Source: Bacteroidales bacterium (GTDB lineage: Bacteria > Bacteroidota > Bacteroidia > Bacteroidales > GCA-2748055). From it: a stretch of DNA of 64,000 nt. The stretch covers positions 89,519 to 153,518 of the forward strand of contig JAFGWU010000061.1 in NCBI GenBank assembly GCA_016936975.1, given 5' to 3'. A program made the position numbers and the translations under genes. Below, in pieces: positions 1 through 64,000 of this stretch. The notes beneath the pieces are model-generated. The model had not been told where the DNA came from. It searched no databases and was given only the letters and a program-made list of their open reading frames with translations. Position 1 is the stretch's first letter. Every line of letters starts with the position of its first letter.

Positions 1-435
1 AGCCCGTCACACCTCTATTCGGAGGTCGGGATCTACGATATTATGCTGGAGGTCTGGACAGAAAATATGTGTACGGGAAGCCTGACCATGCCAGAGGTCG
101 TGACTGTCAGGGCGGAGGGATCCATTGTATTCCCCGATGCCTTTAAACCGGATATGGACGGTCCGAATGGCGGGTACTATGATTTACGTGCCGTTGAGAA
201 GAATAATATTTTCCACCCCCTCTGGGAGGGTGTGGATGCGTATAATCTTCAGATCTACACCCGGTGGGGTGAGCTGTTATTTGTCAGTGATGATGTGAAC
301 ATCGGGTGGGACGGATATCATGACGGAACGCTTTCCAGCCAGGGAGTATATGTCTGGAAATGTACCGGCACCTTTGTCAATGGGGAGAGCTTTAACCTGG
401 CAGGAAATGTGACCCTGCTCTATCACAACCGGTAA
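1..435 (+). CDS. C-terminal part of a gliding-motility-associated (CHU_C / T9SS type B sorting) surface protein; 5' end outside window
   Basis: Frame is open from base 1 (SPSHLYSEVGIYDIMLEV...); C-terminus FPDAFKPDMDG...YNLQIYTRWGELLF...GWDGYHDG...GVYVWKCTGTFVNGE is a typical CHU_C pattern. Confidence 0.85.
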   Translation, partial: SPSHLYSEVGIYDIMLEVWTENMCTGSLTMPEVVTVRAEGSIVFPDAFKPDMDGPNGGYYDLRAVEKNNIFHPLWEGVDAYNLQIYTRWGELLFVSDDVNIGWDGYHDGTLSSQGVYVWKCTGTFVNGESFNLAGNVTLLYHNR

Positions 436-631
436 GGATTAAGATTCAAGGCTCAAGGATTAAGGTTAGCGGGTGCGGGGTGCAGGATCGGGATGAAGAT
501 TCAGGCTGTAAAATAATTTGTCCGGATATTGGTATTTTTTCTTATAAAGATGTAATTTTGAAGGATTTTTGCATTTAGATTAAGATGCATTAATTTAAAA
601 CCATAAAATAAATCATAAAAAAAATTGCCTT

Positions 632-835
632 ATGAAACATGTCTTAGTATCCATGGCCGTTATGGCCTTATTACTGGCCGGATGTGCCGGTAATACCTCA
701 AAAGAAGAAGCTGCTGCTGAAGCAGAAGCCCTTGAAGTTCAAAAAATAGACTCTATTACCTCAGAGATCGACAGCCTGAAGCAGGATATCGATGCGGCTG
801 CGAAAGAGATCGAAGGATTGGTGGATGAATTATAA
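632..835 (+). CDS. Small lipoprotein with coiled-coil C-terminus
   Basis: 67 aa, signal peptide with lipobox LLAGC, then an acidic helical region. Confidence 0.65.
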   Translation: MKHVLVSMAVMALLLAGCAGNTSKEEAAAEAEALEVQKIDSITSEIDSLKQDIDAAAKEIEGLVDEL

Positions 836-854
836 ATCTTAAAAACAGAATATC

Positions 855-1496
855 ATGAAACATCTAAAAATGAATGTATCCTTCCTGTTTATGCTGTTGA
901 TTCTTTCCCTGGCGTGGACCGGGGCCTCAGCACAGAGAAGGGGCCGGGCTGCTGAAGATCGCGATACAAAAGCCAGAAAAGAGGTGGTGAAGGAACGCGA
1001 AGAGGTGAAAAACCAGGAGGCTAAGGATATAACTGAAGAGGCAGAGGAGATAGAGAAAGAGGTTCTCGAAACTGAGGAAGCCATGGAAGAGGAAGCCCGC
1101 GAAGCTGAAGAAGCAGTCAGGGAAGAGGGCGAACAGGGCAAAGGAAAGCAAAAAGCTGAAAAGGCTAAGGAAAAACGGGGGCATGCCTACGGAAAGGATA
1201 AAGAGGGGCTTGAAGGAAGGGAATTCGGACAGGCACGGGCCCAGGAAGCCAGGATGAAGCAGGAGCAAAAACAGCAGGAGCTTGAAACATCGGTTACCGA
1301 AGCAGAAGAAAAGGTTGAACAGGCCAGGGAAAGAATAAACCAGGCCAATGAGAAACTGGAGCAGGAGAAACAGCAGAAGAAAATTTCGGAGACCGAATAC
1401 AAGGAGAAGAAAGAGAAAATAGAAAAAGCTGAACAGGCTGTAAACGATCTCGAAGCGAAGATTAAGAAGGGAAAGGAACTGAAGGAGGAGAAGTAA
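855..1496 (+). CDS. Secreted Glu/Lys-rich coiled-coil protein
   Basis: Signal peptide ending ASAQ, then about 180 aa of E/K/Q/A-rich heptad-like sequence. Confidence 0.65.
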   Translation: MKHLKMNVSFLFMLLILSLAWTGASAQRRGRAAEDRDTKARKEVVKEREEVKNQEAKDITEEAEEIEKEVLETEEAMEEEAREAEEAVREEGEQGKGKQKAEKAKEKRGHAYGKDKEGLEGREFGQARAQEARMKQEQKQQELETSVTEAEEKVEQARERINQANEKLEQEKQQKKISETEYKEKKEKIEKAEQAVNDLEAKIKKGKELKEEK

Positions 1497-1552
1497 CAGA
1501 CTTGAAAAAGACCGGTGATGCAGATCTATTGCAAGCACCGGCACTTTAAAAT

Positions 1553-1588
1553 AAAAAGGGAATGACTCGCAGAGCCATTCCCTTTTTT
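1553..1588 (+). terminator. Rho-independent terminator
   Basis: AAAAAGGGAATG / CATTCCCTTTTT 12-bp stem followed by a T-run. Confidence 0.8.
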
Positions 1589-1620
1589 CATGGATTCAAA
1601 GGATCCTCGGCGGATCCTCA

Positions 1621-2226
1621 TCAGAAGCGGTATCCCAGGGAGAGTCCGAACCCGACATTCTTCATCACGGAATCGTCATCATCCGGATTCATGTTCAGCA
1701 ATCCATACTGGGTGTTCAGCTGAAAATAGAGGCCCAGGCCGGTTTCATATCCTGCATAAACCCCTGCCCCGGCATCCAGGGCCTTAATATCCATGTCGGT
1801 ATCCACATCCCCTGCAGTGGCAGTTGCATTGACAGCATAGCCCACATAGGGTCCGAATCCGAGCAGAACAAATCCGTTGCCCAGCGCTCCCCTGTAAAGC
1901 AAATTAAGCGGGAGCTCGACGTAGGATATCTTATAGTCTATTTCCACAATAGCAATCGTATTCTTTGCACCTTTCCTTGAAAACTGCAGTACGGGCTGAA
2001 AATAGAAGTCGGGTGCGATGGGAATAATCACATTGACCCCTGCATGAAACCCGGGGGCCAGGGAATTTTCCAGCTTGTTGCCGAGCACATTTTTTCCGTT
2101 CAGATTCTGCAGATTTACTCCGGCCTGAACGCCGAATGCGAGTTTCTGGTCACCCTGTGCAAAGAGCGTGAGCGCCGATAACAGCAGGATGGACAACGTT
2201 AATAGTTTTGTCTTCATATCTTTCAA
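1621..2226 (-). CDS. Outer-membrane beta-barrel (PorT/OmpW-like) protein
   Basis: Signal peptide, GVQAGVN...PGFHAGV...FQPVLQFSRKG...GLSLGYRF C-terminal aromatic. Confidence 0.75.
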   Translation of the reverse strand: MKDMKTKLLTLSILLLSALTLFAQGDQKLAFGVQAGVNLQNLNGKNVLGNKLENSLAPGFHAGVNVIIPIAPDFYFQPVLQFSRKGAKNTIAIVEIDYKISYVELPLNLLYRGALGNGFVLLGFGPYVGYAVNATATAGDVDTDMDIKALDAGAGVYAGYETGLGLYFQLNTQYGLLNMNPDDDDSVMKNVGFGLSLGYRF

Positions 2227-2264
2227 TTTAAGTGTGATAACAATTAATCGTGTTTAAAAAGAGA

Positions 2265-2936
2265 TTATTTGTTCGCCTCTTTGGCGGCCTCCTCAATCAT
2301 TTTCTCATTGGCGGTGATCAGGAAATCCACCCGGCGGTTCTGCGTACGGCCCTCTTCGGTATCGTTGTCGTACTTGGGAGCGGTTTCGCCGAATCCGACC
2401 GTGGTCAGCCGGTCGGCACTAACCCCGCTGTTTGCGAGATAATCAGAGACAGCAGCGGCCCGCCGTTCGGATAATCCCTGGTTGTACTTTTCAGTACCCG
2501 TATTGTCGGTGTGGCCCTGGATCTCAATATTCGTATCGGGATAATGGTCGAGAACCACAATCAGCTTATCCAGGTTCACAATAGCCTCTTCCGAAAGGTC
2601 GGAGCGGTCGAATCCAAAAAGGATGTTGTTGCTGAACTCCACAACGATACCTTCACCAACCCTGACAACCTTGGCGTCGGGAATGGACTCTTCAATTTCG
2701 GCGGCCTGCTTATCCATCTGGTTGCCGATGATGGCACCGGTGGCACCCCCGACGGTTGCCCCGACAATAGTCCCAAGGGCAGGATTGCCTGCTGCTTCAC
2801 CGATAACAGCGCCCATGGCTGCTCCTGCAGCGGTTCCGATAACGGCACCCTTCTGGGTCTTGTTCATCGAAGAACAACCCGACATGATCAGTGCGACTGC
2901 CAGAACCCAAACGAAATTCTTAATAACCTGTTTCAT
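2265..2936 (-). CDS. OmpA-family lipoprotein with glycine-zipper domain
   Basis: Lipobox MSGCSS, GAVIGTAAGAAMGAVIGEAAGN glycine zipper, OmpA motif IEIQGHTDNTGTEKYNQGLSERRAAAVSDYL. Confidence 0.9.
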   Translation of the reverse strand: MKQVIKNFVWVLAVALIMSGCSSMNKTQKGAVIGTAAGAAMGAVIGEAAGNPALGTIVGATVGGATGAIIGNQMDKQAAEIEESIPDAKVVRVGEGIVVEFSNNILFGFDRSDLSEEAIVNLDKLIVVLDHYPDTNIEIQGHTDNTGTEKYNQGLSERRAAAVSDYLANSGVSADRLTTVGFGETAPKYDNDTEEGRTQNRRVDFLITANEKMIEEAAKEANK

Positions 2937-3218
2937 GATCTTAAAAATTAGTTAAACATAGATGATTACAGTAAAAATATTATGTTTTTAATCGATATTG
3001 TTCGTTTCAGGGTGGCATTCAACTTTCTGCTTCGCATCCAACGGAACAGAAACCTTGTATCAATTACAATTAGAGTTTTTAAAAAGATTTATGCCGAAAG
3101 GTTTAGGAGGCATAATAACTATGCCAAACAGCTAAATTAATCAAATTTAATGTGATATTTTCAGATTCTTGTATTTTAGTGCTGAATTAGAGTTATTTTT
3201 GGCCTGAAAAATGAAACT

Positions 3219-4025
3219 ATGAGCGTTCCCGGTAAAACCCTGTTGCTGTTATTCCCGATCCTCTTTGCTGCATTGATTTCCTGTAACCGGAACCCGGGAC
3301 AGGATTCGGCACAGGAGAAGGAGGCATGGGTACAATTATTTAACGGGAGGGATTTGGATGACTGGATCATCAAAATAACTTCCCGGCCGCTTGGGGAGAA
3401 TTACAAAAATACCTTTTTGGTGCAGGAGGGCAAAATGATGGTTAATTATGATGAATATGACACTTTCAGCGGGGAATTCGGTCATATTTTCTACAAGACG
3501 CCCTTTTCACACTTTAAACTCAGGGTTGAATACAGAATAGTTGGCGACCAGGCAGAAGGTGCGGCTGATTGGGCCTATAAGAACAGCGGGATCATGTTTC
3601 ATGCTCAGTCACCGGAGAGTATGCTACGGGACCAGGACTTCCCGGTCAGCCTGGAGGCCCAGTTTCTGGGTGGGACGGGTGAGGGTGAGCGGCCAACGGG
3701 AAACCTCTGCACCCCCGGAACGCATGTGGTAATCGGAGAGGAACTCATTACACGGCATTGCACCAGTTCAGGCTCATCGACTTTTCACGGTGAAGAGTGG
3801 ATTCATTTCGAACTGGTAGTTCATGGAGACAGCATCATGCATCATATCGTGAACGGGGATACCGTTCTGACCTATTCACATCCGGTTATTGGCGGGGACT
3901 TGCCTGAAGGCTTCCCGTTAAAGGAAGGCACTCCGCTGACCTCGGGTTATATTGCCCTCCAGGCTGAGAGTCATCCATGTGAATTCAGAAAGGTGGAGTT
4001 ACTCGATTTAAGTGAAAATAAATAG
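3219..4025 (+). CDS. DUF1080 (3-keto-disaccharide hydrolase-like) lipoprotein
   Basis: WVQLFNGRDLDDWIIK...GEFGHIFYKTPFSHFKLRVEYRI...NSGIMFHAQ...SGYIALQAESHPCEFRKVEL. Confidence 0.88.
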   Translation: MSVPGKTLLLLFPILFAALISCNRNPGQDSAQEKEAWVQLFNGRDLDDWIIKITSRPLGENYKNTFLVQEGKMMVNYDEYDTFSGEFGHIFYKTPFSHFKLRVEYRIVGDQAEGAADWAYKNSGIMFHAQSPESMLRDQDFPVSLEAQFLGGTGEGERPTGNLCTPGTHVVIGEELITRHCTSSGSSTFHGEEWIHFELVVHGDSIMHHIVNGDTVLTYSHPVIGGDLPEGFPLKEGTPLTSGYIALQAESHPCEFRKVELLDLSENK

Positions 4026-4066
4026 GTCCTTCGGGATTATTGTATAATTCTTAAAACTAACTAACC

Positions 4067-4489
4067 ATGTTAAAAGAGTTCAAAGAGTTCATCAGTAAAG
4101 GCAACGTGCTGGAAATGGCCGTTGGCCTTATTATGGCGGTCTATTTCGGGGCGATTGTCAAATCGCTGGTCGATCACATCATCATGCCGCCCATCGGATT
4201 ACTGCTCGGGAACGTTGATTTCAGCAGTCTGAAGGCTGTGATCAAGGAGGCTGCCGTTGTAAACGGAGTCGATGTTCCGGAAGTTGCCATCAGTTACGGG
4301 TTGTTCATTAACACCATCATCACCTTCCTGATTGTGGCCCTGGCTATTTTCCTGGTTGTGAAAGGGTATAACAAGATGAAGGATAACATGGAGAAAAAGA
4401 AGGAAGAAGCTCCTGCCGAACCCCCTGCTCCTTCAAAAGAAGAGGTCCTGTTAACCGAAATCAGGGATCTCCTGAAACAGAAGAAGTAA
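4067..4489 (+). CDS. mscL: Large-conductance mechanosensitive channel MscL
   Basis: MLKEFKEFISKGNVLEMAVGLIMAVYFGAIVKSLVDHIIMPPIGLLLG; two TM helices and C-terminal helix LLTEIRDLLKQ. Confidence 0.93.
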   Translation: MLKEFKEFISKGNVLEMAVGLIMAVYFGAIVKSLVDHIIMPPIGLLLGNVDFSSLKAVIKEAAVVNGVDVPEVAISYGLFINTIITFLIVALAIFLVVKGYNKMKDNMEKKKEEAPAEPPAPSKEEVLLTEIRDLLKQKK

Positions 4490-4494
4490 TTTAT

Positions 4495-6453
4495 TTACCA
4501 GTCATCCGTCCGGAACGGGGAGGCGGGCAGACCCTCTTCGTTATAGAGGTTTGCATTATCGGGATTATCGGCCCATGCGTAGCGCACCGCAACCGGGTGA
4601 CGTACCATTTTACTCCGGACGATCACCGTATTTCCCCTGATTCTGGCCTTTGCCCATACGAATTGCCTGTCGGGCCCGGCGATGGCGAATGGTCCGGGCC
4701 CGTGGTATTTTTTGAATACCAGTCCGCTGCCGGTATTGGTGAATGAGAGAATGATCTTTTTGTCCTTTATAATCATGGAATGGTACAGGGGGCCGGAGTG
4801 AACCACATCCTCATCACCAAAGGCCACTTTCCGGGCAGCCAGTGCCAGTCGGTGACCGACCTCCTTTTTGTTCAGGGGATGGATGTCGTTCCACTCCCCC
4901 AGGTCGATGGCAACAGCCATGCCCGTAGCGGGGACCGACAGTGTTTTTAGCTGGGCCTCCCGCAGAAGGGCCCAATTGCTTTCCTGCGGGGCATCCGGAG
5001 GTTCCATGAAGTTGGGAAGCTGGACGAACAGGAACGGGAAAGCCTCCTGGTTCCAGTTCTTTCTCCAGTCGCAGATCAGCGAAGGGAATAATTCAGCATA
5101 TTCGAGGGGCTTCCCGGCGTTGGATTCTCCCTGGTACCATATCACCCCTTTAATCGGGTAATTAAGTAACGGGGCAATCATGGCATTGTACAAACCGCCC
5201 GGTTTCCATCTTACAAAGGTCTCGCCTCCCAGGGGCTCCATCACGGTGCCGGTGCGGCAGAGCCAGTCGCCCTTCAGGTCAATGGTGCCAAACGAGCCGG
5301 TGAGTTCATAGGTTTTGCCGGGTACAAACCCCCCTTCTCCCCTGTTGCTGATCACCCTGACCACGATGGTATTTTCCCCCTCCCTGAGGATTCCAGGGGG
5401 GATAGGGTATCGCCTTGGCGGGTACTGGTAGGAGGTGGTGCCCACAAAATGTTCATTGATCCAGACTGAATCCGCATCGACGATCCGTCCGAGGATCAGG
5501 CTGGCGGCACTCTCTTCTGCCCCCGGAGGGACCTTGAAGGTTTTCCTGTACCAGACCACGCCATTGACGTTATCAAGAAGGGTTCCCGTCCAGTATCCCG
5601 GTACCCTGATGGATTCCCATTCCGACAGGTCCAGGTTGTTCCGGTACCACGGATGCTGTTTGTCTTTGTAACCTTCATCGTTCAGGTAGAGCCGGCTGTA
5701 CCACTCCCTGTTTCTCTCATAATCGGAACGGGTAATCCGGGCGATCAGGGCCGGATCCTTGAATCGTTGCATCTCCCTGTAATATTCCGGGAATTCTTTC
5801 AGGGCCTCTTCACTCATCCACGATTCAGCCGGGGAACCGCCCAGGCTTGCGTTGACCAGTCCGACCGGCACGCCGTACCGGGTATGGAGTTCCCGGGCGA
5901 AAAAGTACGCGACGGCAGAGAAATTCATAACCGCACCAGGATCGGCAGATTCCCAGGATCCCCCGTTGAGGTCACGGAGGGGCCCGTTGAAATGGGTCCG
6001 GTCGGGAACCTCGAAATGCCGGATCATGCTGTTTGCACTGCCGGCGATCTCCTCCGGGTATACCCAGCTCACCCTGCGCACCGGCAGTTCCATGTTGGAT
6101 TGTCCGGAGCAGAGCCAGACATCCCCGATAAGAATATCGGATATTTTGATGACGTTAGAGGCGGAGAGGGTCATTTCAAAGGGTCCGCCCGGCTTCAGCT
6201 TCCCGAGGGAGACGCTCCACTCCCCGGAATCATTTGCCGTGGCATGGTAGGTTGAATCCAGGAACCGGACTTCAATAGATTCGCCTGGGGCGGACCAGCC
6301 CCAGATATTCACGTTGGTTTCTCTCTGAAGCACCATACCGTCGCTGATCAGCCGGGGCAGGATGATCTGGCCGGTGAGCGGCAGGGCAAGGAGAAAAACC
6401 AACCCTGCCGCCATTCCTGAAAGTGTCCTGTATGTCCTGTGTCTGAAGATCAC
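4495..6453 (-). CDS. Sialate O-acetylesterase-like (SASA/SGNH) carbohydrate esterase; GTG start
   Basis: LPRLISDGMVLQRETNVNIWGWSAPGE, WLCSGQSNMELPV, VIWYQGESNAG, EWNDIHPLNKKEVGHRLA. Confidence 0.9.
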   Translation of the reverse strand: MIFRHRTYRTLSGMAAGLVFLLALPLTGQIILPRLISDGMVLQRETNVNIWGWSAPGESIEVRFLDSTYHATANDSGEWSVSLGKLKPGGPFEMTLSASNVIKISDILIGDVWLCSGQSNMELPVRRVSWVYPEEIAGSANSMIRHFEVPDRTHFNGPLRDLNGGSWESADPGAVMNFSAVAYFFARELHTRYGVPVGLVNASLGGSPAESWMSEEALKEFPEYYREMQRFKDPALIARITRSDYERNREWYSRLYLNDEGYKDKQHPWYRNNLDLSEWESIRVPGYWTGTLLDNVNGVVWYRKTFKVPPGAEESAASLILGRIVDADSVWINEHFVGTTSYQYPPRRYPIPPGILREGENTIVVRVISNRGEGGFVPGKTYELTGSFGTIDLKGDWLCRTGTVMEPLGGETFVRWKPGGLYNAMIAPLLNYPIKGVIWYQGESNAGKPLEYAELFPSLICDWRKNWNQEAFPFLFVQLPNFMEPPDAPQESNWALLREAQLKTLSVPATGMAVAIDLGEWNDIHPLNKKEVGHRLALAARKVAFGDEDVVHSGPLYHSMIIKDKKIILSFTNTGSGLVFKKYHGPGPFAIAGPDRQFVWAKARIRGNTVIVRSKMVRHPVAVRYAWADNPDNANLYNEEGLPASPFRTDDW

Positions 6454-6645
6454 CTAATCCACCCGTTTGAGAATTTTTGCACTTCTGTGGCCGTAAGGGA
6501 GCGATCCCCCTTCATCCTCCTTCAGTTTTTTCCAGGCGTTGGCAATAATCAGTTCTTCTACGTCCTCCTTTTCGCAGGGAACCTCCACCACGTACTCCTC
6601 TCCGGCATAGGTGGCAATATTGAGTTTTACTATGGCATTTCCCAT
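6454..6645 (-). CDS. Small conserved-looking hypothetical protein
   Basis: 63 aa; stop codon abuts the GTG start of the downstream esterase gene (TAG-GTG). Confidence 0.5.
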   Translation of the reverse strand: MGNAIVKLNIATYAGEEYVVEVPCEKEDVEELIIANAWKKLKEDEGGSLPYGHRSAKILKRVD

Positions 6646-6709
6646 GGTTTTATGGTCTTAAGACATCAGGTGGCATAAAGTTATTATTTTTCCCGGGAGA
6701 AGGATAGGA

Positions 6710-9340
6710 TTAATGCTCAATTATGATTTTCCTGATAAACACATAACGGTTGTTCATCACTTTTACTGCGTATATTCCGGAAGGTTGATTTCCCAGTTCG
6801 AAAGTTGTCTTCAGAAGCGATGACCGGTTTCCGAACCGTTCGTTAACCAGGATCTTCCCGGCAGGATCGATCATCTGAACCAATACATCCCCTTCTCCTT
6901 CCACCTGCCATTCAATGGTGATCCTGCCCTCAGACGGATTGGGATATATCCGGATCCCGCCATCCCCGGCGTCGATGATGCCTGTCGACATATTTTTCCC
7001 CAGCTGGATGACCGAAACGGTATCCGACACCCCTTGGGTGCCCATGGCGATGATGGCGGCCGACCGTATGAAATCATAGGGGTTGGTGAAATAGAATACC
7101 TTTATCATGCTATCATCCGTTTTGGTGGCAATCAGCCACGAAACATTGTCCGTGACGGTCCAGTCAACGTTGGAAGCAACGTTGAAGGTGGTCGAATCCG
7201 ATTGAGCGCCAACGTTCCGGATGCCGGGAGAAACCTCCAGGTAAGCCGGGGCCGCTGCCTGTGTCACCGTAACCGTTTCCGAAACACCTCCCTCTCCTTC
7301 TGCCGTGAGGGCGGCAGTTCTTGCAACGGCGAAATAGTTGGTCTCAAAGGATACGATGATGGTACTTTCATTGGCTTTTACAGCAGTCAGCCAGTCTGCG
7401 TCATCACCGACCATCCAGGTCACATTGGTGCTTACCGTGAAAATGTCGGAGCCCGCTTCAAAACCCACGTCCAGGTGATTGGGTGCGATGTTGAGATAAG
7501 CCGGGGCCCCTGCCTGGGTTACCTGAACCGTTTCCGAAACGCCTTCTGCTCCTTCTGCCGTAATGTTGGCGGTTCTTTCTTCAGTGGAATAGTTCGTCTC
7601 ATAGGATACGATGATGGTGTTTTCATTGGTTTTGACAGCGGTCAGCCAGGGTGCGTCATCAGAAACCTCCCAGGAGACGTTGGAGCTGACCGAGAACAGT
7701 CCGGAGCCCGATTCATAACCTGCGTTAATGCTGTTGGGAGAGACGTCGAGAAAAGCCGGGCCCCTGTCCTGGATGACCATGGCAGTGTCTGACAGTCCCT
7801 CGGGTCCTGTGGCAATGACCAGGCCCGTTCTGGGGGTGATGGTGCCGTTTTCATCATACGATACCCCGATGGTGCTTTCATCGATTTTGACCGCCGAAAG
7901 CCAGGGGACATCCTCGATGACTTCCCATTTCACGTTTGCCTTTACGCTGAGATGATCTGAACCGGCTTCGTAATATACTTCAAGGCTGTCCGGAAAGATC
8001 TTCAGGTATTTATCCGGAATAATGGGGGTCCATTGCACACTCAGTGTATATCCGGTGCAGGTAAATTCATTCATGCGGGAATAAACCCGGATGTAATAAT
8101 AGCCGGCAGAATCCAGGGAATAGAGAACGGTGTCAGTACCCTGGTGGCCTGAAGAGGGTATCGGCGCACCGGAGTCATCGGTTAAATCACAGTTAAAATC
8201 ATCCGGGGGAGCGGGCAAACTGACGGCCAGAGCTCCGGCCGCTGTCACATCCAGCCTGTAAATATCCATATCGGCCGGACTGTGGAGCGTGGCTGACACG
8301 GAACGGGAACAGGCTGTGGTGTCCAGCGGATTAAACACCGTGTCGGTGGCTGTTTCCAGCGAGTCGTTCGGCTCATAGGGATCCGGACATTCGGGGATCA
8401 CTGTGATTAAAGGTTCTTTAAAATAAATGGTATTATTCTCTTCATTAACTTCCTTTACGGTATCCCGGTAATCAGCCAGGCACCCGACATAATAAGTTCC
8501 CTCCGGTATGACGGGATGAACTTCGGTTACATCGGCTTTCAGGGTGTCGTCGATATAGGTGCCTGCCGGCAGATTGGGCACAGTGTGCTCGGCAATCAGA
8601 TAATCGGAGTTATCAACGATGGTATCCGCGGACAGAAAATAACCGATATGAAATTCACCGGACTCCGCCTCTTCTCTATTGCTGACCCTGACTGAAATAC
8701 TGACCTGGTTTCCGGAAACAGACAATTCGCTTAAACGTTGATCGAACATTAAATCGGGCAGTGGATAGGTAAGTATCAGGGTCGGATTGTTTAAGATAAT
8801 TTCATTTTTCTTGCTGCTCCAGGATGACGGTGCTTCAGGGTTTGCCCGGAAGGAGAATCCAACCTCCGTTCTCCCGATCAAATCGGCAGGCGACAGGGCG
8901 AACTGTTTTTCGGAATTTTTCGAAATCCTGTCCTGGTAGACATCTCCTTCCAACCACTTCCAGTGTCCGTCATCGGTTGAAGATCCGAAATTTTCGGTAT
9001 AGAAATCCGTCCAGGACCTGTCAACGATATAACATTCCACGTAATCGAGCAAATTGCTCCAATCGGAAAGATCCCTGACTTCAATGGAAAGGGTCGCGGA
9101 TGTAAATTCTCTTTTCTGCAGGGAATCCGGGATATCAAACCATGCAAATGCTCTCTTCCGGACACTTGAAAAAACAGTTCCGTCATATCCGACAATCATA
9201 TCCAGGGAGATGGTTTCAAGGCCCGCTATGGTCACATAGCCGGTTTTCTCCGTATTCAGCGTATCTGTCTGACCATGGGAGCAGATTCCCGTCCACCACA
9301 GAAAGAGGATCCATGGCAGTATCCTGACTATTATTTTCAT
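6710..9340 (-). CDS. Secreted multidomain protein: DNRLRE-like N-terminus, CARDB-like region, four BACON-type domains, T9SS type A sorting domain
   Basis: Repeated about 85-aa units ending GVSETVxVTQ / GxSDTxxVIQ; C-term IYPNPSEGRITIEW...GIYAVKVMNNRYVFIRKIIIE. Start set at the internal Met with signal peptide MKIIVRILPWILFL. Confidence 0.85.
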   Translation of the reverse strand: MKIIVRILPWILFLWWTGICSHGQTDTLNTEKTGYVTIAGLETISLDMIVGYDGTVFSSVRKRAFAWFDIPDSLQKREFTSATLSIEVRDLSDWSNLLDYVECYIVDRSWTDFYTENFGSSTDDGHWKWLEGDVYQDRISKNSEKQFALSPADLIGRTEVGFSFRANPEAPSSWSSKKNEIILNNPTLILTYPLPDLMFDQRLSELSVSGNQVSISVRVSNREEAESGEFHIGYFLSADTIVDNSDYLIAEHTVPNLPAGTYIDDTLKADVTEVHPVIPEGTYYVGCLADYRDTVKEVNEENNTIYFKEPLITVIPECPDPYEPNDSLETATDTVFNPLDTTACSRSVSATLHSPADMDIYRLDVTAAGALAVSLPAPPDDFNCDLTDDSGAPIPSSGHQGTDTVLYSLDSAGYYYIRVYSRMNEFTCTGYTLSVQWTPIIPDKYLKIFPDSLEVYYEAGSDHLSVKANVKWEVIEDVPWLSAVKIDESTIGVSYDENGTITPRTGLVIATGPEGLSDTAMVIQDRGPAFLDVSPNSINAGYESGSGLFSVSSNVSWEVSDDAPWLTAVKTNENTIIVSYETNYSTEERTANITAEGAEGVSETVQVTQAGAPAYLNIAPNHLDVGFEAGSDIFTVSTNVTWMVGDDADWLTAVKANESTIIVSFETNYFAVARTAALTAEGEGGVSETVTVTQAAAPAYLEVSPGIRNVGAQSDSTTFNVASNVDWTVTDNVSWLIATKTDDSMIKVFYFTNPYDFIRSAAIIAMGTQGVSDTVSVIQLGKNMSTGIIDAGDGGIRIYPNPSEGRITIEWQVEGEGDVLVQMIDPAGKILVNERFGNRSSLLKTTFELGNQPSGIYAVKVMNNRYVFIRKIIIEH

Positions 9341-9793
9341 ATGGCCCTTCTGCAGAGCGATCATCACATTTACCGTTTTTCAAAGCATAAAAATTAAATC
9401 ACCTGTCAAGGTCCGTTTTCGAAAAAGCGGCTTCATGACGGTACAATCTTCAGAAAAGGATTAAAATAAGAAAAAGAGAGATGAAATGCTAATAAACAGA
9501 AGGTTTTTTCATGAAATGCGGCTGTAATGGGGTAACCGTAATTATATTCCTGTTCAGGGAGGAAACGGGGTGAAATGAAGGCGTAAAAGGTTGGTCAATA
9601 AAAACGACGGCTTCATCATATGTAATCCGGTCCCTCGTTCAACAGAAACCTCTGTACGTCCGGGAAAACATAACATGACCGGATTTAGTAGTTTTCAGAC
9701 GGGCTGATCTTATTATTGCCCATGAATACTTTAATTTATGTTGTACCTTTACAAGGATCGACCATAAACAGATTAAACCAGGAGGACCGTGTT

Positions 9794-10885
9794 ATGCTTA
9801 AGCAAAAATTGCCGGTGGACATAGTACTTGCCCCGGAATGGTGGCACAAAAATACGGGGATTACCTTTGACAGGGATTTCTTTTTCCATCCGGCCCGGCG
9901 GGTGGAGTGTGAGCAGAAGATGGAGCAGACGCTTTACGAGCGGTGGGGACGTTACGGGCTGGGCGCCGACAGGGATAAGAAGCGCCCGGAGCTCGGGGCT
10001 GTCCACCTGGCGGCGGGTTTCTTTCTGTCGGAGATCCTGGGGTGCCGGGTTGAATACACGGAAAATCATCCACCGCTGGTGCATTGCGACAACAGGGAAA
10101 AGCTTCAGGTGAACGCTGAAGGGGCAACACGGTCAGGAACCTATAAAGATTTTGAGTCGTTGTACGATGCCCTTCAGAAGAAGTACGGTTACCTGACCGG
10201 CGATATCAACTGGGGCGGTGTTCTGAATATTGCGCTGGATATCCGCGGACAGCAATTGTTCCTGGACATGGCGCTGGGGGATGAAAATGTGCAGGGATTT
10301 TTCGATGAGATACACCAGCTCCTGTCACGGTTCCTTTCGCTGGTGGAGCGCAGTACCGGGAGCACCTCCGTATCGGTGAACCGGGTAGCCCGCTATTTTG
10401 ACAGGCCGCTCATGCTGCATTCGGAGTGCTCCCATACCATGATCAGCTGTGAAGACTACGAGCGCTACCTGATGAAGTACGATATCCTGTGGGCAAAACA
10501 TAACCGTCCGTTTGGCATACATTATTGCGGGAATGATCCGCATCGATATGCAGAAACCTTTGCGAAGCTGCCCGTGCTGGATTTTCTCGACCTGGGATGG
10601 GGCGGGGATGTGGCCCTTCTCCGGAAACACCTTCCGGATACTTTTTTTAATATCCGTATCAGTCCGGTCGAGCTGACGCGGATGGATACCGTGGAGGTTA
10701 AGAACGCGGTGCGCAAGCTGGTAACCGATTCGGGCGACCCTTTCCTTACCGGGGTTTGTTGTATCAATATGGACGATACAGTGACCGACGATAAGATCGA
10801 TGCCATCTTTGAGACGGTGGAGGAGATGAGGGGAATGAGCGAATGGTCCTCCTTCGCTAAAGCTTCGGAGGATAAAAGCGAATAA
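9794..10885 (+). CDS. Uroporphyrinogen-decarboxylase (URO-D)-like protein
   Basis: Internal ATG preceded by AGGAGG-like SD; HSECSHTMISCEDYERYLMKYD...GIHYCGNDPHRYAETFAKLPVLDFLDLGWGGDVALLRKHLPD. Confidence 0.7.
   Translation: MLKQKLPVDIVLAPEWWHKNTGITFDRDFFFHPARRVECEQKMEQTLYERWGRYGLGADRDKKRPELGAVHLAAGFFLSEILGCRVEYTENHPPLVHCDNREKLQVNAEGATRSGTYKDFESLYDALQKKYGYLTGDINWGGVLNIALDIRGQQLFLDMALGDENVQGFFDEIHQLLSRFLSLVERSTGSTSVSVNRVARYFDRPLMLHSECSHTMISCEDYERYLMKYDILWAKHNRPFGIHYCGNDPHRYAETFAKLPVLDFLDLGWGGDVALLRKHLPDTFFNIRISPVELTRMDTVEVKNAVRKLVTDSGDPFLTGVCCINMDDTVTDDKIDAIFETVEEMRGMSEWSSFAKASEDKSE
10847..10872. repeat. Small palindromic repeat forming the C-terminal codons SSFAKASEDK of the URO-D-like ORF
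   Basis: TCCTCCttcgctaaagcttcGGAGGA inverted repeat. Confidence 0.45.
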
Positions 10886-10888
10886 AGG

Positions 10889-12538
10889 TTATTCCAGGTA
10901 CCAGTTGGTTTCGTCCAACAGCAGGGAGCGGATGGCTTCCTTGTTGTGGGTGTATTTTTCCGCCACCAGGTCTGCGAGATACGAGGGATCCCCCCGGCGC
11001 ATGGAGACCCGCATCAGGTCGTGGAACCGGTTTCCCTCAAAAGCGGTCTCCAGGGCCAGCTCCTCAATAATCTTATTTTCGACAAACAGAACGGAATCCT
11101 GCAGGGAAGCCAGCGACGGAATGGCATAAGCGGTTGAGTACTCAACGTTTCCGCATCCACAGGCATGCACCCCGATATTCTGATTGAAAGCGATATCCTC
11201 AAAATTGGTGTAATCGTAAAATACCCCGGAGGTATCGGTGTATTGGATGAATTTTTCGGCTCTCGGGACGATTGTATCCACATCCATGGTCGCGGAGCTC
11301 AGTCCGTTCTTCAGCACCGCAAAAGCCAGGTTGGGTTTTCCGGCACGGTTCACAGCCTCGGCATAGCGCAGGTACAATAACCTGGAGCGGTACACGGCAA
11401 TCGCTTTCGAGGTGGTGGTGGTCATCAGTGTGAACTTGGTAATCAGATTGTCGGAGCCCGGAACAATCTCTTTGTCGGTGTCAAAGTCGCCAATATCCTC
11501 CGGGGAGATATAGGAACTCAGATTGCCGCGCAGATCCCCCTCTGTAAAGACGGCGGCATTGTGGTAATAAACCTGCCTATTCCAAATATTGATGGCCGCT
11601 TCCGAGGGGATGATCTCCTGGTGGAACCACGACAGGCTGTCCAGGTTGGCGCCCTGTCCGTACTCTGTGGAGCCCGCAATCAGGGTAATCTGTTCCCTGT
11701 TGGCTATTGAGAACATGTCGATCCAGTTCTGATTCTCCGGATCCCTTGAAACAAAGACGCCGTTGTCGACCGTCCAGGTGGAGGAATAGCGATCATCCAC
11801 CACGTAACGCTTGTCTTCTATCAGGTCATAATAAACCCTGGCTGCTTTCTCATACTCCCCGTTCCAAAGGTAAAGGTCCCCCAAAACAAACCGGATGGGG
11901 AAATAGGGCTGATCACTTGTTAAATCGACTCCCAGTGAAATGCTTCCCGGCATTTCCACATCTTTCCAGGGCTCGAGGTCCCCGATCAGGACCGGGAGCA
12001 GTTCGTGGACAGAATATTCCGTGTAATTTCCGGCATCCCCGATTGCCAGGATGGGGTCCTCATAATATTTTGCCGTCCCGTAATTGAGGGCGATCTGCAT
12101 ATAGGTCCAGGCACGGATGGCTTTTGCCGCAGCAAATTGCTTGTACATCACTTTTTCTGCCTTTGATACCAATGCGGTATCGATATTCCGGATCACGTAG
12201 TTGCAGTTATTGATGACCGAATAGTAATCGGAGACCCGGTTATAGGGATTATCCGGAGAGATATCAAAGTTGTTGATCTCATGCAGGTAGAGACCGGCGT
12301 TTTCTGAAACCGTCATCAGGTCGCCCCGCAGTTCCCCCAGCAGGATCGTCCGGTCCGAGAGCTTTTCCAGCCGGGAAAATATTCCCACCATGGAATAGAT
12401 GGTATCTTCCGGAGAATCGAGCTGATGTTCATCCGGAAACGCCAGGCGATCGGAATCGGTATCCAGGAGGGTTTCACATCCGGAGGTCAGAACGGCAAAG
12501 ATCAGCAGGCCCGCAAATATTTTGCTTGATGTATTCAT
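10889..12538 (-). CDS. SusD/RagB family nutrient-binding lipoprotein
   Basis: Lipobox LTSGC; YSVINNCNYVIRNID...AAAKAIRAWTYMQIALNYG; RLLYLRYAEAVNRAGKP; ELALETAFEGNRFHDLMR. Confidence 0.92.
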   Translation of the reverse strand: MNTSSKIFAGLLIFAVLTSGCETLLDTDSDRLAFPDEHQLDSPEDTIYSMVGIFSRLEKLSDRTILLGELRGDLMTVSENAGLYLHEINNFDISPDNPYNRVSDYYSVINNCNYVIRNIDTALVSKAEKVMYKQFAAAKAIRAWTYMQIALNYGTAKYYEDPILAIGDAGNYTEYSVHELLPVLIGDLEPWKDVEMPGSISLGVDLTSDQPYFPIRFVLGDLYLWNGEYEKAARVYYDLIEDKRYVVDDRYSSTWTVDNGVFVSRDPENQNWIDMFSIANREQITLIAGSTEYGQGANLDSLSWFHQEIIPSEAAINIWNRQVYYHNAAVFTEGDLRGNLSSYISPEDIGDFDTDKEIVPGSDNLITKFTLMTTTTSKAIAVYRSRLLYLRYAEAVNRAGKPNLAFAVLKNGLSSATMDVDTIVPRAEKFIQYTDTSGVFYDYTNFEDIAFNQNIGVHACGCGNVEYSTAYAIPSLASLQDSVLFVENKIIEELALETAFEGNRFHDLMRVSMRRGDPSYLADLVAEKYTHNKEAIRSLLLDETNWYLE

Positions 12539-12606
12539 TTTTCTAAAATTAATATATACCGGTTTCACTTTCTGCACACATAAACGTAACCATTCCTTAT
12601 GAGGGA

Positions 12607-15600
12607 TTACAGGTTCAACTTAATTCCAACGTAATAACTTCTGGTTGAAGGGATCAATCCTGTATCAATTCCCTGCAGAAGCACTGCGCTGTGAGCGGAA
12701 ACTTCCGGATCACGGCCAAGGTAATTGGTCCAGGTCCAGAGATTGTTTACGGAGGCCCAGATGGTAAGGCCTTCGATCACGTTGTTACTGACGGGTACCG
12801 GGTAATGGATCGAGAGGGACTTCAGGCGCAGATAGGATCCCTCTTCAATCCAGCGGTCCGAGAAGCGTGCGTTCCCCATGGGGTCGCCATAGGAGACTTT
12901 CGGCTGTTCGGTTTCCTGTCCCTCGTAATACCAGCGGTTCAGCATTGCGGTGGTCTGGTTGATGAAATCACTTCCCGATTCCAGTTCGGAGCGAAGGAAG
13001 TTGTAGATATCGTTACCGTATGAAAAGGTAAACAGAGCACCGATGGTTATACCCCAGATCCGGATTTTACTGTTGAAGGAGCCGTAAAAATCGGGGTTCG
13101 GGTTGCCGATGATCTGCCGGTCCTTCTCATCGATGATTCCGTCCTCGAAGTGATCGATAAAATGGACATCGCCGGCACCAAAATAGTATTCGGTTCCATC
13201 GGGATCGATCATTTTCAGGCCGGCCGCTTCGGCCTCGGCTTCCGTATTAAATATGCCATCGGTTTCGTAGCCGAAGAAGACACCGGCAGGGTTCCCGGCA
13301 GCGGTGAGTATTTCCGCCCCGTAAACCGGGGTTATGAAATCGCCGTCAGGCAGGGACTCTATATTGTTCCGGTAACGACCCAGGCTGAAGCCCGATTCCC
13401 ATTTCAGAATGCCGAGGTTCAGCAATTTACCGGTCGCGGAGATTTCAAACCCTTTATTGGTCAATACTCCGCCATTGGACCAGTAATAACCTGTTCCCGT
13501 TGTTTCGGGCAGGGACTTCAGGGTGATCAGATCGCTGGTCCGGTTGCTGTATACATCCGCGGAGAGGGCGATCCGATCGTTCAGGAGGTTTGCATCCACT
13601 CCGAGGTTCAGCTTTGCGGAGGTCTCCCACTGGATCTCCGTATTGGCAATATTTGCAAGAACGAGGCCCACGGCACGGTCCATGTAGTGTACCTCCCTGA
13701 AATAAGCGCTGCGGGCGTAAGGATCAATGGCGTCGTTCCCCGACAGGCCGAACCCTGCACGGATCTTCAGCAGATCGACAAACGAAGCACCTTCCATAAA
13801 CTTTTCCGAGGAGACCAGCCATGCGGCATTTGCGGAGGGGAAAACGCCCCAGCTGTGATTGAACATTTGAAAACCGCCCCTGGTTTCACGTCCGAACCTG
13901 GAAGAGCCGTCGACCGACACTGCTGCAGTCAGGAAGTAGCGGTTATCGTAACTGTAGTCGACATTGGCATAGTTCGATACGGAATGGATCCGGTTATTCT
14001 CCCCGTAGGTATTCTTAAAATCCTCTTCGGTCAGCAGGTTACGCTTCTGGTCGGAGCCCGAATTGTGTCCCTCTGCGTAATCCAGCTCAAAATAATTTGA
14101 AATATACCGCCAGCCGGCAATGGCGCTTACCCGGTGAACGCCACCGAACAGGTGCTTATAGGTCAGCTGTGTGTCATCGAAGAGTGCGGTATTTCTCATC
14201 TGCTGGTGCCTGAAGACGTTCTCGGAAATACCCAGTCCGGGAATATAGCGGTCTGCCGCGCCGATAATCGGGGTATAATGGGTTTCCTTCATCCTGTCGA
14301 GGCTGTAGTTAAAGAGGGTGCTCAATGTCAGGGAGGGGGTGATCCGGTACACCGGTTTCAGGCCCAGGTTCAACCGGTAATGCTTATTGGTGTTGAGTGC
14401 ATTCTGGATGATGGCTGTAGGGTTCCCCACATCGAAATCATCACTGTCTTCCACATCGGTGGTTAACGTTCCCAGGGCCGTGTATGTGTAGGGATTGAGG
14501 AAGGACGCCTTGATCATGGCCAGGTAGGTGGGGGAGGTATAGAAATTCACCCCGTCATCCAGCAGGGTCCGGTCGATATTGGTAAATCCGATATTCATGC
14601 CCAGGGTAACCTGATTTGCCAGGAATATGTCGGCGTTAAAGCGGGTATTGAGCCGTTGCATATCGGTGGTATTCACAACGCCGGTCACGCCCGTGTACCC
14701 CATCGACAGGGCATACAATGCCTTGCTGTCGCCTCCGTTCACGCTGATGTTATAGTTCTGGTATCTTCCCTGCCTGTACACTTCATCATCCCAATGGGTG
14801 AGGTTATGATATTTTTTATAGTCGAGCCGGGAAGGGTCGTCGAGGAGGTAACCCATCTCTTCGAACGATTCGGAGGGTATATCGAGGGTTCCCAACAGGT
14901 CGGTTGTATAGATACGGAACTGGTCGCCGTCCATGACCGGCAGTGAAACAGGCATTTCTGTGATTCCCCCGGTGGCATTCACCACTATTTTTGTAGCCAT
15001 ATCCATTCCCCGGGTGGTATTGACCAGGATCACCCCGTTGCCGCCCTTACTGCCGTACAGTGAGGTCCCGTCCTTGATCACGGTGACATTTGCGATATCA
15101 TTCAGGTCGATATCGGCCAGGGGGTTCAATGCGAAACCATTGTGGAGCGACTCCACATCAGCGAAGTTATTCCAGATAACGCCATCCACCACAAAAAGGG
15201 GCTGTGCATCCAGATTGACCGAGTTCAGTCCCCTGATGAACAGGGAGGAGCCGATCCCGGGAACGCCCGATTTTGTGATGGCACGCACATCTCCTCCCAG
15301 GCGGGATTGGATAACCTCGTCAACCGATACCACCGTAGGGTAACCCATCTCGGAAGTCCCTTTCATGGCCGCTGATGAAACGGTGGAACGAACAGAACCC
15401 GACGGCCCGTCAATGACAGGGTAGAGATCCGTGAAGGAGATTGGATAGAGATCGATCTCCAGCCGTTCTCTCCCTCTCACGGCAATTTCGCGCGGGTTGT
15501 AATCGATGGCCCTCACCAGCAATACCTCTCCGGCGGTGCGGACCCCGATTTCAAACATCCCGTTCTCATCGGTCGTGGCGGCAGCTTCTTGGTTGAGTGT

Positions 15601-15807
15601 CACTATCTGCGCGGCGGCCAGGGGTTCTTTTGTTTTTGCATCACGAACGAGCCCTTTCACGGACCGTACCGCATTGTCCGCTTCGGGAGGAGTCTGACCG
15701 GAGGCAGTGCACCACATCATGAGTATCCCGGCAGACAGGATCATCCGCAGGGAATTCCGAAGGATAAAAGCCCTGATCGTTCTTGTGAATGTAATCGCTT
15801 TTTTCAT
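12607..15807 (-). CDS. SusC/RagA family TonB-linked outer-membrane protein
   Basis: Carboxypeptidase-regulatory-like N-term, plug LFIRGLNSVNLDAQPLFVVDGV...DIANVTVIKDGTSLYGSKGGNGVILVNTTRG, beta-barrel. Confidence 0.95.
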   Translation of the reverse strand: MKKAITFTRTIRAFILRNSLRMILSAGILMMWCTASGQTPPEADNAVRSVKGLVRDAKTKEPLAAAQIVTLNQEAAATTDENGMFEIGVRTAGEVLLVRAIDYNPREIAVRGRERLEIDLYPISFTDLYPVIDGPSGSVRSTVSSAAMKGTSEMGYPTVVSVDEVIQSRLGGDVRAITKSGVPGIGSSLFIRGLNSVNLDAQPLFVVDGVIWNNFADVESLHNGFALNPLADIDLNDIANVTVIKDGTSLYGSKGGNGVILVNTTRGMDMATKIVVNATGGITEMPVSLPVMDGDQFRIYTTDLLGTLDIPSESFEEMGYLLDDPSRLDYKKYHNLTHWDDEVYRQGRYQNYNISVNGGDSKALYALSMGYTGVTGVVNTTDMQRLNTRFNADIFLANQVTLGMNIGFTNIDRTLLDDGVNFYTSPTYLAMIKASFLNPYTYTALGTLTTDVEDSDDFDVGNPTAIIQNALNTNKHYRLNLGLKPVYRITPSLTLSTLFNYSLDRMKETHYTPIIGAADRYIPGLGISENVFRHQQMRNTALFDDTQLTYKHLFGGVHRVSAIAGWRYISNYFELDYAEGHNSGSDQKRNLLTEEDFKNTYGENNRIHSVSNYANVDYSYDNRYFLTAAVSVDGSSRFGRETRGGFQMFNHSWGVFPSANAAWLVSSEKFMEGASFVDLLKIRAGFGLSGNDAIDPYARSAYFREVHYMDRAVGLVLANIANTEIQWETSAKLNLGVDANLLNDRIALSADVYSNRTSDLITLKSLPETTGTGYYWSNGGVLTNKGFEISATGKLLNLGILKWESGFSLGRYRNNIESLPDGDFITPVYGAEILTAAGNPAGVFFGYETDGIFNTEAEAEAAGLKMIDPDGTEYYFGAGDVHFIDHFEDGIIDEKDRQIIGNPNPDFYGSFNSKIRIWGITIGALFTFSYGNDIYNFLRSELESGSDFINQTTAMLNRWYYEGQETEQPKVSYGDPMGNARFSDRWIEEGSYLRLKSLSIHYPVPVSNNVIEGLTIWASVNNLWTWTNYLGRDPEVSAHSAVLLQGIDTGLIPSTRSYYVGIKLNL

Positions 15808-15832
15808 TATCATCTGATGGTTTGAATGCACC

Positions 15833-17371
15833 CTACTCGGTGACAGGTTCTAAAATGATACAGTCGATTCGCATGATCCGGTTGAAATCCCCGGACTGCT
15901 CCTCTTCGGTGGTTACAGCGTTGATGACCTCCAGTTTTACAGCCACCCTGTCGTAATCCTCGTCGATGATATTCGCGTACTCGAAATCAAACGGTTCCAC
16001 CAGCATTTTCGTCATCTGGTCGGGACTGGTCACATTGTCGACAGGAGTGATCCTTTTAATGAATGTGCTTCCGCTAGCCCGGCGGATATAAGTGAGTATG
16101 AACTTCACTTTCGTGGGGATAATATCGGAAGCGTTGACAATGGTACCGGGAACGAAGACACAATATATATTGTAGGTTGCCGAGAGGGTATTGGGAATTT
16201 CAAACTCCACGCTGGCCTCGGAGGAGGTCGGGTCTACCAGGATGTAGCGGTTATCCGACACATCCAGTCCGGAACCAAAACTGGTCCTCGGAAAAATATT
16301 GGATCTGGTATTCACCCTTCCCTCGGAATCCTCGGCTTCAATTCTTATCTCCCTGAACCAGGAAACTGTATCGGCATAAGGCATCTGACCGATGACATAG
16401 GCCAGTCCGTTGCTGAGGACGACCGGCCCGGTAGCAGGGAACAGGGAAGCCGGGTTATAATAAACGTTACCGGTGGTGGTCACCACCGAATCCAGGGTTG
16501 CTGGTTCGGTGAGGCGCTCATGGAAGAGCATGTCTTTGACGAGGGTCCACTGGGTCAGTTTGCGCTGCCGGATGGTGCTTCCGGCATCCCCCGGAAAGTT
16601 GAAATAATTTACAATCCGCCCATAGGCTTCGGTCCATGCTGAATTGTCGGGCAGGATCGCCGTGTAAATACTGTCTTCCGAATCGATGGCCCCCAGTTTT
16701 TCCAGGACCGGGTTGGTCAGAACGAAGACGGTATCAAAAATGGGCTGACCATCCTCGTTCACCCCGATTTCCACGCTGTTGACCGGGTCAAAGTCGAGAA
16801 TATTATTTTCATCCAGGTAGGTGCGCAAAGAATCGAGGTTCTCCGTACGGCCAATATATTCCCAGAGGTTATCCAGGAACGGGGCATACCCGTCGATCAC
16901 GTGCACCAGTCCGTTCATGGCCGGCAGGTCAGGCTCCACAACATTGTGATCCGCGAAGCTGAAACCCGAGGCGGAACGTTCAAAACGGATGTATTTGCCA
17001 TTCAGCATCCGGACCGACCGGCTCTCGACACCGGAGGTGGTGATCCGGCTCCGGGCAATGTGGTTCCTGACGATTTCCAGTACCAGCCTGGTATCCGTGG
17101 TATCGACTCCGCTGAGGGCCTCATTCACCGGGGCCCAGACGGTAAACGACTGGGAGGCATCCAGGAGTTCATCATAACCGGTTATCTGAAGCATCTTTGA
17201 GAAGAGCGACAGGTTGGAATGCTCTTCAATCTGCTCTTTCAGTGTCTTATCCGGAAGATTGAAAGTATCCTCGTCATAGTGTCTGCCCCACTCATCGCTG
17301 CACGTCTGAATAAACAGGGTGCCTGTCAGCAACACGAAGGGCATAAAACGCTTAAGAAAGATTTGATTCAT
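15833..17371 (-). CDS. Fasciclin (FAS1) domain lipoprotein with C-terminal beta-sandwich-like region
   Basis: Lipobox FIQTC; FSKMLQITGYDELLDASQSFTVWAPVNEAL...MNGLVHVIDGYAPFL. Confidence 0.85.
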   Translation of the reverse strand: MNQIFLKRFMPFVLLTGTLFIQTCSDEWGRHYDEDTFNLPDKTLKEQIEEHSNLSLFSKMLQITGYDELLDASQSFTVWAPVNEALSGVDTTDTRLVLEIVRNHIARSRITTSGVESRSVRMLNGKYIRFERSASGFSFADHNVVEPDLPAMNGLVHVIDGYAPFLDNLWEYIGRTENLDSLRTYLDENNILDFDPVNSVEIGVNEDGQPIFDTVFVLTNPVLEKLGAIDSEDSIYTAILPDNSAWTEAYGRIVNYFNFPGDAGSTIRQRKLTQWTLVKDMLFHERLTEPATLDSVVTTTGNVYYNPASLFPATGPVVLSNGLAYVIGQMPYADTVSWFREIRIEAEDSEGRVNTRSNIFPRTSFGSGLDVSDNRYILVDPTSSEASVEFEIPNTLSATYNIYCVFVPGTIVNASDIIPTKVKFILTYIRRASGSTFIKRITPVDNVTSPDQMTKMLVEPFDFEYANIIDEDYDRVAVKLEVINAVTTEEEQSGDFNRIMRIDCIILEPVTE

Positions 17372-17391
17372 ATCAAACGGCTTTATCATCT

Positions 17392-19359
17392 TTAATAAAT
17401 ATCTTCATATTCCAGGACTTCCACGGGAACAAACTCCAGGTAGTCGAACATAAACTCACCGGACCGGACGGCTTTGACGGAAAAGGTATGGGTTCCGGCT
17501 TCGGCGAATGTATAGATTCCCAGTATACGGCGGAGGGCGGCTTCATCATTGCGTGCGGGTTCTCCCGAGTACCAGGTCGGGTTTATTGCCCTGAAGCTGG
17601 CCGGTGCTTTCATATATCCGCGGTTGCGCATCATTTTGTCATTTTCATATCCATAGGGGTCATTGGGATCGATACCGGGATATACCCAGCCTATTTTCGG
17701 GTTATTCGCATAGAGGCGCAGGTCGAGGGGGATCCCTGTCGGCTGGCCATCCCAGTAGAGCTGTGCCGCTCCGCGGAAGATGGTGGGCTGGTAACCGAAC
17801 CGCACCTCGTAGGTTCCGGCGGGGATCGGGGGGGTGATGATCTCAAAATCATACAATCCCCGCAGCCACACCTCGTCGCCCTGGTAATCGCAGAAGCGGT
17901 CGTCTGCATTATAGTACCAGAATTCTGTGGTTTCAGAGGTGGTTATCCTTTCGACATAACCCTGAGGCAGGAGCCACATCTCCGAAGGATACTCGGGGGT
18001 GGCATGTCCGATCCGGATATTGTTGTTGGTCAGTTCGGGGAAGAAGCTGGCGGCATCCATCCTCAGCCGCTTGCTCGAGATCATCCGGTCCACCTCCGGC
18101 GTGTACGCCAGGATATTGTCAATTTCGTGGTATACCCCGTTAACGGCATCGTTGTCAAAATCATCCGTCAGCCGGATGGCGTCGCCCGAGGCGATCATGT
18201 TGAAAACATTGTATTCATTGGTCGTACGGAGTGTGCGGACCTCCATCAGGGTATTCGGACACATGGTCTCGATGTATTCAAACATATCCTGGGTCTTGAT
18301 GGAGTGGGTTTCCCCCCTTGTTTCAAAATATTGCCCGGTATTGTCGTACTTCTCAATGAAGAGGATGGCCGACAGCTTTTTGTTGATCAGGTGGTAGGCC
18401 ACAAACCGGTTCAGGCTGTTTTTACGGTCCTTTAGATCCGTGACGGCCGCATCCCGGGGATAGATCTGGTCGTATACCTGCTTTGCATAATCTTTCAGGT
18501 CCTCAAGGTTGTTGATTCCCTCCCTGGCATAGGTATCATTGCTCTCCATCATGGCTGTGAATCCGAATTTGCGTTCCTTGGGCACATGAATGATACTTCC
18601 GATCGCATAAAACGTCCCTTCCCACTCATCATATAAACTGCCCGGGGAGTACTCTTCATCCTTTACGGGGGCCAGCTTCTGATCCAGGCCGGTGGCCATC
18701 AGCGCCTCGAAAAAGAGGGAAAACTTATCATCGGCGGCGATCGCTTCAATAAGCGTATTCTCCGTGGGGGAGAGGGTTTTGTTAATCGTGTGGACCACCC
18801 CGTTGTGCAACTCAATATCCTTTACCTCAATACGGGAGGTGGTATTGACCCTGTATTCCAAACTGCCCTCTCCCGGATTGAAGGAGATCTTCAGGAACCG
18901 GCCGCTCATGGTCAGGTTGGGGAGGAAGCCGTCGACAAATTCTTCGGTCGTCACAATAAATCCCTTGATGATATGGTCGTAGGCGATCTTTTTCAGCGTA
19001 TCGGCAGAAAAATCGCTCAATGAATTTTTTCCTTTGGACTGGTAGAAATTGATCATGGCCTCATTATCGGGCAGAAAACAGGTGTACTGTCCGTATGCGT
19101 TCAGCAATCCCATCACGCCGCTCATTTCAAGCAGTTGCGAGAACTCCGAATAGGATTCGGGCCGGTTGGATATATAATCCCCCACGGTCTCGCCGGTAAA
19201 GGTGTAATAGGAATCTCCCATCTCTTCCGGGGTACAGGCGGAGAAGATCAAAATCATCACCACGGGGATACCGGTTCGTATCCCTCCCGGGCCTAACCTG
19301 CGGGCCAACCCGGCCAGAAAGCTGTAAATGCCCGGCAGACTTATGATATTCTTCTTCAT
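17392..19359 (-). CDS. Fasciclin (FAS1) domain lipoprotein with DUF5108-like C-terminal region
   Basis: Lipobox FSAC; FSQLLEMSGVMGLLNAYGQYTCFLPDNEAM...LHNGVVHTINKTLSP; C-term GTYEVRFGYQP...AQLYWDGQPTGIPLDLR. Confidence 0.85.
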   Translation of the reverse strand: MKKNIISLPGIYSFLAGLARRLGPGGIRTGIPVVMILIFSACTPEEMGDSYYTFTGETVGDYISNRPESYSEFSQLLEMSGVMGLLNAYGQYTCFLPDNEAMINFYQSKGKNSLSDFSADTLKKIAYDHIIKGFIVTTEEFVDGFLPNLTMSGRFLKISFNPGEGSLEYRVNTTSRIEVKDIELHNGVVHTINKTLSPTENTLIEAIAADDKFSLFFEALMATGLDQKLAPVKDEEYSPGSLYDEWEGTFYAIGSIIHVPKERKFGFTAMMESNDTYAREGINNLEDLKDYAKQVYDQIYPRDAAVTDLKDRKNSLNRFVAYHLINKKLSAILFIEKYDNTGQYFETRGETHSIKTQDMFEYIETMCPNTLMEVRTLRTTNEYNVFNMIASGDAIRLTDDFDNDAVNGVYHEIDNILAYTPEVDRMISSKRLRMDAASFFPELTNNNIRIGHATPEYPSEMWLLPQGYVERITTSETTEFWYYNADDRFCDYQGDEVWLRGLYDFEIITPPIPAGTYEVRFGYQPTIFRGAAQLYWDGQPTGIPLDLRLYANNPKIGWVYPGIDPNDPYGYENDKMMRNRGYMKAPASFRAINPTWYSGEPARNDEAALRRILGIYTFAEAGTHTFSVKAVRSGEFMFDYLEFVPVEVLEYEDIY

Positions 19360-19371
19360 GGTAAAATGCTT

Positions 19372-20937
19372 TTACGGTTTATTCGTATTATCCGATGTGA
19401 TTTCATAGAACGGGTTTTGCTCCAGGGCGGGGTTCGCCTTCAGTTCGTCCTCATGGATCGGCAGATAGAGTGCTTCCATGACAGACATCTTGGAGGACTG
19501 AACGCTTGCACTCCCGGTAAATTTTTTCATGACGTAGCCCAGCAGGGGGGCCGGTGAATCGGCTCTCCGGGCCAGGCGCATCAGCGCAAACCAGCGTTTG
19601 CCTTCGAACATCAGCTCCCGCTGGTGCTCTCTCAGGAAAAGGTTTTCCAGGTCCATCTTCGAGCTGTAATTTTCCGCCATCAGGGGTGAGTTGGCCTGCT
19701 CGGGATTCGACCGGAGGTAGGTGGTGTTGATCATGCGCATCGTCTCTTCGGGATCGGTCTCGAGCTGGATCAGCGCTTCGGCCTTCATGAGGATCACATC
19801 CGAGAGGCGGTAAACGATCCAGTTGGGGGTGGTGCTCCGGTAAATATAGGTGCTCACGCCGGTGGTGACATTTTCCTGGCGCAGGGCCCCGGCATATTTA
19901 AATATAAAATACCGGTCGCCGCCCGACTCCTGCCGGAGGAAATCCTTTTCCCGAAGGTCCTCCTCGCTCTCCGTTCCGGCGGCGGTGCGGTAATTAAACG
20001 GACTGGCCTCTCCCGTGACAAAAACGCCGGGGAAGCTCCACTGTCCGGCTTCACTGCCGTAAAGGCCGTAGAAATCCCTGAGGACCCAGTTGAACATGTT
20101 ATCTTCATCAAACTGCAGTTCAAAAATACTCTCCGTGGAGTTGCCCTCATAAAAGACCTGCTCCAGCACATCCTCCCCGTTCACCAGTTCCAGATCCTGT
20201 TCGGCATCGTTCAGGACCTGGTTGCACATCTCCACGCATTTTCCATAATCCTCCTGCCAGAGATGGATATCTGCCAGCAGTGCCCTTATGGCATTGCGGG
20301 TTATCCGGCCCTTGTTATACTGGTTGATCTCGAAACGGTCGCGTGCGTAATAGAGTGCGGTTGTCAGGTCGGTCACAAGATGATCCAGAATGACCTCCTC
20401 GGATGATTTGGGAATACGGTAATCCTGTGCATCATCGATGCTCGGATTATCGACCCAGGGCACTTCCCCGAATGTCCTGACCAGGTAAAAATAGGCCAGG
20501 GCCCTGATGGTCAGGATCTCTGCTTCCAGGGCATGAAGTTTCGACTCGGTGAAATTCGGATCGATAGCCACCACTTCGGGGGCATAGTGCAGAAAGTTGT
20601 TGCAATAGTTAATGACGGTATAAAATGCGCCCCAGTGGCAGTAGCTGTTCTCCGGGGAGATATCCACGTTAAGCATCTTATACATGTCAATGGGCATATT
20701 GTTTCCAAAGGTCACGTTATCGGAGCGCAGTTCTCCCCAGACCAGCATGCGGCTCATGCTGTTCCATTCGGTAAGGGAGCGGTAGCAGGCGGCCACGACC
20801 TGGTTAACCTGGCTTTCATTTTTCCAGAAATCTTCCAGGACCACCTCACTTTCAGGCCTGATATCCAGCCACTCGGTACAACCCGGGGCTGTCAGCAAGA
20901 TTCCTGTTACGGCAAGTATTGAAATAATTTTTCTCAT
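19372..20937 (-). CDS. SusD/RagB family nutrient-binding lipoprotein
   Basis: Lipobox APGC; WLDIRPESEVVLEDFWKNESQVNQVVAACYRSL; LSDVILMKAEALIQLE; REHQRELMFEGKRWFALMRLARR. Confidence 0.93.
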   Translation of the reverse strand: MRKIISILAVTGILLTAPGCTEWLDIRPESEVVLEDFWKNESQVNQVVAACYRSLTEWNSMSRMLVWGELRSDNVTFGNNMPIDMYKMLNVDISPENSYCHWGAFYTVINYCNNFLHYAPEVVAIDPNFTESKLHALEAEILTIRALAYFYLVRTFGEVPWVDNPSIDDAQDYRIPKSSEEVILDHLVTDLTTALYYARDRFEINQYNKGRITRNAIRALLADIHLWQEDYGKCVEMCNQVLNDAEQDLELVNGEDVLEQVFYEGNSTESIFELQFDEDNMFNWVLRDFYGLYGSEAGQWSFPGVFVTGEASPFNYRTAAGTESEEDLREKDFLRQESGGDRYFIFKYAGALRQENVTTGVSTYIYRSTTPNWIVYRLSDVILMKAEALIQLETDPEETMRMINTTYLRSNPEQANSPLMAENYSSKMDLENLFLREHQRELMFEGKRWFALMRLARRADSPAPLLGYVMKKFTGSASVQSSKMSVMEALYLPIHEDELKANPALEQNPFYEITSDNTNKP

Positions 20938-20950
20938 CTGTTCGCTTATT

Positions 20951-23900
20951 TTAAAAAGAAACGGATATCCCCAATGTGCAATCCTTGGAGCGGGGGGTAC
21001 TGGAATTATCCGTGCTCACCCCCAGGGAACCATAACCCACTTCGGGATCCACCCCGGAGTACCTGGTCAGCACAAACAGGTTGTTAATAGTCAGATAGAA
21101 GCTCAGCTGTTCCAGGTTCCATTTATTCAGTTTAGAACGGGGTACGGAATAGTTAAAGGTGAGGTATTTCAGGCGCACAAACGAACCGTCTTCCACGTAC
21201 CGGTCGCTGCCCAGCCAGTTATACCCGTAGTTGTAAAGGGCACGGGGCATGTCGGTCACATCCCCGTCCTTGCGCCAGCGCCAGTTCACCCTAACACTCT
21301 GGTTATTCAGCGTATACATATTTTCAGCGTACATACGGGCCGTATTCACGATCATGTTCCCGTACCGGAAATTAAAGAAGATGGTACAGCCGAAGTTCTT
21401 ATAGCGTATGGTGGAACCGAATCCCCCGTTCACCTTGGGGTTTGAGTTCCCCAGGTATACGATGTCCAGTTCGTCGATCGTCCCGTCGTGATTGATGTCT
21501 TCGTAGATGGCATCTCCTCCTTTGAACTGGTATTCATTGCTCTTCCCGTAGGCAAAATACATGGGCAGGGGATTTCCGTCCTCATCCGTGAAGACGTTTC
21601 CGTTTTCATCCCGGGCAACCGGGGCGTTCTCCTGCACGCCGGGGATATATTCATTATACTGGTAGACGCCCAGGTACTTGAATCCGTAGATCGATCCGAA
21701 GGAGTTTCCTTCCTGGATCCGGGAGAGGAAGGAACCATTCGCATAATTGAAGTCGGCGTTGTAGTTGGCCAGCACATCGTCCCTCAGTTCCACGATCGTG
21801 TTCACGTAGTTGGAGAGGTTAAAGTTGAAATCCATCCGGAAGTCATTGGTCCGGACGGCGTTATTGGTGAAAAAGTTCATTTCCCATCCGTCATTGTCCA
21901 TGATACCGACATTCTGCACGGGGACGTTGGAATATCCCGAGGTGCTGGGCACCCTCAGGTTCGAAAACAGAAGGTCCTCTGTAAGCTTGTTGTAGAAGTT
22001 GATATCGAAGACGTATCGGTTATCCAGGAATCCCACGTCCAGACCGACATTTAACGAGGTGGTGGTCTCCCATTTCAGGTCCGAGAGCCGGAGAGTCGTC
22101 GGGCGGGTGGCCACCATATCGATATAGATCCCGTAAGGCGAGTAACGGCTGAAGTGCAGGTACTCTTCCCAAGGTTCGTTTCCGCTGATCCCCCAGCTCG
22201 GCCGGACAGCCAGCATGCTCAGCCAGCTGCGCGAAAACTGCATGAAGGGTTCATCGGAAATGATCCATTTGGCTGAAATTCCCGGGAAGTTGCCAAACTT
22301 GTGGTCGTTTCCGAATTTGGTGCTTCCATCCCTGCGGAAGGTGAAACCAAAAATGTAGCGGTTTTTGAAAGTGTAATGGCCCCTGGCGAGCAGGGCATTG
22401 GAGCGGTAGGCATAACGGCTGGATGACATACCGTTCAGGTACCCGTCTGTGGAGGCTTCGATGATCTCCCCGGAGGGAAGGTTGGAGGTCCAGATACCCT
22501 GACTGGAATTATTCCCGGTACGGACCTGGACCGATCCGTAGAGCAGTACACTGTGGTTCGGGTTGTTAAATTTGGGCTGCCAGGTAATGTTATTGTCGAC
22601 CATTACGGTCATGCTTTCCGAATCCTGGCTCTCGGCGCGATTCACCTGACCGTCGTTCCACGGGAAATTCGAAACCTCGCGGGGCAGGAAACGGGTGGTC
22701 TTGTCGTTGTTCACGTCGAAGGTCACGTACATATTGTATCTCAGGGTATGCACCTCGGGGTCGAGCAGATCATACTGCAGGCGGAAGGTTGGCAGGATCC
22801 GGTAGTTCTTCAGATTGTTTTTTGCGAGGTACGCCAGGGCCACCGGGTTCTTCAGATCGCGCTGGTCGCTGTGGAGGTTGGTGGACCGGGAGATATTGTA
22901 ATATACATCGGTGTCGTCCCCCTCCAGGTCCTGCTGGTAAACACTCACGTTCGGCATCTTGCGGTAGGCGATCCCCAGGAGGTTTTCATAATTCCGGTCG
23001 TTATCGGTATAGGTAAATGAGAGCTCGGATATGAATTTAATCCGTTCCGATACCGAGTAATCCAGGTAAGCGCGTGAGGAGATCCTGTTCAGCTCCTGGC
23101 CGATGACCGTTCCGGTCTGGTTCAGGAAACCGCCCGACACGCGGAATCTAGCCCGTTCGCCGCCTCCCGAGATGGTAAGGTAGTTATCGTGCTTGAATCC
23201 CGGCTGGGTAACCTCGGCAATCCAGTCGGTGTTGTTGTTAAAGTTCTCAAACTCCGAAAAAGTGGGGTCGTACAGAAATTCGCGCACATCGGCGGCATTC
23301 TCATCCTGCTGTGGATTGAAGTAGGCCTGCTTGACCAGCATCGTATAGTCGTCGCCGTCGAGCATCTCCCATCCCCTGGGCTGAATGGCCCCGGTCAGGC
23401 GGTAGGAGTACTGCACGCGGGTGGGCCCGGGCAGTCCTTTTTTGGTTTTAATGACCAGGACGCCGTTGGCGCCTTTTGATCCCCACACTGCGGTGGAGGA
23501 GGCATCCTTCAGGACGGTGATCTCTTCAATATCATCGGGGTTTATGCTCAGCATGTTGGCATACTGTTCCTGGTTGGCGGTGGCAAAATCAAAGGAGGGA
23601 TCGATCTCCACCTCGTAGGGGATGCCGTTGACCACGATCAGCGGTTCGCTGTTGGCATTGATGGAGGTTGCGCCCCTGATCCTCATGGAAGTCCCGGCGC
23701 CCGGGTCCCCCGAATTGGCCACGATATCCAGACCGGCGATTCTTCCCTGCAGGGCATCGTCTATAGAGGTCACCTGTATCCCTTCGAAGGCTTTGGTGTC
23801 GATGGTCTGAACCGCGGTGGAGACTTCCCGCTGGGGTATGGAGAAGGTCCCGTCACTGTGCTTTTTCTCAGCCACGATGACCACCTCGGAGATCTCCAGC

Positions 23901-24226
23901 CGTTCCTCCTCCAGGGAGGCATTGATGGTCCTGGCGGATCCGATATCCTTCGTCTGCGGGACAAATCCCACGTACCTGAAGACCAGTTTGTTCTCAGGGT
24001 CCTTTATTCTGAGGACATAATGGCCGTTGACGTCGGTGATCGTGGCGCTGATGATCCTTTTATTCCTGTCTTCCTCCACGACGGTTGCGCTGATGAGACC
24101 CTCCCCGTCCGTTGCAGAGGTCACCGTGCCCTGCACCACCATTTTGGACCCCTGGGACTGGCCCGATACGAGGGAGGTTGTCAACAGGTAAAGGAGGAAG
24201 ATTGTTCCTGCAAATGTGCGTTTCAT
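20951..24226 (-). CDS. SusC/RagA family TonB-linked outer-membrane protein
   Basis: MKRTFAGTIFLLYLLTTSLVSGQ signal peptide (start trimmed from the track's 24367); MRIRGATSINANSEPLIVVNGIPYE...IEEITVLKDASSTAVWGSKGANGVLVIKTKKG. Confidence 0.95.
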   Translation of the reverse strand: MKRTFAGTIFLLYLLTTSLVSGQSQGSKMVVQGTVTSATDGEGLISATVVEEDRNKRIISATITDVNGHYVLRIKDPENKLVFRYVGFVPQTKDIGSARTINASLEEERLEISEVVIVAEKKHSDGTFSIPQREVSTAVQTIDTKAFEGIQVTSIDDALQGRIAGLDIVANSGDPGAGTSMRIRGATSINANSEPLIVVNGIPYEVEIDPSFDFATANQEQYANMLSINPDDIEEITVLKDASSTAVWGSKGANGVLVIKTKKGLPGPTRVQYSYRLTGAIQPRGWEMLDGDDYTMLVKQAYFNPQQDENAADVREFLYDPTFSEFENFNNNTDWIAEVTQPGFKHDNYLTISGGGERARFRVSGGFLNQTGTVIGQELNRISSRAYLDYSVSERIKFISELSFTYTDNDRNYENLLGIAYRKMPNVSVYQQDLEGDDTDVYYNISRSTNLHSDQRDLKNPVALAYLAKNNLKNYRILPTFRLQYDLLDPEVHTLRYNMYVTFDVNNDKTTRFLPREVSNFPWNDGQVNRAESQDSESMTVMVDNNITWQPKFNNPNHSVLLYGSVQVRTGNNSSQGIWTSNLPSGEIIEASTDGYLNGMSSSRYAYRSNALLARGHYTFKNRYIFGFTFRRDGSTKFGNDHKFGNFPGISAKWIISDEPFMQFSRSWLSMLAVRPSWGISGNEPWEEYLHFSRYSPYGIYIDMVATRPTTLRLSDLKWETTTSLNVGLDVGFLDNRYVFDINFYNKLTEDLLFSNLRVPSTSGYSNVPVQNVGIMDNDGWEMNFFTNNAVRTNDFRMDFNFNLSNYVNTIVELRDDVLANYNADFNYANGSFLSRIQEGNSFGSIYGFKYLGVYQYNEYIPGVQENAPVARDENGNVFTDEDGNPLPMYFAYGKSNEYQFKGGDAIYEDINHDGTIDELDIVYLGNSNPKVNGGFGSTIRYKNFGCTIFFNFRYGNMIVNTARMYAENMYTLNNQSVRVNWRWRKDGDVTDMPRALYNYGYNWLGSDRYVEDGSFVRLKYLTFNYSVPRSKLNKWNLEQLSFYLTINNLFVLTRYSGVDPEVGYGSLGVSTDNSSTPRSKDCTLGISVSF

Positions 24227-24239
24227 ATTTCTGGTTATT

Positions 24240-26774
24240 TTATTCAAACCGCAATACGTTATCAATTTGATGAATGACGGCCGTTGAGGAGGTAAAGATG
24301 GCCGATGTGGCAAACTCCTTGCCCGCACCGGTGCCATCGACCTCCTTATAAGCCAGGGGATTATCATTGAAGATATAGTCGCGTGTCATGATATTGTATA
24401 AGCCGTTCCCTGTGACCACGCTGGCGGTCCCGTAGTTCTCGGTCGACAGGGTGAGGCTGTTGCCGTCGCCTGTGATTCCCAGCCGGTAGTATTTATCCTT
24501 ATAGGTCCCGAACTGCGTTTCCAGCTCATTGGTTTTGATGGTGGCGGTCTGATAGATCCGGTTGACCGGCTCGCCGCTGATGTATACCGAGTTATCCTGA
24601 AAATGGTACCTCAGGAAACGCTCCAGCTTTTTCATTGCCGCGGTTTTCAGGGTCGGGTCGGAAATCGTATCGATCGTGGCCCAGTCGCTGATCAGTCCGT
24701 CATCGATGGCCTGCTGAATGGCTTCATTGGTCGGGACATAGACGGTATAGTTAAACGTGTTGAAAAACTTGATGTTGAAATCGATGCCGTAGTAGTTGGT
24801 CTTCTTGACGAACACCTCCATGGAGGTCCCGGTAAAGTCACTCAGCAGTGAGAAGAACTTACTGAATTCAGGCGTTTCGCTCAGGGTTTTGTAAACGGAA
24901 TGCAACGGGGCCTGAATGGGTTTGTCGATGAAATAGGTGATCCCGTTCTGCTGTTCAAAGACCCCCTCGGGAATCACATTTACCCGGACGCCGCTCCGGA
25001 TGTCGTAACCGCCCTGCACCTTCAGATCATTGCCGTTCCCCTCCACCCTCAGCGAATTGCCGTTTTTGGTGAAATAATAGAGCGAACCCGACTCCACATC
25101 CCCGATGACCACATGGGTATCCAGCAGGTCGAGCAGGCGGTTTGCCAGGAAATCGGCGTTGGTGATCACGTTCACCGAATCCCCGGTTTCGCCGGTCAGC
25201 GGGTCATAACGGTACACGGTGGCATTGACCGTTCCGGTTTCGTCGTTATACCAGTATTTCATGACCCCCTGCACATCCTTGGCGTAGGCCACCGGGTCGA
25301 TATAATCCCTGAAAAATTCATCGGTCGGGACAAAAAAGCTGTACCGGCTGACCAGGGAGTTCAGATAGAGCCGGAAATCATTCCTGCGGATGGCCCAGTT
25401 GAAGACCCTTGTTTTTTCACTGAAAAGCACCGGTCCGTAAACCGATACGTAATCATCGGGCGGATACACCTTTTCCGTCATGTATACCACTCCGTTAACC
25501 CCCACATAGGAAGCCGTGACATCGGAGGTGCTGATGGGGATCGGGGAGTTCTCGCTGTCGTTCATTTTGCTGAAACGGCTGGGAACCGTTTCAATGAACG
25601 ATTCCCTGAGGTGCCTTTTCAGCAGGAGCATCACAATGTCGTCGGGGATATTTTCCCAGCTGCCGTAACGGTCTTTCAGAACCAGGCCGCTGCCGGCTTC
25701 AAAGTAGTCCGTCATGGCCTCATCGGTGGGACACAGGATGGCGGCCATGTCTGACTGCAGGGCATTTCCGGCCCGCACATAACTGTTTCTTCCCGGGTTG
25801 AAAGGCAGCAGCAGTTCGGTGTTGATCACCCTTCCGTTCGGATAACGGTCGGCCCCGTCATAGGAGGCGAAGAACTGTTTTTCGAAGATCGAATCTATGG
25901 GCCGGTCGGGATGGATCTGGTTGTATGCATTGGTCTGTGCGGAGTTATAATAGGGTGCGCAGAAACGCTCCAGCAACCCTGAAAAAATGCGGGTGTCGGG
26001 ATTCTTATGAATATGCTGGGCGATGTTGACCGGGGGGATCAGTACCTCCTCAAGGACATGGATGTAGCCGTTCTTGCAGGTGATATCCCTTTCGGCCACC
26101 CTGATGTTGAATACGTGCGCGTCATTCTCAATACGGTCCACCCCGGTTATCAGGCTGAAGTCGCTGTTGGTGATGCCGGCATTCTCCAGTGAACTCTGCA
26201 GGAAATGTACGATCGGCCATGAGGTGGCATCTTTTAAAAGGTAGATTCCCCCGTTGCGATAGGGTTCCCATAAAGATCCCGCAGGAAGCATCTCCCCCGA
26301 TTCAAAGGGGATGGTGTCGAGTACCGAAATCGCGGTGGTGCGCCGCAGGGCTGCTCCAAGCTGCAGGCCGCCGTCAAAATAATTGGAGAGGGTTTCGATC
26401 AGATAGGCATTGTTGATCATTGCGAAGTTGATGATCAGTTTCTTCTGGGCCATCGACAGGTTGTCATAGCTGGTCACCCCCCAGTGATTATCCTGGAAAA
26501 AACGTTCAAAGGCCGCATCATCAGCCACAAAAAGCGTCTTGCTGCCCGTTTGCGATAAAATCTCGGTATAGCCGACATCATCGATCAAACGGGAGAAGTA
26601 GCTGTAGGTTCCCTCGGTTTTCAGATAATCGTAAATACTGGCACCGAGCCATTCCGGCTCAATGTCATAATGGGCGTATTCGTCATTGCAGGAAACGAGC
26701 CATACACTCCCGGCCAGCAGGATCCCTGCAACCGGAATAAGCTGAAACCACTGTTTCCAAAATCCTTTTTCCAT
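24240..26774 (-). CDS. Large multi-FAS1 (fasciclin) lipoprotein
   Basis: Lipobox LVSC; about four FAS1-like segments (KTLFVADDAAFERFF; SFFVPTDEFFRDYI; YTVYVPTNEAIQQAI; C-term STAVIHQIDNVLRF). Confidence 0.85.
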   Translation of the reverse strand: MEKGFWKQWFQLIPVAGILLAGSVWLVSCNDEYAHYDIEPEWLGASIYDYLKTEGTYSYFSRLIDDVGYTEILSQTGSKTLFVADDAAFERFFQDNHWGVTSYDNLSMAQKKLIINFAMINNAYLIETLSNYFDGGLQLGAALRRTTAISVLDTIPFESGEMLPAGSLWEPYRNGGIYLLKDATSWPIVHFLQSSLENAGITNSDFSLITGVDRIENDAHVFNIRVAERDITCKNGYIHVLEEVLIPPVNIAQHIHKNPDTRIFSGLLERFCAPYYNSAQTNAYNQIHPDRPIDSIFEKQFFASYDGADRYPNGRVINTELLLPFNPGRNSYVRAGNALQSDMAAILCPTDEAMTDYFEAGSGLVLKDRYGSWENIPDDIVMLLLKRHLRESFIETVPSRFSKMNDSENSPIPISTSDVTASYVGVNGVVYMTEKVYPPDDYVSVYGPVLFSEKTRVFNWAIRRNDFRLYLNSLVSRYSFFVPTDEFFRDYIDPVAYAKDVQGVMKYWYNDETGTVNATVYRYDPLTGETGDSVNVITNADFLANRLLDLLDTHVVIGDVESGSLYYFTKNGNSLRVEGNGNDLKVQGGYDIRSGVRVNVIPEGVFEQQNGITYFIDKPIQAPLHSVYKTLSETPEFSKFFSLLSDFTGTSMEVFVKKTNYYGIDFNIKFFNTFNYTVYVPTNEAIQQAIDDGLISDWATIDTISDPTLKTAAMKKLERFLRYHFQDNSVYISGEPVNRIYQTATIKTNELETQFGTYKDKYYRLGITGDGNSLTLSTENYGTASVVTGNGLYNIMTRDYIFNDNPLAYKEVDGTGAGKEFATSAIFTSSTAVIHQIDNVLRFE

Positions 26775-27026
26775 GTTTTCTAATGAATTAAGATGGGAAT
26801 TAAACTGTAAAAACATCGGGTATCCGGAACGCGTTTTAAAAATACGGTTTAATATGAAAAATCAGAATTCTATATTAATTAAAATATATGGAATATTGTA
26901 GTTTTTTAATTACTTAATTTCATCAGCAGCAGGCTACCGGTGTATATTATACCTGTATTGTTGCGTCTTTGAGATTATCGTAAATCATTACAGTTAAGTT
27001 CTGAACAATTTGCCGGAGGCGTATTG

Positions 27027-27094
27027 ATACCCCCTCTCCAGTCTCCCCATGGTCAGGGGGAGATGTCTGAGCAACGCGAAGACAGAGGGGGTAT
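27027..27094. repeat. 68-bp nested palindromic element (small MITE/REP-like) in divergent promoter region
   Basis: Terminal inverted repeats ATACCCCCTCT ... AGAGGGGGTAT (11/11) with internal TCTCCCC...GGGGAGA and GTCT...AGAC arms. Confidence 0.6.
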
Positions 27095-27193
27095 ATTTAC
27101 TTCTTTATATGAGTTTTTAAGCAGAGGATGAATGTGTTTTTAAATAGAATTGTAAATTTACATGCACAGTGCGATTATAATCGTTCAATTCAT

Positions 27194-27201
27194 TAGATTT
27201 G
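27194..27201 (+). promoter_or_regulatory. Candidate Bacteroidetes -7 promoter element (TAnnTTTG)
   Basis: TAGATTTG about 50 nt upstream of the 27252 ATG; no clear -33 TTG seen. Confidence 0.3.
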
Positions 27202-27251
27202 TGAAAGAACATGAACCAGTCTTATCATTATTAACCTAAACTTTAGCGCAT

Positions 27252-30200
27252 ATGAAAAGAAAGTATCTACTCGGATTATGGACCATCGCGGCCCTTGCGG
27301 GCTTTCTGTGGTCGTCGGCAGTGTTCGGACAGGCGACCCTGAAACACTCCTACACCTTTGAAGACGGTACGGCCAATGATGTGGTCGGCACCGCTCATGG
27401 AACCATCATTGGAGGCACCATATCAGATGGCGTTTACACCGCCGGTACCAACGGTGATATTATTGAATTGCCCGGACCTGATATAGCGATCAATACCTAC
27501 TCTGCCTTAACGATAGAAGCCTATGTTGTCGGCAGTGAAAATGCCGCCACCAATTCGATGCTCTTCTATATGGGGGGATCGGTTAATAATCTTGGGGCCT
27601 ATGGATTTTTCCTGACCCCATGGCACTGGCGGAATGGTACCCAGGCGGGTATTAGTACGGTAAACGAGAGCCAACCCTGGAATGGTGAAAGTTATGTGCT
27701 GGCAACGGAAAACACTTTAAGAACGGCCGGCATGCATCATGCTGTTGTCATTATCAATTCTACGGATATTATCATGTACCTGGATGCACAGCTGATTGGC
27801 ACAACTTCTCTGGCCGAACAGGGGAACAGCATCTCAGCCTTATCAAATGATTTTGCCTGGATTGGCCGCGGAGGATATACCAGTGATCCAACGTGGATTG
27901 GCTCGCTTGACAAGTTCGATATTTATGAGGGGGAGCTCGACCGGGGCATCATTGTGCAGCACGCCAGTGATTTCCTGGGTATTCCCATGGGGGATGCAAC
28001 CCTTTCCTCCATCACCACCAGCAAAGGGGAAGTTGAACCTGAATTTGATCCCGAAACGCTGGAATATGAACTCTGGGTTCCCTACGGAATAACCACCGTC
28101 GATATCGATGTCGAACCCACTGTGTCAGGGGTAATCATTGAAATGTACGACGGACTGGGGAACGTCATTCCTGAAGATGGCGTGGTAAGCTGGAACATCG
28201 AGGACGAAGGAATCGATGTGGAGATTCTCGTAACCGCCCTGGACGGGGCCACCCAGATCTCATATTTCCTCTCCATCTTCAACGAACCGTCGAATGAGGT
28301 TGCCAACCTGTCTGACATTCAGTTTTCAGCCGGTTCCCTGACCACGGATTTTGATCCCGATACCCTTCATTACGTTGCCATTGTTCCCTACGGGAGCACC
28401 TCGGTTGACGTGACGGGTGTCCCGGTCTGGGAAGGAGCCACCGTAACCGGAGACGGCACCATTACACTCACCGAAGGAACGGGGAGCGCCACCATTGTCG
28501 TAACCTCCGAGAATGGTGCGAATACGAAAACCTATACGGTCGATATTTTTGTTACCAGGTTCACGACAGGAAAAGATTTCTACATCCTGAATGAAGCCTC
28601 CAGCGCAAGCTTTGATCCCGGCCTGGTTGTCGGAGAGGAGGCGGATACTTATATCTACCTCACTTTCCCTGAAAAGGATAATCCTTCACAATTGTTCCAG
28701 TTTGAGGAGAGTGGTGTAGAAGGACAATATTTTCTGAAGAACAAGCTGAATCATTACCTGGCACTCGTGCCGGCGCCGGTTCCCGGAAGTGAGGACCAGG
28801 ACTGGAACCTGGAAATGGTGGAAACCCTCAGAAATAACCTTGACAGCTGCCGGTTTGTTCTGAATGAATTCGAACCCGGGAGATTCAGGGTTCAGGCTGT
28901 TGCCAGGTTTCCCCTGAATCATTATGATATGGGGCCCAATTCAATCAGTGTCGGCCAGCGGCTCTTTTCCGATAAATGGCCGGACAATGCCCTGGCGACC
29001 TGGAGCCTCGAGTTTCCGGAAGATGTGATACCTCCTTATGATACTTACCTGGATACGCTGTACCTGGATGTCGCAGGTTTAAGTCCGGATTTTGCATTCT
29101 ACACAACAAATTATACTGTGACACTTCCGGTTGGCACCACCAGCATGACCGTTACTGCCATACCCAATGACCCGACTTCCACTGTAACCGGTACGGGGGT
29201 CATCGATGTATCAGACGGCCAGGGTATGGTAACCATTACCGTTACAGCCTCCGAACCGGGCTATACCCGCGATTATTTCATCCGCTACCAGGTTGACTCA
29301 CCGCTTACCCTGAAGCATTCCTACACCTTTGCCGACGGGACCGCACAGGACCAGGAGGGGGATGTGGACGGCGTGGTACACGGAGGAACCATCACCGAGG
29401 GGATATTCACATCCGCCATCGAAGGTGACTACATCAGCTTCTCCGGAGAAGAGCTGGCACTGAATACCTACCCCTCAATCACCCTGGAGGCTTATGTGAC
29501 CACCGGTGCCAATGCCGGCTGGACCATGCTGGCATACTTTGGCGGCCAGAGCGGAAGCCACAGCTACTGGATGTCCATAGCACGGAACGATGATGTGAGC
29601 CGGACGGCCCTGGATATTAACGGAGGAGATGAGGATGGGGTGAATGGCCTTGAACCCGGACCCGGCGAATCGCACCACTACGTGAGCGTCCTCACCAATG
29701 ATACCATTTATTGGTATGTCGACGGTGTTCTGACCGGTAAGATGGGATTGCGCCCGACCCATGTGATCAGCGAAATCAGCCCGGCGGGAGCCTGGCTGGG
29801 CTTCGGCGGATGGAACGACCCGACCTGGATCGGATCCGTCCTGGAGTTTAATATATACGCCGGACAGATGGATGCCCAGACCGTTGCCCTCCGCTCAGTT
29901 AATTTCCCGCTGGAAGATGCCACCTCGGATGCCACCCTCTCCGACCTGATGGTCGACGGTGTGACGGTGGACGATTTTGTATCGTATAACCTGAGCTACG
30001 ATGTGGACATCTCCGGAGGAACAACCGTGGTGCCTGCTGTAACCGCAACGGCTACCAATGCCAATGCAACCGTGGTGGTTACACCTGCTGCTGAGCTGCC
30101 CGGGACCACCACTGTGGTTGTGACAGCCCAGGACGGGGAAACAACCGTCACCTATTCGGTTAATTTCATCCCCGGGGTATCCGATATTGCCACACTTGCG

Positions 30201-30683
30201 GACCTTACCGTTGATGGAACGACAGTTGAAGGGTTCGATCCGGAGGATTATTCTTATGATGTGACCCTGCCCTACGGTACAACCACGGTTCCGACAGTGG
30301 CCGGTACACCCACGGATGCCAATGCCTCTGTGGTAGTGACCCCGGCCTCCTCATTGCCGGGTACCACCAGTGTGGTTGTTACGGCAGAGGATGGAACAAC
30401 TAAGAAGACCTATTCGGTCAATTTCGAATTGGAGACCTCCGTTGAAGCACCGGAAAGCTTCAGGGTAAACGTTTACCCGACCGTCTCCGACGGCACCTTC
30501 AGGGTGGTGACTTCCGGCGGGTTGTATACCATATCGGTATATGATATCAGCGGCATAAAGGTCCTTCAGAAAACCGGTGAGGCCAATGAGCAAATCATCA
30601 CCGTTAAGAATGCCGGGATGTATATCGTGAAGGTGGAATCTGAAGGAGCATCCAGGGTCTTTAAAGTGTTTAAGACACACTAA
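27252..30683 (+). CDS. Secreted protein with two LamG-like domains, cadherin-like beta-sandwich repeats and T9SS type A sorting domain
   Basis: TLKHSYTFEDGTANDVVGTAHG... repeated as TLKHSYTFADGTAQDQEGDVDG; repeated TLSDLMVDGVTVDDF/TLADLTVDGTTVEGF units; C-term FRVNVYPTVSDGTFRVV...GMYIVKVESEGASRVFKVFK. Confidence 0.85.
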   Translation: MKRKYLLGLWTIAALAGFLWSSAVFGQATLKHSYTFEDGTANDVVGTAHGTIIGGTISDGVYTAGTNGDIIELPGPDIAINTYSALTIEAYVVGSENAATNSMLFYMGGSVNNLGAYGFFLTPWHWRNGTQAGISTVNESQPWNGESYVLATENTLRTAGMHHAVVIINSTDIIMYLDAQLIGTTSLAEQGNSISALSNDFAWIGRGGYTSDPTWIGSLDKFDIYEGELDRGIIVQHASDFLGIPMGDATLSSITTSKGEVEPEFDPETLEYELWVPYGITTVDIDVEPTVSGVIIEMYDGLGNVIPEDGVVSWNIEDEGIDVEILVTALDGATQISYFLSIFNEPSNEVANLSDIQFSAGSLTTDFDPDTLHYVAIVPYGSTSVDVTGVPVWEGATVTGDGTITLTEGTGSATIVVTSENGANTKTYTVDIFVTRFTTGKDFYILNEASSASFDPGLVVGEEADTYIYLTFPEKDNPSQLFQFEESGVEGQYFLKNKLNHYLALVPAPVPGSEDQDWNLEMVETLRNNLDSCRFVLNEFEPGRFRVQAVARFPLNHYDMGPNSISVGQRLFSDKWPDNALATWSLEFPEDVIPPYDTYLDTLYLDVAGLSPDFAFYTTNYTVTLPVGTTSMTVTAIPNDPTSTVTGTGVIDVSDGQGMVTITVTASEPGYTRDYFIRYQVDSPLTLKHSYTFADGTAQDQEGDVDGVVHGGTITEGIFTSAIEGDYISFSGEELALNTYPSITLEAYVTTGANAGWTMLAYFGGQSGSHSYWMSIARNDDVSRTALDINGGDEDGVNGLEPGPGESHHYVSVLTNDTIYWYVDGVLTGKMGLRPTHVISEISPAGAWLGFGGWNDPTWIGSVLEFNIYAGQMDAQTVALRSVNFPLEDATSDATLSDLMVDGVTVDDFVSYNLSYDVDISGGTTVVPAVTATATNANATVVVTPAAELPGTTTVVVTAQDGETTVTYSVNFIPGVSDIATLADLTVDGTTVEGFDPEDYSYDVTLPYGTTTVPTVAGTPTDANASVVVTPASSLPGTTSVVVTAEDGTTKKTYSVNFELETSVEAPESFRVNVYPTVSDGTFRVVTSGGLYTISVYDISGIKVLQKTGEANEQIITVKNAGMYIVKVESEGASRVFKVFKTH

Positions 30684-30694
30684 AAACTGAAAGG

Positions 30695-30733
30695 TTCCTG
30701 TCGCCCGTTGATTTCAGACAGGAATCAATTTTT
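30695..30733 (+). terminator. Rho-independent terminator-like hairpin
   Basis: TTCCTGTC / GACAGGAA stem followed by TCAATTTTT. Confidence 0.65.
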
Positions 30734-30737
30734 CACG

Positions 30738-30770
30738 GGGTTGCCGGAGGTCTTTCGGCAGCCCTTTTTT
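30738..30770 (+). terminator. Second terminator-like hairpin
   Basis: GGGTTGCCG / CGGCAGCCC stem (one G-T) followed by TTTTTT. Confidence 0.75.
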
Positions 30771-30871
30771 AACGGATGCAGGCCCAGGTTTCTTTGTGTT
30801 TCCCTGTGTAATTTACTCCCTGATCAGTTTCTCTCTTTAGGTGTGCCGGCAGGGTATGAGAAATGATCAGG

Positions 30872-31564
30872 TCCCATGGTGATATGGAAACCTTCCGTTC
30901 CGGGTTATTAACAATCAGATCCGGCTTGTTAACAATCAGAGGTGATTTGGGACCAATCAGATGTGACCCGGAGCCAATCAGAGGCGGTTTGGAACCAATC
31001 AGAGGCGACCCGGAACCAATTAGATACGACCCGGAACCAGTCAGATGCGATCCGGAACCAATCAGGTGACATTTTTTCACGGTACAGGGTCATCTGGAGG
31101 GGTGACGGAGCGGGTTATTAACAATACGCAGTCGCCGGATCATGTTACGGAGCGATTTGTTAACAATTTGAGGTCATTTGGAACCAATCAGGTGTGATTT
31201 GGGACCAATCAGATGCGGTTTGCGGCCAATCAGATGCGATCTGCAACCAATCAGAAGCGATTTGCAGTCGGTCAGGGACGATCCGGAACCCTTCAGGTCT
31301 CATTTTGTATTGGTACGGGGTGACTTTATTAACTGACGGAGCGGGTTGTTAACAATACAAAGCCACCGGATCATGTTACGGAGTGATTTGTTAACATTTT
31401 GACGTCATTTGGGAACCATCCGGCCTCATTTGAAAACACTCTGAGGTCATTTTGCAATCCTTCGGAGTCGTTTGACATCCCTCTGAGATCCCCGGGATAT
31501 CCTCCGGGTGGATTTGCAAACCATTCGAAGCCGTTTGATGTGACTTCCGGGGCATTTATCATTC
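30872..31564. repeat. Diverged 21-bp tandem repeat array, about 33 units, phase-locked without indels, with a 231-bp higher-order period
   Basis: Manual phasing at positions = 2 mod 21; units such as ATCAGAGGCGACCCGGAACCA, ATCAGATGCGATCTGCAACCA, CTCTGAGGTCATTTTGCAATC. Confidence 0.9.
31371..31562 (-). CDS. Possible small heptapeptide-repeat protein encoded by the 21-bp array
   Basis: Asn at residues 3,10,17,31,38,45,52,59 (GFEWFAN ... DLRGMSN DSEGLQN DLRVFSN EAGWFPN DVKMLTN); ATG directly follows the GH43 stop (TGAATG). Confidence 0.35.
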   Translation of the reverse strand: MINAPEVTSNGFEWFANPPGGYPGDLRGMSNDSEGLQNDLRVFSNEAGWFPNDVKMLTNHSVT

Positions 31565-34500
31565 AACGGTAGTACCGGTTGTTCAGGCTGAGGATCTTCC
31601 TGGCTCTTACCCTGCCGTTCGTATAGTTCTCCACCACGATATATATTCCCGGATCGTGCCTCAGGGCTTCGGGAGAGACCGGCTGCCCTGAGAGGGAGTA
31701 ATAACGGGTATTAGCAATATCCCACTCATCAAATGAGGGATCCGGACGGGTTTCCGGGAAAACGGTACCGGTTATGTCATTGCTGAAAAGAATGGTGTCG
31801 ATTCCGCGGTGGGTGGGCACCACCTGCTGTATGGAGCCGTTTGTATTAAACCGGAGCCGGTCGATACACACTTCCCGGTGGTACCCGGGCCCGTTATCCA
31901 GGTAGTTCCTGTTTACCCGGTGATACACGATAAACCACTCATCCCGTCCCGGGATCTGCAGAACCGAATTATGCCCCGTCCCGTAAATGAGGCTGTCGGT
32001 CTCCTGTCGGATCACAATGGGACTGCCGGCCACAGTGATTGGTCCGGTGGGGGAATCCGAGGTTCCGTATGCGACATGGTAATTGGGTGATCCCGTATCG
32101 TCCACCGACCAGAGGAAGTAGTAGGTGCCGTTCCGGCAGAAGACGGTTGTCCCTTCGCGGTATGCATAGGTTTGCAATGTTCCTCCCTGGGGGGTAATCA
32201 CGTCAGTGGAGGCCGGTTTGATGTTCAGCATATTCTCCTCCAGCTCCGATACCGCCATGAACCCGTTTCCCCAGTAGAAATAGCTTTTCCCCGACAGCGG
32301 ATCGGTGAACACGTCGCCGTCTATAATCTGTCCGCCGGAAACCCCATCGGGAAGCGCATCGATCATCGGGGTGCCCGAGTCGTGGAACGGACCGGCGGGG
32401 TGGTCGGACACGGCGACCCCGATCTTCTTCCCGCCGCTCTCCCCGCTGAAGTAGAAATAGTAGATATAGTCGTTTTCCGATATTTTCCGCTCCTCAATGG
32501 CGGGGGCCCAGGCGTTCCCTGTGGCCCAGGGCACCTGGTCGCCGCTCAGATCGAGAATAGTGCCATCATTGGTCCAGTTGACCAGGTCGGGTGAGGAGAA
32601 GACATCAAAGCTGTAGCCGCCCCATCCGGGATAGCCGTCGGTGGTCGGATAGATGTAGAACCGCCCGGTTTTTTCGGAATAGAGTATGTCGGGGTCCGCA
32701 TGAAAACCGGGGAGCACCGGGTTGACCCGTATAACCGGACTGACGGCGTAGGTTTTCGTTGTGCCGTTCAGGGTGAAGGAGTAGGAAACGGGTCCGGACG
32801 TGAAATCGGGGGCGCCTTCCGGCGTGATCTGTGTCCCGGCCGTGGCGTAAAAACAGGGATCAAAGGCAGTGAGGTCGGTGCCATAATAAACGGGGATGGT
32901 AATCTCGCGGGCTGTCTCATTCACGGTGATTCCCTCCGGCCGGATATTTTTGTTTCGTGCCCCGACGGTGAGTTCCGAGAGGGCGGCGGAGGGAAATGCC
33001 TCTGCGAGCCGGCCGGCTTCTTCCTTTGAGATGGCCATGGTGGTCCCGTGGCGGGCATCCATTGAATAGTTGTCGAGTACGTAGGCAAAGGATTCAAGGT
33101 CGGATGAACTGCAGAACTGGTAATGCCCGGCTCCGTAGCAGTCGTACATCATGATCCACTCATCGGAGTTGATGAGCCTGAATACGCCAACCCCCTCGAC
33201 GGCCTCGGAGGTCTGTTCCAGGTTTCCCGTGGATTCGCCCCACTGTGATCCGGGAGGGGCGCCGTCTCGGGCGGTAAGGGTTTTGGAGGTTACTTTGGCG
33301 ATCCCCCCGGTTCCTTCATTCTTAAAAAAGAGGTGGTAAAGGCTGTCCGCCTCATTTAACACGATATCCCCGTCGATCGTGGCCGATCCCCGGTCGAAGA
33401 GGAACTGCGGGACACTTTCGAGATCGGTGAAATCGTCATTCGCATAGGCGTAGTGGATCTGATCATACGGACACTTGCCGTCGCTGGTAAGCAGTGAGAA
33501 ATAGACCATGTATTTCCCGGCCCCGGGATCATAGATCGTCTGCGGGGCCCACACCCTTAATACGTTTGCCCATTCCGCCGGCCACCGGGTCGGGAAGTGG
33601 ATCGCGGAGCTGGTCCAGTTCACCAGGTCATTGGATTTCAACAGCACAATGCCCCGGTTGCTTGTCCATCCTTCACTTGATTTCATATCGGTCACGACCA
33701 TATAGAACGTTTCCCCGTCCTCCCCCCTCAGGATATGTGGGTCGCGCACCGCCTTCTTCAGGGCGATGTCGGCGGAGTTAATGACCGGGTTCCCGTTATT
33801 CAGCGGCGTGTAGTGCAGTCCGTCATTACTGAGGGCGAACCGGATCTGCTCTTCATACTGGGAATTGCCGGTGAAGTAGGTAAAGAGGTAGGCCGACCGG
33901 TTCTCCTCCTCGGCGATATAAACCGTAAAATCCCTTGAGGCGGAGGCCGATCCCCGCGTGGCCGTGGCGGTGAGGATTGCCTTTTTCTTCCCTTCGCCGT
34001 AGGGTGACAATTTCAGGATGCGTCCCACTGCATTGATATAATCGGGGGAATCCGTGGACCATAGGATTTGGGATCCTTCGGCTGTTTTGTGGGGAAGATG
34101 CAATTGTGACCGGGCATTATTTATATTACCCCCTATGGTTAGTCCGGCCAGGTCCGTTTCCACGGCGGTACTATCCGTGCAGAGGGGCAGAACCGTCACC
34201 TTAAACGATTTTGTAACGGAATAACCGTTCCGGCTCAGGGTGGCCGTGAGGGTCACCTCCACGGGATCTTCTCCTGATGCGGGCCTGTGGACTATTCCCT
34301 CCGGGGAGATGATGCCGGGAGCGGAGCTCTTCCATTCGACCGACACCCCGTTTCCAAGCTGATTGGGGAGGCTGATCATGGAACGGATGGCATCGGCATT
34401 TTCAATGTTAAGGGTTGCCACGGCCTCATGCACCACCACGCTGTCGACCATGTAATTCAGGATGGGGAGGTCGCTGCAGAGGGCGATGACCTGTGACCGG

Positions 34501-35261
34501 TCGAGGGCACCGCTGTATATTTTAAAATTATCGTAAAGGGCGTTCTTCAGATAAACATCACTCCGGTAACAGGAGCGGCCCAGGAAATTATAGGAGGTTG
34601 CGTCCAGTTCGGCCGGACGGATGGTCACCGTGCCGCTGGCAACCAGGGTGCTGTCGATGTAGATGGAGCCGTCCGAATCCTGCTGTGTATAGGTCAGCGT
34701 CACCCAGCGGCCTTTTGTGAAAGGCCGGCGGGCATTTACCATCGACTCCGCCGAATAGCCGGTTTTCGAAATGGCATAGCGGGTGGAGATCGCCGAAAAA
34801 AACATGTTTCCGTTGGCATCGGAGAGCATGTTATCGGAATTGGCGAAGGTCCAGATGAAATTTCCGTTGGCAGTGATGGGGGTACTTTCCGGGATAAAGA
34901 GGGTGGAGGAGACGGAAAAACTTTCGAGCGCGGCGATCAGCTCCCCGAACGCGGGGGAGAAGTTGAAATAGCCGTTCCCGTCTCCCAGGCTAAGGACATC
35001 AGAGGGTCCGTACTTCACCAGGACGGCACCATTATGGAGTGTGCCGGTATAGGTGCCCGATTGATCCGTTGCGGAGCTGAAATCGAACTCTGCCAGGAGG
35101 CTTGTGGCCTGGGAACCGCTTTTTATACTGGGGTGCTCTTCAGTCTTTTCTTCTGAGAGCGCCGGATTCAGGGCGTGCAGGGAGCAGGTGCCATATAAAA
35201 GCAGGATTAAAGGGATGCAATAACTACAGGCGGTTTTCACTCTGTTCATAAAATGGATCAT
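31563..35261 (-). CDS. Bimodular GH43-type glycosidase with N-terminal LamG-like and Ig-like domains
   Basis: Two five-bladed-propeller signatures: AVRDPHILRGEDGETFYMVVTD...WAPQTIYDPGAGKYMVYFS and GFHADPDILYSEKTGRFYIYPTTDG...WAPAIEERKISENDYIYYFYFSG. Confidence 0.88.
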   Translation of the reverse strand: MIHFMNRVKTACSYCIPLILLLYGTCSLHALNPALSEEKTEEHPSIKSGSQATSLLAEFDFSSATDQSGTYTGTLHNGAVLVKYGPSDVLSLGDGNGYFNFSPAFGELIAALESFSVSSTLFIPESTPITANGNFIWTFANSDNMLSDANGNMFFSAISTRYAISKTGYSAESMVNARRPFTKGRWVTLTYTQQDSDGSIYIDSTLVASGTVTIRPAELDATSYNFLGRSCYRSDVYLKNALYDNFKIYSGALDRSQVIALCSDLPILNYMVDSVVVHEAVATLNIENADAIRSMISLPNQLGNGVSVEWKSSAPGIISPEGIVHRPASGEDPVEVTLTATLSRNGYSVTKSFKVTVLPLCTDSTAVETDLAGLTIGGNINNARSQLHLPHKTAEGSQILWSTDSPDYINAVGRILKLSPYGEGKKKAILTATATRGSASASRDFTVYIAEEENRSAYLFTYFTGNSQYEEQIRFALSNDGLHYTPLNNGNPVINSADIALKKAVRDPHILRGEDGETFYMVVTDMKSSEGWTSNRGIVLLKSNDLVNWTSSAIHFPTRWPAEWANVLRVWAPQTIYDPGAGKYMVYFSLLTSDGKCPYDQIHYAYANDDFTDLESVPQFLFDRGSATIDGDIVLNEADSLYHLFFKNEGTGGIAKVTSKTLTARDGAPPGSQWGESTGNLEQTSEAVEGVGVFRLINSDEWIMMYDCYGAGHYQFCSSSDLESFAYVLDNYSMDARHGTTMAISKEEAGRLAEAFPSAALSELTVGARNKNIRPEGITVNETAREITIPVYYGTDLTAFDPCFYATAGTQITPEGAPDFTSGPVSYSFTLNGTTKTYAVSPVIRVNPVLPGFHADPDILYSEKTGRFYIYPTTDGYPGWGGYSFDVFSSPDLVNWTNDGTILDLSGDQVPWATGNAWAPAIEERKISENDYIYYFYFSGESGGKKIGVAVSDHPAGPFHDSGTPMIDALPDGVSGGQIIDGDVFTDPLSGKSYFYWGNGFMAVSELEENMLNIKPASTDVITPQGGTLQTYAYREGTTVFCRNGTYYFLWSVDDTGSPNYHVAYGTSDSPTGPITVAGSPIVIRQETDSLIYGTGHNSVLQIPGRDEWFIVYHRVNRNYLDNGPGYHREVCIDRLRFNTNGSIQQVVPTHRGIDTILFSNDITGTVFPETRPDPSFDEWDIANTRYYSLSGQPVSPEALRHDPGIYIVVENYTNGRVRARKILSLNNRYYR

Positions 35262-35343
35262 TTTCTGGTTTTAACAGTTGTTCGTTTATGCTCATACAGC
35301 CCCGGGATGCCCGGCCGGGCAAAAATATCACTTCCTGAGGCAT

Positions 35344-35506
35344 CTAGAATTCGGTTATTACCGGCCGGTTATCCAGCCATGCCGCCATATTCAGGACCAG
35401 GAAATTCCAGTTCTGGAAACCTTTGTTCAGCACGGGCTCCCCGTTTCCGGGCAAATAGTATTCGTGCAGGGACTGACAGTGAACAGAGAAGTAATAACCT
35501 TTTCAT
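35344..35506 (-). pseudogene. Internally deleted glycosidase remnant (signal-peptide start joined to about 55 C-terminal codons in another frame)
   Basis: Minus strand ATG AAAAGGTTATTACTTCTCTG (MKRLLLLCSLSV) and, in another frame, GYYFSVHCQSLHEYYLPGNGEPVLNKGFQNWNFLVLNMAAWLDNRPVITEF-stop. Confidence 0.6.
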
Positions 35507-35555
35507 CTTTTAAAAGTAAGTACTTTTCCGGTATTTTCGAACTTATCCGTCGAAA

Positions 35556-35568
35556 GCCTGCCGCAGGC
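35556..35568. repeat. Short palindrome GCCTG-CCG-CAGGC
   Basis: Perfect 5-bp arms in non-coding DNA. Confidence 0.35.
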
Positions 35569-35619
35569 GCGCATTTTTCCGGCACACGGTTATCCCCAGG
35601 ACGGGCAGGGGGAGAAAAA

Positions 35620-35646
35620 AAAAGGCTGCAACAAAGGCAGCCTTTT
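35620..35646 (-). terminator. Rho-independent terminator of the FAS1 gene
   Basis: AAAAGGCTGC aacaaag GCAGCCTTTT; on the minus strand followed by a long T-run. Confidence 0.85.
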
Positions 35647-35668
35647 GAGGATATAATTGTATTACGGA

Positions 35669-36295
35669 CTATTTGCTCAGATCGGGCAGGATAACCGCAT
35701 CGATGACATGGATGATCCCGTTGGATGCAGAGATATCAGCGGCTGCGATATTTGCTTCGTTTCCGAAGGCTTTGATCATACCGTTGCTGGTGACATAAAA
35801 GTTCTGTCCGAGCAGGGTTTCAATTTTCCTGTCTTTCTTCGGGGGCACCACGCTGTTGGATGCGCGCCGGCCCTCGGTAACGTGATAGAACAGCACATCC
35901 AGGACCAGGTTGGCATCGAGATCCGTAATGCCGTTCACGCCAAGCGCTGAATAGAGTGCCATGAAAGCCTCATTGGTTGGGGCAAATACGGTGTACTGAT
36001 CTTTACCGTTTAAAAAGAGATCTACAAGTCCGGTATTCAGTTCGAAATCAACGTAGGATAAAGCACCGACAAGCTCGCTAAATCCGGCGCTGATGGCAAT
36101 ACTGGCAATGGACTCGGATCCCGGACGGCTTGCAGGGGCTCCTTTCAGTCCGGATTCCTGCATGGAAACGGCATCCTCAATGATCATTGCATCTTCCTCT
36201 TTGCTGCAGCTGGTTGTAACAACGGCAAAGGATACAATTCCGGCGATCACCAAACTTCTGAAGTTTAAAAATCTTTTCATGTTCATTTTTTTCAT
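35669..36295 (-). CDS. Single-domain fasciclin (FAS1) lipoprotein
   Basis: Start trimmed to MKKMNMKRFLNF; lipobox TTSCSKEED; FSELVGALSYVDFELNTGLVDLFLNGKDQYTVFAPTNEAFMAL...SNGIIHVIDAVILP. Confidence 0.9.
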   Translation of the reverse strand: MKKMNMKRFLNFRSLVIAGIVSFAVVTTSCSKEEDAMIIEDAVSMQESGLKGAPASRPGSESIASIAISAGFSELVGALSYVDFELNTGLVDLFLNGKDQYTVFAPTNEAFMALYSALGVNGITDLDANLVLDVLFYHVTEGRRASNSVVPPKKDRKIETLLGQNFYVTSNGMIKAFGNEANIAAADISASNGIIHVIDAVILPDLSK

Positions 36296-36448
36296 TGTTT
36301 TTAGATTTAAAGGTTTATAATTGTTATGCTCTAATAACAAAAGGTTTTTCATTTTGTTTAAATAAATAATAAAAAAGTTAAACGAATAGTTACATCCAGT
36401 CATTGTATCATCATGACCCTGTTTAACACGATGATTAAAAACGATTAT

Positions 36449-37024
36449 ATGAAAAGAACCCGATCTATTTCAAAAAGTGTTCCTGCAATGTTATTCGGGG
36501 TGGTGTTTCTTATGTTGTGCCTGGTGGTGCAGGCCCAGGCTCCGCCGTTCACCGTCCTGCCGGGTCTGTTCGACCAGTCGGACCAGGACAGCCTGGGGCT
36601 GACCACGGCGGAGGGCACAGAGACCGTGACCATTTTCGGTCCGTCCGACACCACGGACCATTACAGCAACGGTGTTTTCATGACGGCGTTCAAGGGGTGG
36701 CTTTACTGCCAGTGGCAGAGCTCGGCGCAGGATGAGGATGCCCGGGATACGGTGACGGTGTTTGCCGCACCATCCTTACCGGGGGGTCCTGTTCCTGAAA
36801 TTTATGCGGGGGCGGACCGGATCATCAGGATCGTTCTGCCGGAGACCGAAAGAGAGGCCACCGTCAGCATTTACACCATTACCGGCCGGCTTCTTTACCG
36901 CGGGTTCATGCACGACCGTGAAATGCAGTATGATGCAAAACGGCACCCGGCAGGGCTGTATATCATTGATGTTAGAACCGGCCGGGGCAGGAGGACGGAG
37001 TTCCGGACCAGGTTAATGATTTGA
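36449..37024 (+). pseudogene. Short secreted T9SS protein that looks like an internally deleted sialidase/BNR-like protein
   Basis: N-term region GTETVTIFGPSDTTDHYSNGVFMTAFKGWLYCQWQSSAQDEDARDTVTVF runs directly into a T9SS-like C-terminus (EATVSIYTITGRLLYRG...AGLYIIDVRTG). Confidence 0.5.
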
Positions 37025-37027
37025 CGA

Positions 37028-37798
37028 TTAAGGTTTAATCTTATTATAGAGTTCCAGCAACTGTGTATCGAGAATCTCCCTGATCTGGTCTTCATGTTCG
37101 CCGATCGGTTTCACCGGGATCAGATCCATCACCTCTTCCGGTGTAAGGCCGGAATTAAAATACAACCTGACAGATCTTTCCAGGGTTTTACGGATCACTT
37201 TTCTTGCCTCTTCTTCCCCGAATCCCATTTGTTGCGCAAGATCCTCCATCTTTTTCCATTGGAACCAGAAGCAGGTGGGCAGCATGGCCGAGACGATGGC
37301 ATATCCTTCAAGCATTGATTCTTCCACCTCCATGGTTTTGCCCAGTTTTTTGAACAATTGCATCAGATTCTTTTTTTCTTCTCCCGGAAAACTGTGATGG
37401 TAACTTACCGGGTTATATCCCTTGTTAATGAATGAAGTTGCATTGGGGATCATTCGGACGATACGCCGGGTATTAAGTAATCCGGCTAACTTCTCCATGT
37501 TGATTTTGGGAGCCAGGGAAACGACCGTTGACTCTGCTTTCACGGTTTCCTTAATGCTATCCAGCGTTTCCGTCATTATGGGGGGGTGTATCGCAAGGAA
37601 TAGGATCTCCTGCCGTGCGGGCCCGGTTTGCGAATCTGTGATTGTAATATCCGGAAATTGCGCTTTTAATGCTGAAGCCACCTCCTGGTTGGGTTCATAG
37701 ACAAGAATGGAACCAAATTCAAGGGATTTGTTTTGAAATGCCCGGAGGAAGATTTTGGTGATTCTTCCGCCACCGATGAATCCTAATGTTGTTTTCAT
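37028..37798 (-). CDS. ProC-like NAD(P)-binding pyrroline-5-carboxylate reductase family protein
   Basis: MKTTLGFIGGGRITKIFLRAF...EILFLAIHPPIM...VVSLAPKINMEKL...RMIPNATSFINKGYNP. Confidence 0.75.
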   Translation of the reverse strand: MKTTLGFIGGGRITKIFLRAFQNKSLEFGSILVYEPNQEVASALKAQFPDITITDSQTGPARQEILFLAIHPPIMTETLDSIKETVKAESTVVSLAPKINMEKLAGLLNTRRIVRMIPNATSFINKGYNPVSYHHSFPGEEKKNLMQLFKKLGKTMEVEESMLEGYAIVSAMLPTCFWFQWKKMEDLAQQMGFGEEEARKVIRKTLERSVRLYFNSGLTPEEVMDLIPVKPIGEHEDQIREILDTQLLELYNKIKP

Positions 37799-37895
37799 GA
37801 TATCTGTTTTTTTATCGTTCCAGGTTCTTTTTCCTGTTTTTTCTGAATGACAGCTTTAAAAGTATACCGGTAATGAAGATCAATAATTTCATCTC

Positions 37896-39212
37896 TTATA
37901 TGATTCCATAAACCAGTCCGCTGATTGTGGCCATTGCAACAACCAACAGTACATACACCACTGTTTTTTGAGTCCCTATCACACCCCGTATTACAAGCAT
38001 ATTTGGCAGGGACAGGGACGGACCGGCCAGCAGTAAAGCCAAAGCAGGTCCTTTTCCCATTCCTGCAGCAATAAGCCCCTGCAGAATGGGTACTTCGGTC
38101 AGGGTAGCGAAATACATGAATGCACCTACGAGGGAAGCAAAGAAGTTAGAGAAAAATGAATTTCCCCCAACCAGTTTTGCCACCCATTCGTTTGGAATGA
38201 TCCCGGCCATGGCTACATCATCATGTGTGGATCCCAGCAAAAGACCCGCGATCATCACGCCGATAGCCAGCAATGGCATGATCTGCTTTGCAAAATCCCA
38301 TGCAGACAGTGTCCACTCCCTGTTTTCAGGCGATCTTTTGTCCATGAGTGTAATGACAGCTAAACCGGCCATTCCCACCAGCATCGGGATCATTGGGGAT
38401 TCAACCAGGAATGCACTGATTGCTGTAAGTGCAACAATAATTGAAACCGGCTGCCATTTCAGGCGGAGAATAAACACCAGGGAAAAAGCAAGCAGGATGG
38501 CAAACAGGGAGGTAATGAGCCATTTGTTCGACCAGATCCAGTACCACCCCCCGTCAGTCACACCTTCACCGGGTTTTCCCCAGTTTGCGAATACAAGAAT
38601 GAAGACAAGGATAAAAAAATGGAAGGCGGTCTGCCACATGGGCCTTTTTTCGGGGATTGCGGAAAAGTTCATCTGTTCTTCCCTTTTTGCTTTCTCCTCC
38701 TTCCTGTAAATAAGGGACATCACCGATCCAATTACGATGGCAAACAGGACCGCTCCCACAACCCTTGCAATCCCCATCTCAAAGCCAAGGATCCGGGCTG
38801 TCAGGATAATGGCCAGGATGTTAATGGCCGGGCCGCTGTATAAAAAGGCAATGGCCGGTCCGAGGCCTGCACCTCTTTTATGAATACTGGAGAAAAGGGG
38901 GAGGATCGTGCAACTGCAAACCGCCAGGATGGTCCCGGAAACGGAGGCGACGGAATAGGAAAGCCATTTTTTTGCCTGTGCACCGAAATATTTCATCACC
39001 GCACCCTGGCTGACAAATACCGATATCACCCCTGCAATAAAAAATGCCGGCAAAAGGCAGAGAATGACATGTTCGCGCGCATACCAACGGGTAAGGTCGA
39101 ACATGGCCATAATGGCTTCCCTGAATCTCTCGTATTCCAGTGGCATAAAAAATGCAGCGATAAACACCAACGCCATCCAGAAGAGTATTCTAATTTCTTT
39201 TTTCCATTCCAT
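37896..39212 (-). CDS. Permease of the ArsP/DUF318 family (metal/arsenical efflux-like)
   Basis: Multiple TM helices, VASVSGTILAVCSCTILPLFSSIHKRGAGLGPAIAFLYSGPAINILAIILTARILG. Confidence 0.88.
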   Translation of the reverse strand: MEWKKEIRILFWMALVFIAAFFMPLEYERFREAIMAMFDLTRWYAREHVILCLLPAFFIAGVISVFVSQGAVMKYFGAQAKKWLSYSVASVSGTILAVCSCTILPLFSSIHKRGAGLGPAIAFLYSGPAINILAIILTARILGFEMGIARVVGAVLFAIVIGSVMSLIYRKEEKAKREEQMNFSAIPEKRPMWQTAFHFFILVFILVFANWGKPGEGVTDGGWYWIWSNKWLITSLFAILLAFSLVFILRLKWQPVSIIVALTAISAFLVESPMIPMLVGMAGLAVITLMDKRSPENREWTLSAWDFAKQIMPLLAIGVMIAGLLLGSTHDDVAMAGIIPNEWVAKLVGGNSFFSNFFASLVGAFMYFATLTEVPILQGLIAAGMGKGPALALLLAGPSLSLPNMLVIRGVIGTQKTVVYVLLVVAMATISGLVYGII

Positions 39213-39240
39213 GGATTACCAGTATATCATTAAATAATTA

Positions 39241-39255
39241 TTCGTAAATAAACGA
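39241..39255. promoter_or_regulatory. Candidate operator upstream of the permease gene
   Basis: TTCGTAAATAAACGA imperfect inverted repeat 30 nt upstream of the start codon. Confidence 0.3.
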
Positions 39256-39272
39256 CCGGTATTGTTATTTTT

Positions 39273-39974
39273 TTAGAAATAGATGATCACAACATAATAC
39301 ACACCGATTCCGATGAAAACAACAGAGACGATTCTTCGAAACCAGACTTCAAAGGTCTTCATGCTGTTGTAAAGTTTCCCCACCCCTGATACCGTATATG
39401 CCAGGAGCCAGGCAAAGATTAGTGCAGGGATCCCGGTAGCAATGGCAAAGACTAACGGCAGGTATAGCCCGGAAGCACTGCCGATGGTCATGGGAATCAG
39501 CATTCCGAAATAGAGCACCCCGCTATACGGACAGAAAGCGAGGGCAAAAATGATTCCGAGCAATAAAACGTCCCAGTAACCTTTTATCCCTTTTTTCTGA
39601 AAGCGATTTTTCAGCCTTGCAAATCCCGGGAAATTTATTTTGATGATATCCAGCATGAGAAATCCGATAATAATCAGCATCGGTCCGATGATCTTTTCAC
39701 CGTATTGCTGAAACCACCCGGAAATTTTAAACTGATCGGCACCCAGGAACAGGATAAAAGCCAACAGGGTATAAGAAATGGCTCTTCCAAGGGTATAGAT
39801 GATCCCGTTAAAAAAAACCACTCTTCTGCTATCCACCTCCTTACTGATATACCCAATGGCAGTGATATTTGTTGCCAGGGGGCATGGACTGATGGCAGTA
39901 AGGAGGCCCAGAAGCATGGCGGTTAAAACAGGGACCGAACTACTGCTGGTCAGATCGCTGAGAAATTCTTCCAT
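39273..39974 (-). CDS. ArsG/DsbD-like transmembrane permease
   Basis: LLGLLTAISPCPLATNITAIGYISKEVDSRR...ALAFCPYSGVLYFGMLIPMT; DsbD-like six-TM pattern. Confidence 0.78.
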   Translation of the reverse strand: MEEFLSDLTSSSSVPVLTAMLLGLLTAISPCPLATNITAIGYISKEVDSRRVVFFNGIIYTLGRAISYTLLAFILFLGADQFKISGWFQQYGEKIIGPMLIIIGFLMLDIIKINFPGFARLKNRFQKKGIKGYWDVLLLGIIFALAFCPYSGVLYFGMLIPMTIGSASGLYLPLVFAIATGIPALIFAWLLAYTVSGVGKLYNSMKTFEVWFRRIVSVVFIGIGVYYVVIIYF

Positions 39975-39989
39975 TTATCAAAAGCCTGA

Positions 39990-40397
39990 CTATAACAATG
40001 GAGTAATATGGTCTGAAATAAGCTGCTTTAGTTTTTCCGGGTTGCTGCGCGCATACATGAATCCCTCATTGGTGATATTTATTTTCTTATCACCGCTGAC
40101 AATCAGAAGCGCTTGTCCGCTAATTCCCAGCTCTTTTGCCTTTTCTTTTCCCCCAGGTTCATCCAGGTTATATCCTTTAAAAGGAATGCTGTCGCCAAAA
40201 AGTTCCTTAACTGCTTCACCGGATACTTTTTCCACAGCCTGGCATGTCACGCATCTCCTTGTATAGTGGAAATAGTATACTTCAATACCATTCTCCTGAG
40301 AGACAGTTTCATTTTCCGAACCGCTATCCGATTGTCCCGAGCAGGAGCAGTTCAAAAACAGGGCCATTATGATGGCCCATCCTTTGAGTGTTTTCAT
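39990..40397 (-). CDS. ArsF-like thiol-disulfide lipoprotein
   Basis: Lipobox-like NCSCSG; VYYFHYTRRCVTCQAVEKVSGEAVKELFGD. Confidence 0.72.
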   Translation of the reverse strand: MKTLKGWAIIMALFLNCSCSGQSDSGSENETVSQENGIEVYYFHYTRRCVTCQAVEKVSGEAVKELFGDSIPFKGYNLDEPGGKEKAKELGISGQALLIVSGDKKINITNEGFMYARSNPEKLKQLISDHITPLL

Positions 40398-40400
40398 CGT

Positions 40401-40640
40401 TTACCGGTTTTGAGTGAGAATTTGTTTAAGTTCATTTGAGGAGGGGAGCCTGCCGGAGAACATCACTTTCCCGTTGACCACCAGTCCGGGGGTATGCATT
40501 ATCCCATACTCCATAATTTTCATGATATCCTCGACTTTGGATACACTGGCATCTAAGGCCAGTTCAGCAATTGAATCCCTGACCGCTTTTTCAAGCTTTT
40601 GGCATTTTGGGCATCCTGTCCCTAATATTTTTATCTCCAT
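40401..40640 (-). CDS. Small thioredoxin (TM0996/MTH895-type)
   Basis: MEIKILGTGCPKCQKLEKAVRDSI...MEYGIMHTPGLVVNGKVMFSGRLPS. Confidence 0.92.
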   Translation of the reverse strand: MEIKILGTGCPKCQKLEKAVRDSIAELALDASVSKVEDIMKIMEYGIMHTPGLVVNGKVMFSGRLPSSNELKQILTQNR

Positions 40641-40666
40641 AATTACCGGTGTTTAAATTATTCGTT

Positions 40667-40684
40667 GTTCGCAAAAATACGAAC
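40667..40684. promoter_or_regulatory. Candidate ArsR/MerR-type operator upstream of the thioredoxin/ArsF/ArsG operon
   Basis: GTTCG-CAAAAATA-CGAAC perfect inverted repeat 27 nt upstream of the first ATG. Confidence 0.5.
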
Positions 40685-40794
40685 ATTTTTGAAAAAAAGA
40701 AATACTCGCTTTAAAAACCACAGCAGGTCGGCTTATATTTACCGGGTCTTCTATCTCAAGGAAGTCGGTTTTTCGGTTGGCTGCCTGCGGGATT

Positions 40795-41300
40795 TTATGC
40801 CCCAACCACCCCGTTAATAAAGGTCTCCACGAAATCGACCATCCGCTTCAGGATCCTGTGGACAACAGGTTTGCGATGAAGCGGGGTCGGCTTATCACCT
40901 TCCGGCAGGTCAGGTATTTCGTTTCGCATCGGTTCCGGTTCTGAGGAGAGAAAATGTACAATCAGCGGCATAGGATTGAAATGACCGACCCACACACTGT
41001 TGGACGGGAGCCCTTCACCATTGGCTGAACCGGTTTTCAATATATACATTCCGGCATGATAATCCGATAAATCGAGGACAGCGGTTCTGCCTGACAATGT
41101 TCCGGTTGAAATCTGTCTGCCGGACATATCATATATTTGATAACCCGTAACACCCGGAGGAAAATTCAGCCTGAAAATGCCCGTGGAGGGATTCGGGTAA
41201 ACCATCGGGCTGTTTTCTGAGATTTCGGAAATTCCGTTGACGGATATAACTTCCAGTTCAAATAGATCAAAATTGAACCATGCATCATAAGCGTTTGCCT
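40795..41300 (-). pseudogene. 5'-truncated remnant of a secreted T9SS protein
   Basis: Minus strand AYDAWFNFDLFELEVISVNGISEISENSPMVYPNPSTGIFRLNFPPGVTGYQIYDMSGRQIS...AGMYILKTG with no intact upstream domain. Confidence 0.6.
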
Positions 41301-41429
41301 ACAACCAATATGCTTGAGAGAGTGAACCAGGAGCTCAAGAGGGGAACTGGTCGCAAATAATCTATCCGGCGGAAAAAGTTGACATAAACGGACATCTTTT
41401 CCCCCTGAAGAAAGTTTCAAAACATTGTA

Positions 41430-44400
41430 TTAAAAATGTGTTGCCGGATTTCGGTGTTTGCTTCCCTGGTGGTCACGGCACATTGCAGCATGGACCTTTG
41501 CTCCCTGGTGTGAGGGATCCATCTTCAGGACCTGCTCCAGGTACCTTGCAGCCTTTTCAAAGTTATTCATACCGAGATAGCCGAGTCCGGTCACATAATT
41601 ACAATGGATCTTATTTCGTTCATCCAGGTCCTGGTCCCAGATGGCAAGGTCCGGTAATGAGACGGCAAAATAATCAATACGGCAGTGGTCATCCATATGC
41701 TTCAGGCCGTAATCGATGAGATTGGAGAAAGAACGCTGTGCTGCCTTTTCATTTCCCAGCTGTTTCCATGCCAGGCCCTGGTAATAAATATTATCGGGTT
41801 GGGGATCATTATAAAAGAATGCCGGCTCCGGCTCCGGGGAGCCGCCGGTGGCGCGACGAAAATAGCCCGCAGCCTCTTCCGTTTTGTTCATACCCAGGAG
41901 AGCCATTCCTTTGTAGTAATTAAGGTCATTTTCAATCAGGGTGGATAGTTTCCCTTCACCCAGGTTTTCCGGTAACCGGTCGCATTCATTGAGCAGTTGC
42001 ATTGCTTTTTCAAATCTTCCCTGTGCCATCTCCTTCCTGGCAAGTTCGCGCCTGGCCAATATGTATTGCGCGGTAATCTTTCCTTCACCCCCCTCCCATG
42101 GATGGAACTGTCTGTTTCTCATCAGATCGATTGCTTTTTCATAATCTCCCAGAAGGTTATATAGTGTAATCTGTTCAATTGCCAGGTCATCCCTTTTTTC
42201 CAGTGCTGCGGGATAGCTTTCCAACAAATTGAGCCTTTCAGATGGCGCAATCCTTATTCTTTTGCGCAGTTGGTCCATTTCCATCAGAATCCTTGCATCC
42301 TGCCGGTTCAGTGAGAAGGCTTTTTCGATGGATTCCACTGCTTTTACCGGATCCTTCAGCCTGTTGTAAAAGGCTAAGGCGAGGTTTCTCCAAACGGTTG
42401 GGAACCGGTCGTTCAACTTTGCAGAGTTTTCCCAGCAGGTTATGGCTTTTTCGTATTGTTTCCGGGAGTACCAAAAATTCCCCAGGTAGTAAGGGGCCCT
42501 TGAACCGGAGGGATTTTTACTGATGGCATCCTGCAGGATAAGCACATCCTCGATACGGTTTGGAAAGCAGTAATCGCCCTGTTGTTTCTCGGCCAGAACA
42601 TACTCCCTCAGTGCAGCATCATTTTTGCCCTGCAGACTAAAGACATAACCCAGCGCGTAGTATAACATTGGATTTACCTCTCCTGGTTCGTTCTGGGCCA
42701 GGGCCGGGTAAAGCCCGATTAATCCGGATGCCTCTTCAAAAAATCCAGCCTGGAGATAATCCATGCTGTATTCCAGGTATGATTCTGGTCTGCCGTCCAG
42801 CATGGTATTCAATTGATCCCTCCAGTGAACCTCTCCTGTCAGAAGGAATTTTTCGTAGATACATCCCATGTTGAAACGGTCAAGTTCAAGTGATTCTTCG
42901 GCTTTTCTGAAGGCCTCATCCCGCTTCCCGGTTTTTCTCAAAAGCATGCAAATCAGATGGCGTGTTTTGTGATTCGAGCTATTCCTTGAAAGGCTGCGAT
43001 TTGCCAGCTCAATGGCACCGGTCAGATTGCCTTTTGCCGCTTCGATACGGGCCAGGGAAAAGTACCCCGGATCCTGCCAGGCAGCATTCCAGACGGATTT
43101 ATAGAAAGCTTCGCAGGCCGCTTCAGGTTTTCCCTGCAGTTGCAGGCTGAGGCCAAGGTTGTAATACGCTTCACCGTCATATGGATTCGGGTTCCTTTCG
43201 GTAAGGGTGGCAATGGCCTTCCTGAAGTATTTTTCGGCCTCATCGAACTGGCCGCGGCGGATCATTAACAGTCCCATGGCATTGTTGCACCTGGTATCAC
43301 CGGGATCCCTCAGAAGGCCTTCAGCATAGTAATCTTCCGGTCTGTAAGTTGCATGCCTGTATTGTTCAAGATGAAGGCCGGTGAGGTATAATTGTTCATT
43401 GAAGGGAATCTCTGAAGGCAGTTGGACTGCCCTGGCCGGATCAGGTAACGGTTTGTCATTCTTTGTTTCTGTTTTCCACTCCACCAGCAGTTTGCCGGCA
43501 GAGTCCCTGACCTCTACACTGTACTGTTTATGAGTTGCTTCCCTGACTGCCACCCGGGTTTTGTATGGCTGTTCAGGCGAAATGGTCACCGACGCATCCA
43601 AAAGCTGTTCCCCGTTGGCCGCAGACAATCGTATTCTGGCATTTTCCACCTCGCTGGTAGTGTAAACAATAACATCGACATAATTTTTATGTATTTCGAG
43701 GTTGAGCATGGCACGCCGGCTGGCATTTTTTACATAACCCACTTTGCTGTAAGGCATGAAATACTGTACCCATGATTTTTCCTCATAAGGCTGGAGCCAG
43801 GTGAAATCCGGCTGGTTATCGGTATACACCCCGGTCATCAGTTCAATGTAAGGTCCGTCCTCATCGGTCAGATTCCGGTACCATGCACTGCCAAAATCAC
43901 CATGTCCCCATGTCCATTGTTTTTTCCCGGGAGAAATATGATGATTGGCCACGTGCAACAATCCGGCCTCCTCGTCTGCATTGTATCCTCCCACAAAATC
44001 GTAATCGGATCGAATGGCCATGTAGGAGGTAGGCACAGGGATATTTTTATATTTTGAGATATCCACCCCGGCCGAGTAATCCTGCTTATAATAGACTCCT
44101 TTTGCTATGGGAAAACTGGATACATCCCGTTTGCCATGATCAAAAACTGCGTGCACATCCGGCGGGAAGACGGAGTGGTAATGGTCATTGACAGCCACTG
44201 CGGGATTGGCCCACCAAAGAAATGTTTGCGGTACGGGTGTACGGTTATAGATCTTCACTTCAATTTCGATGATGGCCTCTTTGGGGCGTATCCTGAATCC
44301 ATGCATTCCTTTTAGCCGGAACATGCGTTCAATTTCACTGCACCAAACGGTACAGCTTCCATCATCGTGTCTCTCAATGAAGTATTCCATAGGCAGAAAA

Positions 44401-44822
44401 GTTGAAGGGCGGTGATGCTGGGGCCAGTTGAATTCAATTCCGCCGGAGATCCATGGACCGGTTAATCCGACCAGTGCCGGCTTGATCACCTGGTTATAGT
44501 AGACAAAATGTCTCTGGTTTACCTTATCCCAGGCCATCTGGAGCCTTCCTCCCAATTCGGGAAGGATCATAATCTTCAGATATTTATTTTCAATAAAAAC
44601 TGCCCTGTAGGGTTTGTCTGCTTTTTCATCGGAGATTCTTTCAATAACGGGGTATGGATAGACCACCCCGGAACTGCCCTGGTAAACTCTTTTCTCGAGA
44701 AAAATGGGATTCTTCTCCGCCTCATCAATCTGGTATGTCGGCAAAGGCACTTCTTCTTCCCAGGCTAACACCTCATTGGATATTACCTTGCTTTTCAATA
44801 AGTACTGTGTAATCTTCTCCAT
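41430..44822 (-). CDS. DUF5107 and tetratricopeptide-repeat protein, no signal peptide
   Basis: N-term VYPYPVIERISDEK...YLKIMILPELGGRLQMAWDKVNQRHFVYYN...GPWISGGIEFNWPQHHRPST; C-term multiple TPRs. Confidence 0.88.
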   Translation of the reverse strand: MEKITQYLLKSKVISNEVLAWEEEVPLPTYQIDEAEKNPIFLEKRVYQGSSGVVYPYPVIERISDEKADKPYRAVFIENKYLKIMILPELGGRLQMAWDKVNQRHFVYYNQVIKPALVGLTGPWISGGIEFNWPQHHRPSTFLPMEYFIERHDDGSCTVWCSEIERMFRLKGMHGFRIRPKEAIIEIEVKIYNRTPVPQTFLWWANPAVAVNDHYHSVFPPDVHAVFDHGKRDVSSFPIAKGVYYKQDYSAGVDISKYKNIPVPTSYMAIRSDYDFVGGYNADEEAGLLHVANHHISPGKKQWTWGHGDFGSAWYRNLTDEDGPYIELMTGVYTDNQPDFTWLQPYEEKSWVQYFMPYSKVGYVKNASRRAMLNLEIHKNYVDVIVYTTSEVENARIRLSAANGEQLLDASVTISPEQPYKTRVAVREATHKQYSVEVRDSAGKLLVEWKTETKNDKPLPDPARAVQLPSEIPFNEQLYLTGLHLEQYRHATYRPEDYYAEGLLRDPGDTRCNNAMGLLMIRRGQFDEAEKYFRKAIATLTERNPNPYDGEAYYNLGLSLQLQGKPEAACEAFYKSVWNAAWQDPGYFSLARIEAAKGNLTGAIELANRSLSRNSSNHKTRHLICMLLRKTGKRDEAFRKAEESLELDRFNMGCIYEKFLLTGEVHWRDQLNTMLDGRPESYLEYSMDYLQAGFFEEASGLIGLYPALAQNEPGEVNPMLYYALGYVFSLQGKNDAALREYVLAEKQQGDYCFPNRIEDVLILQDAISKNPSGSRAPYYLGNFWYSRKQYEKAITCWENSAKLNDRFPTVWRNLALAFYNRLKDPVKAVESIEKAFSLNRQDARILMEMDQLRKRIRIAPSERLNLLESYPAALEKRDDLAIEQITLYNLLGDYEKAIDLMRNRQFHPWEGGEGKITAQYILARRELARKEMAQGRFEKAMQLLNECDRLPENLGEGKLSTLIENDLNYYKGMALLGMNKTEEAAGYFRRATGGSPEPEPAFFYNDPQPDNIYYQGLAWKQLGNEKAAQRSFSNLIDYGLKHMDDHCRIDYFAVSLPDLAIWDQDLDERNKIHCNYVTGLGYLGMNNFEKAARYLEQVLKMDPSHQGAKVHAAMCRDHQGSKHRNPATHF

Positions 44823-44855
44823 GTGTATATGGCAGAATTATATATTGTTCAAACG

Positions 44856-46241
44856 CTATTTAACCAAAGATTTTTCGATTTCTTCAAGGCTTTTGCCCTT
44901 TGTTTCAGGTAGTCGCAAAATGATAAATACCCCTCCTGCAAGGCAGATCAGGCTGTAAAGCCAGAAGGTGCCGGATACCCCCAGGCCCTTATTCAGCAGG
45001 GGAAAGGTATATGTAAGGACAAAGCTGGAGGACCATAGTGCAAAAGTGGCCAATGAAACTGCTGCCCCTCTGATCCGGTTCGGGAATATCTCGGAGATTA
45101 CAACCCAGACTACCGGAGCCAGGGTCATGGCATAACAGGCAATGGCTGTCACAACAATAATGAGCAGTACAATACCCTTCAACTGCAGAAAATAAGCCGT
45201 TCCCATGAACAAATAGATGACGGTCAGTCCGAACGTTCCAAATATCAGCAATAACCTTCTGCCCCACCGGTCCACCAGGGAAAGCGCCAGCAGGGTAAAA
45301 ACAAGGTTTGTAATGCCTGTGATCACGATGTTCATCAATACATCCGAGACTCCGTAACCGGCCTCTGTAAAGATCTCATGGGCATAGTTGAAAATCACAT
45401 TGATACCGCACCATTGCTGTAACACGGCCAGTACCACTCCGATGATAATGACTTTGCGCATGGACCGGCTTAATAACAACCTGTAACCGTTACCCTTATT
45501 TTCACCGGAAGTTGCCAGTACCAACGATGATTCACTTGCCGCATACGCCTCACCCCCGATACGGCTGAAGATTCCCTTTGCCTTGTCGATTCGTCCTTTT
45601 ATAATCAGCCACCTGGGGCTTTCGGGCAGGGTGAGGGAAGTGATAAGGAATAATCCTGCCGGGAGGGTCTCTGCCCAGAACATCCATCTCCAACCCATTG
45701 TACCGTTCCAGGATGATCGTATAAATTCTGATGTGGCGTCTTCAGGAACCGGCTGTGCTATTTGCCAGTTAACAAGCTGTGCGGAAAGAATTCCCAGGAC
45801 GATGGTAAGCTGATTCAGCGATACAAACTTTCCCCTGACATTTGCCGGGGCAACTTCGGCAATATACATCGGAGAGGTACCCGATGCAATCCCGATGCCA
45901 AATCCCCCAATGATCCTGTAAACATTGAAAAAAAACAGTCCGTTTGCAAAACCGGTTCCAATGGCCGAGAGGATAAAGAGCAGGGCCGCTGAAACCAGAA
46001 CAGGTTTCCTGCCGTACAGATCGCTGATCCGGCCGGCCATTAATGCGCCCACAAGGCAGCCAATGAGTGCACTGCTCATGGTAAATCCCTGTAGCCCGGG
46101 ACTTTCAGAGATGTTGAAATACACTTCATAGAAGGGTTTTGCCCCTCCGATTACCACCCAGTCGTATCCAAACAAAAAACCGCCCATGGCAGAAATAGCT
46201 GAGATAAGCAACAGGTAGGGATGCCAGGTTTTTTTCATCAA
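44856..46241 (-). CDS. Sugar-porter family MFS transporter
   Basis: GGFLFGYDWVVIGGAKPFYE, GRISDLYGRKPVL, PESPRWLIIKGR, DRWGRRLLL, PETKGKSLEEIEKSL. Confidence 0.95.
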   Translation of the reverse strand: MMKKTWHPYLLLISAISAMGGFLFGYDWVVIGGAKPFYEVYFNISESPGLQGFTMSSALIGCLVGALMAGRISDLYGRKPVLVSAALLFILSAIGTGFANGLFFFNVYRIIGGFGIGIASGTSPMYIAEVAPANVRGKFVSLNQLTIVLGILSAQLVNWQIAQPVPEDATSEFIRSSWNGTMGWRWMFWAETLPAGLFLITSLTLPESPRWLIIKGRIDKAKGIFSRIGGEAYAASESSLVLATSGENKGNGYRLLLSRSMRKVIIIGVVLAVLQQWCGINVIFNYAHEIFTEAGYGVSDVLMNIVITGITNLVFTLLALSLVDRWGRRLLLIFGTFGLTVIYLFMGTAYFLQLKGIVLLIIVVTAIACYAMTLAPVVWVVISEIFPNRIRGAAVSLATFALWSSSFVLTYTFPLLNKGLGVSGTFWLYSLICLAGGVFIILRLPETKGKSLEEIEKSLVK

Positions 46242-46399
46242 CAGACGTATGCAGGGTTATATTTACAAATAGACATTTTTATTTGAAATACCGAAATAGA
46301 GAAATTTATTTTAAACATGGAGAATCATACGAAAAGGATCTCTATCCAAACCAAAGATAATTCTTAATTTTACAGTCAGTAGCAGTTTAGCCTATTACT

Positions 46400-47287
46400 A
46401 TGGCAAGATTAAAAGAAGGATTTAAAGGAGAACGTGCCATTATTGTACCTTCCTTCATCAAACAGGACTATTGTAATGATGAATTAGGAAGACAGTTGCA
46501 TATAACGGACATTGGCTTCTATCCGCATGCAAAATACCATCACCGTGAACGTAAAGCAGAAGAGGCAGGGCAATATATCTTTATTTATTGCATTGACGGA
46601 GAAGGCTGGTACACTGTTTCGGGAATAAAAAGAAGATTGCAGAGCCATCAGTTCATTATTTTGCCCAAACATGTTTCCCATGCATATGGAAGCGACCTGA
46701 AATTTCCCTGGTCGGTATACTGGATACATTTTGATGGAAAACTGGCCGGTTATTTTGCACAGGGACATGAAATTCCAGTAACACTGGAGCCCGGAATCAA
46801 TTCAAGGATCGAAGAAAGACTGGATCTTTTTGAGGAAATATTTATAACCCTGAGCAAAGGATACAGCACCGCCAATCTGAATTACTCTTCGGCATGCCTC
46901 TATCATTTCCTTGGTTCCGTTAAGTTCCTCAGCGTGAACCGAAATAATTCCAGGACCAATACATTCCGTGATGAAATAGACCTTGTCATTCACTATATGC
47001 GGGAAAACATCAGTAATAAAATGACACTTGGTGAAATGGCAAAACATGCCGGTTTGTCTGCCTCCCATTTTTCTGCTTTATTTCATGAAGTAACCGGGTA
47101 CTCCCCCATGAAATACCTGAACCATCTCAGGATACAGAAAGCCTGTCATTATCTTGATTTTACCGACATGAAAGTCAACCAGATCTGTCCGAATGTAGGT
47201 TTTGATGATCCCTTCTATTTTTCCCGGACATTCAACAAGATTATGGGCATATCACCTTCGGAATACAGGGCGTTGAAAAAAGGTTAG
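46400..47287 (+). CDS. AraC-family transcriptional regulator with cupin-like N-terminus
   Basis: MTLGEMAKHAGLSASHFSALFHEVTGYSPMKYLNHLRIQKACHYLDFTDMKVNQICPNVGFDDPFYFSRTFNKIMGISPSEYR. Confidence 0.95.
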   Translation: MARLKEGFKGERAIIVPSFIKQDYCNDELGRQLHITDIGFYPHAKYHHRERKAEEAGQYIFIYCIDGEGWYTVSGIKRRLQSHQFIILPKHVSHAYGSDLKFPWSVYWIHFDGKLAGYFAQGHEIPVTLEPGINSRIEERLDLFEEIFITLSKGYSTANLNYSSACLYHFLGSVKFLSVNRNNSRTNTFRDEIDLVIHYMRENISNKMTLGEMAKHAGLSASHFSALFHEVTGYSPMKYLNHLRIQKACHYLDFTDMKVNQICPNVGFDDPFYFSRTFNKIMGISPSEYRALKKG

Positions 47288-47508
47288 CAGGTATACCATT
47301 TTTGGTAAATCTCCCCTGATTGTTGAAATCAGAAAAAAAACTGTTGATGTTAGTATATTTTTATCCCCACCGGGATTCAGAATTCGGGAAGGAAATTATT
47401 TGTGGTTCGGCTTATCCGGGGAATACCGGGTTTCCAGGCTAATCCACAGGTGAGGCAATAAAATAATTATCGCCATTTTCCCTCAGGATGTGACCTCGAT
47501 TGCCACCT

Positions 47509-50250
47509 TTATTGTTGCTTGATCACTTTCAGGGTGAATTGCTGGCCGTCTTCTGTTTCCCCGGAAAGGAAATAAATGCCACTGTCGAGATCTTCCAGCC
47601 CCAGAGGTTGTTCATAAGGGGTAAATGTTTTTACCAATGATCCCCTGGCATTCTTCAAATTCAAGCTTCCGTTACCGGTAGTTTGGCCTGCCAGCATGAG
47701 GTAATCCGCACATGGATTCGGAAAGGCGATCACGTTATACAATCCTGTTCCGTTATCTCCCGGGGCAGGAAATGGTTCAAGTTCATCCATACCGGTCAGT
47801 GTGCCGGCATACAGTTTGAGCAGAGCAACATCTGTTTTGGGCACTTTAACGGTAAATGTTCCCACTTGTTCAGATTTACTGTTATTCCACAGGTTATGGA
47901 CAACAAGGGTGGTATCAGCCGGCAGTCCCAGTTTTTCCGGGTCAACATTTATTTCCTTAGAAGTATAATCATAGTTAAACAGTGCCAGGTAGGTTGAATC
48001 CTCTACCTTTTGTACAAACATATCAGAAGCTTCTGATCCCCCAGGTGTTGTAACGGGATAAAAAGCCCTGGACAAACGTGCTACCCTGTTCACCTCCGGA
48101 TTTGTCAGGAACATAGTGGCCTTTGTTTTTGCCGTAGCGCTTCCCCCGGAACTGAAATCATCGCCCAGAATGAAAATGCCTGTAATGACCGACGAGGTGG
48201 CACGGGCACGGTTCTCACCCAGCGATGCACCGTTCAGGACAACATGATCGGCATCAATGAATGAATAGACGTGATCAAGCCACCAGCCATAGGTCAGTGA
48301 GTTCAAAGTGTATTCTGTTTCATTGATACCTGCATAGGCGTCACAGGCGATTCTCCGTGAATGCCCGTACCTGGCAGGAAAAAGCGGACTAATGGACAGA
48401 TTAATGAACATGGATCCTTCGATCGTTTCCAGGATATGCTGCATTCCCTGGTTATAAGCCTGAATCCCGGTTTGCACATCAGGATCGTAATGTGCATCAC
48501 TCTCCAGTGCTCCGTGTACCAGGAAATCGAGCTTAATGTATGTGAAACCCTGGTTCATGAACCTGTTCAGGTACAATTCGGCCCTTGACTTTGCAGCCGG
48601 ATGAGTGGGATCGATCGCATAAGCTCCGGCGATGGTTTGTGGTTCCCCTTTCGCGTAAAGATAAATGTCCCTGTAGTAGTAGCCCGGAGCCCCTTCAATG
48701 GCACGATCCGGATTTTTTGCCCAGTCGACGAAAGGTGACCAGTAAATTCCGGCATTCTGCCCCCTCTCTTCACATTCATTTACGAATTTAAAGAGATCGA
48801 AGTAGGAAATATTGTCCCAATAGGAGTCGAGCCCGATATATAACGTATTATCGTTGGAAAAGTGGTTATGCTGAAGGCTGTCCTTAATAAATACAGCTGA
48901 TTCAGTGGCGTTGGTATAGGAGAGCTTTGTCTGTATAGAACCCCAGCTGTTCCAGCCAAACGGTTTTTTCCCTTCCCAGGGCAACTGTGGTTCAAAAGTG
49001 GCCGTGACATCCGCATACTGTTCCATTCCCCTTCTCCAATCGGAATATTTGCCAATAAAAATTTTGGGGGAACTGATCTGTGTACCAGTTACGGTTCCAT
49101 GTGGAAGGAGATCCCTGGTTTCGCTGGATGTAACGCCCCCGAAAACCTCAAAACGAGCAAGGTTGTTATTCCCGGTGGTCGTAGCCCTGATTCCTGTTTT
49201 CCAGGTGTCGTGGGTAACAGACCCCGTTACTACTCCTTCATAGGTATCTTCATTGTAAAAAGAAGTAACCTCGTATCCTGCAAGCGGGATTCCAAAGTCC
49301 AGTGCATGGTACCGAATCCATTTATCGTTGTCAAAAGGAATCCATACAGCACGGTTTGTTCCTTCAGGCAAAATCGCGACCGGTACTGCTGAGAGCACAG
49401 GGGCCATATAGTTGGATGAAAGCAGGCTGTCTGACAGAATAGCAATGTCCTTAAGAAAGAAAGCGGTTCCCTCATAGAGGTAGAAATTTTGTTCCAGTAT
49501 CAGTCCAGGATTATCGCTGGCCGAAGAGATAATCAGCTTTTTCCCATTGCCGATCCTGTCGGAGATTGGCTCTGTTTCTATGGATAGCAGACTCATGGAG
49601 TAAGAGTGAACCACGGAATCACCGGATTTGAACGCCGCATAGGAGTCATCGAAGAGCATCATGTCTTCATAATAAATGTCTGTCAGGGTTGAACAGCTGT
49701 CCACCTCAAATTTCCACCCTGAGAGTTCAAGGATATAGCTGCCTGTATTAGCGGGCGGATTTTTTCGTAACTGCAGGATGATCATATCCAGGTCAGGAGC
49801 ATATCCCGATGGATTATCCAGCATCAGTGTATGAAACCCTGCTGACAAGGAGATGTTAATCTCCATAATCCCCGGTATATCCCAACCAGCCGTCTGTTCT
49901 GTCTGGACGGATTCAGGCTCGTCGTTATCCAGGGTGATTCGGAAGAAACGGGCTTCTGCAGAAAGATAATGAATGTACAGACGGTATGTTCCCTCTTCCG
50001 GTAAGGAAAATTCAAATGCTGCTCCGCCGTTTTGCAAAGAGCCGCCCAGGTTGCTGACCTTTCTTCCCTCGGAACACAGAGAGGATGCTGTGACTGAAGC
50101 GCCGTTTGACAATATGGCATGTTCTGCTTCCATAACCATTTCCCAGGCCAGAATTTTTTGTGGTTCAGAGTTATTCTCACCAGCATAGCCGCTGATCACT
50201 GTTGTAATTAAGATCAGTATCAGCTGAAATGTGTCATATCTCCTGTTCAT
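47509..50250 (-). CDS. Alpha-galactosidase-like (GH27/GH36-clan) enzyme with N-terminal CBM6/35-like module and T9SS domain
   Basis: KPFGWNSWGSIQTKLSYTNA...GLDSYWDNISYFDLFKFVNECEERGQNAGIYWSPF...YIKLDFLVHGALES; C-term NVIAFPNPCADYLML...GIYFLSGETEDGQQFTLKVIK. Confidence 0.8.
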   Translation of the reverse strand: MNRRYDTFQLILILITTVISGYAGENNSEPQKILAWEMVMEAEHAILSNGASVTASSLCSEGRKVSNLGGSLQNGGAAFEFSLPEEGTYRLYIHYLSAEARFFRITLDNDEPESVQTEQTAGWDIPGIMEINISLSAGFHTLMLDNPSGYAPDLDMIILQLRKNPPANTGSYILELSGWKFEVDSCSTLTDIYYEDMMLFDDSYAAFKSGDSVVHSYSMSLLSIETEPISDRIGNGKKLIISSASDNPGLILEQNFYLYEGTAFFLKDIAILSDSLLSSNYMAPVLSAVPVAILPEGTNRAVWIPFDNDKWIRYHALDFGIPLAGYEVTSFYNEDTYEGVVTGSVTHDTWKTGIRATTTGNNNLARFEVFGGVTSSETRDLLPHGTVTGTQISSPKIFIGKYSDWRRGMEQYADVTATFEPQLPWEGKKPFGWNSWGSIQTKLSYTNATESAVFIKDSLQHNHFSNDNTLYIGLDSYWDNISYFDLFKFVNECEERGQNAGIYWSPFVDWAKNPDRAIEGAPGYYYRDIYLYAKGEPQTIAGAYAIDPTHPAAKSRAELYLNRFMNQGFTYIKLDFLVHGALESDAHYDPDVQTGIQAYNQGMQHILETIEGSMFINLSISPLFPARYGHSRRIACDAYAGINETEYTLNSLTYGWWLDHVYSFIDADHVVLNGASLGENRARATSSVITGIFILGDDFSSGGSATAKTKATMFLTNPEVNRVARLSRAFYPVTTPGGSEASDMFVQKVEDSTYLALFNYDYTSKEINVDPEKLGLPADTTLVVHNLWNNSKSEQVGTFTVKVPKTDVALLKLYAGTLTGMDELEPFPAPGDNGTGLYNVIAFPNPCADYLMLAGQTTGNGSLNLKNARGSLVKTFTPYEQPLGLEDLDSGIYFLSGETEDGQQFTLKVIKQQ

Positions 50251-50311
50251 CAGACGGATTTATAATTGATACTCCTCGCAGGAACCTGTGAGGAATCATC
50301 TGTTAAACAAT

Positions 50312-50347
50312 CAGCAACCGGTCATTCTGAAGAATAACCGGTTGCTG
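50312..50347. terminator. Long near-perfect intergenic hairpin between VCBS and GH27-like genes
   Basis: CAGCAACCGGT-c-ATTCT-ga-AGAAT-a-ACCGGTTGCTG; 11+5 bp arms, weak T-tract on minus strand. Confidence 0.6.
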
Positions 50348-50383
50348 GTTGCATTTGAAACCCTCGTTCAGGTAAATAGAGTA

Positions 50384-52261
50384 TTAATAAAGAAGTACCT
50401 TCCTGGTAGATGTGCCATCAACTCCGGACACCTGGACCATGAAAACACCCTTGTCGGTGGTTCTGAGCTGAAGTGAACCGTAAGCCTCACATGTTCCATG
50501 GGACACAATCTGACCATTTACAGATATCACTTTGTAAGAGATGCTATTGTTCAGGTCATTCTTCAGATAAATTATATCCTTATAACTGTGCACCGTCACA
50601 CCGTTCAACTGATTGTACCTATCTTCAATGCCAGTAATGTCAAGTGTTGAAAATTCGCTGCCCACTTTGGCATTATCCACAGCCTGTACGCCAAAAATAT
50701 AGGAATCGGCATTGAATCCCCTGAGTGTGATAGTGGTCCCTGAAATCAGTGGTCTTTCACCGGAAGCTTTCAATAATCCGGTTGCCGTATCTGCAGGGAA
50801 GAACTGGAAAATGGACGATCCTTCTTTGGCAGCAGCAAAAACATTGTAACGAAGCGCGTCTGAAGGAGTCGTATCGTCTGACGCCAGGTCCCAGGTCAAT
50901 ATTACATTCTCACCCTCTTGCGTTGCCATGAAATTTGCCGGGGCCGAAGGTGCCTCGTTAGCAGAGATTCCGTCGGCCAACTTGTTTTCAAGGATATAGT
51001 TGGGCCAGGTTGGATTTTCCGGTGTTCCGTCACCACCATCACGATAACCGAAAATGGTAAAATCCAGGCTGTTGTCCTTGGTAAAATCGGTGAAAGTTAC
51101 GCATCCCCCGCGTGCACGGGCCTGGTCGGGGCTAATGGCAACGGCTGTAAAGGTGTTGTCTCCATCATTGTAGAACAGGGTAGTATTGGGTCCCCATCCG
51201 GAGAACACCATATCTATCAGTCCGTCGTTATTGATATCACCTGAAGCAACAGATGCTTGTCCACCAATGAGTCCGTTTTCGGCTGCCTCAATCTTCTGAA
51301 AGGTTGCTTCACCGTTATTCAGGAATATGTTGGCAAAATGCGACCAGCCGTTGTTCACATCCCTTCCGACCTCAACAATATCAAGGTTCCCGTCGTTGTT
51401 CACATCGGCAAAGAAAGTTTCACCCTGGACATGGCCGGTAAAAAGTGTCCGGCTGTCAGCAAAGTAAGTAAAGCCGCCATTTCCGTCATTCAGGTAGAGG
51501 TCGGTGACCGACTGAATATCGCCATCCACGTATCCGGATACCACCATATCTGTATATCCGTCATTATTCACATCCCCACAGTGAATGCCGCCACCATTCA
51601 TTGAAACGAAATTGGAAGCTCCTCCTACAGGCGTGGTTTGCAGTTCGAATGTTCCAGCATTGTTCTTATAGAGAGCCACCACTCTGGATGTGCCCGAGAC
51701 TTCCCACTCGGCACCTGCATTTCCACTGATAAATACATCAATCCAGCCATCGTTATCATAATCAACAGTCTCAATCATCCGTGAACTGTTGTCACCCCCA
51801 GCCTCTGTAGAGATTCCCACGAAAGTTACCTCCTCTTTAAGTACCAGGTTATATTCGGGTTCCCCGGAGTTTTCATAGAGTTCAGTCAGCACCGCCTCAT
51901 TGGTACCATCAACCGATCCTCCTACGATCAGGTCGAGGTTGCCGTCATTGTTGTAATCGAAAAATACAGCTGTTGCCAGTGCATACATGGTAACATCCGT
52001 CAGCTGTTCAGTAAAAGTACCGTCACCATTGTTTTTGTAAAGTCCTGTAAAGGGTGTGCCCTGACCGGCAGCTATCAGCATGTCGATCAGACCGTCGTTA
52101 TTGTAGTCACCCCAAATTTCCTGGCCTCCGGCCGTCATAGGCAGGGAACCCTCAGTAAGGGGATTGGCTACAATTTCGAATTCCACTTGCTTTGGCTCCT
52201 GGGCAAATAGTCCAAGAGAAAAAGCAAAAGCCAAAATGCTAAAAAGAGTAGTTTTTTTCAT
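50384..52261 (-). CDS. FG-GAP/VCBS-repeat secreted protein with T9SS sorting domain
   Basis: Repeated DYNNDGLIDMLIAG, DYNNDGNLDLIVGG, DVNNDGYTDMVVSG, DINNDGLIDMVFSG calcium-binding motifs. Confidence 0.9.
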   Translation of the reverse strand: MKKTTLFSILAFAFSLGLFAQEPKQVEFEIVANPLTEGSLPMTAGGQEIWGDYNNDGLIDMLIAAGQGTPFTGLYKNNGDGTFTEQLTDVTMYALATAVFFDYNNDGNLDLIVGGSVDGTNEAVLTELYENSGEPEYNLVLKEEVTFVGISTEAGGDNSSRMIETVDYDNDGWIDVFISGNAGAEWEVSGTSRVVALYKNNAGTFELQTTPVGGASNFVSMNGGGIHCGDVNNDGYTDMVVSGYVDGDIQSVTDLYLNDGNGGFTYFADSRTLFTGHVQGETFFADVNNDGNLDIVEVGRDVNNGWSHFANIFLNNGEATFQKIEAAENGLIGGQASVASGDINNDGLIDMVFSGWGPNTTLFYNDGDNTFTAVAISPDQARARGGCVTFTDFTKDNSLDFTIFGYRDGGDGTPENPTWPNYILENKLADGISANEAPSAPANFMATQEGENVILTWDLASDDTTPSDALRYNVFAAAKEGSSIFQFFPADTATGLLKASGERPLISGTTITLRGFNADSYIFGVQAVDNAKVGSEFSTLDITGIEDRYNQLNGVTVHSYKDIIYLKNDLNNSISYKVISVNGQIVSHGTCEAYGSLQLRTTDKGVFMVQVSGVDGTSTRKVLLY

Positions 52262-52330
52262 AGCAAATCTGATTTTAGTTTATAATAAAAAAAATGTATT
52301 TGGTAATATGTTGAATTAAATAAATGCATA

Positions 52331-53899
52331 TCAGTAACCGGGATTCTGATCTTCCGGATTAAAGTTCGGGTTTTGTTTAATTTCCACATTGGGAATCGGA
52401 TAACGCATGTGTATATCCGAGATCATATCGCTCTCCGATGCCCACCTGTTTCGTTCAGAGATCAGTTCCACGAATTTTCCGGTCCTGATCAGGTCAAACC
52501 TTCGCCATCCTTCAAAGCAAAGTTCTCTTATCCTTTCATCCATAATTTTGGTTCTGAACTCCTCCTGGCTCATACCGGCATTCCATCTTGCTTCCTCCGG
52601 CAATGTTCCTCCCCAGGCACGGTTCCTGATCTCGTTATTGACAATATCAACTGCATCAGATGTCTGACCTGCCTCATTCAGGCATTCTGCCAGTGAAAGC
52701 AGCACATCAGCATACCTGACGTAATACATGTTTTTCCCTGAATAATAGAAGCTTTCAAGCCCGTTGATCCGAAAATCCTCATACTTCTTGATATGGGGCA
52801 GCAACTGGTCCTCCCCGAAACCTGCATAAACAGAGGGAGTCATGTCACCGTTCACAAAATTGTACCGGATGCTCTCCATTTTTCTAAGGTCCCCTTCTTC
52901 CCAAAGTCCGCCGGTGCTGATATCGGTTCTGGAATAGACTGTGGGGAGCACGAGATCGTAACCTCCGATGGCATTTGTCGGATTACCTGAACATGCCCTT
53001 GAACCAGTATACCACTGGGCTTCGTTGGTATCGGGCCAGATATTGTTAAAAAGAAATGTGTAGATCTGCTCTTTGGAGGTATTTTTATCAGGATCCCACA
53101 GATCCGCGAAATTATTCACGAGATCAAAGCCGCCAAAATCACGGATATAATTGAACTGATCCCGGGCCAGGTTGAAGTCTCTGTATCCGGTTGCTTCATC
53201 AGCAGACATATACAACTTGCCCAGCAAGGCTCTTGCCGCCCATGTTGTGGGTATACGAGGATCATTTGCCGGTTTTTCATCCAGAAGATCAATGGCAGTA
53301 AGAAAGCTCTCTTCGATGATTCCGTAAACCTCGGCCGCCGACTTTCTTCCGGAGAGGATGATATCACCGTTATCTATTGAAGGCATTGGCAGACCACCCC
53401 AATAAGAAGCCAGCTCAAAGAGAACAGCAGCCTTGTAGAAATGGGCCTGTCCGAGGTAGTTGTTTATTTTCAAAGAATCATCTGAGGAAGCAAAGGGCAA
53501 TTTACTTTCCAGGTGCCAGATGGCTTCCGATGCCTGGACTACAATCGGCCACCTGATGTTCCATAGTTCTGCCACCGGCTTGTTTTCCGGGTCGAGGAAT
53601 CCGTTATATTTATCCAGTCCCGCCTGTGGGGCATCCGTGGCCACCTGATATTCGCCCTGTTGACTCTCATCCGTTCCAAGCATTAAGAAAAAACCCTTTC
53701 TGTTTACCCGAGTGCTTCTCCATTTAAAATATAATCCGTTCAGGAAGGGTTGCACATTATCAAGAGATTCGAATAACTGTTCCGTGGAAAGGGAAGTTTG
53801 TGGATCCTGCTTAAGAAACTCAGGTTCACAGGCTGCCAGGATCAGCAACAATGAAATCGATACGATTCCGAAAATGCGATAATATTGTTTTTTGATCAT
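52331..53899 (-). CDS. SusD/RagB family nutrient-binding lipoprotein
   Basis: Lipobox LAAC; FLKQDPQTSLSTEQLFESLDNVQPFLNGLY; VRYADVLLSLAECLNEAGQTSDAVDIVNNEIRNRA; ERIRELCFEGWRRFDLIRTGKF. Confidence 0.95.
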   Translation of the reverse strand: MIKKQYYRIFGIVSISLLLILAACEPEFLKQDPQTSLSTEQLFESLDNVQPFLNGLYFKWRSTRVNRKGFFLMLGTDESQQGEYQVATDAPQAGLDKYNGFLDPENKPVAELWNIRWPIVVQASEAIWHLESKLPFASSDDSLKINNYLGQAHFYKAAVLFELASYWGGLPMPSIDNGDIILSGRKSAAEVYGIIEESFLTAIDLLDEKPANDPRIPTTWAARALLGKLYMSADEATGYRDFNLARDQFNYIRDFGGFDLVNNFADLWDPDKNTSKEQIYTFLFNNIWPDTNEAQWYTGSRACSGNPTNAIGGYDLVLPTVYSRTDISTGGLWEEGDLRKMESIRYNFVNGDMTPSVYAGFGEDQLLPHIKKYEDFRINGLESFYYSGKNMYYVRYADVLLSLAECLNEAGQTSDAVDIVNNEIRNRAWGGTLPEEARWNAGMSQEEFRTKIMDERIRELCFEGWRRFDLIRTGKFVELISERNRWASESDMISDIHMRYPIPNVEIKQNPNFNPEDQNPGY

Positions 53900-53911
53900 G
53901 ATGCAATAATT

Positions 53912-56900
53912 TTAAATCCCGATTTTCAATCCTGCTCCGACCATTCTCGAAGTGGGGTACCAGTCTCCGTTTTCCGGATCATACCCTTTGTACTTCGTCA
54001 GTGTGATCAGATTGTTACCGACAACATAAACGGTGAGGTTCTTCATGAATCCTGCGCCGAACCATTGATTTCCAAATGTATAAGAGAGCGTTGCAGCAGA
54101 CAGCCGAAGGAAGGAAGCATCCTGAATGGTCCAGTCCACTTCTCCCAGGCCAAAACGGCCTCCTTCAGAAAAGGCACGCGGTATATTCGTATCAGTGTTC
54201 TCCGGAGTCCAACGATTGATCAGGTCAGCATGGGCAGCAGAGGTGCCGATACTACCCATGAGTGTTTCATAAAGGTAGCTGATCCTTCTTCCTCCAACTG
54301 AATAGTTTATATTGGCACTGAACTTTAAATTTCTGTAGACCAGCGAGGTTGATAAGCCCCCATAAAAATCGGGGTCTGTTTTTCCAACTACGTACCGGTC
54401 GAGATCATTGATGATGCCGTTCTCATCCCGGTCTGCAGGCAGAATATCCCCCGGTTTGACTACCCTGGAACCAAGTTCAAGAGTGTTGACATATTCCATG
54501 TCCGATTCCTGAACGATCCTGTCGAATTCGTAAACATAAATGGTATTAACAGATTCACCCAGGAAGATGTTTCCTTCACGCTGGATTTCATTGTTCGAAT
54601 AGCCTCCAAGGTTATAAATTTCTTCCAGATCTCCGTAAAGCCTTTTTACCCTGTTACGGTCTGCGGCGATGTTGAAGGTCAGATCCCATGAAAAATCACG
54701 AGCACTTATGATGGCTGCGTCCACCATGAATTCGACACCCCTGTTCCTCATAGCCCCGATATTATCGAGCATGCTCAGGTAACCTGAGGAAGGGGCCGTA
54801 CTGCGCTGCATCAACAGGTCCTCGTTGATGATATTGAAGAGGTCAAGGGTCATGTTGATCCGGTTTTCTGCCAGTGAAATATCAATACCCACGTTCAGTT
54901 GCTCCTGTCGCTCCCAGCGCAGGAATGGATTTCCGTATCGGCCGGAGTTGGTAAGAATATTTGATTCCAATGAAATTGAGGGATTGTAGAGGGTCAGGTA
55001 TCCGTAATTTGGAATATTCTGATTACCAGCAATTCCATATCCCAATCTCAATTTCAGCCTGCTGATGAATTCGACATTATCCATGAACTGCTCGCGGTGA
55101 ATGTTCCACGATCCTGCCACGGAGGGAAAGAATCCCCATTTGTTAGACGGCCCGAACCTGGATGATCCGTCATATCTTCCGGTAAAGGTAATGTAGTAGC
55201 GCGTATCATATGAATAATTGAACCTTGCCAGTGCAGACATAATGGAATAGGAGGTGAAATTGGATGCCAGGTAGAAATTCTCCTTGTCTGATGCGCCATG
55301 ACTGTACATGTACGAAAACAGATCGTTGTTATAACCGTTTGCGTTCTGCTGGTTATAATTATAGCCATAGTACGAGATATTCGTTCCCAGCAGGAGAGAC
55401 ACCCTGTGTACCTGGTCAAATGTCCTGTCATATGTGAGTGAGTTATCCCACTGCCAGTTCATCGTTTTAGATTTAACCTGTATCGACTGGCCATCGTAAG
55501 TGGATTTGTAGGATTGTGTTGATGTGGTCGGATAGTATGAGTAGTTTTCGCCTTGTGCCAGATCTACAGAAAATGTGGATCTGAAACTGAGTTCCCTCAG
55601 TGGTTTGATCTGCAGGTAGGATGAACTCATCAAACGATTGGAATGAATATCCCTGTCAATGGTAAGGTCTCGAAGCGGGTTCGAGGAACTCTGGTTATCG
55701 ATTTTTCCCTCGCGCATGTACCAGTACTCACCGGAGACAGGTAGCAAAGGGGATGCTCTAAGGGCAGTAATGAACATATTTTCATTTACCACTGGTTTTT
55801 CATCCGTAATTATAAACGTATTAAAGGTACCTGCCTTGAACCAGGGTTTCACCTGCTGTTCAAGGTTTACCTTACCCGAGTAACGATCGTATTTCGATTG
55901 CACCAGCTGGCCAACCTGCTGGTTATAATTAAAACTTATATAGTAATTTCCATCGTCATTACCTCCGGAAAAACCCACAGCATGGTTTTGCTGAAATCCT
56001 TTTTGAACAATGGTATCCAGCCAGGAATAGGTCTCCCCGTTCATGTATGCATCGAGTTCTTCTTTCGAGAAGATCAGGTTCTTGACAGGGTTCTCATTGG
56101 TAAGACTCCTTTCGATATAACGCTCACGGTCTGCCGTCGGATTACGGTCCATATAGGCATTGGCATAGGCATCGACCCTCAGGTCGTATGTATCACTTCC
56201 TCCGAGGAGAGGCATTTCCCGGGTGAACTCCTGTACACCGAACCAGCTATCATAAAAAATTTGTCCACCTCCCCTGGTTCCTTTCCTGGTTGTGATCACA
56301 ACCACACCATTGGCACCTCTTGAACCATAAATCGCGGTGGCAGAAGCATCCTTAAGCACCTCGATACTGGCAATATCATCCGGGTTCAGGTTGTCAAATC
56401 CTCCGTCGATCACAAGTCCGTCTACCACAAAAATCGGGTTTGTACCGTATTGCAATGAATTATTTCCCCTGATTTTAATACTTGCTTTGGATCCAGGCCT
56501 GGGATTATTCTGTATATAAACCCCCGGTATTTTTCCCTGCAGCGCCTGGTTCACGTTACCGGTAGGGATTTCGTCGAGGGATTCCGCCGATACGGTTGCC
56601 ACGGCCCCAGTCAAATCTGATTTTTTCATGGATGTTCCTACGATGACTACCTCCGCAATATCCTGAATGTTCTCCTCCAGTTCGATGTTCAGCCTGTCAG
56701 TACCTTTCACCATGACTTCCATGGTCTTGTAACCTACATAGGAGAATACCAGGTTCTGTCCTGACAAAACAGACAATTCAAATTCACCGTTAAGATCCGT
56801 GATGGTTCCCTTGCCTGGCTCTTCCTTCACTGAAATAGACACACCCGGCAGTGCCATTTTTGTTGCAGCATCAGTTGCTTTACCGCTAACGATCATCTCC

Positions 56901-56974
56901 TGACCATTAATTGCTGCAGGCAGGAGTATCAAGAATATAAACAATGTGATTATTATATGCAATTTCTTTATCAT
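53912..56974 (-). CDS. SusC/RagA family TonB-linked outer-membrane protein
   Basis: CarboxypepD_reg N-term, IKIRGNNSLQYGTNPIFVVDGLVIDGGFDNLNPDDIASIEVLKDASATAIYGSRGANGVVVITTRKGTRG. Confidence 0.97.
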   Translation of the reverse strand: MIKKLHIIITLFIFLILLPAAINGQEMIVSGKATDAATKMALPGVSISVKEEPGKGTITDLNGEFELSVLSGQNLVFSYVGYKTMEVMVKGTDRLNIELEENIQDIAEVVIVGTSMKKSDLTGAVATVSAESLDEIPTGNVNQALQGKIPGVYIQNNPRPGSKASIKIRGNNSLQYGTNPIFVVDGLVIDGGFDNLNPDDIASIEVLKDASATAIYGSRGANGVVVITTRKGTRGGGQIFYDSWFGVQEFTREMPLLGGSDTYDLRVDAYANAYMDRNPTADRERYIERSLTNENPVKNLIFSKEELDAYMNGETYSWLDTIVQKGFQQNHAVGFSGGNDDGNYYISFNYNQQVGQLVQSKYDRYSGKVNLEQQVKPWFKAGTFNTFIITDEKPVVNENMFITALRASPLLPVSGEYWYMREGKIDNQSSSNPLRDLTIDRDIHSNRLMSSSYLQIKPLRELSFRSTFSVDLAQGENYSYYPTTSTQSYKSTYDGQSIQVKSKTMNWQWDNSLTYDRTFDQVHRVSLLLGTNISYYGYNYNQQNANGYNNDLFSYMYSHGASDKENFYLASNFTSYSIMSALARFNYSYDTRYYITFTGRYDGSSRFGPSNKWGFFPSVAGSWNIHREQFMDNVEFISRLKLRLGYGIAGNQNIPNYGYLTLYNPSISLESNILTNSGRYGNPFLRWERQEQLNVGIDISLAENRINMTLDLFNIINEDLLMQRSTAPSSGYLSMLDNIGAMRNRGVEFMVDAAIISARDFSWDLTFNIAADRNRVKRLYGDLEEIYNLGGYSNNEIQREGNIFLGESVNTIYVYEFDRIVQESDMEYVNTLELGSRVVKPGDILPADRDENGIINDLDRYVVGKTDPDFYGGLSTSLVYRNLKFSANINYSVGGRRISYLYETLMGSIGTSAAHADLINRWTPENTDTNIPRAFSEGGRFGLGEVDWTIQDASFLRLSAATLSYTFGNQWFGAGFMKNLTVYVVGNNLITLTKYKGYDPENGDWYPTSRMVGAGLKIGI

Positions 56975-56985
56975 TGCAGTAAGGT

Positions 56986-59193
56986 TTAAAATTTCAACAT
57001 ATTGATTGTTTTCATTTGCATTTCGTTTCCAACGGTAACAAGGTAAAATCCTTCTTCAAGATCCTGCATGGGAAGAAGCAATTGCCTGTCTCCTGCAGTT
57101 TTAAGGCTCTTGCGTTTCCTTCCGGTAATATCATATACCACGCACCTGGTTAACTCCAACGGTCCGGATATCATAAGCGTATCGTCAGCGGGATCATAGT
57201 AAGATACGATACCGTCAGTTGGCCCTTCCTTTGCAGGTTTTAATGTCACATCCTGCACACTATCCTCCGCGGGTTTGATGTGCATGACCCATCCGCCTCC
57301 CCGCGCCATGGAGACGTCGCAAACAGTTGAAAGCGTCACTTCGATTTCTTCAATCTTCGATGATGTTGCGTCAACGTCCGAACTATTGGTATCACGCATA
57401 ACGATCGCTTTATATTTTATTTCCGGCTCGAGAAATGAGAGGTTGAGCGTTAAGTTGCGGGCTTCCAGGTTGGTCATTGCCGCAACGAACCACTCATCGC
57501 CTTTATTTCTGGCTACGACAGCATATTCCCCGACCTTCCCCGCCAAGGGCACGGTACGGTCCCAGGTGGTGGGTATGGAGGCTATCAGACTGGTGATCCC
57601 CGGGTGTTTTTCATACATTGTGGGAGCATCACACAGGTAGGCCAGTGTCTGGTCATATATAACATACATGGCCACTTCGTGCGTTCGGGTTCCGATGGAA
57701 TACGGGACACCATGAGGAACCGGTATGAACTGTTCGTAATGCCTGTTTCGTAATGATCCGGGTGTATAATCCAGGGTTCCTGCCAGCATTCTCATAAAGG
57801 GAAACTGGAGATGATAATTGGGATTTGCCGTATAGTCCCATTTCGTACATTCTGCACCACGAACCGCTTCAAAATTAAGGATGTTGGGATAGGCACGCTG
57901 CAGTCCGGTTGGTTTCGCACACCCATGAAACGTAACCACAAGCTCTCTTTTCGCACACTCTTTTGCTATAAACTCGAACCACTGGATCGCAAGCTGGTCG
58001 TCCCGCTCGATCAGGTCCACCTTCACCCCTGCGGCACCATAGGATTTAAATGCATTCAGAATTGCCGGATCGATCACCACCAGGTTGAAATAGTACCAAA
58101 GGATAATCTTCACACCTTTGTCAGCGGCATAGGCACAAAGCTGTGGAACGTACCATGAATTCCAGCCGGCGTCGAGGGTCACGTACTCGAGTCCGTATGC
58201 AGCGGCAAAATCCACATAATATTTATAAAGTTCCAGGCTCAGATTATCCGGTCCGGAAGGAAAAGGCACCCCTTCCAAAATGGCATCGTGCCACCATTCC
58301 CATGCCGATTTACCCGGGACGATCCAGTCGGTATCCTCGAGCAACCGGGGCCTGGCAAGAGCGTAAATCAGCTCATTATTTAAAAGGTCTTTGTCATCAT
58401 CAGACACAATTAACACCCTCCAAGGATACAGGCGTGTTCCGTCGGTTCGTGCAATATAGTCATACCGTTCAAGTACCCTCTTATACTCGTAATCTCCCTC
58501 CTGTACCCGCTTCGGGTACTCGGCCCATTTACCTTTGAGACTGGCATTGCCCGCCTTCAGCACATACATGCCCGGATAATCATGCAGATCCGATTCGGCC
58601 ACGACGATACATACTCCGGCTTCGGGGTATTTCAAAAGGCAGGGTGTAATGGCAAACTGTCCGTCGGGAACTTCCGCTATTGAACTGTAGGGATAATAAG
58701 AACGTTCCCACTGTATCATCTCTTCGCCTCCCTCTCCGAACCAAATATCAGGATCTTCAGCGAAATTAAACTCTGCAATCTCATGCCTGATGATCACTTC
58801 GCCTCCCAGGTAGGTTTCGAAACGGTAAGCAATACCCTCGTTGTAAGCCCTGAAAATCAGATCAAAATCCTGCAAACTGATTATTAATTCGTTGTAAATT
58901 TCAGGAATCTGCCTGTTTTTACCGTTCAGCACCTGTATGGAATCATTAACAGAACGGAAAGTTGTATCGAGTACTATCGGATTCAACCCAAGAATTCTGC
59001 CATCATAAAGCTCCAGTCCGATCCTGGAAGGAATTATTAACTGTTTGCCATATCCTTCAACGGTATAGGTAATTTCCTCCGCCACATTCACCACGGTGCT
59101 TAACTGACCTCCCGGTGAACTGAGTTCAAAAGTCTGAGCAGCAACCCCGGTAAGTGATAGACAAAATAAAGCCGTCGCAGAAAATAATTTCAT
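56986..59193 (-). CDS. Glycoside hydrolase family 97 protein with T9SS-like C-terminus
   Basis: FELSSPGGQLSTVVNVAEEITYTVEGYGKQLIIPSRIGL; IVPGKSAWEWWHDAILEGVPF; YVTLDAGW; GAAGVKVDLIERDDQ; VTFHGCAKPTGLQRAYPNILNFEAVRGAE. Confidence 0.93.
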   Translation of the reverse strand: MKLFSATALFCLSLTGVAAQTFELSSPGGQLSTVVNVAEEITYTVEGYGKQLIIPSRIGLELYDGRILGLNPIVLDTTFRSVNDSIQVLNGKNRQIPEIYNELIISLQDFDLIFRAYNEGIAYRFETYLGGEVIIRHEIAEFNFAEDPDIWFGEGGEEMIQWERSYYPYSSIAEVPDGQFAITPCLLKYPEAGVCIVVAESDLHDYPGMYVLKAGNASLKGKWAEYPKRVQEGDYEYKRVLERYDYIARTDGTRLYPWRVLIVSDDDKDLLNNELIYALARPRLLEDTDWIVPGKSAWEWWHDAILEGVPFPSGPDNLSLELYKYYVDFAAAYGLEYVTLDAGWNSWYVPQLCAYAADKGVKIILWYYFNLVVIDPAILNAFKSYGAAGVKVDLIERDDQLAIQWFEFIAKECAKRELVVTFHGCAKPTGLQRAYPNILNFEAVRGAECTKWDYTANPNYHLQFPFMRMLAGTLDYTPGSLRNRHYEQFIPVPHGVPYSIGTRTHEVAMYVIYDQTLAYLCDAPTMYEKHPGITSLIASIPTTWDRTVPLAGKVGEYAVVARNKGDEWFVAAMTNLEARNLTLNLSFLEPEIKYKAIVMRDTNSSDVDATSSKIEEIEVTLSTVCDVSMARGGGWVMHIKPAEDSVQDVTLKPAKEGPTDGIVSYYDPADDTLMISGPLELTRCVVYDITGRKRKSLKTAGDRQLLLPMQDLEEGFYLVTVGNEMQMKTINMLKF

Positions 59194-59201
59194 CGGATAT
59201 T

Positions 59202-61397
59202 TTATTGGGCTTTGAGCAATATGATTTTACTGTCGAACTGATTGTACATGGTAAACCGGAGTCCGTATTTCATCAGGAAATCTCCGGAAAAGACCTTGCC
59301 TTCAAGAGGTGTGAACCATGAATAGGTTTTGGGATCCTTGTTGATCTCAGTCAGCTGGTACATCGCATCGGGGTCCAGTCCGTTTAAAACAAGTGACTGG
59401 GTATTACCCTGGATATTCTTTTCAAGCAGATAGGAGAAAACCACTGCCTCTGAGCGGTCCTCACTCACGTACATCATGGATGTTCGTTCACTTGTATAGG
59501 GAGAAAGCAACCTGTACAGGTCACCGAATTGTACGATTTTCCTTATTTTATCATATTCACGGATCGCATTCTTCGAGAATGCCTTTTCATTCTCGGTCAT
59601 GTCGGCAGGTTGAAGGTCCATTCCGAGTTTGGCCGACATGGCCACATCGAACCTGAACTTGAGCGGTGTAATTCTGCCAGTCGTATGATTCGGCACCACT
59701 GAGACGTGACTGGCGAGGGCCATCGCCGGATAAAACTGTGTTGTTCCCCACTGAATGAAGATCCTGCTGAGTGCATCGGTATTGTCACTGATCCAGAATT
59801 CATCGAAATAGGGCATTGTACCATAGTCGATGCGTCCGCCTCCCCCGGAACAAACCATCATCGATACCTCGGGGTATTTTTCGCGCACTTTTTCCAGCAC
59901 ATCGTATAAACCATATACATATTCGGTCCACAGATGGGACTGATACTCCGGTTTCAGGTAATATGATCCACCGTTTGTCACAAAGCGGTTGCAATCCCAT
60001 TTTATGTAAGCAATACCCGGATTTTCCGACATGGTTTTATCAATCACATTGAATACATGTTCCTGAACCTTCGGATTCGACAGGTCCAGGTTGAGCTGAT
60101 TTCGTTTCAGGTGGATCGGACGGTTGGGCTGACCAATGACCCAGTCGGGATGTTTTTTATAGAGTTCACTCTCAGGATTAACCATCTCAGGCTCCAGCCA
60201 TATCCCGAATTTTATTCCATTCTTCTCAGCTTCCCTAACCAGGTAACCCAATCCGTCTGGCAGTTTCCTGGGATTCACCATCCAGTCGCCCAGGCCTGCA
60301 TTATCAGAATTTCTGGGATATTTATCACCGAACCACCCATCGTCCAGCAAGAACAGTTCGAATCCCATTTCGGAGGCATCCCTGATGATTCCGGTAAGGA
60401 TCTCCTGGTTAAAATCGAAGTATGTTGCCTCCCAGTTATTCAATAGTGTATATCGATCACGGTCACCCCTGTATATCCCGTACTTTCTTGCCCATCTATG
60501 GAAGTTTCTGCTAATCTGTCCTGTTCCCTGGTCCGACCACGTAAAGAGCAGGGCCGGAGTCGTGATGACACTGTTCTTTTTGAGGGTAAGCTGACCAGCA
60601 TAGGAATTGATTCCCGTGATCACATGAAGGTGTTCTTTTTCATCCACATCGAACAGCAGTTTCCAGTTACCGGGCCAGGCGAATGTCCCGCCCACCACCT
60701 CACCGGTAGTTTCCATGGCTGGATGGTTAAGTGATAGGAAAAAACTGGCATGTGCATGTTCGTTTACCCTGACTCCAAGCTTTGAGTCGAGTACTTTCTG
60801 TCCCCTCGTCAGGCGAACTTCTGTCATGTTCATCTCGTCTCCCCAGCTACCGTAAAATTGCGTCAGGAAGTATGCACTTTCGTTAAAGAATAGGTGGGAG
60901 GATGCATAATCATAAAGAATTACACTCTCCTTTTCCGAATGACTGATCTCGGTCCACTGCCTCAGCATATCATCTTCGGGATAGACTTTAAAGAAGAGGC
61001 TTATGAAGAAGGGATAGACCATATCCTTTAACCTGATCTCTGTCTGTACCGTGCCATCGGTCAGCGTGTCGGAATGATGTTCCTGATATACCAGTTCCGT
61101 GGAGGTGTTACCGTCGCCATGAACAACACGCAGTGCAGCCTCATTGATATAGGTAGTTCCGAAGGATGGAAAAGCATCGTAACCTGTGAGGCGGATGTTG
61201 GTAACATCCCGGTCGGAAAGTTTTTTACCGAAATAGCCCTGCTGCAATTTTCCGTCCTGTTCAGCAAAGAAAATAAGAGAAATATTTTTTGTGTCAATTT
61301 TAATTGTGATTTGTGCCCGGGAAGGTATTCCCCAGGATAAAATGATGGCGAAAAACAACAGGGAAAATATCTTGGAAGAGTGTTGCATCATGGACAA
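59202..61397 (-). CDS. GH36 alpha-galactosidase
   Basis: LLNNWEATYFDFNQEILTGIIRDASEMGFELFLLDDGWFGDKYPRNSDNAGLGDWMVNPRKLPDGL; FGIWLEPEMVNPESELY; YIKWDCNRF; CSGGGGRIDYG. Confidence 0.95.
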   Translation of the reverse strand: MSMMQHSSKIFSLLFFAIILSWGIPSRAQITIKIDTKNISLIFFAEQDGKLQQGYFGKKLSDRDVTNIRLTGYDAFPSFGTTYINEAALRVVHGDGNTSTELVYQEHHSDTLTDGTVQTEIRLKDMVYPFFISLFFKVYPEDDMLRQWTEISHSEKESVILYDYASSHLFFNESAYFLTQFYGSWGDEMNMTEVRLTRGQKVLDSKLGVRVNEHAHASFFLSLNHPAMETTGEVVGGTFAWPGNWKLLFDVDEKEHLHVITGINSYAGQLTLKKNSVITTPALLFTWSDQGTGQISRNFHRWARKYGIYRGDRDRYTLLNNWEATYFDFNQEILTGIIRDASEMGFELFLLDDGWFGDKYPRNSDNAGLGDWMVNPRKLPDGLGYLVREAEKNGIKFGIWLEPEMVNPESELYKKHPDWVIGQPNRPIHLKRNQLNLDLSNPKVQEHVFNVIDKTMSENPGIAYIKWDCNRFVTNGGSYYLKPEYQSHLWTEYVYGLYDVLEKVREKYPEVSMMVCSGGGGRIDYGTMPYFDEFWISDNTDALSRIFIQWGTTQFYPAMALASHVSVVPNHTTGRITPLKFRFDVAMSAKLGMDLQPADMTENEKAFSKNAIREYDKIRKIVQFGDLYRLLSPYTSERTSMMYVSEDRSEAVVFSYLLEKNIQGNTQSLVLNGLDPDAMYQLTEINKDPKTYSWFTPLEGKVFSGDFLMKYGLRFTMYNQFDSKIILLKAQ

Positions 61398-61862
61398 TTT
61401 TAGTTAGTTTACATTTCCTGATTTAAGCCGGTTGTGATAATTATTAGTCAGGTTATTTAGGACTGAAAAGAATTAGAATATAAAGGAAAGAATTCAAAAA
61501 AAAAGTTTGAATAGACAAAATTATTTTCCACATGGACAATTCTAGGCACAATGATATTATCCTTAAAAACCGGACAGGGAATTAAACAGATAAATCTTAA
61601 CTTTTCGTATAATGAAAACCGGAAGAAAGTAAGATCAAGAATTTAAACAGACAGACGTTGCGCTCAGCCATTACCGAAAAGAATGAAAGTCCGGATCCTT
61701 CAGATGCAGTTCCAACCAGAATAACTCTGAGTTATTTCCGGTATTGTAACACTGTGTTACATCATGAATAAACAGAGAAATAAATCAATTAAGAATTAAC
61801 CGATAGTGATAACGGGAAATTGTAAAATCAGTGGTATTTGTATGGGCCGCCTTCCTACTTCT

Positions 61863-61878
61863 TCCCGATGCATCGGGA
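61863..61878. repeat. Perfect 16-bp palindrome
   Basis: TCCCGATGCATCGGGA. Confidence 0.6.
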
Positions 61879-61948
61879 TTACGGAGGGCAAAGGCGGCGG
61901 GGTGACTGCTGAATGAGCATAATAGTGAAAAACCAATAAAGATGATTT

Positions 61949-61966
61949 CTCGCGGCTTGCCGCGAG
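61949..61966. repeat. REP-like palindrome
   Basis: CTCGCGGC-TT-GCCGCGAG with flanking GATG/CATC and AATAA/TTATT arms (about 61935-61980). Confidence 0.6.
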
Positions 61967-62312
61967 GAGCATCAATTATTGAAATTTTTTGTACCCTGGT
62001 TGCCTGGCTACATGCAATATCTTCCGGAATTAATCTGTTTTTGCTCCCTGAAAGGTTTGGGCTGTCCGGGATCAAGGATGTAAAGGAAAACCCCTTTGTG
62101 AAGATCGAAGAGAAGCCACGATTATCAGACCGGTACAATTGGAAAAGGCTACATCAAAAATTATCATTTCCTCCTGCAGCACCGGCATACCCCAACATTC
62201 TTTCAGGACACAGAGAAAATGCTAATTTGGCATGTTTATATTTCAATATTTTATTATTTTTGTCATATTCATTTGTCATTTTTTGTTTTTTATCACGTAA
62301 CCATCTGACAAA

Positions 62313-63509
62313 ATGGAAAATCTGATCCAGTACTCCTCCAATATGGTCAGTGCGGTAGACCTGAAATTCAAACGATATCTGTGGGATAAAATAAATTGGG
62401 ACAACCGCTTAATTGTCATTACAGGAGCCCGGGGAGTCGGGAAAACAACCCTGCTGCTGCAATATATCAGGGAAAATTTCCCCCGTAAAGCGGGTGAAGC
62501 ACTTTACATCAGCATGGATGACCTCTATTTTGCCAGAAACAGCCTCGTGACGTTTGCCGGGGAATTTGTAAAAAGAGGTGGAAAGGTTCTTTTCCTGGAT
62601 GAAGTGCACAAATATAAGAACTGGTCCCAGGAACTGAAAAGCAGCTATGACTATTTTCCGGAGTTGAAAATAGTGGCTACAGGCTCTTCGGCATTGGACA
62701 TATACAAGGGAAAAGCCGACCTCAGCCGGCGAGCCATGGTATACAGTCTGAATGGTTTGTCATTCAGGGAATTCATTGCATTCAAATACAAAACCCCGTT
62801 CCCTGTACTGAGCCTGGATGAAATGCTGCAGCATCCGTCCGATGTTATTCAATCTGTTCTCCGGGAGATTAAACCGATCAAACTGTTTGAAGAGTATATT
62901 CAATGGGGATATTACCCCTTCTTCACTGAAGGCATACAGGAATACCACATCCGGATCAGGCAGATTATCAACCATGTGCTTGATGTGGACCTGCCCTCTG
63001 TCGAAAACATTGATTTCAACGCGGTACATCATTTAAGAACCTTAATGTCTATCATTTCAGAAATTACTCCTTTCAAACCCAATATTCTGAAGTTAAGCCG
63101 GCAGGTAGGAATCAGCCGTGAAACACTCCTGCGATACCTCTATCTCATGGAACGGGCAGATCTGCTGCTTTTGCTTAAATCGGGAACCAGGGGGATCAGC
63201 AGGATGAACAAACCGGATAAGGTGTACCTGAATAATCCCAATCTTTTATATGCGCTGAAGCAGCAGATGGCAAATACCGGGAATATCAGGGAGACATTTT
63301 TCTTCAACCAGCTAAACGAAGGGCATACCGTTAACTATGTTCCTTCAGGTGATTTTCTAATCGACGATGTGTACACCTTTGAAGTCGGGGGAAAAAATAA
63401 GCAGCAAAAGCAAATTGAAGGAATAACAAACGCTTATATCGCGGCAGACAACATTGAACACCCCCACCACAACCGGGTTCCCCTCTGGCTGTTTGGTTTT
63501 CTCTACTGA
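62313..63509 (+). CDS. AAA-family ATPase (AAA_14/DUF4143-type)
   Basis: Walker A GARGVGKTTLLLQYIRE, Walker B GGKVLFLDEVHKYKNW, sensor ATGSSALDI, DUF4143-like C-terminal half. Confidence 0.92.
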   Translation: MENLIQYSSNMVSAVDLKFKRYLWDKINWDNRLIVITGARGVGKTTLLLQYIRENFPRKAGEALYISMDDLYFARNSLVTFAGEFVKRGGKVLFLDEVHKYKNWSQELKSSYDYFPELKIVATGSSALDIYKGKADLSRRAMVYSLNGLSFREFIAFKYKTPFPVLSLDEMLQHPSDVIQSVLREIKPIKLFEEYIQWGYYPFFTEGIQEYHIRIRQIINHVLDVDLPSVENIDFNAVHHLRTLMSIISEITPFKPNILKLSRQVGISRETLLRYLYLMERADLLLLLKSGTRGISRMNKPDKVYLNNPNLLYALKQQMANTGNIRETFFFNQLNEGHTVNYVPSGDFLIDDVYTFEVGGKNKQQKQIEGITNAYIAADNIEHPHHNRVPLWLFGFLY

Positions 63510-63618
63510 TCATTTCCCTTCCTCCTCAATAAATGGTACTAACCACCCATCAGGCCACTCTGTCTCTGCCTCATATTTTTGAAACATCTGCTAAATTTGT
63601 TTTGAGTCCGATAAATGA

Positions 63619-63649
63619 AAAAACAGTAAAAACCGACTAAACTGTTTTT
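63619..63649. terminator. Hairpin with T-tract downstream of the ATPase gene
   Basis: AAAAACAGT / ACTGTTTTT 9-bp arms. Confidence 0.5.
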
Positions 63650-64000
63650 GAAAAACGCTCCAGCTAACTGGGGGTCGCTATGCTAAATGTCAGATTAAGT
63701 CCTGGCTATTACATTATCGCTGCCGACTATCTCACCCGAAAGCATCAAAATATGCACCCTGTGAAAAAATCAATAATTTCTTTCCCGGCGATCCTATCTG
63801 TCGCATCCCGGTCGTATAATCTGAAGAACCGAACAGATTAAGAAACATGTCAGAGTGGTTGCGGCGGGATGCAGTTCCCGTGTTTTAAGGGGAGCTTGTG
63901 CGTATCAGGGTGCCGTTCAGGGGGATGGGGATAAGGTGACAATCAGGGAGAAGGAGCTGAAAAGAATGGTGCGTCAGTGACTTGCCCGCCTGGTGGACTG

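Follow-up and report, generated by a model that had tools for sequence, protein, structure and literature searches.

The tandem array that lies between two convergent genes in the window, the 64,000-nucleotide stretch of DNA from an uncultured Bacteroidales bacterium analysed here, is best explained as a diverged member of a dispersed, noncoding family of spacerless 21-bp minisatellites that is specific to its genome. The rhythm of this family is probably a property of the DNA itself, and the array is a candidate platform for protein binding; we put the probability of this reading at roughly 0.6. It is supported by the recurrence of the array in its own genome with a common skeleton and phase, by a start motif and a hinge unit that are shared without conserved flanks, and by equally phase-locked, unrelated arrays in three further genomes (G055, G343, L140). 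The features of the locus are as follows.

27252–30683, plus strand: LamG flanking gene; domain matches identify a 1143-aa Laminin_G_3, Cadherin-like, Por_Secre_tail (T9SS) protein.
30737–30765, plus strand: intrinsic terminator of the LamG gene, a 13-pair stem followed by a T run, outside and upstream of the array.
30856–31564, plus strand (set by the match to sister arrays): whole phase-locked 21-bp tandem array, a start unit and 33 units, delimited by autocorrelation and profile placement.
30856–30871, plus strand: array start motif ATGAGAAATGATCAGG, homologous to sister-array starts; the sequence upstream is not in common.
30914–31144, plus strand: first copy of an 11-unit (231-bp) segmental duplication, with 63 differences to the second copy and no net indel.
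31066–31080, plus strand: hinge-like unit GTGACATTTTTTCAC, a degenerate counterpart of the sister-array unit TGACATTnTGTCA, recognised by eye from the phase alignment.
31145–31375, plus strand: second copy of the 231-bp duplication, placed by comparison with the first.
31297–31311, plus strand: second hinge-like unit GTCTCATTTTGTATT, more decayed, 11 units beyond the first.
31397–31564, plus strand: most diverged part of the array, a tail that reaches the convergent GH43 gene at its stop codon.
31563–35261, minus strand: convergent glycosidase gene, 1232 aa, with two GH43 domain matches.

An earlier note on this DNA had described 33 consecutive, diverged and indel-free 21-bp units at 30872–31564, and this description was confirmed, the run having no spacers. 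When each unit was placed with a leave-one-out profile at offsets from -10 to +10, offset 0 was best for 32 of the 33 units, and only the first unit (30872) fitted another offset better. The autocorrelation that had been proposed as a check gave a peak beyond chance at lag 21 (0.55), with 0.56 at lag 42 and 0.615 at lag 231, a distance of 11 units. Composition shuffles of the array never exceeded 0.335, and elsewhere in the window 693-bp stretches reached at most 0.40 at any lag between 12 and 60. TRF recovered the array as fragments only. The true start is 30856 rather than 30872, at the motif ATGAGAAATGATCAGG that is common to the sister arrays, and the array ends at the glycosidase stop codon (31563). 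Its units differ from each other at up to about 50% of their bases, and the two halves of the 231-bp duplication differ at 63 sites (27% divergence) with zero net indels. The window array is an old, worn member of its repeat family.

Domain matches also confirmed the convergent LamG and GH43 genes that had been named on either side. The array starts 173 bp past the end of the LamG/T9SS gene, beyond the terminator of that gene. As this terminator precedes the array, the array is not obviously a 3' UTR of the LamG gene. For the glycosidase gene, no separate terminator was found ahead of the array. An inverted repeat of 14 bp, matching at 13 positions, brackets the array (30847–30860 and 31604–31617), one of its arms lying in the glycosidase coding region; since the sister arrays lack it, it is probably due to chance. 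Elsewhere in the window, at 7226–7772, there is a tandem repeat with a period of 255 bp (about two copies, 77% match), probably a domain duplication within a gene.

A profile search of the own genome found the array at many loci. Based on pattern and profile searches and on the stretches around the matches, the family occupies 19 places, namely five complete arrays (the window, C98, C100, C1 and C19) and fourteen that are cut by contig ends (C44, C22, C8, both ends of C25, C102, C66, C11, C20, C31, C85, C48, C32 and C9); two contig-end pieces can belong to one array, so that the number of distinct arrays lies between about 12 and 19. Judged by the ORF calls, all 19 places are intergenic. All arrays of the family carry the skeleton nnATTTGannACnnTCnGnnn, worn to varying degrees, in the same 21-bp register. 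Strict 21-bp phase was seen in every array examined, the sole frame-breaking change noticed being a 1-bp difference at the start of C1. A younger subfamily, composed of TCATCGGATGACCTCACGATC and GTTTTTGATGACCTTCACCCG with a period of 42 bp, is near-identical at many loci, and the assembly is therefore broken there. Because so many copies are near-identical, the family appears to have spread recently. Within arrays, blocks of units are duplicated in whole-unit multiples (42, 105–147 and 231 bp).

The arrays begin in similar ways, with ATGACAAAAGATCAGG in C100 and C22, ATGACAAATGATCAGG in C98 and ATGACAAAAGATCAGC in C44. The sequence ATGACAAAAGATCAGGTTCCGATC, or a near variant of it, is common to the starts of C100, C22, C44 and C98 and is diverged in C1 and in the window. 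Palindromic start units are found instead in C20 (GTGACATTGTGTCAC) and C85 (ATGACATTACGTGAT), and a palindromic unit resembling TGACA-N3-TGTCA stands at most array starts. The hinge unit TGACATTnTGTCA also occurs inside C100, C44 and, as GTGTCA variants, C1, and four times in C19, with 4–6 ordinary units between its copies. Apart from the start motif at the boundary, no common sequence was detected in the 300 bp flanking the arrays on either side.

The copies occur in mixed orientation, and several adjoin the 5' ends of genes. An association with glycosidase or T9SS genes, which the earlier note had suggested checking, was not upheld, and no class of neighbouring gene is consistent. Other arrays lie beside genes for malic enzyme, an S9 peptidase, a DUF4230 protein, a universal stress protein, formate-THF ligase and a CAAX protease, names assigned mostly by eye from ORF translations. 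On contig C1 the DUF4230 gene runs without a stop into the array tail (L042:1231-2385), which may add about 170 residues to the C terminus of the protein. Synteny with the best GlnRS relative (L108) is broken at C98.

Twenty-one base pairs correspond to two turns of B-DNA. The earlier remarks on a constant unit length and on two helical turns held up, as phase is kept in every array examined and the diverged copies show raised similarity at lags 10 and 11 bp. This similarity (taken modulo 21) is significant in the window (p 0.008), C98 (p 0.02) and C19 (p 0.012), p-values that are not independent because the arrays of one genome are related. C1 and C100 show a weaker signal and the 42-bp subfamily none, and a 10.5-bp sub-rhythm was not significant in C20, C48, C25e, L140 or L206. 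The conserved cores ATTTG (positions 3–7) and TTCnG (positions 14–18) are 10–11 bp apart and hence lie on one face of B-DNA. With a unit of two full turns and both cores on one helix face, the rhythm is probably maintained at the DNA level. Across the family, spacing by whole helical turns stays constant despite the divergence of the units. In bacteria, indels generally arise at 0.05–0.1 of the frequency of substitutions. At this ratio, the approximately 78 corrected substitutions of the 231-bp duplication should be accompanied by about 3–8 indels, and none is seen net, which argues that selection or homogenisation keeps the phase. The weak 10.5-bp sub-rhythm and the phase kept despite 27% divergence point to a DNA-level constraint or to homogenisation, and the latter, acting between units, could keep the phase without selection.

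Two other structural properties were considered. Curvature predicted with wedge parameters exceeded that of shuffles in five arrays (z 2–7), with no such excess in C19, and was not raised against column-permuted 21-bp arrays. Intrinsic curvature was therefore rejected as the main property. The imperfect dyad that had been pointed out in many units was not substantiated, as complementarity within units was at chance level against column-permuted arrays, both in the window (p = 0.53) and in five sister arrays (p 0.31–0.90). A palindromic operator array was rejected for the window family on the latter values, dyad symmetry of the unit being found instead in the G055 array (L206), L175 and L148.

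How such a family would arise and persist can be outlined. Arrays may grow and shrink by whole units through slippage or unequal recombination, and may be copied between intergenic sites by recombination or by some transposase. An array could then act as a multivalent platform on which copies of a DNA-binding or nucleoid protein would sit side by side along one face of the DNA. If the array has a role, this platform is the most likely one, and we consider it about as likely as no function.

The absence of function is the strongest alternative, with odds slightly short of even. Here the same dispersed family would be neutral: whole units would be gained and lost by slippage or unequal exchange, homogenisation would purge units that are out of phase, and the arrays would be spread by recombination or by a transposase acting in trans. 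Restriction to one species, variable unit number, mixed orientation and the lack of neighbour genes in common are all in agreement with this, as is the near-identical 42-bp subfamily at many loci. A precedent exists in the same order, where the BrickBuilt element of Porphyromonas gingivalis is a dispersed minisatellite specific to its species (PMC4596501). However, at 27% divergence between the halves of the duplication and up to about 50% between units, homogenisation should have stopped, and yet there is no net indel where about 3–8 were expected. In addition, the G343 array holds its 21-bp phase across three unrelated unit sequences.

The search of the whole genome and of related genomes, proposed earlier for the 21-mer profile, gave a divided result: many loci were found in the own genome, and no match was obtained in 27 other genomes of the taxonomic family or, with stricter filters, in 294 other genomes of the order. 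Plasmids, phages and viral contigs gave no match either, and an origin of the family from these was rejected. The exact hinge pattern was absent from a collection of genome contigs, from which records of the own genome may be left out. At the level of the phylum, one of 394 other genomes matched the family profile (G343, E 4e-6). The array found there (L264:2807-3310, G343:C44) comprises 24 units that keep 21-bp phase across three unrelated unit types, one of which, GCATCTGGTGAACTTCTGGGG, resembles the window family; most of its frames contain stops. A Tannerella sp. MAG carries a phase-locked 21-bp intergenic array directly 3' of a gene (L140:393-700, unit CAAATAAAAAAAGGGATCCCG), the minus-strand start of which, ATGACGCTAAGGG, closely resembles the window family's start motif. 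In a further Bacteroidales genome, G055, perfectly palindromic units TTTCGTCCCGGGACGAAA or TTTCGCCCCGGGGCGAAA recur every 42 bp with diverged units interleaved, in dispersed intergenic arrays locked to a 21/42-bp phase. They are found at four loci, L206:7200-7540 (G055:C4), L233:4300-4640 (G055:C9), L234 (G055:C1 142082-142270) and L235 (G055:C5 163970-164200), and the C4 copy sits between convergent genes. The arrays of these three Bacteroidota genomes are unrelated to the window family.

It is conceivable, if rather doubtful, that Bacteroidota carry an undescribed kind of element, consisting of genome-specific intergenic two-turn (21-bp) arrays with unrelated units, each read along its helical face by a protein of its own that would organise or silence the DNA. 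The rhythm, and not the sequence, would then be conserved. The unit types considered for this proposal are direct 10.5-bp sub-repeats in the present genome, palindromes in G055 and mixed units in G343. An excess of 21–22 bp periods among Bacteroidales intergenic arrays was not shown in 1.6 Mb of stretches from relatives, where counts were too small and multiples of 7 bp overlap. Arrays of 22-bp palindromic units, about two helical turns, were observed in other Bacteroidales (L175:12302-12455, AACTAACGTTAGTT; L148:142-251, CTAAATTnATTTA). Intergenic arrays of 7-bp units such as GGTTTCG and TCAGGGT, with a period of 14, occur across Bacteroidales (L042:1060-1280, L105:7460-7560, L117:4046-4130) and form a class separate from the 21-bp arrays.

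Among described elements, BrickBuilt is the closest known kind. It is a dispersed, intergenic, species-restricted and spacerless 23-nt minisatellite within a MITE of P. gingivalis, and includes a leader, a tail and small terminal inverted repeats (PMC4596501). The family described here resembles it in belonging to the order Bacteroidales, in its short, imperfect, spacerless unit (21 instead of 23 nt), in its dispersal over about 19 intergenic copies, and in being species-restricted, variable in unit number and not convincingly translated. In contrast to BrickBuilt, a start motif of about 25 bp is all that its arrays have in common, with no leader or tail found in the 300-bp flanks, and terminal inverted repeats are lacking in C98, C100, C1 and C19. 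Unit length and letters differ as well, and the two-turn phase is kept even where units differ at up to half their bases. Since the match does not extend to leader, tail and terminal inverted repeats, the family is not a member of BrickBuilt. That the array is nevertheless the inside of a comparable non-autonomous transposon, mobilised by a transposase in trans, is unlikely. Dispersed intergenic copies, a sharp common start and the 14-bp inverted repeat (13 matches) around the window array would fit such an element. However, part of this repeat falls within the glycosidase gene, C98, C100, C1 and C19 offer no equivalent of it, and no conserved leader or tail was found in 300 bp on either side.

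Other repeat arrays are more distant. Direct-repeat arrays of the heptamer TAACTGA, of unknown function, occur in Beggiatoaceae, Cyanobacteria and some Bacteroidetes, with up to 43 copies in some members of the latter two groups (PMC4679880). They likewise are dispersed and intergenic, but consist of a conserved 7-mer that in one genome stands mostly just before start codons (PMC4679880), whereas the 21-mer of the family here is diverged and occupies no set position with respect to start codons. The 21-bp family is found at 19 chromosomal intergenic places, and no Rep or Par gene was noticed beside those arrays whose neighbours were read. In this it differs from iteron and partition-site arrays, for example those of plasmid replication origins, which are direct repeats of about 17–22 bp spaced by whole helical turns and are single origin or centromere loci adjoining a Rep or Par gene.

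Protein coding was considered in all six frames and rejected because of stops, the absence of a start codon in some copies and dN/dS values near 1. The specific proposal concerns frame +0, in which the arrays would encode a protein of helical heptads (MTKDQVPIRFDNVPIRF.., FDDLQLA..), decayed in the window copy but still intact in C98 and C100. This frame is open through C98 (209 aa ORF), C100 (172 aa) and C19 (188 aa), and the array start coincides with an ATG in C98, C100, C44 and C22. Stops in frame +0 are also rarer than in column-shuffled arrays (0 against 4.1 expected in C98, 1 against 4.4 in C1), a depletion for which the noncoding reading does not account. Against this, the window array has nine stops in frame +0, early stops occur in C44 and C1, and C48 contains stops too. 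A start codon is missing from C20 and C85, where stops lie 3 bp and 24 bp upstream of the array, respectively. Most information resides at third codon positions (positions 15, 18 and 3), and dN/dS is 0.69–2.1 (near or above 1 in C98, C19 and the window), which is not the lowest of the frames. Pfam gave no match above the cut-off. A decaying heptapeptide gene, one of the roles first proposed for the array, is hence disfavoured and quite improbable.

A structured RNA in the 3' UTR of a flanking gene, also among the first proposals, is scarcely credible: the glycosidase transcript may by position run into the array, no separate terminator having been found, but neither strand of the window array folds better than shuffles (z 0.35 and 0.38), sister arrays give z -1.55 (C100) and -0.89 (C98), the LamG terminator stands before the array, 5' gene ends adjoin several sister arrays, and an Rfam search matched no family to the array.

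Dispersed arrays of short units are hard to assemble and easily overlooked; in the present assembly of 102 contigs, fourteen contig ends fall within this one repeat family. If slippage alone is at work, a minisatellite can diverge widely and yet hold its phase, a point that matters for calling and dating repeat families. If the rhythm reflects protein binding, the arrays would be natural multivalent binding platforms across the chromosome, and the binding protein would be retrievable by a pull-down with array DNA.
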